Below are positions 1-64,000 of a DNA stretch of 64,000 nucleotides, one piece after another. Source of the DNA: Saprospiraceae bacterium (GTDB lineage Bacteria; Bacteroidota; Bacteroidia; Chitinophagales; Saprospiraceae); contig JAHDHL010000008.1 in assembly GCA_020631355.1 (NCBI GenBank), positions 1 through 64,000 of the forward strand, read 5' to 3'. The notes beneath the pieces are model-generated. The model did no database searches and was not told the DNA's origin. It saw only the letters and a program-made list of their open reading frames with translations. Positions within the stretch are counted from its first letter, which is position 1. Each line of letters begins with the position of its first letter. The translations under genes were made by a program, and so were the position numbers.

Positions 1-279
1 CCAAGTATATTCAAAGCTATCATCTTTGAGAGCATTGTCCACTACAGATAGGATTGAAACGTAGGGAATTGCTTGACTTTAGAGAGCGCGTCAAACTTTG
101 AGAGCATTGTCCACTACAGATAGGATTAAAACACACTTGATGCTATAAATCAGGTTTATAGCTAACTTCTTTGAGAGCATTGTCCACTACAGATAGGATT
201 AAAACATGGGGTGCTTTATGGTTGAAACGTCTTTGCCAATGTCTTTTAGAGCATTGTCCACTACAGATAGGATTCGTGA
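1..279 (+). CRISPR. CRISPR array, leader-distal end (4 repeats seen)
   Basis: Four copies of a 37-nt repeat start at 24, 96, 169 and 243. They begin CTTTGAGAGC and end GGATTGAAAC or GGATTAAAAC. Spacers lie at 61-95 (35 nt), 133-168 (36 nt) and 206-242 (37 nt), and 1-23 is the end of another spacer, so the array continues to the left. The last repeat is degenerate at both ends (CTTTT for CTTTG, and GATTCGTGAAC instead of GATTAAAAC), which marks the leader-distal end. The repeat therefore reads on the plus strand with the leader outside the window. The ATTGAAAC/ATTAAAAC tail and the spacer length resemble type I or III crRNA handles, but no cas gene is visible, so the subtype is not assigned. 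Confidence 0.95.
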
Positions 280-284
280 ACGAT

Positions 285-342
285 TTCTGCGTTAGCAGAA
301 TAGATGTCTGGCAGACATCTAAGAGAGGGAACCGCGAAGCGG
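285..342. other. Three consecutive small hairpins after the CRISPR array
   Basis: Three perfect inverted repeats follow one another: TTCTGC-gtta-GCAGAA (285-300), AGATGTCT-ggc-AGACATCT (302-320) and CCGC-gaa-GCGG (332-342). They begin six bases after the last degenerate repeat. No coding region covers them. They could be the structured 3' end of the array transcript, a REP-like repeat or a small RNA. The sequence alone does not decide between these. Confidence 0.5.
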
Positions 343-412
343 CGTAGGTGAAGATTAATAGGGGTGAGTATTACTTGTTAGGAATAGTATATCAACTGCA
401 AAGCATGAAAAC

Positions 413-452
413 AAAAGGCCCAGCCGCATAATTTTGCGGCTGGGCCTTTTTT
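413..452. terminator. Bidirectional rho-independent terminator
   Basis: A perfect 16-bp stem (413-428 with 435-450; core GGCCCAGCCGCA) has a 6-nt loop and is flanked by A4 on the left and T6 on the right, so it can stop transcription in both directions. It lies between the rightward CRISPR array and the leftward lipoprotein gene ending at 483. Confidence 0.9.
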
Positions 453-482
453 GGTGTCGAGTCTAATTTGTGAATATGGGGA

Positions 483-1025
483 TTAATTCCTGACTTCTTC
501 TTGTAAGAATTCTAAGAATATACAGTCAGTAACTCCTGTCAAGCAATCATAGTAGGTTTCTACCATCTCAGGATCATATCCATTGATGAGAGCAGCATTG
601 GTTCTGAGTAATGGATTATCCTCGTACTGCATCAATGGATTACGCTTAGGATAAATATTTTCATCCACGTTCTCCACGGAGGTAATATTGGCATGTAATA
701 CCTTTTGGTAAAGAATTTTGGTTTCATCCAATGTGAGTTCTGTTCGGATAACATTTGAATTGACGTTCCTTAAAGTGCCTTCGTAATCGAAGAATAAACC
801 GTCCTTGAATGATTCGATGGCTTCTTCAGAAAGGATATTGAGTGGGAATTCCTTATTATCCACAAGGATTTGGAAATCATCTGTACTTTTCACACCGTTT
901 TCCAATACTCTATGCAAGGGACTTTCATAACCCTCTGATAGCATTTCCTGTTGGCTTGCATCAGTACCACAACTGGTTAGAGCCAATACAACCGCAAAAG
1001 CAAAAATCGAATAAATCTTTTTCAT
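483..1025 (-). CDS. Hypothetical lipoprotein
   Basis: A 180-residue protein of unrecognised family. The N-terminus is a lipoprotein signal peptide: MKK, a hydrophobic stretch and the lipobox LTSC with Cys19 as the lipidated residue. Charged residues follow (TDASQQE), and this kind of tail often goes with surface exposure in Bacteroidota. The rest is acidic, without repeats or catalytic signatures. It is a single gene. Its 3' side meets the bidirectional terminator at 413-452, and its 5' side is a 373-bp gap. I can support export and lipidation but not a function. Confidence 0.8.
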   Translation of the reverse strand: MKKIYSIFAFAVVLALTSCGTDASQQEMLSEGYESPLHRVLENGVKSTDDFQILVDNKEFPLNILSEEAIESFKDGLFFDYEGTLRNVNSNVIRTELTLDETKILYQKVLHANITSVENVDENIYPKRNPLMQYEDNPLLRTNAALINGYDPEMVETYYDCLTGVTDCIFLEFLQEEVRN

Positions 1026-1398
1026 CTCGTGATAATTTTAAAAATTTAATAATTAAGTGTGTTTGGATGGTTGTTTAATGGAATTATCAATAATGATAAA
1101 AGTGAAAAGTACCGTGTACTTTCACTTTTTGTCAGATTCTATATTTACTGATATCGCTTGGAAAAAAATGTGTGTATTTTATTAAATAAAAGTTCAAGAA
1201 TAATGGGAGGAGGCCAGTTGTTGAGTTGTAATGTTTTGTTTATGAGGGACTAATGACTTTTGTGAATCTTCGGATTTTTTTATGAGGCTTCGATTATTAT
1301 TGATTTATTTTTCTGTACTTGATATAGTTGAGGAGTAAGCCATATGAGGTATGAATAATAGGATTGAATATTTTACTAAAAAATAAAAACGGCTCTAG
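1026..1398. other. Intergenic gap (373 bp)
   Basis: AT-rich gap between two minus-strand genes. It contains the imperfect hairpin at 1098-1130. The remainder (about 1135-1398) shows no open frame with coding character, no tRNA-like fold and no clear TAnnTTTG box on the minus strand. Confidence 0.5.
1098..1130 (-). terminator. Probable terminator downstream of the GNAT gene
   Basis: Inverted repeat AAAAGTGAAAAGTAC (1098-1112) against GTACTTTCACTTTTT (1116-1130), with one bulged A and a 3-nt loop. On the minus strand the hairpin runs into TTTTATC. It lies about 270 nt beyond the stop of the GNAT gene, so the link to that gene is tentative. Confidence 0.5.
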
Positions 1399-2025
1399 TC
1401 ATTCCTCCACCAACTCCATCCTAAAATGGCTAGGAACATACCCCTGTTTGTTTTTTAATCGGGAGTGCATGTGCCGACTGGCCCTAAAGCCCAATCTTTC
1501 ATACAATGCCTTGGCCCTTGGATTTTCTTCGGAAACATCGAGGATGAATGAATGTTTTGAATCGGGAGTAGCTTCCCTCATCAGGAAATCAATCAATTGA
1601 CGGCCGAGTCCCTTGCCTTGATGATTGGGTGAGATACCCAAATGCGCAATACAAATCTCATTCTCCTTAGGGAGGAGGATAATTTGTTCGGTTTGATATC
1701 CCCGAATGAGAACAGGAATGGCTTTCCAATGGTAATAACGGATAATATTCAGAATATCCCGAATGAAAAATCGCCTGGCTACCCTTGCATCGAATACGGA
1801 ACCGATACCCACCAATGCACCATCCAGCCAGATGGCATAATGATTATCAAAACTGAACTCTCCGCCTTGGCGTAGGAATGCGAATCGTAGAAAATCCGAG
1901 GCTTTCTTATTCCCATCAGAAAAAACATATGCGAATGCATCCGGGCCCGAACTCAATATCAAAGGTATGGCCGTTTCGACATCCCCCGGTCGGCATTTTT
2001 TGAATTCAATGTGGTGCTGGTGCAT
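1399..2025 (-). CDS. GNAT-family N-acetyltransferase
   Basis: An acetyl-CoA-dependent N-acyltransferase of about 208 residues; the substrate is unknown. The acetyl-CoA-binding motif A is clear near residues 135-155: LGISPNHQGKGLGRQL, with the Q-G-K-G-L-G pyrophosphate loop. The C-terminal motif B pattern ENPRAKALYERLGF is typical of GNAT proteins. An in-frame ATG at 2052 would overlap the upstream lipoprotein gene by 23 bp. The ATG at 2025 starts just after that gene's stop (2030) and is preferred. The gene is probably cotranscribed with the lipoprotein gene. Confidence 0.88.
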   Translation of the reverse strand: MHQHHIEFKKCRPGDVETAIPLILSSGPDAFAYVFSDGNKKASDFLRFAFLRQGGEFSFDNHYAIWLDGALVGIGSVFDARVARRFFIRDILNIIRYYHWKAIPVLIRGYQTEQIILLPKENEICIAHLGISPNHQGKGLGRQLIDFLMREATPDSKHSFILDVSEENPRAKALYERLGFRASRHMHSRLKNKQGYVPSHFRMELVEE

Positions 2026-2029
2026 AGTA

Positions 2030-2782
2030 TTATTCGATGATTGGAGCAGCATATGGACATTTGGAAAAGATCAAATCATTGAATTTTTGCTTGAGTTCAT
2101 CGGTTTTCAATTCTTGCTCCAAATAGCTAAAATACATCATCATGCACCTGAATAGTTCGTTCGGCATCCCATCATCTTCAGCCTGGAGTGCTTCTACATC
2201 GAATGTTTCATCAGTTGTTTCAGAAGAAATGGAACTGATTTCTTCGAGGTATTCCTTGTGTGGTTCCACACATTTACAGAATTCATTAGCAATAACTTCC
2301 ATTGAACGCTGATTCAAGCCATTGGATTCTTCGACTTTCTTTTTCATTCGTTCTATCATGGCGAACATTTCGGCTTCTTTTTCCTTATCCTTGACATAGG
2401 CTAATAATTCGGGACATTCCCCATCCATCACAGTTACAATTCGAAGGAGTGCTGCTGAATCCTGTGTTGCGAGGAATTCATCAATCTTGTATTTTTCCCT
2501 GACTTCCATGTTACAGTTCATCATTTCGAAAGACTGTGCATATAAGGCTGTTATAACTGAATCCACCATCATTAATAATTCAGGGTCTTTGTCGATTTGG
2601 TCCTCATCCACGGATTCGAGGATTTTTACATTTTGGGTGAATGATTCCATACAAGCACAGGATTCCTGTGCCATTGATTTGATATCGAATGGTGCTTCCT
2701 CGTTCTTGGAAAGGTCTTTCTTGGATTTACAGGATAATATTCCTAGGATGAGGATAAGGGAAAGTCCGAGTAATTGTTTCAT
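2030..2782 (-). CDS. Cysteine-rich hypothetical lipoprotein
   Basis: A 250-residue protein of unrecognised family. Signal peptide with lipobox GILSC (Cys18), then a Lys-rich and acidic linker. The mature part is acidic and helical and carries spaced cysteines (SCACM, NCNME, GECPE, FCKCV, FRCMM, KCPYA), which suggests disulfides or metal binding in the envelope. It precedes the GNAT gene closely and follows the methyltransferase gene after 35 bp, so the three may form one transcript. No enzymatic motif is visible. Confidence 0.8.
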   Translation of the reverse strand: MKQLLGLSLILILGILSCKSKKDLSKNEEAPFDIKSMAQESCACMESFTQNVKILESVDEDQIDKDPELLMMVDSVITALYAQSFEMMNCNMEVREKYKIDEFLATQDSAALLRIVTVMDGECPELLAYVKDKEKEAEMFAMIERMKKKVEESNGLNQRSMEVIANEFCKCVEPHKEYLEEISSISSETTDETFDVEALQAEDDGMPNELFRCMMMYFSYLEQELKTDELKQKFNDLIFSKCPYAAPIIE

Positions 2783-2817
2783 GGTTTGATATTAAGATGG
2801 TTAATTACCAATTAAAT

Positions 2818-3447
2818 TTATCCATTTTTCCGGAAAATCAGAATAATATGATACTGTGTTTCATCTTCTCCGATTGGATAGGGAATACTGAAATGCCTGA
2901 CTCGTTCGAAGCCTTGTTTTTCCATTTCTGATGTTATCCATTCCGTACTATAATGAAAGACAGTCATGCCATCTCCCGTAGAACCTTTTTGGAAAATGGA
3001 ATGACCTTGTTCTCCTTGGATGAAACTAAGATATACCCATCCGTTCTGATATAATTGGATATTCATTTTTTGAAAGAAATCCTTGGTATCATTGGGATGA
3101 AGATAAGGAATACAAAAACCACAAATAATAGCATGGAAATGTTGGTCCAATTGTTCGATATATCGGGCATCCAGTATTTTACAATCGGCGTTGGGATTAT
3201 TTTCTTGGGCCAATTGTACCATATTGGGAGCAATATCCGTAGCGACAATACGGGCATCGGGAATCAGTCGGAATATCTGTTGGGTGATATTTCCCGGACC
3301 ACATCCGATTTCAAGAATTAGGGGTTGTGGGGGAAGTGCATGACAAAAATATTCGTAGGTCTCATGGTATATGTTCATATCCATGAATTTTTCCTGATAC
3401 ATCAAAGCAATCTTATTCCAAACTTGGTGGGTATTTTGGTAGTTCAT
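2818..3447 (-). CDS. Class I SAM-dependent methyltransferase
   Basis: About 209 residues with a Rossmann-type SAM-binding motif I, LILEIGCGPGNITQQIF, near residue 50. The acidic end of strand 2 follows (ARIVATDIAPNMV), then a motif II-like CKILDARYIEQL. This is the Methyltransf_11/25 type; the acceptor is unknown. The open frame begins with TTG at 3465, but ATG at 3447 (MNYQNTHQVWN) fits the usual N-terminal helix (WNKIALMYQEKF) better. It lies 32 bp after the BaiN-like gene in the same direction. Confidence 0.88.
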   Translation of the reverse strand: MNYQNTHQVWNKIALMYQEKFMDMNIYHETYEYFCHALPPQPLILEIGCGPGNITQQIFRLIPDARIVATDIAPNMVQLAQENNPNADCKILDARYIEQLDQHFHAIICGFCIPYLHPNDTKDFFQKMNIQLYQNGWVYLSFIQGEQGHSIFQKGSTGDGMTVFHYSTEWITSEMEKQGFERVRHFSIPYPIGEDETQYHIILIFRKNG

Positions 3448-3479
3448 TACTAAAGCATATCTCAAATATTCACATCCAT

Positions 3480-4694
3480 CTAATCCAACTTACCTGCAAT
3501 AAAGGCCGTTGTCCAGGCTGCTTGGAAATTATAACCTCCGGTGATACCGTCTATATCCATCACTTCACCTGTGAAATAAAGATTCGGACAAACTTTGGAT
3601 TGCATGGTTTTCATGTCAATGCTATCCAGGCTGACACCTCCACAGGTAACGAATTCCTCCTTGAACGTTGTCTTGCCATTGACCTGATAAATGTCATGGG
3701 TCAGGATATTGACAATTTTATTAATGCCCTTTTTTCCGATTTCACCCCATCTTTTATCCTTGGGTAAATCGATTTTTTCAAGTAGGAAATGCCAAAGCCT
3801 TTCGGGTAACAAATAAGGACGGAAATTGGCTAATATTTTCTTGGCTTGTTGTTGGCTGATTTGGCTGATATCCGTTCTGACCTTTTCAGAATTATGTGTA
3901 TTGACCCAACTGACCTGTACCTTGAATTGGTAATCGGTTTCGCTGAGAATACGGGCACCGAATGCGGATAATTTCAAGATGGCCGGACCACTCATGCCCC
4001 AATGGGTAATGAGTAAGGGGCCACTGGCTTTGAGATTGGTGCCTTGGATACTGGCCATTGCAGGTTCGACTACAATGCCCATTAATTCCCTGACATGCTC
4101 ACTTGGCATATTGAATGTGAAAAGGGATGGAACAGGTTCGCTGATTTTGTGTTCCAATTCTTCCAACCATAGCAAACCCTTTCTTTTGGGTGAACCACCC
4201 GTAGCTACGATGACCTTATCAAAAAGGGTAGGGGGTGCTATGTTTTTGAGAAAATGAAGTTGCAATCTTCCATCTTTCGGGACAATGGAAGCCACACCAT
4301 GTCCGGTTTTGATTTGTATGCCTGATTTCCTGCTTTCCCTAAGAAAACAATCAATGATACTTTGTGAATCCTGTGAAACGGGAAACACACAGTTGTCTTC
4401 CTGTATCATAAGGGGGACATTCCGTTGTTCGAACCAGTCCATGGTGTGTTGGGTATTGAAGATGCGGAATGCCTTTTTCAATTGTTTTTCCCCTCTAGGA
4501 TAGGCTTTCGATAAGTCACTGATGGAAGTGGTTCCATTGGTGACATTGCATCGGCCACCACCCGAAACCTTGACCTTGGATAGGAGTTTCTTCGATTTTT
4601 CGAAAATGGTTACCCTTGCTTCAGGATGGTTTTCCTTGGCATGTATGGCGGCAAAAAAACCTGCTGCACCTCCTCCTATGACTGCTACTTTCAA
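3480..4694 (-). CDS. BaiN/YhiN-family FAD/NAD(P)-dependent oxidoreductase
   Basis: A 404-residue flavoprotein of the HI0933/YhiN/BaiN family. The N-terminus is the FAD dinucleotide fold VAVIGGGAAGFFAA followed by the family signature KVSGGGRCNVTN at about residue 43. A second family block is ATGGSPKRKG near residue 165, and the C-terminus has YFTGEVMDIDGITGGYNFQ, the FAD-contacting GEVLDxxGxTGGYN motif. Length is normal. Start: a TTG at 4694 lies directly before the FAD motif and an in-frame stop is five codons upstream, so no ATG alternative exists. The physiological substrate is unknown; BaiN itself reduces bile-acid intermediates, which need not apply here. Confidence 0.93.
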   Translation of the reverse strand: MKVAVIGGGAAGFFAAIHAKENHPEARVTIFEKSKKLLSKVKVSGGGRCNVTNGTTSISDLSKAYPRGEKQLKKAFRIFNTQHTMDWFEQRNVPLMIQEDNCVFPVSQDSQSIIDCFLRESRKSGIQIKTGHGVASIVPKDGRLQLHFLKNIAPPTLFDKVIVATGGSPKRKGLLWLEELEHKISEPVPSLFTFNMPSEHVRELMGIVVEPAMASIQGTNLKASGPLLITHWGMSGPAILKLSAFGARILSETDYQFKVQVSWVNTHNSEKVRTDISQISQQQAKKILANFRPYLLPERLWHFLLEKIDLPKDKRWGEIGKKGINKIVNILTHDIYQVNGKTTFKEEFVTCGGVSLDSIDMKTMQSKVCPNLYFTGEVMDIDGITGGYNFQAAWTTAFIAGKLD

Positions 4695-4758
4695 TTGAAT
4701 AGATTATGACACAAAGAATAGATTGCAAATGTAAGGATTAATGAACGCTTATCAATTT

Positions 4759-5802
4759 TCATTCATCCTCACATTGGTACCACATGCCCCTTTGGTAATC
4801 CAGCGTGTCGCACCAATTATCCATATCAATCAACCAAGCAGTCGGATTGAAGACGCGTTGGATTTCCAATAATGCAATGGCAGCGTCGTTCTTGGTTGGA
4901 AAACCGGAGATGACAGTATAGTATCGTTCCCCTTTTTTGATGGTTTGGAATTGTCGGGTATCCAAAAGGTATTTATAATCATATCCAATGATTTTCTCCG
5001 CCCGATAAATTTCGAATTTGGCACTTTCCAGATCCTTGTCACTGCCTGCAACAATACTCCATTTTTCATCTGCATCATCCGTGATGCTCACTTGTATTTC
5101 CTGTTCCAAAAATTGTGACAAATCATTTTCTGTTTGATAGTCGAACCTATTCTTAAAATGGAATTCGAATGCTTCCATCATGTATGCCGTAAGGGTCGAA
5201 TCCGATACACCTACACTTTGGTAATCATCATTTTTCCAGATATTGATTTCGAATGTATCCTTAAGGATATAATGGGGTTCCTCCGTTAGGAAATATTCTG
5301 TCCATGTTCTTGTGATGATATCCTTGATACCATCCTTATTGACATCCATGATCCAACTTTCTGTATTGCCCATAGCTCCCTCGTATCCATATCCATAAGC
5401 GATATCCATATCCTTGATGATGGTTTTTTTCTCGCTATCCACAATGAGATAATGGATATGGTGTTCCCCACCACCATCGTGATATTCCCTGACTAGGAAT
5501 ACTTCTAATTTATCCGTCAAATAAAAACGGTGGGTAGCGAATAAAATGGAATATTTCATTTCGGAATCAATGCTTTCCATTTTATCCTCCATCAGGTGAT
5601 AGAATGAAGTTTCGATTTCCGTTCCCTTGAAAGGATAAAGGCTCGTTTCGGTAAAATGTCCGGGATATCGGGTAAAAGTAAAGGCGTGTAATTCTTCGAA
5701 TTCTATTTCATTGAATAATGCTCGGAAAGCATCGAATGATTGATTTTGTGCCGTTAGAACATGCACGAAAAATAAACATGGAATAATTAAGATTAATCTC
5801 AT
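4759..5802 (-). CDS. Secreted protein with FG-GAP-like core and SPOR-like C-terminus
   Basis: A 347-residue exported protein. It has a signal peptide ending near HVLTAQ. The middle holds a calcium-loop-like DVNKDGIKDI motif at about residue 153, as found in FG-GAP/VCBS-type proteins. The last 75 residues resemble a SPOR-like fold: YYTVISGFPTKNDAAIALLEIQ followed by AWLIDMDNWCDTLDY. That resemblance is by eye only. It starts 6 bp after the stop of the glycoside-hydrolase-like gene, so it is the last member of the run led by the hybrid sensor kinase. Function unknown. Confidence 0.75.
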   Translation of the reverse strand: MRLILIIPCLFFVHVLTAQNQSFDAFRALFNEIEFEELHAFTFTRYPGHFTETSLYPFKGTEIETSFYHLMEDKMESIDSEMKYSILFATHRFYLTDKLEVFLVREYHDGGGEHHIHYLIVDSEKKTIIKDMDIAYGYGYEGAMGNTESWIMDVNKDGIKDIITRTWTEYFLTEEPHYILKDTFEINIWKNDDYQSVGVSDSTLTAYMMEAFEFHFKNRFDYQTENDLSQFLEQEIQVSITDDADEKWSIVAGSDKDLESAKFEIYRAEKIIGYDYKYLLDTRQFQTIKKGERYYTVISGFPTKNDAAIALLEIQRVFNPTAWLIDMDNWCDTLDYQRGMWYQCEDE

Positions 5803-5808
5803 TGTATT

Positions 5809-7944
5809 TTATTTTTTGATTCCCATAATTCGCCAGATATTCCAGATATTCATGAATGGAAAACCCCATTTATTCTTGATGACCTGTCGTTCTTCCCGTT
5901 CCCAAAAATGTAAATCATGCACTGGATAAAGATAACCAAAATGATAGGCAGTATGTCCTTTTCTCTTACTGCTCATCAGGGATTGGTCATACCTGTATTC
6001 CTGCTCCCGATTCCTTACGATTTCCAAGGCTGCAAGTCGGACAGACTGTGCCTTGTCGATATATTCGAGGTATTGCTTGCTCTTTATCTTATGTATTTGG
6101 TCGTATCGTTTTTGGTAAATGGCTTCCAATACATATTTTCGATGTTGGGCCCGCATGAGGGTGATTTCCAGACCATCTTCCCATTCCTTTAGAATGGGAT
6201 TGTCTTTCCCTTTGGAAAAATGTTTGAATCGTTCCAATTCCTTTTCATATTCAAGGATGAATTCTTGCAAGGGTAGGATGCTTTCATTTTTGAATGTATC
6301 CAATATCTCGTTGTTGGCCTTATTGAATAAATAAGGATAACGCCACCTCGGACGAGGGTGGAATTCCTTACTGAATTTCTTGGGTACCTCATCCAAAACG
6401 GATTGCGCGACGAGGTAACGCATCAGTTCCTTGTCCTTGAAATAAATATCTTGTAAACGATGTAATTCGATAAGGGATTGTTTGATGTTGTCATCTTCGA
6501 CCAAATGATTCAAAGGATCGAATGTATGGGTGTCATTACCATAATCCCATGACCATCTGGCAATGCTCCAATCAAATAACCAATAACCCCATTCCCAACC
6601 CGACGAGAATGTAAGGTGTCCTTCTATTTGTTTTTCTTCCATTTCCTTGATATCTGTCCAGCGAGCGGATAAATAGGGGAGTAGGAACATTGGAATGGAA
6701 TTATCAAAAGTCACCCAGTAAGCGGATTCGGGGAAGTACCAGGTTTCTCTTTGTTGTTGCTCCTTTTCTAGGAGCTGGTTCATGTGTTGGAGGTTGGTGT
6801 TTCCATAAACCGGAGCTTTCTCCTCACTGATTTCGTAAAACATTACGGTGTGGATGAGGATGCCTCTTTTTCCATCGAAAACAGGTTGGGGTTCACCTGG
6901 GTAATTCAGGATTTTTTCTCCTTTTTTAACGACATGTGCCCTACCAATAATTTTGACTTCTTCGGTATCCGCCCAATCCAGAATCAATTGCATTTGTTTC
7001 TGCCTTTTTCCTGAATTTCCCGAAGTATATTCAGTAGAGGACATTTCAATATTGTAAACATCGAAATCCGCTTGTGCCAATTCATTGAGATTTCGAATGA
7101 TTTGTTTTTCTCTGGTGCGAAGGGAATTAGGGAATTTTTTATACAGCTTATATGCCTTTTGCTGAATCATATTCAATGAAATATCAATACCCATTATGAT
7201 ACCTCTTTCATGGGCATAATCGACGATTTCACTGATGTAAGGAATCCATGTTTTTATTTTGGTACTGTTTAATAAATTGAATTCGAAATAATTCTGACCA
7301 TTCCTTGCCAACCAATCAATATATTCCTTGATTTGTTGTTGGTTGTCAGGAAATTCTTCGTCGAGTAGGGCTTCCGTCAACTCAATTGGGTGCATGGTAT
7401 GGAGGTGGAATCCCCTTTTATGGAACCTTTCCCTTACTTCCCAATTCCATGTATTTTCCAAGGGCCATTCTTCCCATTTCGGGATGATGGTTTCCCTTGG
7501 GTGATAGAATTTGAATCCTAATTTTTCCTGTAATAAGGCATACAATCCCGCTGATACTCCTTCGTAGGAATCAGTATTGAGGAGAAGAATGATTTGGTGA
7601 CCCACGAATTTACTTTCCCAATTAAAATCAGTGGATGGATAATATAATTCCGCAATACTATCCTGATTATAAACATGTTGGATAGGGCCGAAAGGTGCTA
7701 GGGATGGTAGGGGTAATTGCAAATGTATTTCAGCATCCGTTTGGTTGATGGAAACCGTACAATCACATGCTTTTTCAAGTAACACTTGGGTATCCTCTAT
7801 GGCCAATTGGGTAACGGAAGTTTCCAGTAGGATTTTTGGTGCGTCTATTGAAATGGATGTATTTGCGAAAAGGCCTGCTGAACAAGAGATAAACGATAGG
7901 ATGGAGATGTATATCCGATAAGATTTCATGTACTGGTTTTGCAT
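5809..7944 (-). CDS. Secreted glycoside-hydrolase-like protein, family unassigned
   Basis: A 711-residue protein with a signal peptide (hydrophobic stretch ending FISCSAGLFAN). The layout resembles alpha-glucuronidase and hexosaminidase-type enzymes: an N-terminal domain of about 130 residues ending GLYALLQEKLGFKFYHP, as in GH67/GH20 accessory domains, then a likely TIM barrel with RGFHLHTMHPIE, the strand-like YFEFNL and ERGIIMGIDIS, and DVYNIEMSSTEY. The later W-rich part (SGWEWGYWLFDWSIARWSWDY) looks like a substrate-binding face. A catalytic pair cannot be named with confidence. A second ATG at 7929 would also give a good signal peptide. It lies 3 bp from the BNR-repeat gene, so translation is probably coupled. 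Confidence 0.6.
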   Translation of the reverse strand: MQNQYMKSYRIYISILSFISCSAGLFANTSISIDAPKILLETSVTQLAIEDTQVLLEKACDCTVSINQTDAEIHLQLPLPSLAPFGPIQHVYNQDSIAELYYPSTDFNWESKFVGHQIILLLNTDSYEGVSAGLYALLQEKLGFKFYHPRETIIPKWEEWPLENTWNWEVRERFHKRGFHLHTMHPIELTEALLDEEFPDNQQQIKEYIDWLARNGQNYFEFNLLNSTKIKTWIPYISEIVDYAHERGIIMGIDISLNMIQQKAYKLYKKFPNSLRTREKQIIRNLNELAQADFDVYNIEMSSTEYTSGNSGKRQKQMQLILDWADTEEVKIIGRAHVVKKGEKILNYPGEPQPVFDGKRGILIHTVMFYEISEEKAPVYGNTNLQHMNQLLEKEQQQRETWYFPESAYWVTFDNSIPMFLLPYLSARWTDIKEMEEKQIEGHLTFSSGWEWGYWLFDWSIARWSWDYGNDTHTFDPLNHLVEDDNIKQSLIELHRLQDIYFKDKELMRYLVAQSVLDEVPKKFSKEFHPRPRWRYPYLFNKANNEILDTFKNESILPLQEFILEYEKELERFKHFSKGKDNPILKEWEDGLEITLMRAQHRKYVLEAIYQKRYDQIHKIKSKQYLEYIDKAQSVRLAALEIVRNREQEYRYDQSLMSSKRKGHTAYHFGYLYPVHDLHFWEREERQVIKNKWGFPFMNIWNIWRIMGIKK

Positions 7945-7947
7945 GGA

Positions 7948-9225
7948 TTAACGAAAGTCAAAGAAAGAACGGGTACAGGCATAGATGGTGTTATCCTTAA
8001 CGACAAAATCAAAGAAAATAGTTTCATTCATTGGATAATCCAAGGACCAAGTCCCTCCCTCATCCGTAGAACGATGAACCCCGTGATTGTTACTGGCCAT
8101 ATAGGTTCCGTCCTGATAGGATACTTCATAGATATATGAATTTTCCTTGGGGGAATAAGGGATATCGTACCAAGTCTTTCCCCAATCATCGGAAATGAAT
8201 AATCCATTATAGATATACATCCCAATGATTCTACCATTGATGATGGCTGTGTTGTGTAAGGCTCCTTGGTCATGTATCTTATTCCAATTTTCCCCTTGGT
8301 CTGCCGAAAGGAAAATTCCGCCTGTACTACCTGCAACGATTGTATCTCCTGTTAGATTCAGACTGATGACCTGCTCGCCATCAAAGACCTTTTTCCAAGG
8401 AGAGGGCCCTGATGTGGATTTATAAATACCATTATCCCCACCGACTAATATATCCTGTCCGATTTTAATCACGGTCATGGTTCGGGGTTCGGGAACTTGG
8501 AGCGATTGCCAATCTTTTCCCTCATTGCTTGTAAAATAAATTCCATGTTGGAAAACACTGGCATAAATTTCCTTTTCATCAATCCAGAGGGCATTGATTT
8601 TTTGATGGGGTAAATCACCACTGATATTTTTCCACTGATAATTATTTTTTTGAAGAAAAATACCATCATAATCCGTAGCCAGAATTAATTGGTCCTGATA
8701 AATATCTATGAATGATGCAGGAATACTAGTGGGTAAATTGTTCTTTTCTAATTGCCAAGTCAGGCCCTGGTCCTTTGATGAAAATATTATTCCTCGTCTC
8801 GTATTTTCTATTGGTATAAGAACGGGGTCATTGGGATGGATTTCAATAGGTATGTATAATCGTTCCAAAGGCGCGTTCTCCTCTTTTCTAAAATACAGGA
8901 AATCATTCTTAAAAACGACTTGTTCCGATAGTTGGGGTAAGTCGCCTGACCAATCCAACATGATACTAAATGCCTTATAATTCAGACATGCTGGTAATTT
9001 TTGGGTGGAATCCGCAATGATGAGTGTAGTATTATATAATTGAATAAAAGTCCGGATTTCATTCTCATCATATTCGGTAAGGATAACTTCCTGTATTTTT
9101 TCATTATAAAAAGAACAGAATGTTTCTAAGTCCATACGTTCTGGTTCCTTATTTATTTCAGGAGGACAATGGGAAAGAGATGAAACAAAAAGGAGATAAA
9201 ATAATAGATGAAAGAAATATTGCAT
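7948..9225 (-). CDS. BNR/Asp-box repeat lipoprotein (beta-propeller)
   Basis: A 425-residue putative lipoprotein with lipobox SLSHC (Cys20). Five Asp-box motifs (SxDxGxTW type) are seen at residues 150-157 (SKDQGLTW), 233-239, 307-314 (SADQGENW), 345-352 (SDDWGKTW) and 386-393 (STDEGGTW). These are diagnostic of BNR beta-propellers found in sialidases and photosystem II stability-factor/Vps10-like proteins. The FRIP motif and Arg triad of true sialidases are not visible, so a binding or scaffold role is as likely as catalysis. It sits 13 bp downstream of the hybrid sensor kinase and 3 bp upstream of the glycoside-hydrolase-like gene. Confidence 0.85.
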   Translation of the reverse strand: MQYFFHLLFYLLFVSSLSHCPPEINKEPERMDLETFCSFYNEKIQEVILTEYDENEIRTFIQLYNTTLIIADSTQKLPACLNYKAFSIMLDWSGDLPQLSEQVVFKNDFLYFRKEENAPLERLYIPIEIHPNDPVLIPIENTRRGIIFSSKDQGLTWQLEKNNLPTSIPASFIDIYQDQLILATDYDGIFLQKNNYQWKNISGDLPHQKINALWIDEKEIYASVFQHGIYFTSNEGKDWQSLQVPEPRTMTVIKIGQDILVGGDNGIYKSTSGPSPWKKVFDGEQVISLNLTGDTIVAGSTGGIFLSADQGENWNKIHDQGALHNTAIINGRIIGMYIYNGLFISDDWGKTWYDIPYSPKENSYIYEVSYQDGTYMASNNHGVHRSTDEGGTWSLDYPMNETIFFDFVVKDNTIYACTRSFFDFR

Positions 9226-9238
9226 GGAGGAAAATCAT

Positions 9239-12200
9239 TTATGAAATTCTTTTGATATCCTTTGGTAGGATACCATATTTTTCCTTGAACACCCGAGCAA
9301 AATAACTCTGATGTTTGAAACCTGTTTTTTCTGTTACCTCAAGGACGGTAAATTGGTCGTCTTTTAATAACTGGTGTGCCTTTTCTAATCTGAAATTACG
9401 GAGATATTCTCCGACGGATTGTTGGCTCAATGCTTTTATTTTGCGATGGAGTTGAGAACGGCTGAGTTTGAGTTTTTCACTTAACTCATTAACACCGAAT
9501 TGATCATTTTCCAGATTGTTTTCAAAAATCTGATGGACCCTATTCAGGAAAATCTGGTCATAATCAGAAAATATTTTTTCCTTTTTTATCGATGTTTCTC
9601 CCTTGGTATATTTTTCAATCAGCGTTCTTCTGATTTCAATGAGTTTTTCTATCCTGATGATTAATTCTTCCGTATTGAAAGGTTTGGACATATAGGCATC
9701 AGCTCCGTATTTTAATCCCCTTAATTTACTTTCGATACTCGTCTTTGCCGTAAGGAGGATAATCGGAATGTGGGAGGTTAGTTCGTTGGTTTTGATTTCC
9801 TCACAAACTTCGTAACCATTTTTTTCTGGCATCATCAAATCGGAAATAATAATATCGGGTAATTTTTCCTTTGCCAGTTGGATGCCTTTGTTTCCATTGG
9901 GTGCTTCAATGATTTCGTATCGTTGGGGTAATGATTGGCTGATGAAAGCCCGTAATTCGTCATTGTCCTCAATGATAAGGACAACTTCGTCACTTTGTTG
10001 GACAATGGAATAAGATGTAGTGTTTTCCGGTGATTGCTGCTCTTTCGTAGAATGAAAAGCAATCTGCTCTTGGGATGATAATTCCGGCTGTTTTTCGTAT
10101 TCTATCGGGAATGTGATAGTAAATGTACTTCCTTCTCCAACAATACTTTCCACTTCGATTTTCCCATTCATCAATTCGGTAAGTTCCTTGGTCAGTGCCA
10201 GGCCGATACCTGTTCCCTCATTCTTTCTGGTAGAGCTTCCATCCACTTGGTAAAAGCGGTCGAATATATAGGGAATGGCATCTTTGGGAATACCCTCGCC
10301 ATTATCCTTTACTTGGATTTGCAACTGGTTTTGTAGCGGAAGAATACTGACCAATACTTGGCTATTATTGGGTGTATATTTAATAGCATTGGAAATGAGA
10401 TTGTAAATGATTTTCTCAATTTTCCTTTTATCAAAATTATAGGCTTCAATCTTGAGTGGAGCGTTCAGTTGGAGTTGGGTATTTTTCTTTTCTGCCAGTG
10501 GGGCAAAGGACTGAATAATAGGATGAACAGCATCAAGGATATTGCCATGATGAAGTTCTACTTTCATCTTATTGTGTTCGAGTTTGGATAAATCCAATAA
10601 TTGGTTGACGAGATTCAGAAGATGACTGCTATTCTTTTCAACCAACTGTAATTTTTTCTTTTGTTCGTTGTTCTGATTGTCCTTTAGTAATTGCCTGATA
10701 GGTTCAATGATGAGTGTCAGTGGTGTTCTGAATTCATGTGTGATATTGGAAAAGAATTCTGATTTGACCTGGTCTAATTCCTGTAATCTTTTGGCTTCAC
10801 TTTGTTCGAATGCAAGGTCATTCTTCAATTTGAATCGTTGGGTTTGGAATTTATAAATCCCAAATATTCCTCCTAGGAATAATATACCATAAATAATGTG
10901 TGACCCGGTAGAATTCCACCAAGGAGGATGTATGATGATTTTTAATTCAATAGGATTTTCCAGCCATTCCTTTTGGTTGGATTTTCCATAAAGTCTGAAT
11001 GTATATTGTCCTGGGTTCAGATTGTAATTCACCCTATGGTCATGTGTGATATTCCAGCGGGTATCTGCATTTTCCAATTTGTACTTGAAACTGTTCTTAT
11101 CAGGAGCAGTAAAATCCATGACAGCAAATTCAAGTGAAATCATGTTTTGGTCATGTCGTAATTCGATTTGTTGGGTTTGGTGAATGGGTTGGGAAAGTAT
11201 TTTTATTGGATGATGAACCGTGATTACCTCATTGTTGATTTTTAATTGGGTAATATTAATGGACGGATTTGTTTTGTTATTTTGTACTTCATTGGGATAG
11301 AAACTATTCAGCCCGTTAATACCTCCGAAATTCAATCGGCCATTTTTTCCTTTTGCAAAGGCATTCGTATTGAATTCGTTGTCCTGTAAGCCATCACTGA
11401 TTCTGTAATTCACAGTAGAGAAATCATTGAGGTCGAAAGCACAGATGCCATTATTGGTGCTGAGCCATAATTTATCATTCCCCTCAGGTAGGATACCATA
11501 AATAACATCATTGGGTAGACCATCCTTGGTGGAAAAATAATCGAATGTATTATTCTTTTTATCCAACCTGTGAAGTCCTCCGTTCTTGGTTCCTATCCAG
11601 ATGAATTGTTCGGGATATTTAGGGTCATCCATGACCGATAGAATATAATTGGAACGAAGGGATTGCTTATTGTTTCCTTTCTTATAATATTCGAATTCAG
11701 GTTGTGTGGATATGTTTTTAACATGTATTAATCCTTGTTGCGATAAGCACCAAACATCCCCTTTGTAATCCTCATAAATACTATTGAAAAAGAAATATTG
11801 ATCATCGCCTTTCAGCTTGTCGAATAAATCAAAAAGCTGACTATTTTTATCGCCAAGATGATATTTTATAAGGTAGCGATTCTGGTCAATCAGATAAACG
11901 ATGTCATCTGTTTTAGATGGCTGGGCAAATCCGGTAAAGGCCCCATCTGACAAGGAATGGATTTCTTTGATATTAAAATCTTTATCACATTCTGCAAGGA
12001 TGGCTACCGAGTTCATGAAAATGGATTGGCTGAATAAGAGAAAACGTTCAGGGTCCAGCTCGAATATTTTCTTGATTCGTTTATATTTTTGTATATACTG
12101 ATTAATATTTCTTTGAGCCGATTCATGGTTCCTACCATCATCAAGAATCGTAATGGCTTTTGTGTTATAAATGTGTTTGTAAAAAATCCTTTGATAACTA

Positions 12201-13312
12201 TCCTCATATATGGACACGATACTTGTTCCTTTCACGCTGCTATTGAAAGCTTCCGATAAGGGATTGTATTTGTAAAGTCCATAACCATTCATCCCGAACC
12301 AGTAGGTTCCGGTTTCATCCTTTAGAAAACTGGATAAGCTTCCTTTTTCGAAGTCATGTATTTTGACAGGATTGAATACACCATTGATAATTTCTTCTTT
12401 TTGGATGGTGTAGAGATCTTGGTTTCTTTGTGATAACCAAATACGATTCTTGTCGTCCATGAAGATAGCTCCGGCTTTTCGTGAGGAATATTCCAAATCA
12501 GGGAAAAGCGAATATGATACAGCATTTGTCTGACCATCCCAAAATGTAAAGTATTCGTTCCGTCCAAGGATATATTGGTTTGGAGCAATTTCAAGAATGG
12601 ATGAACAACCACTTCCGGAAGATACATCAGGAATGACAATTTCCTCTATATCATCCTTGATTTCATAAAGACCTCGAGTCGTACCTATCAGGATACGATG
12701 GTCACTGGATTCATACATGGCCATGACCCCATTGTTGTCCTCATTACTTTTTTGGGGTATGGGAAAGAATTCCATTTGTACATATGGAGTTAGATCGTGA
12801 CTTTCTAGTACTTTGGGTAGATTGATGTCCAGCCGATAGACTCCGGTAGAATTACCGCCTAACCAAATTCGTCCTGAATGGTCAATGAGAATATTATTCA
12901 TCCAGTCCCGCTTATTGGGAAACTTCCCTCCGATAGGCCTTCTGAAATGATAGAACTGATCCTTTTCCGGGTCGTACATGTTCAGTCCGTTATTTTGGGA
13001 ACTGATCCATAGCCTACCTTCCTTATCTTCTGCTATTTCTGTTAATACGTTTCCTGAGATGGAATAAGGGTCGTCAATTTCATTCCGATAAACTTTGAAG
13101 TTATGTCCGTCATACCGATTCAGTCCATCTTTGGTAGCAAACCATAAGTATCCATCCTTGGATTGGTGGATATCGAAAATCATTCCTTGGGACAAACCAT
13201 CATTGGGAGTGATGTTCTCAAAGGGGAGTTGCTGGGAGTAGGCATTAGTAACCCAAAGGAATAACATTCCTAGGTTTAAAAGTACAGTCCGCCAGTGTTT
13301 GTATTGTCGCAA
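9239..13312 (-). CDS. Hybrid two-component system sensor kinase/response regulator (HTCS)
   Basis: A 1357-residue one-protein signalling system of Bacteroidota. Order: signal peptide (1-27); periplasmic beta-propeller sensor of Reg_prop repeats (about 30-700; GLSQGMIFDIHQSKDGYLWFATKDG is the first); Y_Y_Y domain (735-795); membrane segment (800-822); HisKA with phospho-acceptor His859 in ITHEFRTPL; HATPase with N and G boxes (NLISNAIKYTP, DNGEGIP, GTGIGLALTKEL); receiver domain with Asp1158 in ISDLMMPEKNG; C-terminal AraC-type HTH (1255-1357). HTCSs usually sense a glycan fragment and activate a utilisation locus. Start: TTG at 13312, fixed by an in-frame stop four codons upstream and by the signal peptide. 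A TATCTTTG box lies 26 bp upstream. Confidence 0.95.
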   Translation of the reverse strand: MRQYKHWRTVLLNLGMLFLWVTNAYSQQLPFENITPNDGLSQGMIFDIHQSKDGYLWFATKDGLNRYDGHNFKVYRNEIDDPYSISGNVLTEIAEDKEGRLWISSQNNGLNMYDPEKDQFYHFRRPIGGKFPNKRDWMNNILIDHSGRIWLGGNSTGVYRLDINLPKVLESHDLTPYVQMEFFPIPQKSNEDNNGVMAMYESSDHRILIGTTRGLYEIKDDIEEIVIPDVSSGSGCSSILEIAPNQYILGRNEYFTFWDGQTNAVSYSLFPDLEYSSRKAGAIFMDDKNRIWLSQRNQDLYTIQKEEIINGVFNPVKIHDFEKGSLSSFLKDETGTYWFGMNGYGLYKYNPLSEAFNSSVKGTSIVSIYEDSYQRIFYKHIYNTKAITILDDGRNHESAQRNINQYIQKYKRIKKIFELDPERFLLFSQSIFMNSVAILAECDKDFNIKEIHSLSDGAFTGFAQPSKTDDIVYLIDQNRYLIKYHLGDKNSQLFDLFDKLKGDDQYFFFNSIYEDYKGDVWCLSQQGLIHVKNISTQPEFEYYKKGNNKQSLRSNYILSVMDDPKYPEQFIWIGTKNGGLHRLDKKNNTFDYFSTKDGLPNDVIYGILPEGNDKLWLSTNNGICAFDLNDFSTVNYRISDGLQDNEFNTNAFAKGKNGRLNFGGINGLNSFYPNEVQNNKTNPSINITQLKINNEVITVHHPIKILSQPIHQTQQIELRHDQNMISLEFAVMDFTAPDKNSFKYKLENADTRWNITHDHRVNYNLNPGQYTFRLYGKSNQKEWLENPIELKIIIHPPWWNSTGSHIIYGILFLGGIFGIYKFQTQRFKLKNDLAFEQSEAKRLQELDQVKSEFFSNITHEFRTPLTLIIEPIRQLLKDNQNNEQKKKLQLVEKNSSHLLNLVNQLLDLSKLEHNKMKVELHHGNILDAVHPIIQSFAPLAEKKNTQLQLNAPLKIEAYNFDKRKIEKIIYNLISNAIKYTPNNSQVLVSILPLQNQLQIQVKDNGEGIPKDAIPYIFDRFYQVDGSSTRKNEGTGIGLALTKELTELMNGKIEVESIVGEGSTFTITFPIEYEKQPELSSQEQIAFHSTKEQQSPENTTSYSIVQQSDEVVLIIEDNDELRAFISQSLPQRYEIIEAPNGNKGIQLAKEKLPDIIISDLMMPEKNGYEVCEEIKTNELTSHIPIILLTAKTSIESKLRGLKYGADAYMSKPFNTEELIIRIEKLIEIRRTLIEKYTKGETSIKKEKIFSDYDQIFLNRVHQIFENNLENDQFGVNELSEKLKLSRSQLHRKIKALSQQSVGEYLRNFRLEKAHQLLKDDQFTVLEVTEKTGFKHQSYFARVFKEKYGILPKDIKRIS

Positions 13313-13337
13313 GTTATTTCCAAACTACTTATGTAGC

Positions 13338-13345
13338 CAAAGATA
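13338..13345 (-). promoter_or_regulatory. Candidate -7 box of the HTCS operon
   Basis: TATCTTTG on the minus strand matches the Bacteroidota TAnnTTTG box exactly, 26 bp before the TTG start. A TTG lies only 12 nt further up, closer than the usual 17-21, so the -33 element is uncertain. Confidence 0.4.
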
Positions 13346-13441
13346 ATAAAGCGGTGACAATTTTTATCATAAAGGACTCCTCCCTCCAAATTAGGAGAGA
13401 GGATAAGTAAAGTGCTATAACTATGGTATAAGGTGTTTGGT

Positions 13442-14152
13442 CTATCTGACAAAAGCCCTTGCTGTGGGACAGGGTGGTATTCCTCCCGGGTCATAGAATA
13501 TGGTGCCATTGAATAATCTTGATACGAATGTGAGTCCGAATGGATATGACTTCCCGACACCTCCTGTTACCGTGATATTGCCATCACTGGCAAGAAAATC
13601 CGTAGTGGTGACGCCATCAGTGTAACTGGTTCCTCCACCAAAGTCATTGGTGACATAAAAGCCATAGGTCTGACCTGCGGGTATGGTTACATCCACAGTA
13701 ATGGGTATGGGAGTGGGTTGGTTATTTCCTGCGGAGGTAATACCCGTAGCGGTCCCCAAGAGTGTCCATGCTCCCGCATTGTTTTCTGATCCGATGAAAG
13801 AACCTGCCTTGTAATAGATTTCATAGTTGGCAGTCGTTCCTGCATAGGTATTGACATCAAAACATCGGATAATGACTTCATTGGTAGCAGCAACATCAAA
13901 CATACATCCTCGTTGTCCATTATTGGAATTGTAAGGCGTAGCCAAGTTACTCGCAGCTGGACAGGCCATCACTTTTTCTTCTGATGCTGATATGTCGGGA
14001 CTTATTTTGAATGAATAGGAATCATCCTTGAAAGTTAGGGTTTCTTGGATGATTGGTTCTTCGATTGTTTCAGGGATGGATGAGAATGGGATATAGTGGA
14101 ATAGGGATGCCATCAATAGGCCCAATACTGCGAATGGATATTGTAATTTCAT
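13442..14152 (-). CDS. Secreted hypothetical protein with a beta-rich domain
   Basis: About 236 residues. Reading starts at ATG 14152 (MKLQYPFAVLGL); an upstream TTG at 14173 is less likely. After a hydrophobic N-terminus comes a low-complexity acidic linker, then a beta-sandwich-like domain rich in Gly/Thr with GCMFDVAATNEVIIRCFDV and IPAGQTYGFYVTNDFGGG. This pattern recurs in secreted proteins of marine Bacteroidota, where it is usually one module of larger T9SS cargo. Here it is alone and ends PCPTARAFVR without a recognisable sorting domain, so it may be a truncated relative. Function unknown. Confidence 0.7.
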   Translation of the reverse strand: MKLQYPFAVLGLLMASLFHYIPFSSIPETIEEPIIQETLTFKDDSYSFKISPDISASEEKVMACPAASNLATPYNSNNGQRGCMFDVAATNEVIIRCFDVNTYAGTTANYEIYYKAGSFIGSENNAGAWTLLGTATGITSAGNNQPTPIPITVDVTIPAGQTYGFYVTNDFGGGTSYTDGVTTTDFLASDGNITVTGGVGKSYPFGLTFVSRLFNGTIFYDPGGIPPCPTARAFVR

Positions 14153-14177
14153 TTGAATGGAGTATTGTGCCAAGGAA

Positions 14178-14226
14178 ATGGGGATTCAAAATCCCATACC
14201 CCCGTCTCTTTTGACCGGGGCATGGG
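14178..14226 (-). terminator. Possible terminator after the acyltransferase gene
   Basis: CCCATACCCCCGTC (14193-14206) pairs with GACCGGGGCATGGG (14213-14226) with two mismatches. On the minus strand the hairpin is followed by ATTTTG. It lies in the 261-bp gap between the acyltransferase stop and the next start. The rest of the gap (about 14227-14413) shows nothing clear. Confidence 0.4.
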
Positions 14227-14413
14227 GCGATTTACACTTGGCAGTTTGTGAAATTAAATATTTAAGAACTGATGCAAATATCAGAGAGAGCGCAACTTGG
14301 GAAAGGATGAAATGTTGTATCGTCCATATCAATTTTGTTGCATTTTGATATGAATGTTGCATTATGCATGAATATTGGGGCATTATGTAGGGGAAATCGG
14401 GAAGTCAAGGATG

Positions 14414-15541
14414 TCAGATCATCCTCCAGAATGAGTCAAGTGCCGTCTGTTTTTTGAATTGTAGGAACCTATTGCAGATAAAATAGAGTATGACAAGACC
14501 CAGAAACCACATCAAATACATCATACCTGCTGATGTACCTCCTCGGAATCCTAATCCCATGATAGCATAAAGATAAAGATGTAGGATATAGAAAAACATG
14601 GCTGTCTGTCCAAATACCCTAATGGGTTCCAACCAATTGGCATTTTGGATTAGGGTGAATAACGCTAGGAAAATGAGATTGATACCACAGGTAATCAGTG
14701 CGAATGTAATACTGGGAGGATATTTGATAAGCGTAAAGAATGAAATCCAACCCTCATATGAATCCTTTTGGAAATTACCGAATTCCAAATAACGCAATAA
14801 GAGAAACAAACCAATGAATGATAATCCGGTTATCAGTGATATTTTCCAGAACGAATTGTTTTTCTTACCAAGTAATTGGGCCCAGAATATACCGAATGTG
14901 GTAATGCCCAACCACGGAATGACGGGATAGATGACAAAGGCACCATCAGACATTCCGGGTACGATGATGAAATGTTCCAAGGGGTGGAACGCTTCACTGG
15001 GATTGGAGTATTCGATATAAAAGAATGACCCTGCAAAGAATATCAAGGTCAATGCAAGTAATTGCCAGTGTTTGAGTCGCCAGAGGAAAGCAGCAAGTAT
15101 CATGCACATGCCCAATCCGTAGAGTACGGTGGATGGAATGAGGAACCCTCCGGTATATGAGCCGGGCATGCCCGGTCCGGATTGTTCCACTGTGCTGAAT
15201 GCTGTCCCCAGAATCCAGGCAGGGAATTCGAGGAAGAACATGAATAATAGAATGAGACCACCACGCTTGAAAAAGTAGTTCCTGATTTTGGAAGTTGTCC
15301 ATTGGGATTCCATCCTTTTTTGTGCAAAGAGATAGACACTCATTCCCATGAGGAAAAAGAACCCGGGAGCACACAGATGACTGATGAAACGAGTAAACCA
15401 CCAAGTGAGGTCAGGATAGGTATTGAAATCAATACCCCAAATTTCAGTAAAGTGAACCCTCGCTATCATGGCACTGGCATGATCGATGGCCATGAATACC
15501 ATGATAAGCCCCCTAAGTAGGTCTATTTGTCCTGCTCTCAT
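14414..15541 (-). CDS. HGSNAT/DUF1624-like integral membrane acyltransferase
   Basis: A 375-residue membrane protein with about ten hydrophobic segments. The N-terminus IDLLRGLIMVFMAIDHA is the signature of the heparan-alpha-glucosaminide N-acetyltransferase catalytic domain (DUF1624/YeiB relatives), in which the His of IDH takes part in transmembrane acetyl transfer. The PGFFFLMGMSVYLFAQKR segment is also typical. The donor and acceptor are unknown here. Its ATG overlaps the stop of the SRPBCC gene by 4 bp (ATGA), so the two are translationally coupled. Confidence 0.85.
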   Translation of the reverse strand: MRAGQIDLLRGLIMVFMAIDHASAMIARVHFTEIWGIDFNTYPDLTWWFTRFISHLCAPGFFFLMGMSVYLFAQKRMESQWTTSKIRNYFFKRGGLILLFMFFLEFPAWILGTAFSTVEQSGPGMPGSYTGGFLIPSTVLYGLGMCMILAAFLWRLKHWQLLALTLIFFAGSFFYIEYSNPSEAFHPLEHFIIVPGMSDGAFVIYPVIPWLGITTFGIFWAQLLGKKNNSFWKISLITGLSFIGLFLLLRYLEFGNFQKDSYEGWISFFTLIKYPPSITFALITCGINLIFLALFTLIQNANWLEPIRVFGQTAMFFYILHLYLYAIMGLGFRGGTSAGMMYLMWFLGLVILYFICNRFLQFKKQTALDSFWRMI

Positions 15542-15987
15542 GCAGGTTGTCTTTCACAGAAATCCTTGAATTGATCCATCCATTTCTGTACTTGCTTCTT
15601 GAACATTCCCGGTATTATCTTGACCATTATCCTGATAATGAAACCCCTGAATTCCGTGTAGTGCACCTCCGCATCGTATCGGGTCTTATCCCCTAGGTCC
15701 GTAAAGGTATTCAACATGGTATTCGTTACATGTTCATGGTAATATTGCCCCTTGAAACGATCGGGTAAATCATTTTCCAGAATAGTCTCTATGAGTTCCA
15801 TTCTTTGTTTCTTCTTTCCCATAAGGTAAACGAGCTTGGATTTGGAACCAATGGCCTCAGGTTCACCCTCCAGGGGTTGGAAACTATAGAATCCGTCCTG
15901 CCATTCCTTGAGATTCTCAGGATTGTTGAATAGTTCTACGACTCGTTTCCTAGGTAAATTAATGGTAACGGAACACTTGAATTTCAT
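15538..15987 (-). CDS. SRPBCC-family protein
   Basis: About 149 residues with the START/SRPBCC ligand-binding fold: N-terminal strand MKFKCSVTINLPRKRVVELFNNPENLKEW, the polyketide cyclase/dehydrase-type opening with a helix carrying the N-P-E-N-L-K-E-W motif, and a long C-terminal helix (KKQVQKWMDQFKDFC). The start is ATG 15987; the TTG at 16011 lies in a less plausible leader. It probably binds a small hydrophobic molecule. It is translationally coupled to the membrane acyltransferase downstream, but a joint role is only an inference. Confidence 0.85.
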   Translation of the reverse strand: MKFKCSVTINLPRKRVVELFNNPENLKEWQDGFYSFQPLEGEPEAIGSKSKLVYLMGKKKQRMELIETILENDLPDRFKGQYYHEHVTNTMLNTFTDLGDKTRYDAEVHYTEFRGFIIRIMVKIIPGMFKKQVQKWMDQFKDFCERQPA

Positions 15988-16060
15988 GAGTAAGGATTTA
16001 GGATACAACAAGTTATTAAAATTACTTGATGTACGGTATCTCGATACCTGCTAAATTCAG

Positions 16061-16097
16061 AATAAAAAAAGCCAATAACATAATGATGCTACTGGCT
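16061..16097 (-). terminator. Rho-independent terminator of the PLP-enzyme gene
   Basis: On the minus strand AGCCAGTAGCAT (16097-16086) pairs along 12 bp, with two G-U pairs, with ATGTTATTGGCT (16081-16070), has a 4-nt loop and runs into T7ATT. It lies 45 bp after the stop at 16142. Confidence 0.85.
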
Positions 16098-16141
16098 CCT
16101 TGTCTAATTGTTTGAGTATAGTTGATGATAAGATATCGTTT

Positions 16142-17428
16142 CTACGCCATTTGGTAATTGACCTCGTGCTGACTGATTTTTACGGCGTCCAATGCTTGGG
16201 AAATATCCCACATGATATCCTCAGCATTCTCGACTCCTATGGAAATCCTGACCATCTTGTCCGTAACGCCCATTGCTAGTCTGGCTTTAGGATCCACGCC
16301 GATATGGGTCATGGATGCTGGGTGCTGTGCAAGGCTTTCCGTACTACCCAGACTCACTGCCATTTTGATGAGCTTAAGATGGTTGAGGAATTGGAAAGCT
16401 TCCTTTTCCCCTCCGACAATATCAAAGGAAATCATGGCTCCCGGAGAAGTGTACTGCCTCTTATACAGTTGGTATTCCGGTGTACCTTTCTTAAGTAGCC
16501 CCAGATAATATACCTTTTCTACTTTTTCGTGTCCATCAAGGAAGTCAGCTACTTGCTGTGCATTCCTCATTTGTTGTTCCATCCTGACCTTTAGTGTCTC
16601 AAGGCTGCGAAGCAACAACCAACAAGTATGTGGACTGGCCATATTCCCAAGGAAAGTCCTGAGTGTCTTGACCCTTTTCATTACTTCTGCATTGCCCAAT
16701 ACCGCACCGGCAATCAAATCACTATGGCCTCCGATATATTTGGTTGCAGAATAAATAACCAAGTCGGCACCATGTTCCAAGGGATGTGACCAAAGTGGCC
16801 CCATATAAGTATTGTCCACAGCCATTCTGACCTGTTGGTTCTCCTTGGTGAAGTGGTTGGCTACCTCCTTGCACATTTCAATATCAATGATGGCATTGGT
16901 AGGATTGGCAGGTGTTTCTAGGTAAATCATTGCCAATCGGTTGGCCCTACCGGTTGATTCTATCAATTGGATGATTTCCTCCTTGGAATGATTCGCATCA
17001 AAACCGATGGCATCCACTCCTATTTTTTGTAGGAAATGATGAATGAAATGGTCCGTACCTCCGTAAGTTGGAGAACTGTAAAGCAATAGGTCGCCGGGAT
17101 TCAGGAATTCCAGCAAGACCGTACTGATGGCAGACATGCCACTTTCGAATATGGCACAGTCATCCGATTTGTCCCAAAGACACAATCTATCCTCAAGGAT
17201 TTCAAGATTGGGATTGTTGAGACGACTGTAAATCAATCCCAATTCCTCGGTTTGTTGCTTTTCCCTGAGTCCATAGGCTACCTCAAAGAATGCCTTACCA
17301 TCTTCCGCCTTATTGAATACGAATGTGGATGTTTGGAAAATTGGTGGCTTGACAGCGCCTTCGGATAGTTCGGGCTTGTATCCGTAAGACATCATCAGAC
17401 TTTCTGGCTTATAATTATGAGCTTTCAT
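16142..17428 (-). CDS. Cys/Met metabolism PLP enzyme (methionine gamma-lyase/cystathionine synthase family)
   Basis: A 428-residue fold-type I PLP enzyme that handles sulfur amino acids by gamma-elimination or gamma-replacement. The PLP lysine is Lys230 in YSATKYIGGHSD. Other family marks are SRLNNPNLEILEDRL at about residue 70, the phosphate-binding ESGMSAIS, and MAVDNTYMGPLWSHPLEHGADL. SLGSTESLAQHPASMTH near residue 370 is the conserved substrate carboxylate region. Methionine gamma-lyase, cystathionine gamma-lyase and O-acetylhomoserine sulfhydrylase cannot be separated by eye. It is divergent from an Lrp/AsnC regulator, which fits amino-acid-responsive control of a degradative lyase. Confidence 0.9.
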   Translation of the reverse strand: MKAHNYKPESLMMSYGYKPELSEGAVKPPIFQTSTFVFNKAEDGKAFFEVAYGLREKQQTEELGLIYSRLNNPNLEILEDRLCLWDKSDDCAIFESGMSAISTVLLEFLNPGDLLLYSSPTYGGTDHFIHHFLQKIGVDAIGFDANHSKEEIIQLIESTGRANRLAMIYLETPANPTNAIIDIEMCKEVANHFTKENQQVRMAVDNTYMGPLWSHPLEHGADLVIYSATKYIGGHSDLIAGAVLGNAEVMKRVKTLRTFLGNMASPHTCWLLLRSLETLKVRMEQQMRNAQQVADFLDGHEKVEKVYYLGLLKKGTPEYQLYKRQYTSPGAMISFDIVGGEKEAFQFLNHLKLIKMAVSLGSTESLAQHPASMTHIGVDPKARLAMGVTDKMVRISIGVENAEDIMWDISQALDAVKISQHEVNYQMA

Positions 17429-17562
17429 AAGCTATATTATTAGTTTGATTTGGTAATGTTTGCTATGTCAAAATTACATGTGATTGGTATTTTATTCCAT
17501 TATAATGATGTTAATAAGAATATATTTCTTTGTAAATTTGATTTAAGTATTTTTATTTCTTT

Positions 17563-17590
17563 TTGGTTGTACCTTGATAAGGTATATTTA
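17563..17590 (+). promoter_or_regulatory. Candidate promoter of the Lrp gene
   Basis: TTG (17563-17565), 17 nt and TATATTTA (17583-17590, 7 of 8 match to TAnnTTTG) end 16 nt before the ATG. A perfect box TAAATTTG at 17533-17540 is an alternative with a longer leader. On the minus strand TAATTTTG (17476-17469) could serve the divergent PLP-enzyme gene. Confidence 0.4.
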
Positions 17591-17606
17591 GAAAAAAAAT
17601 CTAAGA

Positions 17607-18071
17607 ATGGATTACCAGATGGATGCAATGGACCAAAAGATTGTCCGTTTGTTACAGCAGGATGGCAAGATGAAGCTCAAGGAAATTGCTTCTTCCTTGA
17701 AAATGACCAGCACTCCGGTTTTCGAACGGATTCGAAAACTGGAGCAACATGGTATCATCAAAGGCTATTCGGCACAAGTTGACCTGAAGAAGATGGGTTT
17801 TTCCATTGTAGCATTCTGTTCTGTTACCTTGGAAAGGCATCACACCGAAAACCTGATTGCTTTCGAAAAGGCCATTAAGGAAATTCCTGAAATAGTGGAG
17901 TGCTATCACATTGCAGGTTTGTTTGATTACCTCCTGAAAATCGTTGCACGGGACATGGAGGATTATCAACGATTCGTTACGTTTGAATTAGCCAATCTTC
18001 AGAATATCGGCCGGGTACAAAGTTCATTCGTCATGACTGAATTGAAAAAGGTGGATGTATTACCGGATTGA
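17607..18071 (+). CDS. Lrp/AsnC-family transcriptional regulator
   Basis: A 154-residue feast/famine regulator. The N-terminal winged HTH reads MDQKIVRLLQQDGKMKLKEIA then SSLKMTSTPVFERIRKLEQHGIIKGY (residues 8-55), the standard AsnC HTH. The C-terminal RAM domain binds amino acids and drives oligomerisation (VECYHIAGLFDYLLKIVARDMEDY). Length is normal. It is transcribed away from the Cys/Met PLP enzyme across a 178-bp shared promoter region, so that gene is its most likely target, with methionine or a related amino acid as a plausible ligand (inference). Confidence 0.93.
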   Translation: MDYQMDAMDQKIVRLLQQDGKMKLKEIASSLKMTSTPVFERIRKLEQHGIIKGYSAQVDLKKMGFSIVAFCSVTLERHHTENLIAFEKAIKEIPEIVECYHIAGLFDYLLKIVARDMEDYQRFVTFELANLQNIGRVQSSFVMTELKKVDVLPD

Positions 18072-18113
18072 TACAATGATTCGGGTAATGTATTCTGTAC
18101 ATCTGATAGGGTC

Positions 18114-18452
18114 TTAGTCATCTTGTATGAAACGAAGGTAATTCTGGAGTAATCCTCTGATTTGTTCAGCCGCAACCGGATTTGCAGAGTGAACCTTGAA
18201 TGTCAAGGGCTTCAGGTCGAGGTTGGATTCGTAGACGAGCCACTTAGCGGCAGCATAACCATCGGGTGCTACATTTCCTGCATCATCCAATCCTAAATCA
18301 TTATCAAAACTGATGAATGTAGGAAGACCATGTACCTGGATATAATGCACAAAGGCATCATAGGTCCTCACGACAATGAAGTCTTCCTCCTTTTGATGAG
18401 GATAGACCATTCGGATAGTTCTGATATCATCCAGAAATAATTGGTAGCTCAT
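18114..18452 (-). CDS. Cyclic-phosphate-processing receiver-like (cREC) domain protein
   Basis: A 112-residue single-domain protein. The opening LFLDDIRTIRM, the central ISFDNDLGLDDAG, GYAAAKWLVYE and the end FKVHSANPVAAEQIRGLLQNY match the pattern of the cREC domain, a receiver-like fold proposed in the literature to act on cyclic-phosphate RNA ends or related substrates. The acidic residues of LDD and FDND would form the active centre. It is the last gene of a four-gene minus-strand unit, 37 bp after a DUF6498 gene. The biochemical role here is unproven. Confidence 0.7.
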   Translation of the reverse strand: MSYQLFLDDIRTIRMVYPHQKEEDFIVVRTYDAFVHYIQVHGLPTFISFDNDLGLDDAGNVAPDGYAAAKWLVYESNLDLKPLTFKVHSANPVAAEQIRGLLQNYLRFIQDD

Positions 18453-18489
18453 GATGTCATAATTCCTTTCATGGAAGAAAGGTTCAAAA

Positions 18490-19152
18490 TCAGGAAATGG
18501 TATCGCGGTGGGATATCCAATGTGCTATGAGATCCGAAAATATTTTGAAGATAACCAAGAGTACCAATAAGGGTAGGGGAGATTCATAATACATAATGAG
18601 CATTCCACCGAAAATGACGACGAATTGTTGGATGAATATACGACCATAGGGTTTGAACATCTGCGACATGATATCTGTTTTCTGATATTCTTTTCCTTTA
18701 TAATAATTGAGGTATAGTGAGTGTCCGTGACTAAGGAATAAACCAATGATTCCAATCAGGAGTGTATAGGAACCATCATTTTTGATATCTATTAAATCCT
18801 TGATATTACCCTCTTGTTGAAAACCATCAGGGCCAAGAAAAATAATAATGAAAAAGAATTGGATAAACACAAAAATATTAAAATGAAAAAGGAAGAAAGT
18901 AGAGAGGAATATCTTTGAAAATAAAGCGATTATTTGGTTTTCGATGCCCTTAATGATTCCTCCTGTACAGGTCATCATTTTTACGATATTATAAATTCCG
19001 ATAACAAATGTTTCGAGCCAATAAAAAATAACAATATCAAGAATATTCCAATCAAGAAAAATAGCTCCGATTAATGGAATCAAATTGGCAAAAATAAGGG
19101 AAATGGCACTGGGTTCCGTAAATGTTTTTTGTTCGATGAGTCTGAATGACAT
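18490..19152 (-). CDS. DUF6498-type membrane protein (copy 2)
   Basis: A 220-residue membrane protein with five or six hydrophobic segments. It opens MSFRLIEQKTFTEPSAISLIFANLIPLIGAI (conserved in its neighbour), then FYWLETFVIGIYNIVKM and SHGHSLYLNYYKG, with a C-terminal IFKIFSDLIAHWISH. These are marks of the DUF6498 family. It is a tandem paralogue of the gene at 19192-19947, from which it differs mainly by lacking the hydrophilic insert at about residues 70-115. Function unknown. Confidence 0.8.
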   Translation of the reverse strand: MSFRLIEQKTFTEPSAISLIFANLIPLIGAIFLDWNILDIVIFYWLETFVIGIYNIVKMMTCTGGIIKGIENQIIALFSKIFLSTFFLFHFNIFVFIQFFFIIIFLGPDGFQQEGNIKDLIDIKNDGSYTLLIGIIGLFLSHGHSLYLNYYKGKEYQKTDIMSQMFKPYGRIFIQQFVVIFGGMLIMYYESPLPLLVLLVIFKIFSDLIAHWISHRDTIS

Positions 19153-19191
19153 GATTGGATTTTTTAATAAATAATGACGAAAGCTAAGAAA

Positions 19192-19947
19192 TTAGGAAAA
19201 TTGAATTGTCTTATGTGAAATGCCATGAGATATCAAATCCACGATTATTTTAAAAATAACCAATAGGATAAGAATGAGTAATGGCGCATTCAGAACCATT
19301 GCTATACCTCCACCGATAATGACGACGAACTGTTGAATGATGATTCTGCCGTATGGCTTGAACATCTGGGTGCCGGCATTCGAAGTCAAATATTCCTCAC
19401 CCTTTATAAAATTCAAATATAAGGAATGAGCATGACTGACAACGATGCCCAATAATCCTACGAACAAGTATTCTGTATTGAGATAAATATGTTCAAATAC
19501 ATCAAACATATTGAAAGGGTCAAGGCTGCTGTCGGGACTCAGGGCGACGATGATGAATATGAATTGTACGAAAATGAAGAAGTTGTAATGGAATAAAAAG
19601 AAAATGATAAGAAAAGTTTTCGAAGCATCAAGATTCTGATTCTTGACACTGTTTTTTTCTGCATTGTAATTGCCGCTTTCCTTTCCTTTCTTATGCAGGT
19701 ATTCAAATAAGGGGCCCATTGCTTTTGCAGCTTCATCATCATCCTTAGGGGCTTTTCCTTGGCAAAGGGCTATTTTGAATACATTGAATAATCCTACAAT
19801 AATGGTCTCCAACCAATAGAATATGACAATATCGAATACTTTCCATCCAAGGAATATCGCACCATATACGGGAATAAGATTCGCTAGGATTAATGTGATG
19901 GCACTCGGTTCCGTAAAAGGTTTTTGTTCGATGATTTGAAATGACAT
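19192..19947 (-). CDS. DUF6498-type membrane protein (copy 1)
   Basis: A 251-residue membrane protein paralogous to the next gene downstream: the shared opening is MSFQIIEQKPFTEPSAITLI, then FDIVIFYWLETIIVGLFNVFK, SHAHSLYLNFIKGEEY and IFKIIVDLISHGISH. A charged loop (KDDDEAAKAMGPLFEYLHKK) near residues 70-110 is specific to this copy. It starts 5 bp after the stop of the epimerase-like gene, so they share a transcript. The function of the family is not known to me. Confidence 0.82.
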   Translation of the reverse strand: MSFQIIEQKPFTEPSAITLILANLIPVYGAIFLGWKVFDIVIFYWLETIIVGLFNVFKIALCQGKAPKDDDEAAKAMGPLFEYLHKKGKESGNYNAEKNSVKNQNLDASKTFLIIFFLFHYNFFIFVQFIFIIVALSPDSSLDPFNMFDVFEHIYLNTEYLFVGLLGIVVSHAHSLYLNFIKGEEYLTSNAGTQMFKPYGRIIIQQFVVIIGGGIAMVLNAPLLILILLVIFKIIVDLISHGISHKTIQFS

Positions 19948-19952
19948 CTGAT

Positions 19953-20951
19953 TTAATTCTGAAGTTTTTTAATGATTTCTTTTTCCTGTTCATCTGAAAG
20001 GGGCGGGTAGGGACTTTCGGGTTTCCTCCAGCTTAACGCCTTGGAATAATAATGGATTAATTGTGCAGTGGTTTGTTCTATGCTATTCCATCGGATGTCA
20101 AAATCCTGCTTCAGTTTTGTATTGTCCAATGTGAAATAATCACCATTTACCCAAAGGGGTAAATCCATCCAAGAGCGGAGTTGGTGCTCGTTGAATTGTT
20201 GTGGTGTAATATTGGTAGCATAATTTTCCAATGATAATTTATTCCGGGCGATTTTTAAAAAATCCTCGAATGATGCATTGTAACTATTAGCATTGTAAAT
20301 AGTATGTTGGTGTGTTTTATCCATAGCCTTTATCATGACCCTCGATAAATCCAATACATCAGAATATGCAATTTTATTCTTACCATGATTGGGAATTAAA
20401 AAAGGCCTTTGTGTATGTAATTTATGGAACCAATAATAAAGCCTATCCGTATGGTCATATTGGCCAATGACAAGACCTAATCTGAAAATTGTTTTTGGAA
20501 TATTTTCAAAGGATAGTAATACTCGCTCACATTCAGATTTCCTAGCATTATAGGTAGCCGCTTCCGTATTTGTTTTTTCTTCTTCACTACATGTCACTAC
20601 GGGATGCTGTTCATCCATAGGGTCGGTTCCATTCGGATCCAACTGATAGGCACTACCTGTAGAAACATAAATGTAATGACCTACCTTTCCTTGTAATTGT
20701 TCCAGTAACTGTTGTAAGGGAATGGGGAAATAAGATGAAACATCAAATATAATGTCCCAATTTTCATGGGTCACCTTAAGGATATCTTCTGTATTTCTAT
20801 CACCGCTGATATGCCGGAGATTAGGAAATAGGCTAGGGCCTGTGATTCCTCTATTGAATAGGGTAACTTGTGTATGGCCTTGTGCAATCAATTGCTCCAC
20901 CAAATTCCGACCTACGAATTGGGTGCCGCCAAGAACTAGGATTTTTTTCAT
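19953..20951 (-). CDS. NAD(P)-dependent epimerase/dehydratase-like SDR protein
   Basis: About 332 residues of the extended/atypical SDR family. The NAD(P)-binding motif is KKILVLGGTQFVGRNLVEQL at the N-terminus (GGTxFVG form of GxxGxxG), followed by VTLFNRG. YVSTGSAY near residue 100 stands where the catalytic Ser/Tyr region is expected, and the YxxxK form is not evident, as in CSP41-like atypical SDRs. The ATG at 20951 sits directly at the Rossmann motif and is preferred to TTG at 20972. It is the first gene of the unit that includes the two DUF6498 proteins and the cREC protein. Confidence 0.85.
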   Translation of the reverse strand: MKKILVLGGTQFVGRNLVEQLIAQGHTQVTLFNRGITGPSLFPNLRHISGDRNTEDILKVTHENWDIIFDVSSYFPIPLQQLLEQLQGKVGHYIYVSTGSAYQLDPNGTDPMDEQHPVVTCSEEEKTNTEAATYNARKSECERVLLSFENIPKTIFRLGLVIGQYDHTDRLYYWFHKLHTQRPFLIPNHGKNKIAYSDVLDLSRVMIKAMDKTHQHTIYNANSYNASFEDFLKIARNKLSLENYATNITPQQFNEHQLRSWMDLPLWVNGDYFTLDNTKLKQDFDIRWNSIEQTTAQLIHYYSKALSWRKPESPYPPLSDEQEKEIIKKLQN

Positions 20952-20975
20952 GGTTTTACAGGTTTCCGACAAGTA

Positions 20976-21009
20976 TAAAAAGAAAAACCCCTTGAGTCAA
21001 ACTCAAGGG
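20976..21009 (-). terminator. Rho-independent terminator of the lipocalin-like gene
   Basis: CCCTTGAGT (20989-20997), caa loop, ACTCAAGGG (21001-21009). On the minus strand the stem is followed by GTTTTTCTTTTT. It separates the lipoprotein gene upstream (21059-21475) from the epimerase-led operon. Confidence 0.9.
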
Positions 21010-21058
21010 ATTCAAAAGGTCATTGAGTGTAGTATATTACTTGAACCGAACCTGTTAT

Positions 21059-21475
21059 TTATGAATTTTTCCAATCCTTTCGCCTTAGGATAAACCTGAA
21101 TTTTTCCATTTCCTCACTTCCGGTACCATCCCAATATAATTCGTTCCCCTCAAGGATGACTTTCCACAAACTATTCGGACTTTTCCCATTACTCATCTCC
21201 AATACATCGATATTCCCATCCAACTTCCAGTGACCGAGTGTAACCTCATAGGGCGCTCCGCCACTTGCGTATTGGCCATTCTTTGCGAATTTGACCCATC
21301 GACTTTGTTCTGGATTGTGTTCCTCCGTGATATCCTTACCCTTGTGATATACCTTGTACATCATCCATTTGCCAATCAGGGCATGTTCAATGGTGTACTG
21401 TTCTAGGGACTGATTCGGATTACAGGATATAAAAAAGGTCAGTAGCACAAAGGCCAAGGCTTGTCGGATTCTCAT
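21059..21475 (-). CDS. Lipocalin-like hypothetical lipoprotein
   Basis: A 138-residue protein with a lipobox FFISC (Cys18). The mature part has the rhythm of a small beta-barrel or lipocalin-like (DUF4488-type) domain: HALIGKWMMYKVYHKGKDITEEH, VKFAKNGQYASGG, TLGHWKLDGNIDVLEMS, then a strand-rich end KFRFILRRK. The pattern GKW...F..nG.y...G.W.ldg....l resembles lipocalin-like domains of Bacteroidota. It is a single gene with its own terminator. Function unknown. Confidence 0.75.
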   Translation of the reverse strand: MRIRQALAFVLLTFFISCNPNQSLEQYTIEHALIGKWMMYKVYHKGKDITEEHNPEQSRWVKFAKNGQYASGGAPYEVTLGHWKLDGNIDVLEMSNGKSPNSLWKVILEGNELYWDGTGSEEMEKFRFILRRKDWKNS

Positions 21476-21605
21476 GTAAGTGCAGTTTCGTTTAGTGTCT
21501 AGCTATACCACACCATGCAAAAACTATGACAGATTATAGTTTTTGATAAAATTTATAATAAAAAATTATATACTTAAATATTTTGTATTTAGTTAATTGT
21601 GGTGG

Positions 21606-21866
21606 TTAGCACGATTTATAATCGGCCAGTATGTGCTCGTTGATGGAAATGATTCGGTCCATTCTAAGTGGGTGGTCAAGGTTATTGAGAATGATGAATT
21701 CCCCTTCCTCTTTCTTATTCAGTGTATCCAATATGACGGTGTCCAGTTCCTTGGGATTCCCATCGTCGCCATAATAACGGATGTGTACCACTTGCTTCAG
21801 AACTGCAAAGTGTTCTATGTAATCATAGTAGGTACAGCTGATGGGCTCGTAAGGTTTCTTTTCCAT
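21606..21866 (-). CDS. Rof-like (Rho-binding antiterminator family) protein
   Basis: About 86 residues. The pattern YEPISCTYYDYIEHF near the N-terminus, the strand-rich core and HPLRMDRIISINE near the end parallel Escherichia coli Rof (YxPIxCxxYDxLE ... LRLDKI), an Sm-like fold that binds Rho and inhibits termination. An ATG pair at 21923 would overlap the upstream T9SS cargo gene by 44 bp and add residues with no counterpart. The ATG at 21866 starts just before the domain and is chosen. The match is by eye; another small beta-barrel is possible. Confidence 0.6.
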   Translation of the reverse strand: MEKKPYEPISCTYYDYIEHFAVLKQVVHIRYYGDDGNPKELDTVILDTLNKKEEGEFIILNNLDHPLRMDRIISINEHILADYKSC

Positions 21867-21879
21867 TTCACTATAACAA

Positions 21880-22662
21880 TCAGTACCTAATGATGGTTCG
21901 GGATATATTATTCCTACCATCATTGATTTGGATGATGTATTGTCCGCTTCCTAAGTCTACCTTAGGTTGCAGCCGAATCGTACCACTTGGAATGTCTTCC
22001 CATCTTTCGGAATGAATCCTTTGTCCCAATGTATTGTGGATGATGAGATTATAATCGGATAATCGCTCCGAATGGAATGTAATATTCAACGGACCATCGC
22101 TCGGGTTCGGAAAAACCATAAGATTATCCAACCATTCTACTTCTTCCGTACTCGTAGTGATTTCGGGAAAGATTTGAATGATGCTTGGCTCGACGAGTGT
22201 TCCATCCAATTCCTCAATGTGCAATGAATCCAATGGTCCGGGATTGGCTCCCTCAAAGACATCATAGAAAAAAGTATAATCTTGTGTGAGTGTAGTTTCG
22301 GCATCCTTGACCAAAACGAATAGGGTATCCGTATGGAATGACCAAATGAATGTGTCAGGAAAGAATCCCAACCCCAAGGCTATGGCATCGGGGAATTTTT
22401 CGGGCAGTAAATCCCCGTATGACATCCATGTACTATTTTCTAGATTGGTGCCGTTATAGGAATCGTTGATTTCGACATAGGTGTAGACATAATCATCTCC
22501 GAATTCACCATTATCGGCACTGCCGAAACCATCCAAAGTGTTCGGAGGGGAAATCAAGGGAAGGCCAAGGAATATGACACCATTCTCGCGTCTGAGTGTA
22601 TCTTGTCCGAATGCATCCATACCCAATAGGAGAATGGATAGGAGTAAAAGTTGGAATTTCAT
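21880..22662 (-). CDS. Secreted protein with T9SS type A sorting domain
   Basis: A 260-residue exported protein: signal peptide ending LLLGMDAFGQ, then a beta-rich acidic body of unrecognised family, then an 80-residue C-terminal Por secretion domain, LMVFPNPSDGPLNITF (FPNPs box), YNLIIHNTLGQRIHSE, LGSGQYIIQIND and a basic end TIIRY. The protein should be exported by Sec, translocated by T9SS and attached at or released from the surface. The role of the body is unknown. It is close to the Rof-like gene (13 bp). Confidence 0.85.
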   Translation of the reverse strand: MKFQLLLLSILLLGMDAFGQDTLRRENGVIFLGLPLISPPNTLDGFGSADNGEFGDDYVYTYVEINDSYNGTNLENSTWMSYGDLLPEKFPDAIALGLGFFPDTFIWSFHTDTLFVLVKDAETTLTQDYTFFYDVFEGANPGPLDSLHIEELDGTLVEPSIIQIFPEITTSTEEVEWLDNLMVFPNPSDGPLNITFHSERLSDYNLIIHNTLGQRIHSERWEDIPSGTIRLQPKVDLGSGQYIIQINDGRNNISRTIIRY

Positions 22663-22674
22663 AAGAATCAGCTG

Positions 22675-22711
22675 AAAGACCGCCGAATCCCAAGGGATAA
22701 CGGCAGTCTTT
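22675..22711 (-). terminator. Long hairpin between the GMC gene and the T9SS cargo gene
   Basis: AAAGAC/GTCTTT, GCCG/CGGC and ATCCC/GGGAT are nested arms of one hairpin (22675-22711) interrupted by a C-A mismatch and small A bulges. It is 32 bp after the GMC stop. The T-run on the minus strand is short (CTTTC), so it may be a terminator or a 5' leader structure of the gene starting at 22662. Confidence 0.5.
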
Positions 22712-22742
22712 GGTCAACAAAAGTATTTGATGTGTCCGTTCG

Positions 22743-24338
22743 TTAGGAAAGAATATCTTCAGCCAATATGACTTCTATATTTCTTTCTGCAAGTCCCGCA
22801 ATGGTTAGGGATGGATTCGCACATGCGGTGGAACCCGGAATCAGGGCACCATCCATGACGTAGAAATTCTCATACCCTTTGACCCTTCCGTAGAAATCGC
22901 AGGTATCTCCCATTACGGCACCACCCAGAGGATGGTATGTCAGGTCATCCTTGGTTTCGGGTAGGGTAAAGGCTTCTCCGCTTTGCCCGCCATTGGCCGC
23001 ATTCAGCCTGTCAATGAGATTGTCCATTGCATTGCGAGGAATTCCATTATTATTCCAATTCAAATCAATATCATCCCTATTGGGGTCATAGGTGAAGTGA
23101 CCTCTGCCCGGATCCATTGTCAGTCCGAGATGAATCAGACAGGTACATTCGAACCCTAGCGGATAATTCGCCATATCCAACACGGTAGGTGAAATCGGAT
23201 TATTGAAATCATAGGCTGCTGATGAGGATGGACTACTTTGTTTTTCACCCGTATTCACGGGTAAATAGGAACGCATGGACATGGTGGCACCATTGGAGCC
23301 CCAGCCTTGTCCTAGTGTTTCATTAATATTGGGCAGTAGTCCTTTTTCCTTGGAGCGCATGAGGAGTCGGGTCGTACCGACAGAACCCGCACCCATGAAT
23401 AAGTACTTGCAGTGATGTGCCTTATTTTCAAGAACATTACCATCCGTATCGATTATTTCTACATTCACTCTGTAGAATCCACCATCTATTTGTTCGATAT
23501 CCCTTACCTGATGTAGGGGCCTGACATCAACCAACCCGGTAGACTCAGCCATTGGGAGGTAATTCTGATCCAAACTTTTCTTGGCTCCACTATTCACGCC
23601 ATAAAGGATATCTCCATTGATGGCAGATGCAGGTACCTCGCCATTGATTTCTTTTTGGATGATATCCCAGTCGAATGTGGAATCGAAATATTGGATGGGT
23701 AATCCGATATTTTGTGCATGCTCCACATGTACCCTTACGAATTGGAAATATTCGCTGTCATTCAGTAGATAGTCAGGAATGGGACGAGCGTCCAACATAT
23801 TGATAACCCTAGGGAAATAAACCGAAGCCAATTCCTGATAATTGACCTCCGCAGGAAAGACCTGTGTGAATAATTCTTCCTCAGGTGCGATGGTGATACC
23901 ACCATAAACTACAGAACCGCCTCCGACACAAGCACCTCCATATACATCCATCCCGCCATATCTGATGCGTTCCAAAACCCCTGCATAGGGTTCGAATGAG
24001 GTTCCTAATCCTGGGAAAGGGTTGAAAGGAGCAATATTTTCGGTATCAAACCAAGCAGAACGTTTGTCTGGGAAAGCTAGATTGGAAAATGTATCTCCAT
24101 TGGGATTGAGGGTCCATCGTTGGCCCCTTTCCAACATGGTCGTACGGATACCTGCTTGCCCCAATCTGAGGGCAGTGACAGCGCCTCCGAATCCGGTACC
24201 GATTACAAGGGCTTCTGTGTAGTTGGAAAGTAAGCTTTCAGGACCTCTGTCCCTTTTACATCCTGTGACCATCAGCCCTGCTCCGGCTAATGCACTTAGT
24301 TTGATGAAATGTCGTCGAGAGAATGGTTTTTTCGCCAA
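22743..24338 (-). CDS. Tat-exported GMC-family oxidoreductase (cholesterol-oxidase-like)
   Basis: A 531-residue FAD enzyme. The N-terminus is a twin-arginine signal, SRRHFIKLSALAGAGLM, with a lipobox-like VTGC after it, so the protein is exported folded and possibly lipidated. FAD-binding fold: ALVIGTGFGGAVTALRLGQAG and the Glu in MLERG. The block YGGACVGGGSVVYGG and the C-terminal YHPLGGAVMG with ANPSLTIAGLAER are GMC features. Substrate is probably a sterol or other alcohol. Start: TTG at 24338 is forced, because an in-frame stop lies eight codons upstream and there is no ATG before the Tat motif. Confidence 0.9.
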   Translation of the reverse strand: MAKKPFSRRHFIKLSALAGAGLMVTGCKRDRGPESLLSNYTEALVIGTGFGGAVTALRLGQAGIRTTMLERGQRWTLNPNGDTFSNLAFPDKRSAWFDTENIAPFNPFPGLGTSFEPYAGVLERIRYGGMDVYGGACVGGGSVVYGGITIAPEEELFTQVFPAEVNYQELASVYFPRVINMLDARPIPDYLLNDSEYFQFVRVHVEHAQNIGLPIQYFDSTFDWDIIQKEINGEVPASAINGDILYGVNSGAKKSLDQNYLPMAESTGLVDVRPLHQVRDIEQIDGGFYRVNVEIIDTDGNVLENKAHHCKYLFMGAGSVGTTRLLMRSKEKGLLPNINETLGQGWGSNGATMSMRSYLPVNTGEKQSSPSSSAAYDFNNPISPTVLDMANYPLGFECTCLIHLGLTMDPGRGHFTYDPNRDDIDLNWNNNGIPRNAMDNLIDRLNAANGGQSGEAFTLPETKDDLTYHPLGGAVMGDTCDFYGRVKGYENFYVMDGALIPGSTACANPSLTIAGLAERNIEVILAEDILS

Positions 24339-24669
24339 AATTAAACTACTATTTAAATGTTAATTGAATGCGTGGTTAGGCATTCCCATTATGGGAAATA
24401 GTTTAGTTTAATCTTAATTGCAATACAGTTCAAAAATCGAGTTATACAAACTTAATCAACACGGCGAATTTTCGCAGTTCAAGGGAGTATGATACAGTGA
24501 ATTCATTGTTATTATATGACAGAATGGTATAAAATGATAGGCATTCACATCCAAATGATAGATGATGATTCATTGGAATATGAAATAAGATAAAATGCGC
24601 CATCCTAAGACTAGCTAAGGATGGCGCATTTTATGATGTTACTCTTTTGGGTAGGAATGAATAGGAGCA
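24339..24669. other. Intergenic gap (331 bp)
   Basis: The gap lies between the GMC start and the TonB-receptor stop, both on the minus strand. It holds the strong terminator at 24590-24634 and, on the minus strand just before the GMC gene, a TAATTTTG box (24343-24336) that overlaps the TTG start codon. I see no small gene here. Confidence 0.5.
24590..24634 (-). terminator. Strong terminator of the TonB receptor gene
   Basis: A perfect 17-bp stem, 24590-24606 against 24618-24634 (core ATGCGCCATCCT), with an 11-nt loop. The T-run is inside the stem base (TTTTAT) on either strand. It lies 36 bp after the receptor stop. Confidence 0.85.
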
Positions 24670-26964
24670 TTACCATCCATATCTGAAACTCAGTCCTCCA
24701 TAAAAATTACGGGGTAATCCGGGATAATAATATCTTGGTGCATTCCCACCAAAACTACCTGCATTAATCAGGATTTGTGATGCATATTGTTCATTCCAGA
24801 TATTCCTGATTCCGGCATAAATATCAATGTGGAATTTTGTATTTGATCCATTTTTGGTTTTTCCGAATCTATTACTATAACCGATTTTCATATTCATGGT
24901 ATTGTAGGAATCCGAATAGACGGAATTGTCATCCCGCATGGGCATTTGGTCTACAAACTGATGAATGATATTCCCATACAGACCCAAGTCGGACTGAATT
25001 CTGATACCTGAATTAATCTTATGTGGGACGGCACCGGTGAGTTCATTCCCCGAAAAGTCGTCATCGCCATCTATGAATTCCACAAATTGGTAATTGGCAT
25101 AATGATAATTGACGAATGGTTTGAGTATCATCTTCTTCCATCTCTTGTTGTATTTCAAATCCAGTTCCAACCCCATATGCGAAGTACGCCCAGCATTGAT
25201 GCCTTGAAATTGGTCCAATTCCAATCTTTTGGCAACTAACAAATCCCTAACATCCATATAGTATATGGATGCATTGTATGAGAGACTTCCATCGAGAATA
25301 TCGCCTCTACTTCCGATTTCGTAACTCCATCCCTTTTCGGGTTGAATATCGGGATTAATGGCGCCATCGGGCGTAAGGGTTTCTTCCAGTGTAGGCGGAT
25401 TGAATCCGTGACTAATATTGCCATAGAAAGAAATGAGTTTGTCACGCCACAGATAGTTGATGCCTAACCTAGGTGAAATAATGGGTTTGAATGCATAGTC
25501 CCCTGAGATATCAATAGAATCCAAGACGAACCTGTCTTCCAGATTATATTGAGTGGAATTGAAGTTGATTCCTGTTTCCACTGTGAAATTTCTGAAAAGT
25601 TTCCAATTGGCCTCTGCGAATATATTGAAGTATTGGCGGGTTTCTACATTATCACTAAGATGTGCACCCAGGATGCCATCATCCGTCTCATAGGTTTGCC
25701 AGTCATATTTTTCATTGAAGAACTCGCCACCGAATGATAATACTTGTTCCTCTCCGAAAGCCCTGAAATTATAATAGAACTTACTTCTGAAACCCAAGGA
25801 TCTGGAATCTTCTGTCAGGATGTTGAATGGACGGGATTCGTAGGAATCATAGAATGTACCGAATACACTGGTACTATTGTACCAATCTTTCCAAAATACC
25901 TTGTGGGAAAGTCCTACCTGTATTTTTGAATAATCCTCGAAACCCCTGACCCTGCCCCAAGTGAATGCAGCTTTACTAGGTTCATTGAGAAAATCCTCCT
26001 CATTCAGTGAACTGGGAATGAAAGCTTTCAAGTCCGTATAATTCAATAGGAAAGTCAGTTGTTTATTATCATAATTGAATTCATCCACTAAGGAGAATTG
26101 ATGACGGTCATATTGGTTGTTATCCCGATACCCATCACTATGGGTAAGGCTATAATTGGCTCTGAGTACATTTTTCTCATTACCCAGATTAATAGTGTTG
26201 GATGTTCTGAGATAACCGTAAGAACCGACTTCGAATCGGGAATTCACAAATTTTCGAGAATCGTTCCCAGCTGTTTTCATGATAATGGAGCCACCCAGGC
26301 CACTTCCATAATTGCTCACATTCGGTCCTTTCACAATCTTGATACTCGATAATAAGTCCATGTCAATATCTTCCAAGGTAGTTTCACCTACGCCTGATGT
26401 CAATGGAATATCATTCAGATAAGCACGAATCTTGGCAGTCGTGAACTGTGAACGATTACCGATACCTCTTATGGTAATTCTGTTGGTGTTGAGGGCGCCG
26501 GTATGTATGTGCAACCCAGGGGCAGTATTCATACTGTTCAGTATGGTAGCGGATTGGTCGAGATGTAGGTCGACTGGTTGTAGTGATGAATAATTCGCAG
26601 AATATTTTAATCTTCTATCAATGACAACAATGCCAGGATCAGGATAGCCCATAAAATTACTTTCTAGTACGATTTCAAGTGGTTCATCCACACTTTTTAC
26701 AACAATTTCCTGAGATGAATAACCGATGAACCGAACCTCGATGGTAGCAGGTAGCTTTTCTACTTTCAGAGAAAAGTTACCATCCAAATCGGTAACTGTT
26801 CCATTGTTCGTATCCTTTTCGACGATAGTTGTTCCCAAACCATCCTCTCCCGAGTCTCCAAAGATGACATGTCCCTTGATGACGAATGCAGGAGTTTGTC
26901 CGTAGGTTGGTAAGAGGAAAAGCATCAATAATATTGTAAGTATCCAAATTCTCATCCGTTTCAT
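24670..26964 (-). CDS. TonB-dependent outer-membrane receptor
   Basis: About 764 residues. Signal peptide ends near LLPTYGQ. Next is a carboxypeptidase-D regulatory-like domain (IKGHVIFGDSGEDGLGTTIVEKDT ... TDLDGNFSLKV, residues about 25-105), typical of Bacteroidota receptors, then the plug (LNSMNTAPGLHIHTG, RITIRGIGNRSQF, IKIVKGPNVSNYGSGLGGSI) and a 22-strand barrel ending FYGGLSFRYGW. The GPNVSNYGSGLGG plug motif is of the siderophore/vitamin receptor type rather than SusC. No SusD is adjacent, so iron-complex uptake is more likely than glycan uptake. Start: ATG 26964 or 26955; the TTG at 27003 is the promoter -33 element. Confidence 0.92.
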   Translation of the reverse strand: MKRMRIWILTILLMLFLLPTYGQTPAFVIKGHVIFGDSGEDGLGTTIVEKDTNNGTVTDLDGNFSLKVEKLPATIEVRFIGYSSQEIVVKSVDEPLEIVLESNFMGYPDPGIVVIDRRLKYSANYSSLQPVDLHLDQSATILNSMNTAPGLHIHTGALNTNRITIRGIGNRSQFTTAKIRAYLNDIPLTSGVGETTLEDIDMDLLSSIKIVKGPNVSNYGSGLGGSIIMKTAGNDSRKFVNSRFEVGSYGYLRTSNTINLGNEKNVLRANYSLTHSDGYRDNNQYDRHQFSLVDEFNYDNKQLTFLLNYTDLKAFIPSSLNEEDFLNEPSKAAFTWGRVRGFEDYSKIQVGLSHKVFWKDWYNSTSVFGTFYDSYESRPFNILTEDSRSLGFRSKFYYNFRAFGEEQVLSFGGEFFNEKYDWQTYETDDGILGAHLSDNVETRQYFNIFAEANWKLFRNFTVETGINFNSTQYNLEDRFVLDSIDISGDYAFKPIISPRLGINYLWRDKLISFYGNISHGFNPPTLEETLTPDGAINPDIQPEKGWSYEIGSRGDILDGSLSYNASIYYMDVRDLLVAKRLELDQFQGINAGRTSHMGLELDLKYNKRWKKMILKPFVNYHYANYQFVEFIDGDDDFSGNELTGAVPHKINSGIRIQSDLGLYGNIIHQFVDQMPMRDDNSVYSDSYNTMNMKIGYSNRFGKTKNGSNTKFHIDIYAGIRNIWNEQYASQILINAGSFGGNAPRYYYPGLPRNFYGGLSFRYGW

Positions 26965-26973
26965 ATTTAATGA

Positions 26974-27003
26974 CAAATCTACCCTAATCCAAGTAGAAAA
27001 CAA
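26974..27003 (-). promoter_or_regulatory. Promoter of the TonB receptor gene
   Basis: On the minus strand TTG (27003-27001), exactly 19 nt, then TAGATTTG (26981-26974): a full match to the Bacteroidota sigma consensus. The box ends 10 bp before ATG 26964, so the mRNA has a very short leader. Confidence 0.75.
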
Positions 27004-27042
27004 CAGATGTGTTGACTAAGAAGGAGAAATGGCTAGTTGAGG

Positions 27043-27582
27043 TCAATTCGATAAGGAATCGGATATTTCCAATGGGATGATTTTGATGGTGCTCCATCCC
27101 TCTATGTCATCAGGAATGAATTCCATGATTCTGATCTCATCGAATAATAATATCCTATGATGGAGTAGGGAAGAATAGGATTCGATAATCTTCAATTGTT
27201 GTTGTTCTTCCATTTCCTTGTACACCAAACTGAGATGTGGCATGAAATAATTATCGGATCTGGCTCCGAAATGTTGTAGTTGTTGGGAAAGTATCTGGTG
27301 CATGTCTACTAAGCTATCCTTAGGCGCAGCATGATAATAAAGGCTCCTCCAAATAATAGGTTCGTATCCGATTGCCCCTAGGGAAACCTCAATGGGTTTG
27401 CAGTCTGAACAGGCATTTTCTACAGCAGTTATATATGCATCGGTATCCTGTGTTTTGACAGAACCCAATAAGGTAATATGAGGATGGAAAACAGGAGCAT
27501 CCAACTCATTGGAAAATTGGCGAATCAATGCCGCCAAGGCATCACTTTTCGATGAGCATAACCATATGACGAGTTGTTTCAT
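27043..27582 (-). CDS. 2H phosphoesterase (cyclic phosphodiesterase/2'-5' RNA ligase-like)
   Basis: A 179-residue cytosolic protein with the two H-x-S/T-x motifs that define the 2H superfamily: His35-Ile-Thr37 (HPHITLLG) and His116-Leu-Ser118 (MPHLSLVY). The spacing of 81 residues and the size fit plant/yeast-type cyclic phosphodiesterases, which open nucleotide 2',3'-cyclic phosphates, or LigT/ThpR relatives. The gene lies 5 bp after the permease gene stop in the same direction. No functional link between the two is obvious. Confidence 0.85.
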   Translation of the reverse strand: MKQLVIWLCSSKSDALAALIRQFSNELDAPVFHPHITLLGSVKTQDTDAYITAVENACSDCKPIEVSLGAIGYEPIIWRSLYYHAAPKDSLVDMHQILSQQLQHFGARSDNYFMPHLSLVYKEMEEQQQLKIIESYSSLLHHRILLFDEIRIMEFIPDDIEGWSTIKIIPLEISDSLSN

Positions 27583-27587
27583 CGGAA

Positions 27588-28637
27588 TTAGGAGAGTCTT
27601 ACCCTAGGGTCTAAGAATGCATATAGGATGTCGGATAGGATATTGATGATGACGAATGTTGCGCCCATGAACAATACCACTCCCAAGATAACAGGGATGT
27701 CATAGGTTTCCAAGGCTCGTATGGTCTCCAATCCCAAGCCATCATAAGAAAAGACATTCTCCACAAAAAAAGCACCTGCGACCAAAGAAGCAAACCACCC
27801 TGTTATGGATGTGGAAACCGGATTGAGTGCGTTCCTTAATCCGTGCTTGAAATTAACCTTGAAAGTGGAAAGTCCCTTGGATCGGGCCGTTCGGATATAG
27901 TCCTGACTCAATACATCCAACATGGCACTTCTTGTCAATTGTGTGAATATTCCGATAGGACGGATTCCCAAAGCGAGTACAGGTAGTATCAGATTACTCC
28001 AAACAATGACCTCATCACCCGAATCATTCAATGTAGTCAATCCTCCCGTAACACTAAGTCCAGTATAGTCTCCTAGATAATAGGCAAAGAATAAGGCTAG
28101 TATGATAGCTGTTACATAACTGGGGAGTGAATAACCCAATACCGATACGACAACTGCAATATTATCTATCCAAGTATTATGGAATAGGGCCGCAATGACT
28201 CCTAGGGATATTCCTATCAGGGTCGCCAAGAAAATGGCAAAGAATGCCAGGATGGCAGTTCTGGGTACTTTGGTTTTCAATATTTTCGAAACCTGATATC
28301 CCGATTGGTAGGATTCCCTAAGATATGGAAGTTTGAATACCAGTTGCTTATTACCCAATGGAATGGATAGGATAGGTTGGTATTTCTTATTCAATTCATC
28401 CGAACTGAACGAGACGGGAGAGACATCCCTCAGGTAATTCAATTGCTGGATATATAATGGTTGGTCAAGGCCCAATTCCTTTCGTTTGGCTTCAATGTCA
28501 CCGGTATCCGCTCTTTGTCCGAAAGTCATTTCAGCCGGGTCCACACTGGCATTGTAAATGATGGATGTAACGATGAACACAATGGCCACCATTACCCCAA
28601 TTCCATACAACAACCTTTTGACAATATATCTGATCAT
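27588..28637 (-). CDS. ABC transporter permease, DppB/OppB family
   Basis: About 349 residues with an N-terminal membrane anchor (MIRYIVKRLLYGIGVM, the usual OppB/DppB opening), a periplasmic segment including LGLDQPLYIQQLNYL, and a BPD_transp_1 domain with five membrane segments. The EAA-loop that contacts the ATPase is IRTARSKGLSTFKVNFKHGLRNALNP. The family imports peptides, nickel or similar solutes as a DppBCDF complex. Here no DppC, ATPase or binding protein is adjacent. The start ATG 28637 matches the family; a TTG at 28679 would add a non-family tail. Confidence 0.9.
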   Translation of the reverse strand: MIRYIVKRLLYGIGVMVAIVFIVTSIIYNASVDPAEMTFGQRADTGDIEAKRKELGLDQPLYIQQLNYLRDVSPVSFSSDELNKKYQPILSIPLGNKQLVFKLPYLRESYQSGYQVSKILKTKVPRTAILAFFAIFLATLIGISLGVIAALFHNTWIDNIAVVVSVLGYSLPSYVTAIILALFFAYYLGDYTGLSVTGGLTTLNDSGDEVIVWSNLILPVLALGIRPIGIFTQLTRSAMLDVLSQDYIRTARSKGLSTFKVNFKHGLRNALNPVSTSITGWFASLVAGAFFVENVFSYDGLGLETIRALETYDIPVILGVVLFMGATFVIINILSDILYAFLDPRVRLS

Positions 28638-28710
28638 TCCTAAGTATGTCTCCGTCGTGTAAAATAACATAAACCCCAACTTTTTTCCAGTATCAACATT
28701 GTATTTATTT

Positions 28711-28718
28711 TACCTTTG
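28711..28718 (+). promoter_or_regulatory. Candidate -7 box of glyA
   Basis: TACCTTTG matches TAnnTTTG exactly and lies 40 bp before the ATG. No TTG at the expected spacing upstream. Confidence 0.45.
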
Positions 28719-28758
28719 CAGAAATTATTCAACGGGGCAACCCTTAAAGTGATATGTT

Positions 28759-30039
28759 ATGGAAGACAAGGTTTTATTCTCATTAATCAACGAAGAATTA
28801 GAACGTCAGAGAAGAGGAGTGGAATTAATCGCTTCTGAGAATTTCACTAGCCCGGCCGTCATGAGGGCTATGGGAAGTTGCCTAACCAATAAATATGCCG
28901 AAGGATACCCAGGAAAACGTTACTACGGAGGTTGTGAGGTAGTGGATCAGGTAGAACAATTAGCCATTGATAGGATCAAGGAGCTTTTTGGAGCCGAATA
29001 TGCCAATGTACAACCTCATTCAGGTGCACAAGCCAATGCAGCTGTATTTTTAGCCGTACTTCAACCGGGAGATGCCATTCTTGGTTTCGACTTATCCCAT
29101 GGAGGACACCTTTCTCATGGTTCTCCTGTTAATTTTTCAGGAAAGGTCTACAAGCCGCATTTCTATGGAGTAGAAAAGGAAACAGGCCGAATTGATATGG
29201 ACAAGGTGGAAGCCAAGGCCATTGAGGTACAACCCAAATTGATTATTTGTGGAGCATCCGCTTATTCCCGTGATTGGGATTATGCTCGTTTTAGAGCCAT
29301 TGCCGATAAGGTAGGTGCATTGTTGCTTGCAGATATTGCCCATCCTGCGGGTTTGGTGGCTGCCGGCCTTTTGAATGACCCTATGCCACACTGTCATATC
29401 GTTACCACAACGACACACAAGACATTGCGTGGGCCTAGGGGTGGTTTAATCATGATGGGTAAGAACTTTGATAACCCTTGGGGTAGAAAGACTAAGAAAG
29501 GGAATCCTATTAAGATGTCCGCTATCCTGAACAGTGGGGTATTCCCGGGTATGCAGGGCGGTCCATTGGAGCATGTGATTGCTGCTAAGGCAGTGGCTTT
29601 CGGAGAAGCTTTGTCACCTGATTTCAAGGCTTACGGTGAACAGGTAATCAAGAATGCACAAGCCATGACGCAGAAATTCGTAGCCAAAGGATATGGTATC
29701 ATCTCAGGTGGTACCGATAACCATTTGATGCTGATTGACCTCAGGAATAAGGGAATTACAGGTAAGGTAGCCGAAAAAGCGCTGGTTGAGGCGGATATTA
29801 CTGTTAATAAGAATATGGTGCCTTTTGATACCCAATCCCCATTCGTTACCTCTGGTATAAGAATCGGTACGGCTGCTGTAACAACAAGAGGCTTTAGGGA
29901 AGCTGATTGTGAAAAGGTAGTGGATTGGATTGATGAGGTACTAACCAATCCAGAGGATGCTGGTGTTATCTCCAGGGTAAGGGCTGAAGTGAATGAATAT
30001 ATGAAAGCATTCCCACTGTACGAGAAAGCAATGGCGTAG
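28759..30039 (+). CDS. glyA: Serine hydroxymethyltransferase
   Basis: A 426-residue PLP enzyme that interconverts serine and glycine with tetrahydrofolate, supplying one-carbon units. Family marks in order: [40 protein letters not shown], the [16 protein letters not shown] block, [16 protein letters not shown], and the PLP-lysine motif [14 protein letters not shown] with Lys221. Length and order are normal. It is a single gene on the plus strand with its own promoter box (TACCTTTG) and terminator (30066-30107). Confidence 0.98.
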
Positions 30040-30065
30040 AGAACAGGATGTTTTACCATCTTTTT

Positions 30066-30107
30066 AAAGCGGATTGAAAGAAAACTCTTTCAATCCGCTT
30101 TTCTTTT
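30066..30107 (+). terminator. Rho-independent terminator of glyA
   Basis: Perfect 15-bp stem AAAGCGGATTGAAAG (30066-30080) and CTTTCAATCCGCTTT (30087-30101), 6-nt loop, then TCTTTT. Confidence 0.92.
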
Positions 30108-30146
30108 GCTTGTAATGTATTTGATAGTCAGTTGTTTATGGTTGGA

Positions 30147-30179
30147 CCACATTAACATGTGGCTGGGGTGCCACATGTT
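30147..30179 (+). promoter_or_regulatory. Three-arm inverted repeat upstream of the first tail-fibre-like gene
   Basis: CCACAT (30147-30152) can pair with ATGTGG (30157-30162). Alternatively AACATGTGGC (30154-30163) pairs perfectly over 10 bp with GCCACATGTT (30170-30179). The two pairings exclude each other. The element lies 136 bp before the start at 30316. It may be an operator or a leader switch. Confidence 0.4.
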
Positions 30180-30315
30180 GTTAGTTTACTTTGTAATCAT
30201 AATTCGAATTACTTGTAAGAAATCATCTGAATCCCACAACGAACAACATATTATCAAATATGTACGAAACATTCACTCATGTAACGTGCTTTTTCAAAAG
30301 TCTAAATGAAATATC

Positions 30316-32628
30316 ATGAAAAAGATTTTTCTATTTACAATCGTTCTATTATTTACTGCCGTTTCCTTTGCTCAGGAGATTGATGTAGATGACAGGGTAA
30401 ACATTACACAATCAAACAAACCCTTTATCGGAGTGTATGCATTCGGATACCAAGGATCACCCAGCCCTGGATATCCCCAATTCCAATTGAATAACTATGG
30501 TGGAGTACCCGGAGCCGTAGCTGCTACGGCTGATAACTCCGTTTTGGGTATGTTCCAATTCTCAGGTCACGACGGAAATGCAAAGAAAACCGTAGGTGTA
30601 TTAAGGGTTCGTTCCATGGATAACTTCGCCTCACAGCAAAATGCAAGAATGGATTTCCAACTCGGTGCTACCAGACAATTGAGAATGACCATTCTTGGAG
30701 CCAACGGTAATGTAGGAATAGGTACAGAGACACCACAGTCCAAATTACATGTTAAGGGCGATAATTTATCTGCTGGAATAATGCGTTTGGAAGGTCCTCA
30801 GTCCAATGCCTATGCATTATGGTTTGTGGATGATGTCTATACTGGGTATTTAGGTAGCTATAATGGAGCCTCTGATATGGACTTTGGTACAGGAGATAGT
30901 AATAGTACAGGTAAAACCCACTTGGTTACGCAAGCCATACCTAGATTGACGGTAGCAGCAGATGGTAATATCGGTATCGGAACCACTGATCCGGGAATCA
31001 ATAGATTATTAGTTACTACAGATGGCACGAATGCCATCTCAGCAACAAGTTCTAATCCTGGCGGAACATTCTTTAACCTTGATAATTCTTCTGCTGATGG
31101 AGAATCCTGGAATTTGATTTCCACAGGTGCGACCAATTCCGAGGGGGCGGGTAAATTGGCATTCCAAACATTCGCAGGTGCGAGCCCCGGAACCAAAATG
31201 ACCATCCAAGTAGATGGCAATGTGGGTATCGGTACACCTAACCCTGGAGTTAGATTGGATGTAGTAGGTGATGGTTCAGGTGACGTCGCTACATTCAGTA
31301 GTGGAGGATCTACAACGAATAAAGTGAATTTCAATTCGAATTCAGGTTATTTAGGATATATCGGTTCTTCTGTGGTAGCTGGTGATTTGGAATTAGGTAC
31401 AGGAGGAACAAGTTCAAATGCTATTAATTTGAATACCCAAAATGTAACAAGATTGAAAGTTACTGCTGATGGTAAGGTAGGTATCGGGATGACGGATCCT
31501 AATGATGCCCTAGACATCGAGACAGATGGAGCAACCACGAATAGTGCCATTGATGCGAAAGTGAATTATGTAGGTTCAGTTGACATAAGAGGTATCGATA
31601 TCAATAATGAACCTGGAGAAGGCTTTGGTTATGGCGTATATGGAACAGCAGGATATATGGGATTATATGGTCAATCTAATGGAGGAGCTTATTCAGGTTC
31701 TACTTATGGTGTATATGGTTTAGCTTCAGGAACAGCAGGCAATCGTTATTCTGTTTATGGTGCAGGAGTCACAGGTACTGGGTCTACAGAATATGCAGGT
31801 TATTTCGCTGGAAATGTTACGGTGACAGGTACATTCAATAACCCATCTGATGCAAGATTGAAGAAGAATGTAAAGGATTATGAGAATGCTTTGGAAATCA
31901 TCAGCCAATTGGATGCTAAGACCTACGAGTTCAAGAACAATGAGTACGAACAAATGGGGCTTCCACAAGGTCCGCAAATCGGTTTCATCGCCCAGGAATT
32001 GGAAAAGGTATTACCATCATTGGTTAAGGAGAATGTACATCCGGAAGTAGTGGAGCATGACGAAGAAGGAAATAGGACGGTAGTCAAGGAAGCTGTTTCC
32101 TACAAAGGTGTGGATTATAGGGCTTTGATTCCTGTATTGACAGCGGGTATCAAGGAGTTGAATGGTGAAGTAGAAGCCAAGGACGAAACCATCGAAGAAC
32201 TTCAGTCCCAATTGGATGCTATGTCGAAGAAGATGGAGCAAATGTCTGAATTGATAAGTGATATGAATGATAAGTTCAATCAAGTGGAAGAAGATATGAG
32301 CCAGTATTTCATTGGAAATGAGGATTCTAGAATGGGAACTACAAATGTTGAATTAAATGGAAATGACATCGCTGCATTGGAGCAGAATATGCCCAATCCT
32401 TTCCATGAGAACACAACAATCAAGTACTATATCCCATCCTCATCACAAAGAGCCATGATGACAATCACTGATATCAAGGGTTCACCCCTGAAGTCTGTCA
32501 ACCTAGAGGGAACTGGCCTAGGTACAGTAACCATCAATGCAAATGAATTACCTGTTGGTACTTACATTTACACCCTTTTTGTGGATGGTAGACAAATTGC
32601 ATCCAAGCAAATGATCTTAGTGAAGTAA
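30316..32628 (+). CDS. Secreted tail-fibre-like protein 1 (S74 chaperone domain, T9SS type A)
   Basis: 770 residues. Signal peptide 1-19 (TAVSFA). Residues 20-140 are the module shared by all four paralogues (DRVNITQSNKPFIGVYAFGY, MFQFSGHDGNAKKTVGVLRV). The shaft has four GIGT-type repeats (NVGIGTETP, NIGIGTTDP, NVGIGTPNP, KVGIGMTDP) and a Gly/Tyr-rich stretch (YGVYGTAGYMG). The intramolecular chaperone (Peptidase S74) starts NNPSDARLKKNV with the dyad Ser511/Lys516; YEFKNNEYEQMGLP and QIGFIAQELEKVLPSLVKE follow. A coiled coil spans about 620-665, and the T9SS type A domain starts LEQNMPNPFHENTTIKYY. Unlike its three relatives it has DMSQYF, not DMSQCC, after the coil. It is probably a trimeric surface fibre. 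Confidence 0.88.
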   Translation: MKKIFLFTIVLLFTAVSFAQEIDVDDRVNITQSNKPFIGVYAFGYQGSPSPGYPQFQLNNYGGVPGAVAATADNSVLGMFQFSGHDGNAKKTVGVLRVRSMDNFASQQNARMDFQLGATRQLRMTILGANGNVGIGTETPQSKLHVKGDNLSAGIMRLEGPQSNAYALWFVDDVYTGYLGSYNGASDMDFGTGDSNSTGKTHLVTQAIPRLTVAADGNIGIGTTDPGINRLLVTTDGTNAISATSSNPGGTFFNLDNSSADGESWNLISTGATNSEGAGKLAFQTFAGASPGTKMTIQVDGNVGIGTPNPGVRLDVVGDGSGDVATFSSGGSTTNKVNFNSNSGYLGYIGSSVVAGDLELGTGGTSSNAINLNTQNVTRLKVTADGKVGIGMTDPNDALDIETDGATTNSAIDAKVNYVGSVDIRGIDINNEPGEGFGYGVYGTAGYMGLYGQSNGGAYSGSTYGVYGLASGTAGNRYSVYGAGVTGTGSTEYAGYFAGNVTVTGTFNNPSDARLKKNVKDYENALEIISQLDAKTYEFKNNEYEQMGLPQGPQIGFIAQELEKVLPSLVKENVHPEVVEHDEEGNRTVVKEAVSYKGVDYRALIPVLTAGIKELNGEVEAKDETIEELQSQLDAMSKKMEQMSELISDMNDKFNQVEEDMSQYFIGNEDSRMGTTNVELNGNDIAALEQNMPNPFHENTTIKYYIPSSSQRAMMTITDIKGSPLKSVNLEGTGLGTVTINANELPVGTYIYTLFVDGRQIASKQMILVK

Positions 32629-32654
32629 TTCGAAAAAACAAGTATACTATCACG

Positions 32655-32689
32655 AACCTCCTTGGGAATTTTCCAAGGAGGTTTTTAAT
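32655..32689 (+). terminator. Terminator after tail-fibre-like gene 1
   Basis: AACCTCCTTGG (32655-32665) pairs with CCAAGGAGGTT (32673-32683), then TTTAATTTTTT. Confidence 0.92.
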
Positions 32690-32798
32690 TTTTTTAGATT
32701 TCAATGGTAACAAATTGATTCGATAGGGTACCTCACATTGGAAACCGGTTATTCCACCATAAATCACTCTTTAGTATCAGGACCAATGCTTGCACTTA

Positions 32799-32836
32799 CT
32801 TCTTTTCCAAAAAGAAGCTAGGGGTCCATTGACTTG
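32799..32836 (+). promoter_or_regulatory. Leader dyad and CATTGACTTG motif before tail-fibre-like gene 2
   Basis: CTTCTTTT (32799-32806) and AAAAGAAG (32810-32817) form an 8-bp inverted repeat. CATTGACTTG (32827-32836) follows, 13 nt before the ATG. The same ten bases recur before gene 4 (37963-37972). No TAnnTTTG box was found in this gap. Confidence 0.35.
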
Positions 32837-32849
32837 AAAATCGAATCAA

Positions 32850-34913
32850 ATGAAAAAATGTTTTGTAGTCATCATCATGTTCATGATGACAACCCTCAGT
32901 TTATGGTCACAAGAAATCAATGTCGATGACCGAGTAACCATTACCCAATCCAATAAACCTTTCATAGGTGTCTATACATTCGGATACCAAGGATTACCAT
33001 CCTCAGGTTATCCCCAATTCCAATTGAACAATTACGGAGGTACACCCACCAATATCCAAGCAACCAACGATAATTCCATCCTCGGTATGTTCGCTTTCTC
33101 TGGACATAATGGTAGTGCAAAGAAAACCGTAGGTATCCTGCGGGTGAAGTCCATGAATGATTTCAGTAGTAATCTTTCCGCCAGAATGGATTTTCTTATC
33201 GGCCCTAATCGGGAACAAAGAATGACCATCATCGGGGATTCGGGTTTCATCGGAATGGGAACCCAGCTTCCACAGACCCAATTACACATTCAGGGGAATA
33301 CGCCAAATGTAGCAGGTACAACAAGTGACTTGGTGGATGTCCTCGTCGAGGATGACCAGTTTGCCTACTATGAGGCCAAGTCCGATACTTGGGCTGGATA
33401 CACATTCCACACCAATAACTCCTCCCTCAATTCAGGTATGTTCTACAATCACTTCGATAACCATTTGATCTTCACATCAGGTGGTTTACAACCCAGGATG
33501 CTGATAGACAACCAAGGTAGGATAGGAGTAGGATTGAATGGTGACTTACCCACACAAAATATGGATGTTGGTGGCCTGATTAGGATGAGACTTGGCGCAC
33601 AGGCGGGATATATTCCCGTTTCTGATGCCGAGGGCGTCATGAATTGGGTTGACCCCAGTACGATAATGGGTTCACAGAGTCCTTGGTCTTCCAATGTTGC
33701 GAATATTTACTACGATCAAGGAGATGTGTCAATAGGAACCAACAATGCTACTGCTAAGTTGGAAGTAAGGGACACGGATAATCCTACCCATGATGTAACG
33801 ATCAAGGCCACAAGTAATGTCAATTCCACTACTGCTACTGTCATTGAGGCCAACTACGAGAACAACAGTATCTATGACGGCACGGCCATATCTGCATGGA
33901 GTAATACGGTGAGTGGATACGGTTATGCCGTGAGGGGTATAGCAGGGTATATGGGTATTCTGGGGGAAGCTCAGGGTGGTGGTTATACCGGCTCTGCTTT
34001 CGGAGTTTATGGATATGCCAGTGGTGATGCAGGTACACGTTACTCCATATATGGTGATGATGTTACAGGTATGCCGTCAGCAGGTTATGCGGGATATTTC
34101 AATGGTGATGTGAGCGTATTGGGTACATTCAATAATCCTTCTGATGCCAGATTGAAAAAGAATGTAAAGACTTATGAGGACGCATTGGGAATCATCTCTC
34201 AATTGAATGCCAAAACCTATGAATTCAGGAATACAGAGTACGGCCATATGGGACTTCCTGATGGGCGACAAATCGGGTTTATAGCACAGGAGTTGGAAGA
34301 AGTGTTACCATCATTGGTCAAGGAGAACATCCATCCTGAAATTACCGAGCGTGATGGCGAGGGCAATAGGGTCGTTGTCAGGGAAGCTGTGAGTTACAAA
34401 GGAGTGGATTATATGGCATTGATACCCGTACTGGCCCAAGGAATCAAGGAGTTGGATAATGAGAATCAGGAGTTGCAATCTACAAATGAGAAACTGATGG
34501 ATGAGTTGGCGGAGATGAAAGCTCAATTCAATCAGTTAGCCAATCAGGTGAATGAGAAATTCAATCAGATGGAGGAGGATATGAGCCAGTGCTGCATGAC
34601 AGAAATTGATTCAAGAATGACGAATACGGATATAGATTTGAATGGTGGTGATATGGCTACTTTAGAACAGAATATACCCAATCCGTTCCATCAGCAAACC
34701 ATCATCAAGTACTATATTCCGTCCTCAGCCCAAAATGCCATTTTGACCATAACCGATATGAGGGGAGCCCCTCTGAAGTCAGTTGACCTTGTGGAAACAG
34801 GTTTGGGAACAGTGACCATCAATGCCAATGAACTTCCTGTTGGAACATACATCTACTCCCTTTTTGTGGATGGTAGACAAATTGCTTCTAAGCAAATGAT
34901 TCTTGTAAAATAA
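32850..34913 (+). CDS. Secreted tail-fibre-like protein 2 (S74 chaperone domain, T9SS type A)
   Basis: 687 residues, the shortest of the four. Signal peptide with TTLSLWSQ. The N-terminal module is conserved (DRVTITQSNKPFIGVYTFGY). The shaft has three degenerate GIGT repeats (FIGMGTQLP, RIGVGLNGD, DVSIGTNNA) and a Gly-rich stretch like that of protein 1. Chaperone opening NNPSDARLKKNVKTYEDAL, dyad Ser431/Lys436, with QIGFIAQELEEVLPSLVKEN close to protein 1. A coiled coil and DMSQCC follow, then the sorting domain LEQNIPNPFHQQTIIKYY ending KQMILVK, almost the same as in protein 1 at both protein and DNA level. This looks like a recent duplication or gene conversion of the 3' part. Confidence 0.88.
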   Translation: MKKCFVVIIMFMMTTLSLWSQEINVDDRVTITQSNKPFIGVYTFGYQGLPSSGYPQFQLNNYGGTPTNIQATNDNSILGMFAFSGHNGSAKKTVGILRVKSMNDFSSNLSARMDFLIGPNREQRMTIIGDSGFIGMGTQLPQTQLHIQGNTPNVAGTTSDLVDVLVEDDQFAYYEAKSDTWAGYTFHTNNSSLNSGMFYNHFDNHLIFTSGGLQPRMLIDNQGRIGVGLNGDLPTQNMDVGGLIRMRLGAQAGYIPVSDAEGVMNWVDPSTIMGSQSPWSSNVANIYYDQGDVSIGTNNATAKLEVRDTDNPTHDVTIKATSNVNSTTATVIEANYENNSIYDGTAISAWSNTVSGYGYAVRGIAGYMGILGEAQGGGYTGSAFGVYGYASGDAGTRYSIYGDDVTGMPSAGYAGYFNGDVSVLGTFNNPSDARLKKNVKTYEDALGIISQLNAKTYEFRNTEYGHMGLPDGRQIGFIAQELEEVLPSLVKENIHPEITERDGEGNRVVVREAVSYKGVDYMALIPVLAQGIKELDNENQELQSTNEKLMDELAEMKAQFNQLANQVNEKFNQMEEDMSQCCMTEIDSRMTNTDIDLNGGDMATLEQNIPNPFHQQTIIKYYIPSSAQNAILTITDMRGAPLKSVDLVETGLGTVTINANELPVGTYIYSLFVDGRQIASKQMILVK

Positions 34914-34936
34914 TTTCGATATAAAAACAACGCCAA

Positions 34937-34971
34937 AATGGCCTCCTGGGAAATTTTCCGAGGAGGCTTTT
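34937..34971 (+). terminator. Terminator after tail-fibre-like gene 2
   Basis: GCCTCCT (34941-34947) pairs with AGGAGGC (34961-34967), with inner GGGAAA/TTTTCC pairing, followed by TTTT. Confidence 0.88.
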
Positions 34972-35001
34972 AAGCGTAAGGTATCCGCTGAAAGCATATT
35001 G

Positions 35002-35032
35002 ATTCCGATTCTCGTTTGGGGTGAATCGGAAT
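35002..35032 (+). promoter_or_regulatory. Inverted repeat in the gap before tail-fibre-like gene 3
   Basis: ATTCCGATTC (35002-35011) pairs perfectly with GAATCGGAAT (35023-35032) across an 11-nt loop. It is not followed by a T-run, so it may be an operator. The rest of this 370-bp gap (34914-35283) is AT-rich with only a weak TAAGTTTA box near 35232. Confidence 0.4.
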
Positions 35033-35283
35033 TCGTCATTAAATAATTTCTAATTGCGGTAACATCTAATTCATAGAGGGTATTGATTGTGGAATGCTTA
35101 TGTGATGAAATGAATGATTGTGTTTCACAAAATATCTTGTAATAAATTGATATATAGTGATTTATTGTTTTTTAATGAGTTTTTGGGAGTCACATTCTAA
35201 TAATTTCAAACTGGCATTTAGTGTCATTATTCTTAAGTTTATATAACGGATCTGAAATATTTTCATTGAATCTAAATACCAAA

Positions 35284-37611
35284 ATGATGAAAAACTTATT
35301 ACTAACATCTTTCGCATTGCTATTTTCAATAGGCATTTTTGCACAGGAAGTCAATGCGGACGATAGGGTGAATATCACCCAAGCCAACAAACCATTTATC
35401 GGGGTTTATGCCTTTGGATACCAAGGCTCACCCAACCCCGGTTACCCTCAATTCCAATTGAATAATTATGGCGGTGTACCCGGAGCCGTAGAGGCTACTG
35501 CCGATAATTCCATCTTGGGTATGTTCCAGTTCTCAGGGCATAATGGCTCTGCAAAAAGAACCGTAGGTGTACTCAGGGTAAGAGCATTGGACAATTTCGC
35601 TGCAACACAAAGTGCAAGGATGGATTTCCAATTGGGCCCACAACGCCAACTAAGAATGTCTATCCTTGGGGATAATGGTAATATCGGTATCGGTACTGAT
35701 GCACCTGCTACTCCGCTTCACATTTACAGGGAAGACGAAAATGCTGATGTGACCATCGAAGCATCCAGTGAATCCAACCTGAACAGCCCGAAGCTTTTCT
35801 TCCGGTCCAATGCTACTATTAATGACCAGTTATCCATCATCAAATGGGGTAACTCAGCTACGGGAAGTACACTAAGTGATGGCTCCTTGGATCTGGCCGG
35901 TTTATCGGAAATCAGAACGGGAGCAGCATCAACCGGAGGCTTGTTGATGGGAACAATCAATTATGCTCCTGCCATGCTAGCCACAAATAATAATATTGCA
36001 CTGATTGCCACCCCTGACCAAAGAATTGGTGTAGGGAACACGGTACCCAATACCAAGATGGATGTTGCCACTGATCCTACCCTTGATGGCTCCATTGGTG
36101 TGATTCGGGCAAGAACCAATTATGTCGGTAGTTCCGATGTTCGTGCCGTAGAGGGCCACTCAGTAACCAACCCGGGCTTTGGTGTCGGTGGCTACTTCAC
36201 AGGTGGTTATAGGGGGGCATATATCTATAATGACGGTGCAGAATACACTGGAAGCTCCTATGGTGCCTATATGTATGCCAATGGTACTGCGGGTACCAGA
36301 TATGGTTCATACTCATTAGCGGACAATGATGGAGGTAATTTGTCATATGGCGCATATGCAATAGGTAGGGACGCTACCACGAATTATGGTATCTATGCCA
36401 CTGCTTTCGGAGGTACAAACAACTATGCCGGATATTTCCAAGGAGAAACTGTCATTAATACAGATTCAGGTAATTTGCAGATCAGGGACGAAAGTGCAGA
36501 TAAAGGAATTTATTTTGACGGAGAGAACAACGGTGATAATGTAACAGTAAAAAGTATCGAAGATGATGATGACTTATTGTCCATCAGTACCGATGTTGAA
36601 AGGGTAGGTATCAATACCCTGCCTTATTTCACATTTGATATACATCATGAACTAGGTGTTCCTAGTAATGGAGAAGTTGCTATAGAGGATAGTGGTATTG
36701 GTAATTATAATGGATTGAATATCCATAATAACTACAATGGCCTTTTGGATAATCACTGGACCATGTATGCCTATTCGGATGCAAGATTGGCCTTGTACAG
36801 GGATGGTCAACAAGTAGGACAATTCAACGGAACGACTGGTTCTTATACGACTACTTCTGACCGTAAGTTGAAGCGTGATATCAAGGAAATGGATTCCCAG
36901 ATGGAAAAAATCATGGAATTGAAACCTAGTACCTATATCTACAAGAGAGACAAGGAAAATATCACTCGTTATGGTCTGATTGCTCAGGAGGTACACGAAG
37001 TGTATCCTCAGTTGGCACCCATTATGACCAATAAGACAGACGGAGATAAGGAAGACATCAGAGGTGTGACTTATACCGAATTCATTCCTATCCTAATCGC
37101 TGGTCTACAAGAGCAATACGGAAAGGTAAAGGAAGGAGAGGAAGAAATAGAGGAGTTGAAAGAAGCCAATGACGAGTTGAGGGCAGAATTGGATGTTATG
37201 AAAGATAAGATGGCTGAAATGGCCCAGATGATGAGCGATATGAATGATAAGTTCAATTTGATTGAGGATGATATGAGCCAGTGTTGTGCAGGTGCGGAAG
37301 AAAGAAAAGGTGATGCTGCTAATACTTTCGTTGAATTGAACGGTGCGGATGTCCCATCATTGGAGCAGAATACTCCTAATCCATTCTACGAACAGACGGT
37401 TATCAACTACTATGTCCCATCCTATGCTAAGAAGTCCATTATGACAATTACGGACCTTAAGGGATCCCCATTGAAATCCGTTAACCTAGAAGGTACAGGA
37501 TTGGGTACCGTAACCATCAATGCGAATGAACTACCTGCGGGTACTTATATTTATACCTTATTTGTTGATGGAAGACAAGTGGCTTCCAAGCAAATGATTT
37601 TGGTACACTAA
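35284..37611 (+). CDS. Secreted tail-fibre-like protein 3 (S74 chaperone domain, T9SS type A)
   Basis: 775 residues from ATG 35284 (MMKNLLLTSFALLFSIGIFAQ, a good signal peptide). The longer frame back to 35221 starts with GTG and would spoil the signal. The conserved module follows (DRVNITQANKPFIGVYAFGY), then a shaft with GIGT repeats (NIGIGTDAP, RIGVGNTVP, RVGINTLPY) and a Tyr/Gly-rich region. The chaperone domain opens TTSDRKLKRDIKEMDSQMEKIM with dyad Ser525/Lys530, and it has RYGLIAQEVHEVYP, the same subtype as protein 4. A coiled coil and DMSQCC follow. The sorting domain (SLEQNTPNPFYEQTVINYY, SPLKSVNLEGTGLGTVTIN) is the subtype of protein 1, so the gene is mosaic. Confidence 0.88.
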   Translation: MMKNLLLTSFALLFSIGIFAQEVNADDRVNITQANKPFIGVYAFGYQGSPNPGYPQFQLNNYGGVPGAVEATADNSILGMFQFSGHNGSAKRTVGVLRVRALDNFAATQSARMDFQLGPQRQLRMSILGDNGNIGIGTDAPATPLHIYREDENADVTIEASSESNLNSPKLFFRSNATINDQLSIIKWGNSATGSTLSDGSLDLAGLSEIRTGAASTGGLLMGTINYAPAMLATNNNIALIATPDQRIGVGNTVPNTKMDVATDPTLDGSIGVIRARTNYVGSSDVRAVEGHSVTNPGFGVGGYFTGGYRGAYIYNDGAEYTGSSYGAYMYANGTAGTRYGSYSLADNDGGNLSYGAYAIGRDATTNYGIYATAFGGTNNYAGYFQGETVINTDSGNLQIRDESADKGIYFDGENNGDNVTVKSIEDDDDLLSISTDVERVGINTLPYFTFDIHHELGVPSNGEVAIEDSGIGNYNGLNIHNNYNGLLDNHWTMYAYSDARLALYRDGQQVGQFNGTTGSYTTTSDRKLKRDIKEMDSQMEKIMELKPSTYIYKRDKENITRYGLIAQEVHEVYPQLAPIMTNKTDGDKEDIRGVTYTEFIPILIAGLQEQYGKVKEGEEEIEELKEANDELRAELDVMKDKMAEMAQMMSDMNDKFNLIEDDMSQCCAGAEERKGDAANTFVELNGADVPSLEQNTPNPFYEQTVINYYVPSYAKKSIMTITDLKGSPLKSVNLEGTGLGTVTINANELPAGTYIYTLFVDGRQVASKQMILVH

Positions 37612-37635
37612 TCATTGTAATGATTATTGATTTGG

Positions 37636-37666
37636 AAGCCCTCATGCCTTGCATGGGGGCTTTTTA
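37636..37666 (+). terminator. Terminator after tail-fibre-like gene 3
   Basis: AAGCCCTCATGC (37636-37647), ctt loop, GCATGGGGGCTT (37651-37662) with one G-U pair, then TTT and AT-rich DNA. Confidence 0.9.
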
Positions 37667-38003
37667 TATTGATAATAATATTCATTGGAATTCACAAAAA
37701 GGTTGAATTTTGTTTTCAATAAATTAATAATCAACCAATTATAATAATTGATTCGTTGGTTTTGTTTCACAAATCCCGAATTTAAGATTGTCCATTGCAT
37801 TTAAGTTTGATAGTTTTAATTGATAATGGAACTAGCAGATTCCAAATACAACCAAATGAATTATCATTTTGGCAAAGGGTAGGGCTTTCGGATTCGTTCC
37901 ACAGCCTTATCCTAGCCAAATTCACCTTTTGGGGTGAAAAATGAGCCAGCATCTTGCCCTATCATTGACTTGTTATTGAATCATTCATCTAAATTCAAGT
38001 CAA
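37667..38003 (+). promoter_or_regulatory. Gap before tail-fibre-like gene 4
   Basis: 337 bp without a gene. TTCACC (37921-37926) and GGTGAA (37933-37938) form a short dyad. CATTGACTTG lies at 37963-37972, 31 nt before the ATG, as also seen before gene 2. No TAnnTTTG box was recognised. Confidence 0.3.
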
Positions 38004-40421
38004 ATGAGAATATTTATTTTAATCGTCCTTTTGGGATTGTTTTCCACAATGGCTTTCGCACAGGAAGTGGATGCGGATGACAGGGTTAATATTACCCAAG
38101 TAAGCAAACCATTCATTGGGGTATATGCCTTTGGTTACCAAGGCTCGCCCAATCCGGGTTATCCCCAATTCCAATTGAATAATTATGGAGGAGTGCCCGG
38201 AAGTGTGGCTGCCACCGCAGATAATTCCATCCTAGGAATGTTCCAGTTTTCGGGACATGATGGTTCTGCTAAGAAAACAGTGGGTGTAATCCGTGTGCGG
38301 TCAATGGATAATTTTGCCACGAACCTAACCTCAAGAATGGATTTCCAAATCGGTCCGCAACGTCAGCTAAGGATGACCATCCTCGGAGACAACGGATACA
38401 TAGGTATGGGTACGGATACCCCGGAGTCGAATCTCCATGTCGATAGTGAGACAGGTTCGGCCAATGCCAAGATTACCTCAGTGGATGGGTCATCACTTTT
38501 ATTAAGGGCGGGAACGAATGATAATGATGCCTTGGAAGTGGCCAAGTACGGAGCAGGTAATGTGCTTTTACAAGACGCTGTTCCCCTAGCCAATACATCC
38601 ATGATAGCAACGGGAAGTGCATCGACAAGTGGCCTCATCCTAGGAACCCGCTCCAGCAATCCCACTTATCTGATGACGGATGGGGCAATGCGAATGATGG
38701 TGGATGACGATGGTCAGATAGGGGTGAATACCACCAGTCCCAATGCAAGATTACATATCGAAACAGACGACTCATCTACGGAATTCGGTATTAGGAGTGA
38801 AGTGAATTATTCTGGTAGCTTCGATGTGAGAGCCATTTATGGTTCCAGTGTAACCAATCCCGGTTTCGGTTATGGTGGACAATTCATCGGAGGGTACAGA
38901 GGGTCTTACAGCCTCGCCCAAGGTTCGACTTATACCGGGACCTCCATTGGAGCGTATAATATATCGACAGGTACGGCAGGTTCCAGGCGTGGGGCTTACA
39001 ATTTCGGTAATAATCCGGGAGGTAACAATGCCTACGGAAGTTATGATGAGGGTAGGGATGCCATAAATAACTATGGATCATACAACACCGCTTCTGGGGG
39101 TAGTGTGGCCTACGGAACCTATTCGTCTGCTGGCGGAGCTGTTACTAACTGGGCTTCTTACATGGATACTGGGAATAACTATATGAAGGATTCACTTTTC
39201 ATAGGTTCGAATACCAACCAAAGGGCAAGATTGGACGTGTCAGGAACGTCATATTTTGATGATAATGTGACCCTGAATGGGGCGAATGCATATTTCAATA
39301 TGATAGATGCCACAACGAATGATGGAATACGAATAGCTTCCGAATCCGGAGGCGGCATCATTCAGGTTAGGGAATTCCCAACTGACGACATCCTCTCCGT
39401 TTGGAATACAAGCACAGAACGTTTCGGAATCCGACAGGAACCTAACTATACATTGGATGTATTATTCCCAACGGGGATTCCAAGTGCTACTGCGGGTAAT
39501 GGCCTTAACCTGAGGAATGCTGCGGGTGGTGACGATAGCCACTGGACCCTTTATGTTTACTCGTCCAATAACCTCAACTTATTCCACGATGGCAATAACA
39601 TCGGTTCTTTCAATGCAACTACCGGTAATTATACTGCACTTTCAGATCGGACAAAGAAGAAGAATATCGAGGAGTTGGAATCCCAGATGGAAAAAATCAT
39701 GCAATTGAAACCGAGTACCTATATTTTCAAGCATGACAAGGAAAACGCAATACAGTATGGTTTGATTTCGCAGGAGGTCATGGAAGTATATCCCGAAATG
39801 GTGAATAAGATGACGAATGCCGCAGATGGGGATACGGAAGAATTATATGGAATAGAATATGCCACTTTCGTTCCTGTATTGATAGCTGGTCTTCAGGAAC
39901 ACCAAGTGGTAATTGAGGAGAAAGAAGAAGAAATCGAGGAGCTGAAACAACGCAATGAGGATTTGGTGGCGGATAATGCAAATCTGAACGATAAGGTGAA
40001 TGAACTCACCCAAGAGATGGAGCAGGTGAAGCAAATGCTAGCAGGTTTGAATGATAGGTTCAATCAGGTGGAAGAAGATATGAGCCAATGTTGTATGGAG
40101 GAATTGAATGGTAAGGTGGGAATGTCGTCGACTACCTTGGAATTGGAGGATGATGGACAGGAGGCATTTTTGGAGCAGAATGCTCCGAATCCGTTTCATG
40201 CCGAAACCATCATCAAATACTATGTGCCTACATCAGCCAAGGATGCTAAAATGGTGATTACGAATCATCAGGGACGTATCATTAAAACAGCCGACTTGCC
40301 TAATGCAGGCTTAGGACAGCTGTTCATCAAGGCAGGTGAGTTGTCTCCGGGGACTTATGCTTATACCTTGTATGTCAATGACCGAATCGTAGCAACGAAA
40401 CAGATGATTCTTGTAAGATAA
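38004..40421 (+). CDS. Secreted tail-fibre-like protein 4 (S74 chaperone domain, T9SS type A)
   Basis: 805 residues, the longest copy. Signal peptide ends STMAFAQ. The conserved module is DRVNITQVSKPFIGVYAFGY. The shaft has repeats YIGMGTDTP, QIGVNTTSP, LFIGSNTNQ and RFGIRQEPN, plus a Gly/Ser/Tyr-rich stretch about residues 280-380. Chaperone opening ALSDRTKKKNIEELESQMEKIM, dyad Ser547/Lys552, with QYGLISQEVMEVYPEM as in protein 3. A long coiled coil (residues about 640-700) leads to DMSQCC. The sorting domain FLEQNAPNPFHAETIIKYY ... KQMILVR is the most divergent of the four (TADLPNAGLGQLFIKAGELSPG). It has its own terminator. Confidence 0.88.
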   Translation: MRIFILIVLLGLFSTMAFAQEVDADDRVNITQVSKPFIGVYAFGYQGSPNPGYPQFQLNNYGGVPGSVAATADNSILGMFQFSGHDGSAKKTVGVIRVRSMDNFATNLTSRMDFQIGPQRQLRMTILGDNGYIGMGTDTPESNLHVDSETGSANAKITSVDGSSLLLRAGTNDNDALEVAKYGAGNVLLQDAVPLANTSMIATGSASTSGLILGTRSSNPTYLMTDGAMRMMVDDDGQIGVNTTSPNARLHIETDDSSTEFGIRSEVNYSGSFDVRAIYGSSVTNPGFGYGGQFIGGYRGSYSLAQGSTYTGTSIGAYNISTGTAGSRRGAYNFGNNPGGNNAYGSYDEGRDAINNYGSYNTASGGSVAYGTYSSAGGAVTNWASYMDTGNNYMKDSLFIGSNTNQRARLDVSGTSYFDDNVTLNGANAYFNMIDATTNDGIRIASESGGGIIQVREFPTDDILSVWNTSTERFGIRQEPNYTLDVLFPTGIPSATAGNGLNLRNAAGGDDSHWTLYVYSSNNLNLFHDGNNIGSFNATTGNYTALSDRTKKKNIEELESQMEKIMQLKPSTYIFKHDKENAIQYGLISQEVMEVYPEMVNKMTNAADGDTEELYGIEYATFVPVLIAGLQEHQVVIEEKEEEIEELKQRNEDLVADNANLNDKVNELTQEMEQVKQMLAGLNDRFNQVEEDMSQCCMEELNGKVGMSSTTLELEDDGQEAFLEQNAPNPFHAETIIKYYVPTSAKDAKMVITNHQGRIIKTADLPNAGLGQLFIKAGELSPGTYAYTLYVNDRIVATKQMILVR

Positions 40422-40445
40422 ATAATCAGGATGTTTTGATTGGAA

Positions 40446-40489
40446 TTAGCCCTGACTCCTGCATGTAAGGAGTCAGGGCTAATGTTTTT
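40446..40489 (+). terminator. Terminator after tail-fibre-like gene 4
   Basis: Perfect 15-bp stem TTAGCCCTGACTCCT (40446-40460) and AGGAGTCAGGGCTAA (40468-40482), 7-nt loop, then TGTTTTT. Confidence 0.93.
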
Positions 40490-40517
40490 GTTCGATGCAA
40501 ATATTCACCGGATACCC

Positions 40518-40555
40518 TAACTTTGCAAAACATCGAACCCAAGTGGTTAGGGTTC
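40518..40555 (+). promoter_or_regulatory. Promoter box and leader hairpin of the DUF6428 gene
   Basis: TAACTTTG (40518-40525) matches the -7 consensus. In the expected leader GAACCC (40535-40540) pairs with GGGTTC (40550-40555). The ATG follows 25 bp later. The hairpin could be an operator or a leader element. Confidence 0.45.
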
Positions 40556-40580
40556 TTTCTACATACTCAAAAATGAATAT

Positions 40581-41048
40581 ATGAGACTATCAGCGTTCAA
40601 AAAGGCATTGACTTCATTCGATACACTGGATTTTATTCTTCCTGATGGTACACAAGTCCCATCCCATTACCATGTGACGGAAGTAGGGCAGGTGACTAAG
40701 AAATTCATTGATTGTGGAGGAACAGTTCGTGAGGAAATGGTCGTGAATTTCCAACTGTGGTATGCTGATGATAAGCATCATCGCCTTACGGCCAATAAAT
40801 TACTTCAGATCATCAATATAGCAGAGGAACAATTGGCCCTTCAGGATGCCGAGATAGAAGTGGAATACCAATCTGATACCATAGGTAAATACGGTATGGA
40901 ATTCAAGGACGGTACATTTCATCTCACTACAAAAATGACGGATTGCCTAGCGCTTGATAAATGTGATGTCCCACAACCTAAGAAGAAGATCAATCTTTCC
41001 GATCTAGTATTGAATAATAATTGTACACCCGGGAGTGGATGTTGCTAG
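40581..41048 (+). CDS. DUF6428-like protein with Cys-rich C-terminus
   Basis: A 155-residue protein. The pattern of the first 100 residues (MRLSAFKKAL, LPDGTQVPSHYHVTEVGQV, FIDCGGTVREE, VNFQLWYADD, HRLTANKLLQII) is that of the DUF6428 family, which I recall as often lying beside ArsR-type regulators. The end CTPGSGCC together with CGG and DCLALDKC gives seven cysteines, consistent with binding a thiophilic metal or metalloid. There are no ars genes in this window. It is a single gene. The actual function is unknown. Confidence 0.7.
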   Translation: MRLSAFKKALTSFDTLDFILPDGTQVPSHYHVTEVGQVTKKFIDCGGTVREEMVVNFQLWYADDKHHRLTANKLLQIINIAEEQLALQDAEIEVEYQSDTIGKYGMEFKDGTFHLTTKMTDCLALDKCDVPQPKKKINLSDLVLNNNCTPGSGCC

Positions 41049-41247
41049 GGGTTTAATTCTTATGGATTGAATAATTTTGATAAGAGGTATTGAATTCTTT
41101 AATGAATGTTCCAATTCTGAAATCAATACAATTGAGAATCCCATAGCAAAGCATATTTGAAAAGGATGACCCTATTCCTGTTATGGAATCCACTTGGTGC
41201 AATAATAATTGTTTCAAATGGATTATTACCACATAACCTAATTCGAA

Positions 41248-42133
41248 ATGACTAGATACCAACTGTTTTTTATATTCATCTTGTTACTCCTTTTTTTATT
41301 GTCAGAATGATACTGGAAATAACAAGGATACAGCAATAGAAGAAGGTCGGGTTTTATTTGAAAAGTATTGTTCATTTTGTCATTCAATGAAATTAGATGA
41401 GAACCTTACAGGACCTCCGCTTGGATTTGTAAATGAATTTAGGGAAACGGATTGGTTGGTTGAATTCACTAAGTATCCCTACCTGATGATTGAATACGGT
41501 GATACCATTGCCAATGATTTATGGCTAAAGTGGCGTCCAACAATCAAGGCCGGATATATCAATGATTTCTATGGTTATTCTTTTACCATTTATCCTCAGA
41601 TTAAGGATGAAAAAGATGATAAGGTGGATGAGGATATTAGGAAAATATATGCTTGGATTACTGAGGAATCCAAGCGTCAGGGGATTCATAAAGAAGAAAT
41701 GGAAAAGAGGTATGGGATTTCATATGAAAACATGGATTCAGAGCGCTATTCTTCAATTATAAATCTGATAAGTAATAGTAAAACGATTCATGGTCTTCGG
41801 ATAATTGAGGATGCATATAAGGATGAAACAGTCAAAAGATTAGAAATTATTCCCGATGAATATTTATTAGATAAAAATACTGTTTCTTTCTCACTTTTAC
41901 TCCCCGATAAATCCTTGGCGATACCTTTCGTCAAGTGTGGAAATAAATACATATTACTTGGAAGTCAAGGAAGAAATAAAATACATTTTCCTCGTGATGA
42001 ATCGTATTACATATACGGTTATAATGAACAGTATAGTTATCTCAAAAAACACGAAAAATACGAACCAAGGATAAAAGTAAGGAAATCGGATTTTACATTG
42101 AATTATGATGAAATCATGAAATTCGAATTCTAA
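41248..42133 (+). CDS. Cytochrome c-like lipoprotein with an apparent frameshift
   Basis: Two overlapping frames read as one gene. ATG 41248 gives MTRYQLFFIFILLLL, a signal peptide, then stops at TGA 41308 after crossing a run of seven T (41291-41297). In the +1 frame, just after the run, come CQNDTGNNKDTAIEEGRVLFEKY and the haem-binding motif CSFCH (41369-41383), then LDENLTGPPLGFV and about 230 further residues to the stop at 42133. Losing one T would join the signal peptide to Cys at a lipobox-like position (LFYC). So this is a phase-variable gene, a broken gene or a sequencing error. The intact frame from ATG 41387 lacks both signal and haem motif and is not a credible product. The C-terminal part is unrecognised. 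Confidence 0.65.
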
Positions 42134-42264
42134 ATACAATCTAGGCTATTTGATAAAGTACGGATTGTTGTTTTGTTTCATAATAGACGAATGAAGATGT
42201 ATACTATCATTTTATTTATCTAATAATATGTCTTCGTACATCAGTAAATATTAATAGGGAATCA

Positions 42265-43368
42265 ATGTTGAGAATTATCCTTTCAATTTTAGCAGTTATT
42301 ATAAGTATGGTAACAATGGCCCAAGATGATTTGAAACATCAATTGGATTCCATTGCAAATTCCGGAATAGAACAGGGTATTCCCGGAATACAAATTCTAA
42401 TCGTAGATGATAATGGTACATTAACGTATAATTACGGTTTTCAGGATAGATCTAAGATTAATGAAGTGAATGATTCTACGAATTGGCGTTACGGAAGTAT
42501 TACAAAAGTATTTACGGCAGTAATGATTCTTCAACTGGAATCAGAGGGTAAGCTATCCATTGATGATGCAGCCTCAAAATACATTGATTTAAAAAGACAC
42601 AATGATGCGGGCATTACCTTGAAACAATTATTGAACCACACATCCGGATTATATAATTATACTGCTGCCGGCCGCTTGGAATACGAGGACACCATGTCCG
42701 AATGTCTTGGATACAGCCTGAAACGTAAATTGAAATTCGAACCCGGAAGTAAATATAAATACTGTAATACCGGCTACTTGATATTGGGGATGATTATTGA
42801 AAAGCTAACGGGACAATCATTCGAACAGAATTTGAATAAAAGAATATTCGAACCTTGCGGTTTGGAAAGCATGATGTATTGTACGGATGATAAGGTACCA
42901 CCAAATACGGCAAGGGGATATGAAAGGAAACGTAAAAAATATAAGGACGTGACCAATATCGACCACAAATGGGCCAATTCCGCTGGTGCAATACTGGGAA
43001 ATTTGAGTGATTTGAATCAATTCGGACAGTGCCTGTTTGATGGTTCCCTGATTGATAGTACCCAACTGAAAAAAATGATTTCTCCCACGATTATTTATAG
43101 GGATGTGGATATTGATGGCGTGGAATGGTATAACCATGCCATCGGAATTTCCTGGTTTTTGAATTTGGATAAGAATGAAGAAACGATTTACGTTTCGCAT
43201 GGCGGCAATACAAGGGGATATAACGTGGATATCCATTACAATACGAGGGAGAATTTAATGATAGTCGTTGGCATGAATTTGTTTCCGAGTGCGAAGTACG
43301 AACCCGTATTCAGTACACAGAATAGGATGATTAATGCAATACACGAATACTATAAAAACAAGAAGTAA
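42265..43368 (+). CDS. Beta-lactamase-fold serine hydrolase (class C/DD-peptidase-like)
   Basis: A 367-residue exported protein; the signal peptide ends SMVTMAQ. All three elements of the penicillin-recognising serine-hydrolase fold are present: Ser78-Ile-Thr-Lys81 (GSITKVF), Tyr166-Cys-Asn168 (YKYCNTGYLILG) and the His-Gly-Gly element at 312-314 (SHGGNTRGY) in place of KTG. The HxG form is common in esterases and D-aminopeptidase-like members rather than true beta-lactamases. LNHTSGLYNY is also typical. It is probably a periplasmic or outer-membrane hydrolase of unknown substrate. Confidence 0.9.
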   Translation: MLRIILSILAVIISMVTMAQDDLKHQLDSIANSGIEQGIPGIQILIVDDNGTLTYNYGFQDRSKINEVNDSTNWRYGSITKVFTAVMILQLESEGKLSIDDAASKYIDLKRHNDAGITLKQLLNHTSGLYNYTAAGRLEYEDTMSECLGYSLKRKLKFEPGSKYKYCNTGYLILGMIIEKLTGQSFEQNLNKRIFEPCGLESMMYCTDDKVPPNTARGYERKRKKYKDVTNIDHKWANSAGAILGNLSDLNQFGQCLFDGSLIDSTQLKKMISPTIIYRDVDIDGVEWYNHAIGISWFLNLDKNEETIYVSHGGNTRGYNVDIHYNTRENLMIVVGMNLFPSAKYEPVFSTQNRMINAIHEYYKNKK

Positions 43369-43465
43369 TAATCATCAACCCATTCAGGAGATGAATGTTA
43401 TATATTGTGATAGGTTTTTCCAATCCAATGACACCATTGGGGCCAATCAATAATATTAGAATCTG

Positions 43466-44473
43466 ATGAGGTACTTGTTCTTCCTTGTAACCATACTGAT
43501 TTGTAGTTGCTCGAATACAGCTGTTCAGACGGATATAACCCCTAATGGGCATATCCATTTTTTGGATGAACAAGCAGGTCGTACCGCTATTGCAAAGGAT
43601 AGGGTAGAGGGCTTTTTTGATAAGATCAGCAAGCAGGATATCGAATTGCAATTACATCGTAAATTGGATTTGCCACTTGTAGAGGCTAGGAATCATTATA
43701 GGGAAGAACTAAAGAAAACAGTGCTTCCATTCAGCTCCCGGGAAAAACGAAATATCCAAGATGTATTCAATAAGATTGAAGAATTAATGGATCGTATTCA
43801 TCCGGATATATTTCCGGATTCCATTGCCCTCATCAAGATAGACCCCATCCATTACGGAGAGAGCGTATATTACACCCGTGAGGATGCCATCATCATTCCG
43901 TACGATGTATTGGAACCATTCCATTCCGATGTTTTTATGGAAGTCATGATTCATGAGATTTTCCATATCTATTCCCGGAATCAGATTGGTGGAAAAAGAA
44001 AGGATTTATATGATATCATTCATTTCGAGGAAAGAAGGGATGTGCTGAGGGTGGATGATGCCATACAGAAGCGTATTTTACTCAACCCGGATGGTATCGC
44101 TTTCAATTGGTTCCTCAGGGATACGACCGATGATGGATACGCAATGGAATTGGTTCCTGTCATTGTCGCCAAGGAAGAAGCCAACGAACAACATTCGTTC
44201 TTCTCCAATCTTGAACTACGCTTTTTCAAGATTCTGCCACTTCTGAATTATGATATGATTACAATGGAAGAATACCTCACCGTTGACGAGATACCCGGAT
44301 TCGATCAAAAGGTAGGTGACAACACGGATTACATCATCCATCCCGATGAAATCCTTGCGGATAATTTCATATTGGCCGTCTTGTCCCAGGAAGATGAAAC
44401 CATTCTGGACGAGCTATCCCCAAGGGGAAAGGAAATTGTAGAGGCACTGATTCGAATCCTAAAGGAAACTTAA
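43466..44473 (+). CDS. Zincin metallopeptidase-like lipoprotein
   Basis: A 335-residue lipoprotein with lipobox ILICSC. The zinc motif is His163-Glu-Ile-Phe-His167 in MIHEIFHIYSRN. The later HPDEILADNF (about residue 292) contains Glu/Asp residues that may supply the third ligand or recall a known motif of HExxH lipoproteins. This is a gluzincin-like protein of unassigned family. It follows the serine hydrolase by 97 bp on the same strand. Confidence 0.75.
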   Translation: MRYLFFLVTILICSCSNTAVQTDITPNGHIHFLDEQAGRTAIAKDRVEGFFDKISKQDIELQLHRKLDLPLVEARNHYREELKKTVLPFSSREKRNIQDVFNKIEELMDRIHPDIFPDSIALIKIDPIHYGESVYYTREDAIIIPYDVLEPFHSDVFMEVMIHEIFHIYSRNQIGGKRKDLYDIIHFEERRDVLRVDDAIQKRILLNPDGIAFNWFLRDTTDDGYAMELVPVIVAKEEANEQHSFFSNLELRFFKILPLLNYDMITMEEYLTVDEIPGFDQKVGDNTDYIIHPDEILADNFILAVLSQEDETILDELSPRGKEIVEALIRILKET

Positions 44474-44507
44474 CGTAGAGATGACATCAGTCCAAGGTCT
44501 TTTTTCA

Positions 44508-44515
44508 TAAATTTG
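44508..44515 (+). promoter_or_regulatory. -7 box of the desaturase-family gene
   Basis: TAAATTTG, exact TAnnTTTG match, 18 bp before ATG 44534. It contains the TTG (44513) that would otherwise be an alternative start codon, and so rules that start out. Confidence 0.55.
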
Positions 44516-44533
44516 CGGCAGAAATCGAGAGAT

Positions 44534-45481
44534 ATGAGTCAAGTAATGGAAAAGAAGCCCGGTTTTGCCCAAAAGGTATTATTGTACAGTTGGTATCCCG
44601 TACTACTGTTCGTACCTATATTCCTAGCCATTTTCATGGTTCGCCAAGGCGTGAATCTGGCCGTTATCATTTCATCCATTTCCATCGGAATGGCATTGTT
44701 GATATTCGGATTGGAATACCTGTTTCCCGAGCACAAGGAATGGCAACCCAAGGGTAAGGTGATGAAACACGATTTCTATCATATGCTGATTACTTCGGTA
44801 GTGCCTACGAAACTCTTTGAATTCCTACTGGAAAATGTAGCCTTACCTGTATTGGCCCTCTGGATAGCAAGTCAGGTCGGAGGTTGGGCGGAATGGCCCG
44901 GAGCTGGCAATAACGGTTATCTCTCCTTGTTTCTCCAGATGATTCTGGCTATACACCTCGGTGATATGGGCTATTATATCCTGCATCGCGCACTGCATGA
45001 AGTACCAAGGATTTGGCCATTCCACGCAGTTCATCACAGCCCCGAACAATTGTATGTCATTGCTTCGAATAGGGCGCATCCGATTCAGATATTCTTTACC
45101 TATGGTATTCAGATTGCTATTCTATATTCCATGAATATTTCCCTGGAAGCCTTATTGATGTTCAGTGTTTTCGTTTCCGTCAATGGTCAGTTGCAACATT
45201 GTAATATCCATATGCGATGTGGGATCTTCAATTGGATATTCGCTACTTCAGACCTACACAGATGGCATCATTCCATAGAGATTCCGGAATCCAATTCCAA
45301 TTATGGTAATAATGTGGTTTTGTGGGATATTCTTTTCGGAACTCGTTTTTTACCTGCACAGGTGAGTATTGACGCAGACCATGTGGGACTACCTCCCGGA
45401 ACGGATTTTCCTGATACATTCAAGGGGCATTTTATGGCGCCATTCAATTGGGAAAAAATCCGTTATGACCGGCAGAAATAA
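44534..45481 (+). CDS. Sterol desaturase/fatty acid hydroxylase-family protein
   Basis: About 315 residues, integral membrane, with di-iron His clusters: HLGDMGYYILHRALHE, FHAVHHSPEQ and DLHRWHHS. The order and spacing (HxxxH, HxxHH, HxxHH) are those of the fatty acid hydroxylase superfamily. Two or three membrane segments flank them (about 20-60 and 95-130). It hydroxylates or desaturates a lipid, sterol or carotenoid; the substrate is unknown. ATG 44534 is chosen because the TTG at 44513 lies inside a promoter box. It converges on the lipoprotein gene ending at 45488. Confidence 0.88.
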   Translation: MSQVMEKKPGFAQKVLLYSWYPVLLFVPIFLAIFMVRQGVNLAVIISSISIGMALLIFGLEYLFPEHKEWQPKGKVMKHDFYHMLITSVVPTKLFEFLLENVALPVLALWIASQVGGWAEWPGAGNNGYLSLFLQMILAIHLGDMGYYILHRALHEVPRIWPFHAVHHSPEQLYVIASNRAHPIQIFFTYGIQIAILYSMNISLEALLMFSVFVSVNGQLQHCNIHMRCGIFNWIFATSDLHRWHHSIEIPESNSNYGNNVVLWDILFGTRFLPAQVSIDADHVGLPPGTDFPDTFKGHFMAPFNWEKIRYDRQK

Positions 45482-45487
45482 TCCATG

Positions 45488-46045
45488 TTAGTTGGCTTTG
45501 TAAAGATGGTTCTTATCTTTCATTCCCCATTTGTTATTCTTGAATAGGAATGATTTGTGAATATGGCATATGGAATCCTTTGTGGTATATATTTCCGTGA
45601 TATCTACCTGATTCGGGTTTTTGATTTTTCCCGAAATACGACCATCGATTTTATTCCTCATGTAGTAATGTCTTGATTCCGTGTAGTGGCTGGGTGGTTT
45701 CGTTGTCTCTATTTGCACTTGGAATGAGGTATCATTACTGAAGATAAGCTTCCCGTGATATTGCTGTTGAATGATTTCTCGATAGGGACTTTCATACAGA
45801 TGGGGTTCGTACCAATCCTTGATTTCATCATAAGATGAATTTCCGCAAATCCCTATGAAATCTTCAATCACCACAGTATCGTATGCCGTGAAAGGAATTT
45901 GGGTTTGTTGGGCAATGGCTTTACGGAGGAGTTCAGGTTCCTTAATCGTATAAGAAGTGGGAGTACAGGAAAATAATATTAATATCATGATTAGTAGAAT
46001 AATAGAATTAATTATTTTCCCATGCTGGGGAATGATTTTTTTCAT
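45488..46045 (-). CDS. Hypothetical lipoprotein
   Basis: About 185 residues from ATG 46045 (MKKIIPQHGKI), which gives a proper lipoprotein signal with lipobox LFSC; the TTG at 46105 would bury the signal. The mature sequence is polar, without recognisable domain (DTVVIEDFIGICGNSSYDEIK, HYYMRNKIDG). The stop is 6 bp from the convergent desaturase-family gene. Function unknown. Confidence 0.75.
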   Translation of the reverse strand: MKKIIPQHGKIINSIILLIMILILFSCTPTSYTIKEPELLRKAIAQQTQIPFTAYDTVVIEDFIGICGNSSYDEIKDWYEPHLYESPYREIIQQQYHGKLIFSNDTSFQVQIETTKPPSHYTESRHYYMRNKIDGRISGKIKNPNQVDITEIYTTKDSICHIHKSFLFKNNKWGMKDKNHLYKAN

Positions 46046-46142
46046 GTAGAATTTCTTATTGAATTCAATTGAGTCAATGACTTTGTGATTCTTGTGAAGT
46101 ATCAAGATATGGATTTTAATAGATAACGATTAGAAACGAATT

Positions 46143-47321
46143 CTAATATGATTCCATTAACTTCTTTACTTTTTTATTAAAATTTTTCCTGTTTAATCCG
46201 ATGAGTTGATTCGTAATACGATAAAATGGTTCGAAATGATTGGGTGAAGTTCCACTGGTGATAAGTTGGTTGATACCATCCATCCCATGCACTTTTTTGA
46301 CTTCATCACAAATGATACTTGATATCAATCTACCCACTTTAAAATCAGGAGCTAAATGATTGTAGATGCCACTGGTGTCTTTCCAAAAATGTTCTTCGAA
46401 TAATTCCAATACATCTACCTCAGGATGTTCTGATACATGTTTTTTTAGGATGTCAATCAATTCTTTTTGTTCGGACATTTCCCCGTCATTATTCGTGTAG
46501 TAAGCATTTCCCCAGCTGTATGCAATACCTTCTTCCGCAACCCAATTCCTTGCTTTGTCCTGATGCTTGGTCTTTGAGTAATAATGGAAGATGTCATGAC
46601 TGAAATCCTCATTATTCATGACAGAGAAAATGAATGCATCACCTACGACACCATATCCATCCCTTAATTTTCCGATGCTGTTCTTATGGTATCCGAAGCC
46701 AATTAATTGCAGGATTTCTTGGTAATTTCTTACCATATAAAAATGAAATGATTGGGGTGGTGTTTTGAATCTTTTGGCAATTACCATATTTTTATAAGCA
46801 AAATTCTCAGCTCTTTCTGTCTGTATTTTATCTCTGTAATGATAAGTGATAAAACTAATTTTTTCCGCTTTCCAGGATTGCGTCCAATACCTGAGCGGTG
46901 TACTGAAAGTAATGGTGCCACTTTCGGAATGTGCCAGGAAATTATAGATGATTTCCAAGGATTCCACGTTTTCTTTTTTCTTTGAAAAAGCAACCTGATA
47001 CATCTGTTGATTTACTCCGACAGGATAATAATTCATTAATGCAACCTCGATTTTTTCTTGGGAATCATTATCCTTGAATACATGTTTATGAATACTTTCG
47101 AATATGGACTTACTGAGTTTTAAATCCGTTTGGTGGATGAGATCCTCCTTGATATCATCCGCTTTGATTTGAGCAATTAATGAATCCATCGCAATAATGG
47201 ATTCTGTATCCTGATTTTCCTGAATCAATGTTGCTAATGATTCGTTTATGGTAATATTCTGTGCATTTATTTTGAGGAGAGTGAATAGCAAAAAGGCGAA
47301 TGTGTAGAACAGGTTATTCAT
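46143..47321 (-). CDS. Secreted zincin-like protein with degenerate HDxxH motif
   Basis: A 392-residue exported protein with a signal peptide ending LLKINAQ. A gluzincin-like core is visible: His242-Asp-Ile-Phe-His246 (SHDIFHYYS), followed 18 residues later by Glu264 in VAEEGIAYSWG. This is the spacing of HExxH...E peptidases, but the catalytic Glu is replaced by Asp. It may be an inactive or weakly active peptidase relative. The rest (long N-terminal helical part) is unrecognised. It is a neighbour of two other envelope proteins but has its own strand and spacing. Confidence 0.7.
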   Translation of the reverse strand: MNNLFYTFAFLLFTLLKINAQNITINESLATLIQENQDTESIIAMDSLIAQIKADDIKEDLIHQTDLKLSKSIFESIHKHVFKDNDSQEKIEVALMNYYPVGVNQQMYQVAFSKKKENVESLEIIYNFLAHSESGTITFSTPLRYWTQSWKAEKISFITYHYRDKIQTERAENFAYKNMVIAKRFKTPPQSFHFYMVRNYQEILQLIGFGYHKNSIGKLRDGYGVVGDAFIFSVMNNEDFSHDIFHYYSKTKHQDKARNWVAEEGIAYSWGNAYYTNNDGEMSEQKELIDILKKHVSEHPEVDVLELFEEHFWKDTSGIYNHLAPDFKVGRLISSIICDEVKKVHGMDGINQLITSGTSPNHFEPFYRITNQLIGLNRKNFNKKVKKLMESY

Positions 47322-47433
47322 TGTGATTCTAATTATGGAGGTTGTTAAGAAAACCGTAAAATTAAATCAGTGAATACCGACTTGTTCACAATGACCTGTT
47401 AGCCTTTGTTAATGAAATATGAATTGGGTCCTA

Positions 47434-48717
47434 TTATCTCTTATCCAGAATTCGACTCAATTTTCCGCCTTGACTTCTCGGAATGGAATGAGGTGCAACC
47501 AATGCGATATCCATGGATAAACCAATGCTATCCTTGATTTTTCCTCTTAATTGTTGACTGAGATAATCCATATTCGTTAATCCATTTTCTGTGGTTTCCA
47601 CTTCCACTCTGACAGTATCCATCGCACCTTTCTTTTCCACGATTAATCTATAATTCGGACTCAGGAAATCCATTTGATGAATTACTTCCTCCACTTGTGT
47701 GTGGAAAAGATTCACTCCTCGGATAATCAGCATGTCATCGGCCCTCCCTTTGATGGCTGACATCTTGATGTGGCTGCGTTTGGCGTTTTCATCATATTGT
47801 ATCGAGCAGATATCATTCGTCCAATAACGAAGTAATGGAAAGGCTTCCTTGCTGAGCGTAGTGAAAACCAAAACCCCTTCTTGACCGTAGGGTAGGGTTT
47901 CGCCCGTATCTTTATCGACTACTTCAGGAAAGAAATGGTCTTCCCAGATATAACTTCCTGTACCCTTTTCTTCATGATCCTCCTGCGAAACACCCGGCCC
48001 GATGATTTCACTCAATCCATAAATATTGGTAGCCGTAACATTCAATCCCGCCTCTACCTGACTCCGAATGGCTTCAGTCCAAGGTTCTGCTCCCAGAATG
48101 GCATACTTGACAGCCAATGTTTCCGTATCTATTCCTCTTTTGTACATTTCTTCTGCCAATGTCTGCGCATATGATGGCGTACAGCAGATGACTTCAGGTT
48201 TGAAATCCTGTAGAATCGTAATTTGCCTTTCAGTCATACCACCCGAAACAGGTATGACCGCCATCCCCAAGTGCGTGGCTCCATCGTGCATGCCCAACCC
48301 TCCGGTGAATAAACCATAACCATAGGCATTGTGTAATTTCATGCCCGGTCTGGCACCGGCACAGTATAAGCTTCGGGCTACGACTTCCTTGAAGACATTC
48401 AAATCATTTGGAGTATATCCTACTACGGTTGGTTTTCCCGTTGTACCACTGGAAGCATGGATTCTGGATATGTTTGTCATGGGTTCCGAAAACATGCCGA
48501 AAGGATAGTTATCCCGTAGGTCATCTTTCTTGGTGAATGGTAATTTAGGGAGGTCATCGACAGTACGGATATCATCAGGTAACAGACCGATGCGGTCAAA
48601 TTGTTCTCGATAGAATGGAACTTGTTCGTAGACCCTTTTCACCAAAGCAGAAAGACGAGCATTCTGTAATGCTCGCAATTCTGACAAAGGCATTTTTTCA
48701 ACTGCTGAAAAGTACAT
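47434..48717 (-). CDS. Phenylacetate-CoA ligase-like enzyme (PaaK family)
   Basis: A 427-residue AMP-forming acyl-CoA ligase. Typical marks are LVKRVYEQVPFYREQFD, LPFTKKDDLRDNYPFGMF, the ATP-loop ASSGTTGKPTVVGYT, AYGYGLFTGGLG, IYGLSEIIGPGVS and the C-terminal GRADDMLIIRGVNLFHTQVEEV. PaaK activates phenylacetate or a related aryl-acetate to its CoA thioester. No paaABCDE ring-hydroxylation genes are in the window, so another carboxylate may be the substrate. The next gene upstream on the strand is the DUF6616-like gene (10 bp). Confidence 0.92.
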   Translation of the reverse strand: MYFSAVEKMPLSELRALQNARLSALVKRVYEQVPFYREQFDRIGLLPDDIRTVDDLPKLPFTKKDDLRDNYPFGMFSEPMTNISRIHASSGTTGKPTVVGYTPNDLNVFKEVVARSLYCAGARPGMKLHNAYGYGLFTGGLGMHDGATHLGMAVIPVSGGMTERQITILQDFKPEVICCTPSYAQTLAEEMYKRGIDTETLAVKYAILGAEPWTEAIRSQVEAGLNVTATNIYGLSEIIGPGVSQEDHEEKGTGSYIWEDHFFPEVVDKDTGETLPYGQEGVLVFTTLSKEAFPLLRYWTNDICSIQYDENAKRSHIKMSAIKGRADDMLIIRGVNLFHTQVEEVIHQMDFLSPNYRLIVEKKGAMDTVRVEVETTENGLTNMDYLSQQLRGKIKDSIGLSMDIALVAPHSIPRSQGGKLSRILDKR

Positions 48718-48727
48718 GAGATTCGGA

Positions 48728-49063
48728 TTAAAGTTGTATCAATTGGCCTATGAGACCGTTGGCTGTTTCTTCTTCACCCATTAAGTTAACTTGTTCGAAG
48801 TAATTATACCAACCTGCAGCCTGTACAAGTTCTTGGAATCCGTCAGCTGTGGCCTGGTCAGGGAAAGTCCATACCGCAAAGTAGTCGTAGGCCGCTTTCT
48901 TGGAAGTGGAGGGGTTATTATTGGACCAAGTCAGGATTTTTACTCCTTTTTCCATAAGATTCTGGATGTGCGGACCTAATTGTTCCATATAGTTCTGTCT
49001 TTCTGTAGCGTTAAGTGCCAACCACTCTGGCTTGGCATTCCATAATTCTAGGAAATAAATCAT
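48728..49063 (-). CDS. DUF6616-like small protein
   Basis: About 111 residues. The sequence MIYFLELWNAKPEWLALNAT, GPHIQNLMEKGVKILTWS, YDYFAVWTFPDQATADGF and GWYNYFEQVN resembles what I recall of the DUF6616 family, a ferredoxin-like alpha-beta fold of dimeric barrel type. The start at ATG 49063 is chosen over 49099, whose 12 extra residues have no family counterpart. It is 10 bp upstream of the PaaK-like gene, so the two are probably cotranscribed. Function unknown. Confidence 0.7.
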   Translation of the reverse strand: MIYFLELWNAKPEWLALNATERQNYMEQLGPHIQNLMEKGVKILTWSNNNPSTSKKAAYDYFAVWTFPDQATADGFQELVQAAGWYNYFEQVNLMGEEETANGLIGQLIQL

Positions 49064-49135
49064 GATATTGAATTTGAATGTACGGGGATTAGATATCATC
49101 CCCGTACCTGTGAAGAATATGTATTGAATGTGTAA

Positions 49136-50566
49136 TTAAGCAGTTTGTACGGTAGGCTTTTTGATGCTGATGATTTGTGGCTGGGTGACACCTTTCAATC
49201 CCTCCAAACCGAACTCGACGCCATATCCTGATTCCTTGATGCCCCCGAATGGTACCATTGGATGTATGGCTCCATGCTGATTAATCCAAACAGTCCCCGT
49301 TTCTATCCTTGAGGCTACCTGCGTAGCTTGTTCGATATCATCCCCCCATACTGATCCTCCTAATCCGGTCTTGGTATCATTGGCTTTTGCTATGGCTTCT
49401 TCAATGGTCTTATACTTGATGATGGGTAATACAGGGCCGAATTGTTCCTCATCCACGATGCGGGTTCCGTTATCCACATTACCGATAAGGGTGATAGGGT
49501 AGAAATAACCCGGTCCGTCCATGGCTTCTCCTCCGCTGATGATATCAGCACCATTACGCTTGGCATCTTCCACTAGGTCGGATACCTTGTCGTATTGCAT
49601 CTGGTTTTGGATGGGCCCTAATACGATACCCTCATCCAAACCATTGCCCATAGGCATTTGCCGGGCAATGGTATCAAGGGTTTGGACTACTCTCTCATAA
49701 TCCTCCTCATGGACATATAATCTTTTGGCACATGCACAGGTCTGGCCCATATTGATGAATGCTCCCCAGAATAAGTCCTGGGCCTTGGATTCCATATCCG
49801 TACCCGGGAGAATAATCGCAGGGTCATTGCCTCCGCATTCCAAGGTCAGGCGGGCCATATTTCCACCTGATGCTTGTATGATTTTCTTTGCTGTTTTTTC
49901 GGAACCCGTAAACATGATTTTGTCTACGCCACTATGTTCTACCAGATGGGCTCCCACCAAGCCGTCACCCGAAATAGAATTGAGTACTCCTTTGGGTAAT
50001 ATGGTGTTCATTAATCGAATCATTTCCAATGTTCCGATGGTTGTGTATTCCGATGGCTTCAGAACGACTGTATTGCCTGCTCTGAGTGCAGGAATGATTT
50101 GCCAGATGGCAATCATGAGTGGCCAATTCCAAGGAGCAATGGCTCCAATCACACCAATTGGTTTTCTGTGCATTTCGTCCTTTCTGGTTTCATCCTCGAA
50201 TACGACTTCCACTGGTAAGTCCAAGGAAGCGGGAACTTGGGTCCAGCCCACACATGCCTGCATTTCGAACATGGAACCCGGACCTGCCATTGGCTTGCCT
50301 TGTTCTTTGGTAATCCATTGGGCTAGATAATCCGTATGGTCTACGAGCACCTGTGATACTTGCATGAGGATTTCTTTTCGTTCCTCATCTGATTTGGCAG
50401 CCCAAAGTGGTTGGGCTGTTCGAGCTGCTTCAACTGCTGCATTGACATGTGTCTTATCTGCTATCGGAGCATATCCGAGCAGTTCTCCAGTTGCGGGATT
50501 ATTCACTTCGAATACTTTAGGAGAATGAATGGATACTCCATTGATGGTAAAGGCATATTTTTCCAT
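49136..50566 (-). CDS. NAD(P)-dependent aldehyde dehydrogenase
   Basis: A 476-residue ALDH-superfamily enzyme that oxidises aldehydes to carboxylates. The catalytic Cys is Cys277 in NMGQTCACAKRLYV and the general base Glu is in LTLECGGNDP. The Rossmann-type FTGSEKTAKKI, PWNWPLMIAIWQIIPALRAGN and VVLKPSEYT are normal. Length is full. It is divergent from an AraC-family regulator of AraC_N type (50739), which in other bacteria can respond to aldehydes. Substrate not predictable from sequence. Confidence 0.95.
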   Translation of the reverse strand: MEKYAFTINGVSIHSPKVFEVNNPATGELLGYAPIADKTHVNAAVEAARTAQPLWAAKSDEERKEILMQVSQVLVDHTDYLAQWITKEQGKPMAGPGSMFEMQACVGWTQVPASLDLPVEVVFEDETRKDEMHRKPIGVIGAIAPWNWPLMIAIWQIIPALRAGNTVVLKPSEYTTIGTLEMIRLMNTILPKGVLNSISGDGLVGAHLVEHSGVDKIMFTGSEKTAKKIIQASGGNMARLTLECGGNDPAIILPGTDMESKAQDLFWGAFINMGQTCACAKRLYVHEEDYERVVQTLDTIARQMPMGNGLDEGIVLGPIQNQMQYDKVSDLVEDAKRNGADIISGGEAMDGPGYFYPITLIGNVDNGTRIVDEEQFGPVLPIIKYKTIEEAIAKANDTKTGLGGSVWGDDIEQATQVASRIETGTVWINQHGAIHPMVPFGGIKESGYGVEFGLEGLKGVTQPQIISIKKPTVQTA

Positions 50567-50738
50567 GATAATAATATTGGTGTTGGAATAATTTTCCTCA
50601 ATAATATGCCTGATGTTACCTTGTGAAATACATTATTGTTCATAATAATTATAGAATAATTCAATTTATGAATATGGACTACTATTTTAGATTATTTAGT
50701 GAATAATAGTTTAAATTGATGTTCGATAATGTAACTGT

Positions 50739-51620
50739 ATGGAGAAGTTTATAGAAAGAGGAACGGATTTTAAACTTAGAAATGGATTATTATCCATTTA
50801 TGAAACCAATTGTTCTTGTAAGGATGTGAAATTTTATTTTGACCAATATGTTTTTACGCTGATGCGCTCAGGGCATAAGACCATTGTCAGCGAGAATTTG
50901 AAATTCGAATTTTTTCCGGGTACATTCTTCATTCCTGAAAAGGAGACCATCAATAATATATCAATACCTAACGCATCAGTTTATAATCCTACCCAATGCT
51001 TGGTTTTGGAATTAGAGCCATCCTATGTCCAAGCTGTATATGAGGAGCTATTGTTCTCTGATACAGACAAGGATTTATTATATAATAGTGAGCCTGAGGA
51101 ATCCTCATCATATTTTCTATCCAATGATAGATTATTGATTCAGTCCTTTACACGACTTTATGATTTACAAACGAAAGACCGTTCAGTTTGTAAGTCAGCA
51201 GTAGAGGATTTGGTCATTCGGGAAATGTTGTATAGGATTTTCAGTACGGAAGGATTGTATCTATTGATGGAGAATTTCGAGAAAAGCGTAGAGGACGAGG
51301 GCATAAGAAAAGTAGTGGCACATATCAGTAGTCACATAGACCAAAAACTAACCGTCGAAACCCTATCCAAAGTAGCAGGAATGGGTAAGACTACCTTTTT
51401 CAAGATATTCAAGGAGTGTATCGGACAGACCCCGACCGAATATATATTGAACCAGAGAATCAAACATGCCAAGGTTCTCATCCAAAAGAATCGTTATACC
51501 TTGCAGGAAATTGCCTACCGTTGTGGTTTCAATTCCTATGAATACTTTTGTAATAGTTTCCGTAAGATAGATGGTAATAAACCAACAGCTTATAAAAGGT
51601 CCCAACAAGGTTCCCGCTAA
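50739..51620 (+). CDS. AraC-family regulator (AraC_N/YqhC-like)
   Basis: A 293-residue activator. The N-terminal half (FDQYVFTLMRSGHKTIVSE, FFPGTFFIPEKETINNISIPNASVYNP) matches the AraC_N cupin type, and residues 200-290 form the two-HTH AraC DNA-binding domain (VAHISSHIDQKLTVETLSKVAGMGKTTFFKIFKECIG, YTLQEIAYRCGFNSYEYFCNSFRK). It is divergent from the ALDH gene over 172 bp, the classical arrangement for a regulator and its target. YqhC, a relative of this type, responds to aldehydes, so an aldehyde signal is a reasonable inference. Confidence 0.9.
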   Translation: MEKFIERGTDFKLRNGLLSIYETNCSCKDVKFYFDQYVFTLMRSGHKTIVSENLKFEFFPGTFFIPEKETINNISIPNASVYNPTQCLVLELEPSYVQAVYEELLFSDTDKDLLYNSEPEESSSYFLSNDRLLIQSFTRLYDLQTKDRSVCKSAVEDLVIREMLYRIFSTEGLYLLMENFEKSVEDEGIRKVVAHISSHIDQKLTVETLSKVAGMGKTTFFKIFKECIGQTPTEYILNQRIKHAKVLIQKNRYTLQEIAYRCGFNSYEYFCNSFRKIDGNKPTAYKRSQQGSR

Positions 51621-51654
51621 GTATTGTCTAGGAATCCAGGGATTGATTGGCCAA

Positions 51655-51688
51655 TAAAAAAAGCCACCAGATCGGCAAAACTGGTGGC
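51655..51688 (-). terminator. Terminator of the SnoaL-like gene
   Basis: GCCACCAG (51663-51670) pairs with CTGGTGGC (51681-51688). On the minus strand a T7ATT run follows. It is 108 bp after the stop at 51796. Confidence 0.85.
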
Positions 51689-51795
51689 AAACGGCTATAA
51701 ATTAAAATCTAAGACTATAAGTTCTATTGAATCCAAGTATCAAAACTTGGATAAGCTGTTAGGATATAGTGGAGCATATCCACTGAGTCATATTT

Positions 51796-52167
51796 TTATC
51801 CTTGTGGTTCAATCGGGTAGAAGAACTGCTCCTTGACTACCTTTCCTTGTTGTACCTCATAGACACATACTTCCTCTATTTGCTGTCTTCCAGCTTCCTT
51901 GAAGGTAATGTCATTTCTCATGGTAAGGGTAAAGTGGTTACCCGCAACCAAGGGGTCTGATACTTCACCACTATGTACTTCCTGTACCATTGCTTGCCAA
52001 TGTTCACCCTTGGCTCTGATTGCATCCATACCTTCGGCTCTTTCTAGTCTTGCTCCTTGTGGTTCGATGCTCACACAATGTTCTGCATATAGTTCTGCTT
52101 GGACTTTATCCCATTGTCCTGTTCTACAAAGTTCTACAAGTCTGTTGGCAACTTCTTGTGTAGTCAT
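51796..52167 (-). CDS. SnoaL/NTF2-like domain protein
   Basis: A 123-residue protein with the NTF2-like cone fold: helix MTTQEVANRLVELCRTGQWDKVQAELYAEHCVSIEP (the A..h..lc..g.w..v.ely), then strands VHSGEVSDPLVAGNHFTLTMRNDITFK and the end VYEVQQGKVVKEQFFY. SnoaL-like proteins are isomerases, cyclases or binding proteins; substrate unknown. It has its own terminator and is probably a single gene. Confidence 0.85.
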   Translation of the reverse strand: MTTQEVANRLVELCRTGQWDKVQAELYAEHCVSIEPQGARLERAEGMDAIRAKGEHWQAMVQEVHSGEVSDPLVAGNHFTLTMRNDITFKEAGRQQIEEVCVYEVQQGKVVKEQFFYPIEPQG

Positions 52168-52374
52168 GTTTCTTACTTTTAAAATGAATAAATGGTTTAT
52201 AGTTAGGTTCTAAGATGGTGAATCAATCATTGATAATGTAAATATAAAACAAAATGTTATAATATTGCGCTTCTTAAAACAAAAAATATTCAAAAATAAG
52301 ATTCGTTTGTTTTCAAGTACATAGTTAGTCCAAAATGATAGGCTTAAATCAGTTCTATATATTAATTTTGTAGA
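52168..52374. promoter_or_regulatory. Divergent promoter gap with GH3 promoter box
   Basis: 207 bp between divergent genes. TAATTTTG at 52363-52370 matches the -7 consensus and ends 4 bp before the GH3 ATG, so that mRNA may be almost leaderless. For the SnoaL-like gene no clear box was found. Confidence 0.4.
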
Positions 52375-53874
52375 ATGGGAATCAAGCAAAGTATTATCAA
52401 GCCATTTGCCAAGATGGTTTCAAGGGATATCAAGAGATGGTCTTCACGACCATTAGAAGCACAGGATAGACAATTTGAAGCCTTGATGCGAGGGGCAAGG
52501 AATACCATTTTCGGAAAGGATCACGGTTTCAAGGAAATCAAGAACCACGCTGATTTTGCAAAACGGGTTCCGTTAAGGGATTACGAGGGACTCAAGGATT
52601 ATGTAGAAATGATCAAGGCTGGTCAGCGGGATGTTCTTTGGAAAGGCGTTCCGAAATATTTTGCGAAGACCTCGGGAACCACATCCGGAGTCAAGTATAT
52701 TCCGTTGACAAAGGAAAGTATTCCCAACCATTTCGGTACAGCCCGTAATGCCTTGTTTCATATCGTAGCACAAACGGGAAATGGCGATTTCTTCGATGGT
52801 AATCTCATTTTCTTGTCTGGTAGTCCGGAGTTGACGAAAACGAATGGAATCCTGACAGGCCGTTTGTCCGGTATCGTGAATCACCAGGTTCCGGGATGGT
52901 TGAAAAGGAGCCAGGTTCCATCCTGGGAAACGAATTGTATCGAAGAATGGGAGGAGAAGCTGGATAGGATTGTAGAGGAAACCTACCAAAAGGACATGCG
53001 ATTGATTTCAGGTATTCCGCCTTGGGTACAGATGTATTATGAACGATTACTGGAAAAAACAGGCAAGGATACCGTCAAGGAGGTTTTCCCCAATTACTCC
53101 ATGTTCGTTTATGGTGGTGTGAACTTCGAACCGTACCGTTCCAAATTGGAGGAGCTGATTGGTGATTCCATCCCGACAGTAGAAACCTATCCTGCCTCAG
53201 AGGGATTTATAGCATTTCAGGACCTCCCCAAAAATGAGGGGCTTTTATTGAACGTAGATTCAGGAATCTTCTTCGAATTCATTCCTGCAGATGAGATTTT
53301 TAATGAGAATCCTACCAGATTATCCCTCCGTGATATCGAATTGGGTGTGAATTATGCAATTATCATCAATAACAATGCAGGACTTTGGGGATACAATATC
53401 GGTGATACCATCGAATTCGTATCCAAGGACCCTTATAGGATCCGAGTGACAGGTAGGATCAAGCATTTCATCTCTGCTTTTGGTGAGCATGTCATTGGAA
53501 AGGAAGTGGATGAGGCGATGAATAAGGTGTCTAGGGAAGAAGGAGTGAGGATTGTCGAATTCACAGTAGCACCCCAGGTCAGCCCAGAGAATGGGGAAGT
53601 ACCTTATCATGAGTGGTTTGTTGCATTTGATAATGCTCCTGATAATATGTCATCCTTTGCTAAGAAGTTGGATGATGAAATGGTCAGACAGAATATCTAT
53701 TATCAGGATTTGATTGATGGTAATATCCTTCAGCCATTGAAAATAACTCCTGTTAGAAAGGATGCATTCAGGGAGTATATGAGAACCCAAGGTAAACTTG
53801 GTGGACAGAATAAGGTTCCCAGGTTATCGAATGACAGGAAAATTGCTACGATTTTGGAGCGCTTCAAACTCTGA
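52375..53874 (+). CDS. GH3-family acyl-acid adenylating enzyme
   Basis: A 499-residue member of the GH3 auxin-responsive-promoter family of the ANL superfamily, known in plants as acyl acid-amido synthetases. Motifs: the P-loop KTSGTTSGVKYIPLTKES near residue 100, MFVYGGVNFEPY, PTVETYPASEGFIAFQ, GLWGYNIGDTIEF, RIKHFISAFGEHVIG. It adenylates a carboxylate and probably transfers it to an amine or other acceptor. Bacterial members are common in Bacteroidota and their substrates are mostly unknown. It converges on the TetR gene ending 4 bp away. Confidence 0.93.
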   Translation: MGIKQSIIKPFAKMVSRDIKRWSSRPLEAQDRQFEALMRGARNTIFGKDHGFKEIKNHADFAKRVPLRDYEGLKDYVEMIKAGQRDVLWKGVPKYFAKTSGTTSGVKYIPLTKESIPNHFGTARNALFHIVAQTGNGDFFDGNLIFLSGSPELTKTNGILTGRLSGIVNHQVPGWLKRSQVPSWETNCIEEWEEKLDRIVEETYQKDMRLISGIPPWVQMYYERLLEKTGKDTVKEVFPNYSMFVYGGVNFEPYRSKLEELIGDSIPTVETYPASEGFIAFQDLPKNEGLLLNVDSGIFFEFIPADEIFNENPTRLSLRDIELGVNYAIIINNNAGLWGYNIGDTIEFVSKDPYRIRVTGRIKHFISAFGEHVIGKEVDEAMNKVSREEGVRIVEFTVAPQVSPENGEVPYHEWFVAFDNAPDNMSSFAKKLDDEMVRQNIYYQDLIDGNILQPLKITPVRKDAFREYMRTQGKLGGQNKVPRLSNDRKIATILERFKL

Positions 53875-53878
53875 TGTA

Positions 53879-54490
53879 TTACCAGTTATCCTGTTCTTTC
53901 ATCAAGCCCCTGAATTTCAACTCGAAATAATGTTGGAATGCCTCCTGTGCGGTAATATTGTGCTTGGCCAGAAAACTCGGGTCGACCAATTCATTGAAAA
54001 AGAATCGGTCGCTATGTGCCAGTATGGTAGGGTGGATGTTTCTAAATACTCCTTTCTCAATGCCTTCCTTGTAATATTTCTCCAGTACCGAAGATGAATA
54101 ATCGAAGAAAGCCGTGACTTTTTCCCAAACCTGAGGATAAAACTCCTTGATATCATTGAGTAATAAACTCGAAATATCCGTTAGTACCGGTATCATATAC
54201 TCCATCAGTTGCTCATAGCGGGTTTTCATATCCTCGTCTTGGTTCATAAGGATTTCCTCATGCTTCAATAGCGCCTCCATCTTATAACCCACGGTTTCAG
54301 TTACGATTTCCTCCTTGGATTTGAAGTACTCATAAACAGTTGACTTGCTCTTACCCAACATCTTCGCGACCTTATCCATCCTCAAATCCTTTAGTCCATG
54401 ATCCCTGAAATGGGGGTAAAGTTCCATTATCCATTCCCGCTTCTTCTGTGGATTATGTTTTCTTGTTTTCTTGACAGCTTTCCTACCCAT
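53879..54490 (-). CDS. TetR-family transcriptional regulator
   Basis: A 203-residue repressor-like protein. The N-terminal HTH reads KREWIMELYPHFRDHGLKDLRMDKVAKMLGKSKSTVYEYFKSKEEIV (about 16-62). It has an all-helical ligand domain. It is divergent from the AlkB-type gene; an 11-bp-arm perfect palindrome (54510-54542) between them is its probable operator and lies over the -33 element of the alkB-like promoter. So it probably represses that gene until a ligand, perhaps a fatty or hydrocarbon compound, binds. Confidence 0.9.
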   Translation of the reverse strand: MGRKAVKKTRKHNPQKKREWIMELYPHFRDHGLKDLRMDKVAKMLGKSKSTVYEYFKSKEEIVTETVGYKMEALLKHEEILMNQDEDMKTRYEQLMEYMIPVLTDISSLLLNDIKEFYPQVWEKVTAFFDYSSSVLEKYYKEGIEKGVFRNIHPTILAHSDRFFFNELVDPSFLAKHNITAQEAFQHYFELKFRGLMKEQDNW

Positions 54491-54509
54491 GCAACAAAAA
54501 TATAAAATA

Positions 54510-54542
54510 AAATCGAACTATTTTTGATATTTAGTTCGATTT
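54510..54542. promoter_or_regulatory. Probable TetR operator (perfect inverted repeat)
   Basis: AAATCGAACTA (54510-54520) and TAGTTCGATTT (54532-54542) are perfect reverse complements with an 11-bp spacer. It lies 20 bp from the TetR start codon and covers the TTG (-33) element of the alkB-type promoter. Confidence 0.7.
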
Positions 54543-54554
54543 CGTTTAGTTTTG
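54524..54554 (+). promoter_or_regulatory. Promoter of the AlkB-like gene
   Basis: TTG (54524-54526), 20 nt, TAGTTTTG (54547-54554), 23 nt, ATG 54578. The TTG is in frame with the coding region and could be mistaken for its start. Confidence 0.7.
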
Positions 54555-54577
54555 CATTCATAAACAATGTTATTATC

Positions 54578-55633
54578 ATGAGAGATTTAAAATATCTGAT
54601 TGCCTATATCATTCCTATTTTTGTTGGATTATCCTATTATTTGGGTGGGATTTGGTCATTTTCAGGCGTATTCATCGCATTCGTATTCATTCCTTTTGTC
54701 GAACTATTCTATAAGGGAACGACAGAGAATCTTACTGTGGAAGAAGAAGATTCGCAACTCAAAAAATTATTCTTTGATTGGGTCCTTTATATGAATGTTC
54801 CCATCATCTGGGGTTTGTTGATTTATTATTTCTATACGATTTCACAAGGAGGACTCCTTTGGTGGGAAATGGCTGGAATGACACTGACAACAGGTATTTT
54901 ACTAGGAGGCAATGGAATCAATATTGCCCATGAATTAGGGCACAGGGATACATGGTATGAGAGAATGTTCTCTAAGATGTTATTGCTTCCCTCGTTTTAT
55001 TTACATTTTATCATTGAACATAACTTCGGACATCATAAATGGGTATCCACAGATGAGGACCCTGCCTCATCAAGATTGAATGAGAATATTTATACCTTTT
55101 TCGTTCGTTCTACTGTGATGAGCTATGTTTCTGCATGGAAAATTTCAGGAGAGCAAACAGCAAGAAAGGGACATGCAGCCTTTCATCCGATTTACAATCC
55201 GATGTTTACCTATACAGCTATTCAGTTCATATATGCTGCCATCATTATATGGGTGTTCAGTTGGTCAATACTTCCATTTATGATTGCAGCCGGGGTAGGG
55301 GGATTCCTACTATTGGAAGCTGTGAATTATATTGAGCATTATGGCCTCAGAAGAAAGAAATTGCCATCCGGAAGATATGAGTCGGTCAAGCCTCATCACT
55401 CTTGGAATTCCAATCACGAATTGGGTAGGATTTTCCTTTATGAATTGACCCGTCATTCGGATCATCATTTCAAGGCCAATAGGAAATATCAGGTACTGCG
55501 TCATTTTGATGATTCTCCGCAATTACCTTTGGGATATCCTGCTTCTATCCTAATGGCATTGATACCTCCGGTTTGGTTTGCCTATATGAATCCGAAAGTG
55601 GAAAAGGAAAGACTTCGTTTCAATATGGCCTAA
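54578..55633 (+). CDS. AlkB-type alkane 1-monooxygenase/hydroxylase
   Basis: A 351-residue integral-membrane non-haem di-iron enzyme, from ATG 54578 (MRDLKYLIAY); the frame continues back to a TTG at 54524 but that is a promoter element. The histidine boxes are AHELGHRDTW, EHNFGHHKWVS and HSDHHFKANRKYQ, and NYIEHYGLRR is the AlkB signature. Six membrane segments are predicted by hydrophobicity. It hydroxylates terminal carbon of alkanes or alkyl chains with electrons from rubredoxin or ferredoxin, neither encoded nearby. It is regulated by the adjacent TetR protein. Confidence 0.92.
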   Translation: MRDLKYLIAYIIPIFVGLSYYLGGIWSFSGVFIAFVFIPFVELFYKGTTENLTVEEEDSQLKKLFFDWVLYMNVPIIWGLLIYYFYTISQGGLLWWEMAGMTLTTGILLGGNGINIAHELGHRDTWYERMFSKMLLLPSFYLHFIIEHNFGHHKWVSTDEDPASSRLNENIYTFFVRSTVMSYVSAWKISGEQTARKGHAAFHPIYNPMFTYTAIQFIYAAIIIWVFSWSILPFMIAAGVGGFLLLEAVNYIEHYGLRRKKLPSGRYESVKPHHSWNSNHELGRIFLYELTRHSDHHFKANRKYQVLRHFDDSPQLPLGYPASILMALIPPVWFAYMNPKVEKERLRFNMA

Positions 55634-56087
55634 GTATAGCTTAGGAATCAGTACATTTTGAATTCATCCCGAATTTTTCTTCTAATGGAAAATTCGGGAT
55701 TTTCTTATAGAGGAAACCCAATTGCTATTTATGGGTTGGATGTCAGAAATGTAATCATAGGTGAATCATAATGTTATCCTTTTGTACTGACAACAATAGA
55801 CTGTAAAGTCTCTCTCAGGGAAAATGGCATTTTTCTATTTCTAGGTATGAACTCATAAAATGAAATAAATTTTATTATTAATAATTTTAATATGTTAATA
55901 TCTTATTACTAACTTTAAACATAGAGTGTATTGTTTAATGTGTTATTGGTCTATGGGTTTTTAAGCTATTTGCTTTAGAATATAGAGTACGTGTATTGTT
56001 ATGGGAAGTTCACCTCCAATTAAATCCTAATCCAACCAATAAATACTCAGTACATAGGTGCTTCTCATTGACATCAAAAGATAGTTG
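55634..56087. other. Intergenic gap (454 bp)
   Basis: It holds a terminator at 55666-55706 and then AT-rich DNA. TAACTTTA (about 55909-55916) is a 7-of-8 match to the -7 box and could serve the adhesin operon. CATTGACATC near 56066 resembles the CATTGACTTG motif before tail-fibre-like genes 2 and 4. No coding sequence was recognised. Confidence 0.4.
55666..55706 (+). terminator. Terminator of the AlkB-like gene
   Basis: ATCCCGAATTTT (55666-55677) pairs perfectly with AAAATTCGGGAT (55689-55700), then TTTCTT. Confidence 0.88.
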
Positions 56088-59000
56088 ATGAAAAAGAAAC
56101 GCTTGCTTTGCATGATGCTTCTAACCTGTTGTTTCTACTTTGTTTTTGGAAACGATTTGAGGCATACTCCATCTGCGAAGCCCATGATGGAAGATTCGGG
56201 TATATCCTGTATTCCTGACCCACCAACAGGTAGTCCTAGTCAGATATTTTGTTTGATTGACCATCCCACCGTAGCCGATTTGCTTGCGAATGGAACCAAT
56301 GTCCAATGGTACGAAACGAGTGTGAGTACCATACCTTTGGATGCCACGGTACTGCTTGAGGATGGCGAGGATTATTTTGCGACACAAACAGTTGCGGGTT
56401 GTGAAAGTACAGGTCGACTTCAGGTATTGGTTTCCTTGGATGATCCCGGAATACCTGGCGGTGATAATGTACAGGAATTCTGCCAAGTGGATAATCCTAC
56501 TGTAGCTAATCTGGTAGCCCTAGGAGCTAACATACAATGGTATTCTACCAGTACGAGTACCAATCCATTGGCACAGGGCGTAGCTCTGGTAAGTGGTGAG
56601 GACTACTACGCTACGCAGATAGCCGGAGGTTGTGAGAGCGATAGCCGGTTCTTGGTTGTTGCCATTATCAATGATACGGATACCCCTTTGGGTGAGAGCA
56701 TCCAATCCTTTTGTTTGATTGATAATCCAACAGTAAATGATTTAGCCGCCCTTGGTACCAATATCCAGTGGTATGTGGATGCAACAAGTACTTCGCCCTT
56801 GTTACCCATCGTCGGATTGGAGGAAGGGGAGGATTATTTTGCGACACAAACTGCGAATGGCTGTGAAAGTTCAGGTAGGTTTCAGGTTGTAGTGACGATG
56901 GAAGACCCGCCTACACCCACTGCTTCGAATATTTTCCCTGTATTCTGCCAATCGGATGTAGCCACCGTAGGTGATTTGGAAGCAACAGGTATAGGTATCC
57001 AATGGTACGAAAATTTGAGTAGTGATAGTCCATTATCCCCGAATGTCGAATTACAGAATGGCGAGGATTATTTTGCTACACAAACCGTGGATGGCTGTGA
57101 GAGTACGGGCCGCTTACAAGTGATTATCAGTATTGAGGACCCGGTAGCACCGAGTTCGCCGTCAGGTGATAATTTTGTTTCCTTTTGTGTGAATGATGCA
57201 GCTATCATAGGTGATTTGGTAGCCGTAGGTTCCAATATTCAATGGTATGATGATGAGACAGGTGGAACACCCATTTTTCCATTGACTCCCTTAGTGGACG
57301 GTGAGGACTATTACGCCACCCAGACGGTAAATGGTTGTGAGAGTTCAACCAGATTATTAGTGAATGTAACGATTTATGATATCGTGCCACCTACGGCTAT
57401 GGAACCCAATCCTGTTTTTTGTTCCATTGCCCAACCGACATTGGCTGATATCAATATAACAGGGGATGGAATCCAATGGTATGTGGATAATACGAGTCAG
57501 TCACCGTTGGATTTATCAACTCCCATCATAGATGGTACGACCTATTTTGCTTCACAAACTCAAAATGGTTGTGAAAGTACCAATCGCTTGGAAATTACCG
57601 TAACGGTAAGTGACCCTCTGGCACCTACTACCTCGAGTTCAATCCAGACGTTTTGTATGATTGATAATCCGACCTTGGCAAGTATGGATATGACAGGGGA
57701 TGGAATCCAATGGTACGAAGACAATACCAGTACCAATCCGTTATCCATATCCACTCCTTTGGTTGATGGTGAGGATTACTTTGCTACTCAGACTGTTGAT
57801 GGATGTGAGAGTGACACCAGAACAACCGTTCAGGTTGTTCTGGAAAATCCACTTCCTCCAACTACTAATAATAACAATCAAACTTTTTGCTTGGGAGATA
57901 ATCCAACGGTTAGTGATATTTCCATGAATTCGTCGAATACGGTTTGGTATGATGATGCGGTATCTACAATGCCATTGTTACCCAGTACTTTATTGGTGAA
58001 TGGTGAGGATTATTTTGCTTCACAAATTGTCAATGGCTGTGAGAGTATGGGGAGGATTCAAATCAATATTACACTGAATGATACGGACGCACCCATAGCA
58101 TTGAATGCAACTCAGGATTTCTGTATTACGGATAATCCGACAATTGCGGATTTGGAAATATTTGGGACGGATATCAGTTGGTATGATGATGCCACAGGTG
58201 GAACTCCACTACCTGATAATCTACCACTTACCGATAGTGAAAATTACTTCGCTACCCAACTTCAAGCGGGTTGTGAGAGTGCAATGAGAACTGAAGTCAT
58301 TGCGAATTTACTCCCGATACCTGATAACACTCTTATTCTGAATGCAATGAATGTTTCGGTCTGTATGGGAGAATCGACGTTCATTCAAATCCTTGCATCA
58401 GAAAGCGATGTACTATACCAATTAATGGATTTCAATACAGGTACTCCAATTGGTGCGGCAGTCATGGGGAATGGCTCCACCATCAGCTTACCTACCGGAA
58501 ACCTTTCAGAAAATACATTCTTTCAGGTTTCGGCTACGAATAGTATTGTGAATACATGTACATCGACATTACTCAGTCAGGTAACAGTGGTTGTGGATGA
58601 TATTCCATCAATAGCTGAAGCAGGAATGGGGCAAGTCGTTTGTAATGAATCATCCACGATGCTGGAAGCCCAAGCGCCTAGTCTGGGCTTAGGAACATGG
58701 ACACAAGTATCAGGCCCGAATACTGCAGTTTTTGATGACGAAAATTTACCGAATGCGACAGTTTCACAACTTGTACCTGGTATGTATACTTTTGAATGGA
58801 CTGTTTCCAATGGTGCATGTGCAGGTACATCTGATCAGGTAGAAATTGAGGTATTCGAATTGACTGCCAATATTACCACCGTGAATGTATCCCAAGTCGG
58901 AGGGAATGACGGAAGTCTGGGCATTTGCTTGGATGGTGGGACAGCTCCTTATGATGTTTTATGGACACCGGATGAAGTCGGACAACTGAATATGCCATCC

Positions 59001-60650
59001 AACCCATCTTGTACGGATTATTTTGAGATATCGGATTTAAATGCGAATGCCTATATGTTGGGTATAGTGGATGACAATGGTTGTACACTGGAATTACCGA
59101 ATAACGTCATTAGCGAACCGGATTGTTCTGACTTTGATTTTGTGAATGTAATATTCGATAATGCTGCCTGTGCAGATGATGATGGTGGTTCGATTACCAT
59201 CGAGATTTCAGGAGGACAAGGTGACCTTACCTACGATATCGGAAATGGTGTGACACCATTCACTACCAATAATTCCATGCATACCTTTGATGCATTACCC
59301 TCTGGTGATTATACCATTAATGTACTGGATGAAAGATTGTGCTCCATCACTTTCACTTCAACCATCACACTGGCTCAGCCAGATGCATTATCAGGTTTGG
59401 TCAATACGATTAATCCAACAGCTATCGGTGCGAGTGATGGTGTAATTTGTATCACTCCACAAGGTGGAACAGCTCCTTACTCCCTGATAACTTCCTGTGG
59501 TAATGCAATAGAAGGAGATGGTGGCTGTGGAGGTACATTCTTTATTGATGGTTTACCCCAAGGAACTTGTTCTATTACGATAGAAGATGCAAATCAATGT
59601 ATGATTACTGTTGATGTGGCATTGGAAGACCCTGTTTGTAATGGCTTTGCTTTTCAGGGAGTCATGTCAGAAGATGCTTCATGTAATGGAAGTGATAATG
59701 GAAGTATTGAGATTGTGTTGGATGGAGGAACGGCTCCCTTTGAATATTCAATAGACGGAGGAAGCACATTCACATCAGATAATTCCAATATTTTCCTTTT
59801 TAATGATTTGGAGTCTGGAACCTATGATATCGAAGTGAGGGATGCGATTGGTTGTGTCATTACTTCTGACGAATCCATTGTAATAGCAGAACCTGCTTCA
59901 TTGGATTTGCTTATAGGTGATTCCGACAGTGATTGTTTTACAAGAGGAGAAGGAAGCCTGACCGTAGAAGTGAATGGTGGTACACCCGATTATTCCTATG
60001 TTTGGTCCAATGGCGGTACAGCTCCTGTTAATGCCAATTTGTTATCAGGTTTCTACACAGTTACGGTAACGGATTTCAATGCCTGTACTGGTACCATAGA
60101 GGGGGAGGTGTTAGATGCCCCAACATTCAATATGAATATTACTTTGGATGCGGGTACAGTTTCTGAAATAGATATAAATCTAGGAGAATCCTTGGAATTG
60201 ATGGTCGATACGGATGCCAGTAATCCTACTTTCGAATGGTCCCCACCTTCGGGCTTATCCAATGATGATACGGCAAATGTCATTGCCACTCCGACAGAGG
60301 ATACGGAATATTTGGTCAGGGTGACAGCCGATAGTGGATGCTCTGATTCAAGGACACTGAGAGTGAATGTCCTGAATAATTTCAAGATTGTCATTCCTAA
60401 TACATTCTCTCCCAATGGTGATAGCAACAATGATGATTTCTATGTCATTACCGAGGGGATGGTAGAAGTAACGGATTTTAAGATATATAATCGTTGGGGC
60501 CAACTGATTCACGATAATCCTACTCAACCGTGGGATGGCCGATTCAGAGGCAAGGACCAACCCGTGGATACTTACGTTTATGTCATCTCTTATATAGGTG
60601 ATGAACAACCCGTCAAGACGATTTCAGGAGACATATTATTAGTACGATAA
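56088..60650 (+). CDS. Large adhesin with Ig-like repeats and T9SS type B (gliding-motility) sorting domain
   Basis: 1520 residues from ATG 56088 (a TTG lies three bases upstream). Signal peptide, then nine tandem repeats of about 80 residues (45-745). Each has a FCxxDNPTVxDL opening, an IQWY core, GEDYFATQ and GCES, i.e. Ig-like domains with two conserved Cys. After them come SprB-like repeats with GGTAPY and SGGQGDL motifs and a type B C-terminal domain: FSPNGDSNNDDFYVI, FKIYNRWGQLIH, WDGRFRGKDQPVDTYVYVI. The type B tail sends it through T9SS with PorP/SprF-type partners. It heads the unit with PorP (9 bp) and the OmpA-type gene. Confidence 0.92.
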   Translation: MKKKRLLCMMLLTCCFYFVFGNDLRHTPSAKPMMEDSGISCIPDPPTGSPSQIFCLIDHPTVADLLANGTNVQWYETSVSTIPLDATVLLEDGEDYFATQTVAGCESTGRLQVLVSLDDPGIPGGDNVQEFCQVDNPTVANLVALGANIQWYSTSTSTNPLAQGVALVSGEDYYATQIAGGCESDSRFLVVAIINDTDTPLGESIQSFCLIDNPTVNDLAALGTNIQWYVDATSTSPLLPIVGLEEGEDYFATQTANGCESSGRFQVVVTMEDPPTPTASNIFPVFCQSDVATVGDLEATGIGIQWYENLSSDSPLSPNVELQNGEDYFATQTVDGCESTGRLQVIISIEDPVAPSSPSGDNFVSFCVNDAAIIGDLVAVGSNIQWYDDETGGTPIFPLTPLVDGEDYYATQTVNGCESSTRLLVNVTIYDIVPPTAMEPNPVFCSIAQPTLADINITGDGIQWYVDNTSQSPLDLSTPIIDGTTYFASQTQNGCESTNRLEITVTVSDPLAPTTSSSIQTFCMIDNPTLASMDMTGDGIQWYEDNTSTNPLSISTPLVDGEDYFATQTVDGCESDTRTTVQVVLENPLPPTTNNNNQTFCLGDNPTVSDISMNSSNTVWYDDAVSTMPLLPSTLLVNGEDYFASQIVNGCESMGRIQINITLNDTDAPIALNATQDFCITDNPTIADLEIFGTDISWYDDATGGTPLPDNLPLTDSENYFATQLQAGCESAMRTEVIANLLPIPDNTLILNAMNVSVCMGESTFIQILASESDVLYQLMDFNTGTPIGAAVMGNGSTISLPTGNLSENTFFQVSATNSIVNTCTSTLLSQVTVVVDDIPSIAEAGMGQVVCNESSTMLEAQAPSLGLGTWTQVSGPNTAVFDDENLPNATVSQLVPGMYTFEWTVSNGACAGTSDQVEIEVFELTANITTVNVSQVGGNDGSLGICLDGGTAPYDVLWTPDEVGQLNMPSNPSCTDYFEISDLNANAYMLGIVDDNGCTLELPNNVISEPDCSDFDFVNVIFDNAACADDDGGSITIEISGGQGDLTYDIGNGVTPFTTNNSMHTFDALPSGDYTINVLDERLCSITFTSTITLAQPDALSGLVNTINPTAIGASDGVICITPQGGTAPYSLITSCGNAIEGDGGCGGTFFIDGLPQGTCSITIEDANQCMITVDVALEDPVCNGFAFQGVMSEDASCNGSDNGSIEIVLDGGTAPFEYSIDGGSTFTSDNSNIFLFNDLESGTYDIEVRDAIGCVITSDESIVIAEPASLDLLIGDSDSDCFTRGEGSLTVEVNGGTPDYSYVWSNGGTAPVNANLLSGFYTVTVTDFNACTGTIEGEVLDAPTFNMNITLDAGTVSEIDINLGESLELMVDTDASNPTFEWSPPSGLSNDDTANVIATPTEDTEYLVRVTADSGCSDSRTLRVNVLNNFKIVIPNTFSPNGDSNNDDFYVITEGMVEVTDFKIYNRWGQLIHDNPTQPWDGRFRGKDQPVDTYVYVISYIGDEQPVKTISGDILLVR

Positions 60651-60659
60651 CCCATTCCC

Positions 60660-61679
60660 ATGAAAAAATATTCTTTTATATATATAATGGTATGTTCCTT
60701 TTTGCTTTTTGGAGGAATATCACAAGCTCAGAACATCCACTTTTCCCAATTCTATAATGCTCCCATTTGGTTGAATCCATCACTGACAGGACATATCGAG
60801 GGAAAGTACAGGGCCAATCTGAATTACAAGAGACAATGGACAGGTATAACCCGTTCTGGGGTTTACAATACTCCGGCTATTTCTTTTGATATGAATTTGA
60901 GGAAAAGAACGAATTCAAGGCATTCTTTCGGTGTAGGTTTGGGCTTGGTGAATGATATGAGTAGTTCAGATAACAAACTGACACATCTTACTGTACTCTT
61001 AGGCGGAGCAGCCCACCTGAACCTCGATCAGAATGAGAGACACTTCATCTCAGTAGGCTTCAATGCTGGAATGTCGAGCCGTAGGCTCAAGACGCAAGAA
61101 ATGTTATTCGCTTCGCAATACGATGGTGAATCACTGAATCCTGGCGTATCCAGTGGCGAACAATTCGAACAGACCTCGGTCATTAATCTGGATACCAGAT
61201 TGGGTGTGACATACAGTGCATATCCATCAGCTAAGACCCAATTGAAAGTTGGGGCTACATTATTCCATCCCGTGAAAATGAATGAATCATTCTTGGGATT
61301 GGAAGCTGACAGACCACTGAATTACCTCATGCATGCAGAAGCCAAACATGCATTTACAGATAAATGGGCCATACTTCCATATTTCCTTTATATGGGACAG
61401 GCCAAGACTTCCGAGATATTACTAGGAACCAATCTGGGTATTGGACTCAATGATGATTATACCTTGTATGTAGGAGGAGGTTACAGGGTAAGGGATGGTA
61501 TGATAGCAGCCTTGGGCATCCAATATAACCAATTCGAACTGGGATTGAGTTATGATGTCAATACCACTTCTTTGGGTGGCATCACCAATGGTAGGGGTGA
61601 CCTCGAATTATCATTCCAATATATCGGATTATCCAAGAAGAACGAGGATCCTGTATTACCGGCACTCCGTTATTTCTAA
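60660..61679 (+). CDS. PorP/SprF-family T9SS outer-membrane protein
   Basis: A 339-residue outer-membrane barrel with signal peptide ending GGISQAQ. The opening IHFSQFYNAPIWLNPSLTGH (FSQFxxxPxxxNPAxxG) and the block NYKRQWTGITRSGVYNTPAISFDM are the PorP/SprF signature, followed by alternate amphipathic strands to the end. In Bacteroidota these proteins help deliver or anchor type B cargo of the type IX system, and they usually sit directly downstream of that cargo gene, as here. Length is normal. Confidence 0.93.
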   Translation: MKKYSFIYIMVCSFLLFGGISQAQNIHFSQFYNAPIWLNPSLTGHIEGKYRANLNYKRQWTGITRSGVYNTPAISFDMNLRKRTNSRHSFGVGLGLVNDMSSSDNKLTHLTVLLGGAAHLNLDQNERHFISVGFNAGMSSRRLKTQEMLFASQYDGESLNPGVSSGEQFEQTSVINLDTRLGVTYSAYPSAKTQLKVGATLFHPVKMNESFLGLEADRPLNYLMHAEAKHAFTDKWAILPYFLYMGQAKTSEILLGTNLGIGLNDDYTLYVGGGYRVRDGMIAALGIQYNQFELGLSYDVNTTSLGGITNGRGDLELSFQYIGLSKKNEDPVLPALRYF

Positions 61680-61696
61680 CCCGTTAATCAGCTATC

Positions 61697-63928
61697 ATGA
61701 GAATCATACTTTCATATTGTTTTGTCTTATTATCCATTACAGTCACCTTGGCACAGCCGGGTCGTAGCCAGCAGTCATGGACAGACAACTATCGGATTGC
61801 ACAGGCACTATTGGCCGAATCCAGTTATTATAATGCTTCTACTTACCTCGTTAGGGCTTTCGAACTCAAAGGGGCCGATGACGTGGACCTCATGTATCTC
61901 ATCGCTAAGACCTATATGAATGCTAGGGATTATGATAATGCAGCCAAGTACTTCCGGATGACCCTCGACCATGATGTCACCAATAAATTCAGGGAAAGTC
62001 GTTGGTATTATGCAAGAATGCTCAAGCAGGCAGGCTCCTATAATGAGGCCCTAACCCAATTCCAGGTATTGGAGTCCTACACGAATCCCAAGTCACACCG
62101 CATTGCAGATGAGATAAAGGGCTGCGAACTGGCATTGAGTGGAAAGGAATCCCATCTGTCCCAATTGGAGGAAGTTACAGCTATCAATTCCAATTATTCG
62201 GAATACGGAGCCATGCCATTGAAAGATGGGAGTCTATTGTATTCATCCCTGAATTCCAATGAATTGATTTACACGAATCGCAGCATGCAATATTCGAAAA
62301 TCTATCAGACCAATAAGTCTGATGGTACAGTGGTAGAAGCAGGTATTCCTTTGAATGACAAGATCAACCAACCCGAAACACATAATGGTCATGGTGCATT
62401 ATCCGATGACGGTAGACGCTTGTATTTTACTCGTTGCGAAGCCAAACCGGACCATCAACCCCATTGTAAGATTTTCTTTTCTACCAAGGTGAATGGGGAT
62501 TGGTCAGAAGCAAGGGAGTTGGGTTCGAATATCAATGGCCGTGGAACTTCTACCCACCCATATTTCTCCAATGGGAAATTATACTTTTCCAGTGATCGGG
62601 ATGGAGGCTATGGAGGTCTGGATATCTGGGTAGCACAAGCCAATTCGGATGGTTCTTTCCAGAATCCGCAGAATGTAGGTGCGAATATCAATACCAGCGG
62701 AGATGAGATTACACCCTACTTTGACCTCAAGGAACAAATATTATATTTTTCCTCTGATGGTCATCCCGGATATGGTGGTTTCGACATATTTCAATCCAAA
62801 GGATTGAACCATGTATTTTCGGAACCAGAGAACATACTTTACCCACTGAATTCCTCAGCGGATGATATGTACTATATCCTTGATGAGACTAAGGATAATG
62901 TAGGATTCCTGACTTCGAATCGCTCAGGAGCCAGAGCCATTGATAATCCTACTTGTTGTGATGACATCTTTATGTTCAGTAAGATAAAACACACAGGTGA
63001 TGTCAATATTGGAGGGTATGTTTACCTAGAGGGAAATGAGGCAAGAAATCCGATTGATGGTGCTAAGGTGGAATTATTCGAGTTAGATAATAAGGGAAAT
63101 CTTAAATTACTGGATACTTGGCTGACGGAGGATCAGGAACCTTATTCATTCGTTATCAATAGTAACAAGGAATACGTCATCAAGGCTTCCAAAAAGTCAT
63201 ATGAACCGAACGAACAACAAATACAACCCAATGGGAAAACGAGGATTTTCAAGGACATTCCAATTGATAGGGATTGTATTCCGTTGTCAGGATTGGTCTT
63301 TGAGGATGATTCCAAGAATAAGACCATTCTCCAAGGAGCCATCATCCGTTTGATTGAAACCAGACCGAATGGCGAACAGGTTGTACTTTCTGAAGCTATT
63401 TCAACCATAGATGGTTATGAGTTATGTGCACCTCCTAATAAGAAGATGAAAATGATAATTAGTAAGGATGGTGTGTTGACTGATAGTTATGATGTTTCCA
63501 CAATTGGTGCAACTGACCCTGAACGGTTCGATATCGTACTTCTCAAGGACCAACTGAACGTTGGTTTCAAGATTGAGAATATTCTCTATGATTTCAATTC
63601 GTCCATTCTTCGTCCGGAGTCCAAGATTGAGTTGGATAGGATTTATCATCTCATGGTGCTCAACCCACAAATCATTCTGGAAATCGGTTCTCATACGGAC
63701 AATAAAGGTTCGGTGGACTACAACGTGGCCTTATCCCAACGTAGAGCCAAAAGTGCAGTGGATTATCTCATATCAAAAGGGATTCCCACATATAGGTTGA
63801 AATCTCATGGTTATGGAGAATTACAACCCGTAGCACCGAACCGATACCCTGATGGCAGGGATAATCCGGATGGTAGACAACTCAATAGAAGAACGGAATT
63901 CAAGATTGTAGGTAGAATTTCCAATTAG
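61697..63928 (+). CDS. OmpA-family protein with TPR and PD40 repeats (PorE/SprE-like context)
   Basis: 743 residues. Signal peptide ends TVTLAQ. A TPR-like part (about 20-130), WD40-like PD40 repeats at about 170-400 (SDDGRRLYFTRCEA, NGKLYFSSDRDGGYGGLDIWVA, EQILYFSSDGHPGYGGFDIF), a carboxypeptidase-regulatory-like domain (about 440-620) and an OmpA peptidoglycan-binding domain at the end (ILYDFNSSILRPESKIELDRI, SHTDNKGSVDYNVALSQRRAKSAVDYL, NRRTEFKIVG). It follows PorP by 17 bp. It probably tethers the type B export site to the cell wall (family knowledge). Confidence 0.92.
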   Translation: MRIILSYCFVLLSITVTLAQPGRSQQSWTDNYRIAQALLAESSYYNASTYLVRAFELKGADDVDLMYLIAKTYMNARDYDNAAKYFRMTLDHDVTNKFRESRWYYARMLKQAGSYNEALTQFQVLESYTNPKSHRIADEIKGCELALSGKESHLSQLEEVTAINSNYSEYGAMPLKDGSLLYSSLNSNELIYTNRSMQYSKIYQTNKSDGTVVEAGIPLNDKINQPETHNGHGALSDDGRRLYFTRCEAKPDHQPHCKIFFSTKVNGDWSEARELGSNINGRGTSTHPYFSNGKLYFSSDRDGGYGGLDIWVAQANSDGSFQNPQNVGANINTSGDEITPYFDLKEQILYFSSDGHPGYGGFDIFQSKGLNHVFSEPENILYPLNSSADDMYYILDETKDNVGFLTSNRSGARAIDNPTCCDDIFMFSKIKHTGDVNIGGYVYLEGNEARNPIDGAKVELFELDNKGNLKLLDTWLTEDQEPYSFVINSNKEYVIKASKKSYEPNEQQIQPNGKTRIFKDIPIDRDCIPLSGLVFEDDSKNKTILQGAIIRLIETRPNGEQVVLSEAISTIDGYELCAPPNKKMKMIISKDGVLTDSYDVSTIGATDPERFDIVLLKDQLNVGFKIENILYDFNSSILRPESKIELDRIYHLMVLNPQIILEIGSHTDNKGSVDYNVALSQRRAKSAVDYLISKGIPTYRLKSHGYGELQPVAPNRYPDGRDNPDGRQLNRRTEFKIVGRISN

Positions 63929-63953
63929 AACAGAATACAATACCCGGTGATAT

Positions 63954-63995
63954 GGAGTAGCTCTTGTAATTGTGGGCTGCTCCTTTCTTGTTTTA
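63954..63995 (+). terminator. Terminator of the adhesin-PorP-OmpA operon
   Basis: GGAGTAGC (63954-63961) pairs with GCTGCTCC (63976-63983) with one G-U pair, then TTTCTTGTTTT. Confidence 0.75.
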
Positions 63996-64000
63996 TGGTT

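Follow-up and report, generated by a model that had tools for sequence, protein, structure and literature searches.

A tandem of four Saprospiraceae genes for putative surface fibres that combine a phage-type S74 chaperone with a T9SS sorting domain

Mosaic adhesive trimer (MAT) fibres have been described from the bacterial predator Bdellovibrio (PMC10769870). Some of them carry an S74 chaperone, a self-cutting domain for which MyRF (S587/K592) and endoNF (S911/K916) are described as having a Ser/Lys dyad of one common spacing, with the cut placed just before the Ser and trimers required; in MyRF, a trimeric coiled coil is reported behind the chaperone. A separate body of work concerns the cargo of the T9SS, which, in the part of a review drawn on here, folds in the periplasm and is led out by a C-terminal sorting domain (CTD). 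This domain is removed by PorU, and the new C-terminus of the cargo is joined to A-LPS or the cargo is released, as happens with a significant subset. No paper linking S74 fibres to the T9SS was found within the open-licence literature, although the MAT supplementary tables may name Bacteroidota.

Here, we analyzed a stretch of 64,000 nucleotides of contig JAHDHL010000008.1 from a Saprospiraceae bacterium, hereafter the window. Positions 30316-40421 contain four tandem genes on the + strand, named P1 to P4, and their products (lengths in Table 1) have a common layout: signal peptide, N-module, variable shaft, S74 chaperone, coiled coil, and T9SS type A CTD. The signal peptides of the four proteins were called by eye, and the start of P3 was taken as the ATG at 35284, the ORF list starting at the GTG at 35221. 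A first-pass annotation had described this region as an exported tandem of four fibre genes, which was borne out by the ORFs, Pfam, TIGR04183, and the signal peptides called by eye.

Table 1. Features of the four-gene array (positions in the window; residue numbers are those of each protein)
Feature	Position	Strand	Remarks
P1	30316..32628	+	770 aa; signal peptide 1-19 (by eye); N-module 20-146; shaft and tip to 510
P1, C-terminal half			S74 starts at Ser511, Lys516; coiled coil about 601-662; CTD 688-770
P2	32850..34913	+	687 aa; N-module 21-147; S74 from Ser431; Cys581-Cys582 after coiled coil; CTD from 605
P3	35284..37611	+	775 aa; N-module 21-147; S74 from Ser525; Cys pair 667-668; CTD from 693
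P4	38004..40421	+	805 aa; N-module 20-146; S74 from Ser547; Cys pair 696-697; CTD from 723
N-module, P1	30373..30753	+	
N-module, P2	32910..33290	+	
N-module, P3	35344..35724	+	
N-module, P4	38061..38441	+	
S74 chaperone core, P1	31846..32028	+	SDARLK
S74 chaperone core, P2	34140..34322	+	SDARLK
S74 chaperone core, P3	36856..37014	+	SDRKLK
S74 chaperone core, P4	39642..39803	+	SDRTKK
T9SS type A CTD, P1	32377..32625	+	six strands in model
T9SS type A CTD, P2	34662..34910	+	
T9SS type A CTD, P3	37360..37608	+	
CTD, P4	40170..40418	+	20.4 bits with TIGR04183, below cut-off
Terminator-like hairpin 3' of P1	32654..32684	+	14 pairs
Hairpin 3' of P2	34941..34967	+	inverted self-match only; absent from terminator scan list
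Weak terminator-like hairpin 3' of P3	37646..37660	+	5 pairs
Terminator-like hairpin 3' of P4	40445..40483	+	16 pairs

The phage-type intramolecular chaperone that had been proposed for each protein was recovered in all four, as Peptidase_S74 was found by Pfam well above its cut-off (E 2.3e-17 to 1.4e-14), and the Ser/Lys dyad was present at i and i+5 in every gene, in the form SDxxxK. Profile matches were obtained with the phage long tail fibre 6f45 (3e-20), MyRF (2.4e-16), and the T5 L-shaped fibre (1.6e-9). A model of the C-terminal half (pLDDT 89.9) contained the S74 domain, a 62-residue helix, a loose linker, and six strands, and the Foldseek search with this model gave the MyRF chaperone first (E 3.3e-5), also matched the chaperone 3gud, and placed the mirolase T9SS CTD (8qb1) at rank 21 (TM 0.64 by target length, E 5e-3). 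The other matches included numerous beta-sandwich folds; an archaeal pilin was also found below 0.001, surely owing to its long helix. Collectively, fold and dyad suggest that the S74 domain of P1-P4 is an autoproteolytic chaperone, predicted to cut before the Ser.

The sorting domain gave a less uniform result. With TIGR04183, whose cut-off is 23 bits, three genes scored 25.2, 25.8, and 26.3, and the claim of a T9SS type A sorting domain in each protein stands above the cut-off for P1-P3 but not for P4 (20.4 vs 23 bits), whose CTD is 54-55% identical to those of P1-P3. The PF18962 sorting-domain model remained below its 27-bit cut-off in the four proteins (24.5, 19.1, and 21.4, the fourth being unlisted). 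A Cys-Cys pair follows the coiled coil in P2, P3, and P4. No lipobox was seen in the sequence at the N-terminus of P1-P4, and neither Pfam nor NCBIfam detected enzyme domains in them.

At the other end of the proteins, the module of about 120 residues that the first-pass annotation had called invariant is strongly conserved, with 127 residues in P1-P4, but at pairwise identities of 69-81% it is not invariant. It was present in all nine members of the family considered below, starting at residue 20-32. Our own pattern counted 4, 1, 2, and 2 'GIGT' loops in P1, P2, P3, and P4, respectively, against a mean of at most 0.008 per protein in 500 shuffles of each. The proposed shaft of GIGT-type repeats was thus supported by loop numbers far above the shuffles, but P2 has a single loop, and this sits within its N-module. 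In an alignment with weak relatives, the second half of the module appeared as a common fibre unit ending RM-I--G-VGIGT--P---L-V.

When a profile of six modules was compared with PDB chains, only Bdellovibrio MAT fibres were found at E<1: 8ond (4e-5, as three weak loops summed, none significant alone), 8ol4 (1.6e-4, a single stretch covering module residues 44-127), 8oml (0.0054), and 8ojn (0.014). The AlphaFold2 model of the P1 N-module had a mean pLDDT of 78, with values of 87 to 94 over residues 51-130 and about 50 in the first 30. With this model, the top 14 PDB matches in Foldseek were all Bdellovibrio MAT fibres, with a best E of 2.9e-7 and six below 0.001, followed by the T5 L-shaped fibre 4uw8 (E 0.046, TM 0.51, rmsd 4.3 Å). 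The top MAT match had a TM of 0.65 by query and an rmsd near 9 Å; overall, the MAT overlays of this single-chain model had rmsd values of 7 to 16 Å and TM values of 0.27 to 0.66, and the high rmsd may be what a single chain taken from an interlaced trimer gives. The module's GIGT loop aligned with two 14-residue stretches of Bd3182 (8ojn), one starting with R, the other with F, and both ending with H; in length and end letters they fit the capping loops of this protein published as R656-H669 and F752-H765 (PMC10769870). The capping-loop consensus printed in the same source resembles the GIGT loop, yet it is one residue shorter before the proline.

Because of the profile and Foldseek matches to MAT fibres, the most likely identity of the module core is that of a beta-helix shaft unit, MAT-like and in a genus-level version, an assignment that begins after the first 30 to 40 residues. 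The same matches ruled out the module as a stand-alone new domain. Two peptide patterns found no relatives of the module in viral contigs, and its comparison with phage records gave nothing better than E 0.05 among the best 20 of 31.

The genes flanking the array encode a serine hydroxymethyltransferase, a DUF6428 protein, and a beta-lactamase fold (Pfam), as well as, judged by eye, proteins resembling a TonB receptor and a permease. A PHROGs scan together with Pfam detected no phage structural genes among the ten flanking ORFs. In PHROGs, seven of these ORFs had no match, two matched families of unknown function, and one matched tail families; this last ORF (42265-43368) is a beta-lactamase-type hydrolase by Pfam, and the tail families matched share that domain. 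These results confirmed, for the ten flanking ORFs, the earlier remark that no phage genes surround the four, and the lack of phage structural neighbours supports the view that the fibres are host-owned. The GC and GC3 of P1-P4 fell within the range of 20 other window ORFs, and neither gave a sign of recent import of the four genes.

The spacers P1/P2, P2/P3, and P3/P4 measure 221, 370, and 392 bases. The hairpins behind the genes are terminator-like for P1 and P4 and weaker for P3; the region contains 10 terminator-like sites and its shuffles 7.2 (sd 2.8), so the case for the P1 hairpin as a terminator lies solely in its location and the length of its stem. With a hairpin 3' of every gene, P1-P4 may be separate transcription units. 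The scan for sigma-70-like promoters was uninformative (17 sites vs 31 in shuffles), and a Bacteroidota-type -7 pattern was seen in two of five spacers, with a complete promoter pattern in none of the five.

The genome has nine S74 matches in total. Six of these proteins have the N-module, all with S74 and CTD, and they include two outside the array, C75 (715 aa) and C101 (666 aa); the remaining three have no module match and no CTD at their end. A sister genome of the same genus contains three whole module copies (S1-S3) and a broken one. The search for the module in other proteins, which the first-pass annotation had proposed as a check, returned C75, C101, and the sister copies, and it gave weak matches in further genomes. 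Among 298 genomes of the family, strong matches were found only in this genome and its sister (two of the six sampled genomes of the genus), with weak ones (E 1.4e-6 to 6.8e-4) in 12 further genomes; among 395 genomes of the phylum, six had any match, the source genome included, the rest being weak. As these searches scored the best 14 (family) or 11 (phylum) candidates per genome, weak matches may be missed. The array did not appear to be kept in place, as the sister copies (L045, L047) have different neighbours, judged by eye. The coiled coil and CTD as a tail module common to other T9SS cargo were also discarded, since a profile of both finds the six fibres; at E 1e-5, it reached two further places, which matched in the CTD part only.

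S74 domains are widespread, being detected in 141 of 199 sampled Saprospiraceae genomes and in 57 of 198 genomes of the phylum, and one genome of the family has at least 30 matches (best 30 of 45 candidates). The comparison across Bacteroidota, another proposed check, showed that the combination of S74 and CTD recurs, as a CTD follows S74 in 20 of 129 stretches of the phylum list outside the source genome, 18 of them called by pattern and two (L107, L212) added by their ends, by eye. The first 59 loci were the best-scoring ones and are biased to canonical S74; the 100 later loci complete the phylum list except for two weak S74 matches (G006, G398), and the L200 region, with two S74 matches, was counted once. 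TIGR04183 at E 0.01 matched 13 of the 100 rows added later, or 14 of 101 if the window row is counted, and 14 of 66 rows in the first set, in which pattern and eye had given six CTD rows of the source genome and eight others.

The dyad was kept in 33 of 34 CTD-bearing S74 rows (20 from the phylum list, five from the family list, six from the source genome, and three from the sister), the exception being sister S1. It was also kept in 128 of 135 CTD-free rows, the others being four with Cys for Ser and three stand-alone domains without Ser/Lys. The Cys-Cys pair after the coiled coil was found in 6 of 31 rows with a CTD and in none of the 134 without (Fisher p 2.9e-5, a value that ignores kinship), counts that leave out the sister rows, with which the first becomes 8 of 34. 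The CTD-free L204, which has no Ser/Lys, is within the 129 and the 135 and outside the 134. The rows with the pair represent four lineages: the source genome, a second genus of the same family, a second family of the order, and a further one within the class.

To follow the history of the parts, nine proteins (six from this genome and three from the sister) were compared over the N-module, the tip (90 residues before the cut), S74 (100 residues), and the CTD, a small set from two genomes with segment borders chosen by us. The identities of tip and S74 were closely correlated, with r 0.88 (p 0.0001) for the nine proteins and p 0.0003 for the eight without S1. Tip and CTD were not (r -0.08 in both sets), and S74 and CTD were likewise uncorrelated (0.18 and 0.19). 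The N-module correlated with the CTD (r 0.44 and 0.52; p 0.047 and 0.030); its values with the tip were 0.21 (p 0.14) and, without S1, -0.07, and those with S74 were 0.41 (p 0.022) with S1 and 0.12 (p 0.21) without. The tree of tip plus S74, with S1 excluded, grouped P3, P4, and sister S2 at 100/100, and these data rejected P1+P2+P3, P1-P4, P1+P3+P4, and S2+S3 (p 3e-7 or less). The CTD data, on the other hand, rejected P3+P4+S2 (p 5e-8) and did not reject P3+P4 (0.057), P1+P3+P4 (0.083), P5+S3 (0.25), or P1+P2 (0.24), and the N-module data rejected P1+P2 (p 0.0096) and P1+P2+P3 (0.011), with P3+P4 not rejected (0.085). Five of the 12 clade tests thus ended without rejection, and the choice of groups followed inspection of the identity tables.

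Moreover, sister S1, whose chaperone has no dyad, is 46% (tip) and 41% (S74) identical to X1, a fibre of the source genome without module and without CTD; for the other eight fibres, the values are 17-26% and 26-38%. Based on the coupling of tip and S74, the tree conflicts, and the likeness of S1 to X1, we read the family as diversifying by the exchange of tip-chaperone cassettes between common ends, i.e., on a two-ended chassis. The earlier idea of a common base with varied tips holds in that constant parts are joined to varied ones and the tips do vary; the constant part comprises both ends, N-module and CTD, and the part exchanged is the tip plus the chaperone, as judged from identity correlations and trees. 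That the N-module is the base on its own was not shown, as the CTD lies at the opposite end, beyond the predicted self-cleavage site. Concerted evolution, considered as a simple within-genome average, was weak, with differences of 1 to 8 points.

The genome encodes SprA (2496 bits) and the PorU sortase (1287 bits), and it has at least 150 TIGR04183 matches (best 150 of 413 candidates), indicating a T9SS with many clients. This raises a question of topology, because the bond predicted to be self-cleaved separates the CTD of P1-P4, together with the chaperone, from the rest of the fibre. If the cargo folds in the periplasm and trimer formation triggers S74, the cut could be premature and leave the fibre stranded. 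Since a periplasmic cut would cost the fibre its export ticket, cutting would have to be late, or the parts would hold together, or the chain would cross before trimerisation. The dyad is kept in CTD-bearing rows as it is in CTD-free rows, so that cutting seems to be under selection; at the level of sequence, the kept dyad favours cutting, and a basal role of the chaperone side is favoured by the Cys pair and by S1.

We favour, with a probability of about 0.6, the reading that P1-P4 are MAT-like trimeric adhesive fibres, exported by the T9SS and cut late by S74. It builds on protein anatomy and homologies, on the conservation of the dyad, on the joint history of tip and chaperone, and on the presence of SprA and PorU; from these we infer the trimer, its secretion, the order and timing of both cleavages, the orientation, and the binding. 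Each chain would pass Sec and join two others via the coiled coil and the S74 chaperone, the sorting domain would take the fibre across the outer membrane, and PorU would be expected to trim it. The Ser/Lys dyad would then cut just before the Ser, with shedding of chaperone, coiled coil, and CTD and exposure of the adjacent tip. The mature fibre would consist of the N-module as a handle, a beta-helix shaft, and the tip, which may bind surface glycans or another ligand. Some observations stand against this reading: the Cys-Cys pair of P2, P3, and P4 would be wasted if its part is shed, MAT S74 proteins end in S74 and P1-P4 do not, and the N-module starts with 30 residues of pLDDT near 50, with overlays that come from a single chain.

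The fibre could be anchored in reverse, with the chain behind the coiled coil linked by PorU to A-LPS, the N-module as the outer end, and the disulphide-clamped coiled coil and chaperone staying as the base, in which case cutting would be absent, slow, or non-releasing. This accommodates the CTD on the chaperone side of the cut, as PorU is described as coupling the new C-terminus to A-LPS; the restriction of the CC pair to CTD-bearing rows (in four lineages, kinship ignored in the p value); and sister S1, which has lost the dyad and retains coiled coil, CC, and CTD. Furthermore, MATs tagged at the C-terminus, S74 ones included, are reported from the surface of Bdellovibrio, which means that the chaperone side is able to remain there. 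We nonetheless consider it rather unlikely, since the retention of the dyad suggests that cutting is selected, and the most conserved part would be odd as an outer tip. Less probable still is a release model, in which S74 would cut once the fibre is outside and set free fibres, soluble or bound to the matrix, that act as lectins or depolymerases rather than as adhesins on the cell. The export and anchor signal is on the cut-off part, no lipobox was seen at the N-terminus, and release is described for a significant subset of T9SS cargo; however, Pfam and NCBIfam found no enzyme domain, and the MAT authors, in the part of PMC10769870 drawn on here, think that the shared N-domain holds the fibre on the cell.

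That the genes are left over from a prophage or from an extracellular contractile injection system (eCIS) seems very improbable, even though S74 is reported from eCIS operons and tip plus S74 match 642 phage records. No single place in any phage record covers 80% of the query, and among the 15 matches listed none passes query residue 247, the CTD starting at 278. The base composition is native, the ten flanking ORFs, which speak for the neighbourhood only, contain no phage structural genes, and the N-module has no viral-contig relative by the two peptide patterns and only matches of E 0.05 or above in the best 20 of 31 phage records.

Tentatively, and well short of even odds, we also consider a line with two cuts, in which the CTD carries the folded or folding trimer out and the S74 cut is held back until after passage. 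The S74 cut would then act as a switch for release or arming, a disposable or anchoring trimer would be held together by the Cys-Cys clamp, and each genome would run tip-chaperone cassettes, some from CTD-free fibres, on one chassis. If this were true, Bacteroidota would have merged phage-type self-cutting fibres with the T9SS in a two-cut assembly line. The position of the CTD beyond a self-cutting site poses a sharp question for the T9SS: can it transport a trimer, and what prevents early cutting? From the frequency of S74 in the sampled genomes, phage-like host fibres may be a common, little-studied surface class in Bacteroidota.

Among known systems, the S74 fibres of phages (T5 L-shaped tail fibre, endosialidases, long tail fibres) have the chaperone and the Ser/Lys dyad of P1-P4; unlike these, they are virion parts without a sorting domain. 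Animal MyRF, as far as described in the sources drawn on, shares the chaperone, the dyad, and the trimeric coiled coil behind it, but it is a transcription factor without a sorting domain. T9SS type A cargo (TIGR04183, e.g., the mirolase CTD 8qb1) has a signal peptide and a C-terminal beta-sandwich as P1-P4 do, and the T9SS is present here too; P1-P4, by contrast, would be fibres that cut themselves on the N-terminal side of the CTD. The T9SS grappling hooks of ixotrophic bacteria and the SprB/RemA adhesins, compared by description, are also T9SS-exported contact proteins of the surface; the hooks are described as heptamers, and P1-P4 are predicted trimers. The S74 subgroup of the MAT fibres of Bdellovibrio bacteriovorus, as presented in the part of PMC10769870 drawn on here, resembles P1-P4 in its signal peptide, many paralogues, conserved beta-rich domain of about 130 aa behind the signal peptide (a likeness by architecture only), beta-helix shaft with capping loops, S74 with SDxxxK, and exchanged C-terminal parts. 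It differs in that S74 is the C-terminus and no T9SS sorting domain is described there, P1-P4 adding a coiled coil, a linker, and the CTD. The N-module resembles MAT shaft units, and it was matched through MAT PDB chains rather than the MAT N-domain. As the proteins do not end in S74 and their N-module was matched to shaft parts only, we do not file P1-P4 as MAT members; they look like a T9SS-exported variant of MAT-type fibres.

A gene for a serine hydrolase of the beta-lactamase fold adjoins the fibre cluster, and its matches to PHROG tail families seem to be due to the hydrolase domain and not to phage structure. In the sister genome of the same genus, the fibre S1 retained the coiled coil, the Cys pair, and the C-terminal T9SS type A sorting domain (CTD), while its S74 chaperone was degenerate and devoid of the Ser/Lys dyad. 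The nearest relative of the S1 cassette, i.e., tip plus chaperone, was a CTD-free fibre from the window's genome. A broken copy of the N-terminal module was also detected in the sister genome, with 57/127 positions and one stop.

The catalytic Ser was replaced by Cys in four S74 domains from three genomes (loci L180, L183, L184, and L198), where the motif read CDRN-K or CDKN-K; they are candidates for self-cutting chaperones that use Cys/Lys in place of Ser/Lys. Three short S74 proteins apparently had no fibre, their signal peptide being followed directly by a chaperone domain lacking Ser/Lys; these could possibly be stand-alone chaperones acting in trans. One 127-aa protein consisted of a signal peptide and a fibre-type CTD, and nothing else; it scored 79 bits against the fibre tail profile (coiled coil plus CTD), and is perhaps a CTD donor or remnant.

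Features in the window and in the genome samples of the family and phylum.
Feature	Locus	Position	Strand
Serine hydrolase gene		window 42265-43368	
Short S74 protein	L186	G433:C1	
Short S74 protein	L215	G375:C2	
Short S74 protein	L204	G445:C1	-
S1	L045:388-2631	G206:C68	
Broken N-terminal module	L039	G206:C81:6733-6906	
CTD without fibre	L223:1381-1764	G000:C110	
CTD-bearing S74 fibre neighbours	L165-L167	G421:C45	
CTD-bearing S74 fibre neighbours	L187-L188	G421:C7	
CTD-bearing S74 fibre neighbours	L196-L197	G421:C5	
CTD-free S74 tandem	L130-L133	G419:C1:488417-493285	
S74 protein, other end	L173	G459:C1:404654-406409	

In another family of the order, genes for S74 fibres with a CTD likewise lie next to one another, and a tandem of four CTD-free S74 genes was found in another family of the phylum. 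Inspected by eye, a further S74 protein ended in a hydrophobic stretch followed by RRR, an end resembling a different kind of C-terminal sorting signal.
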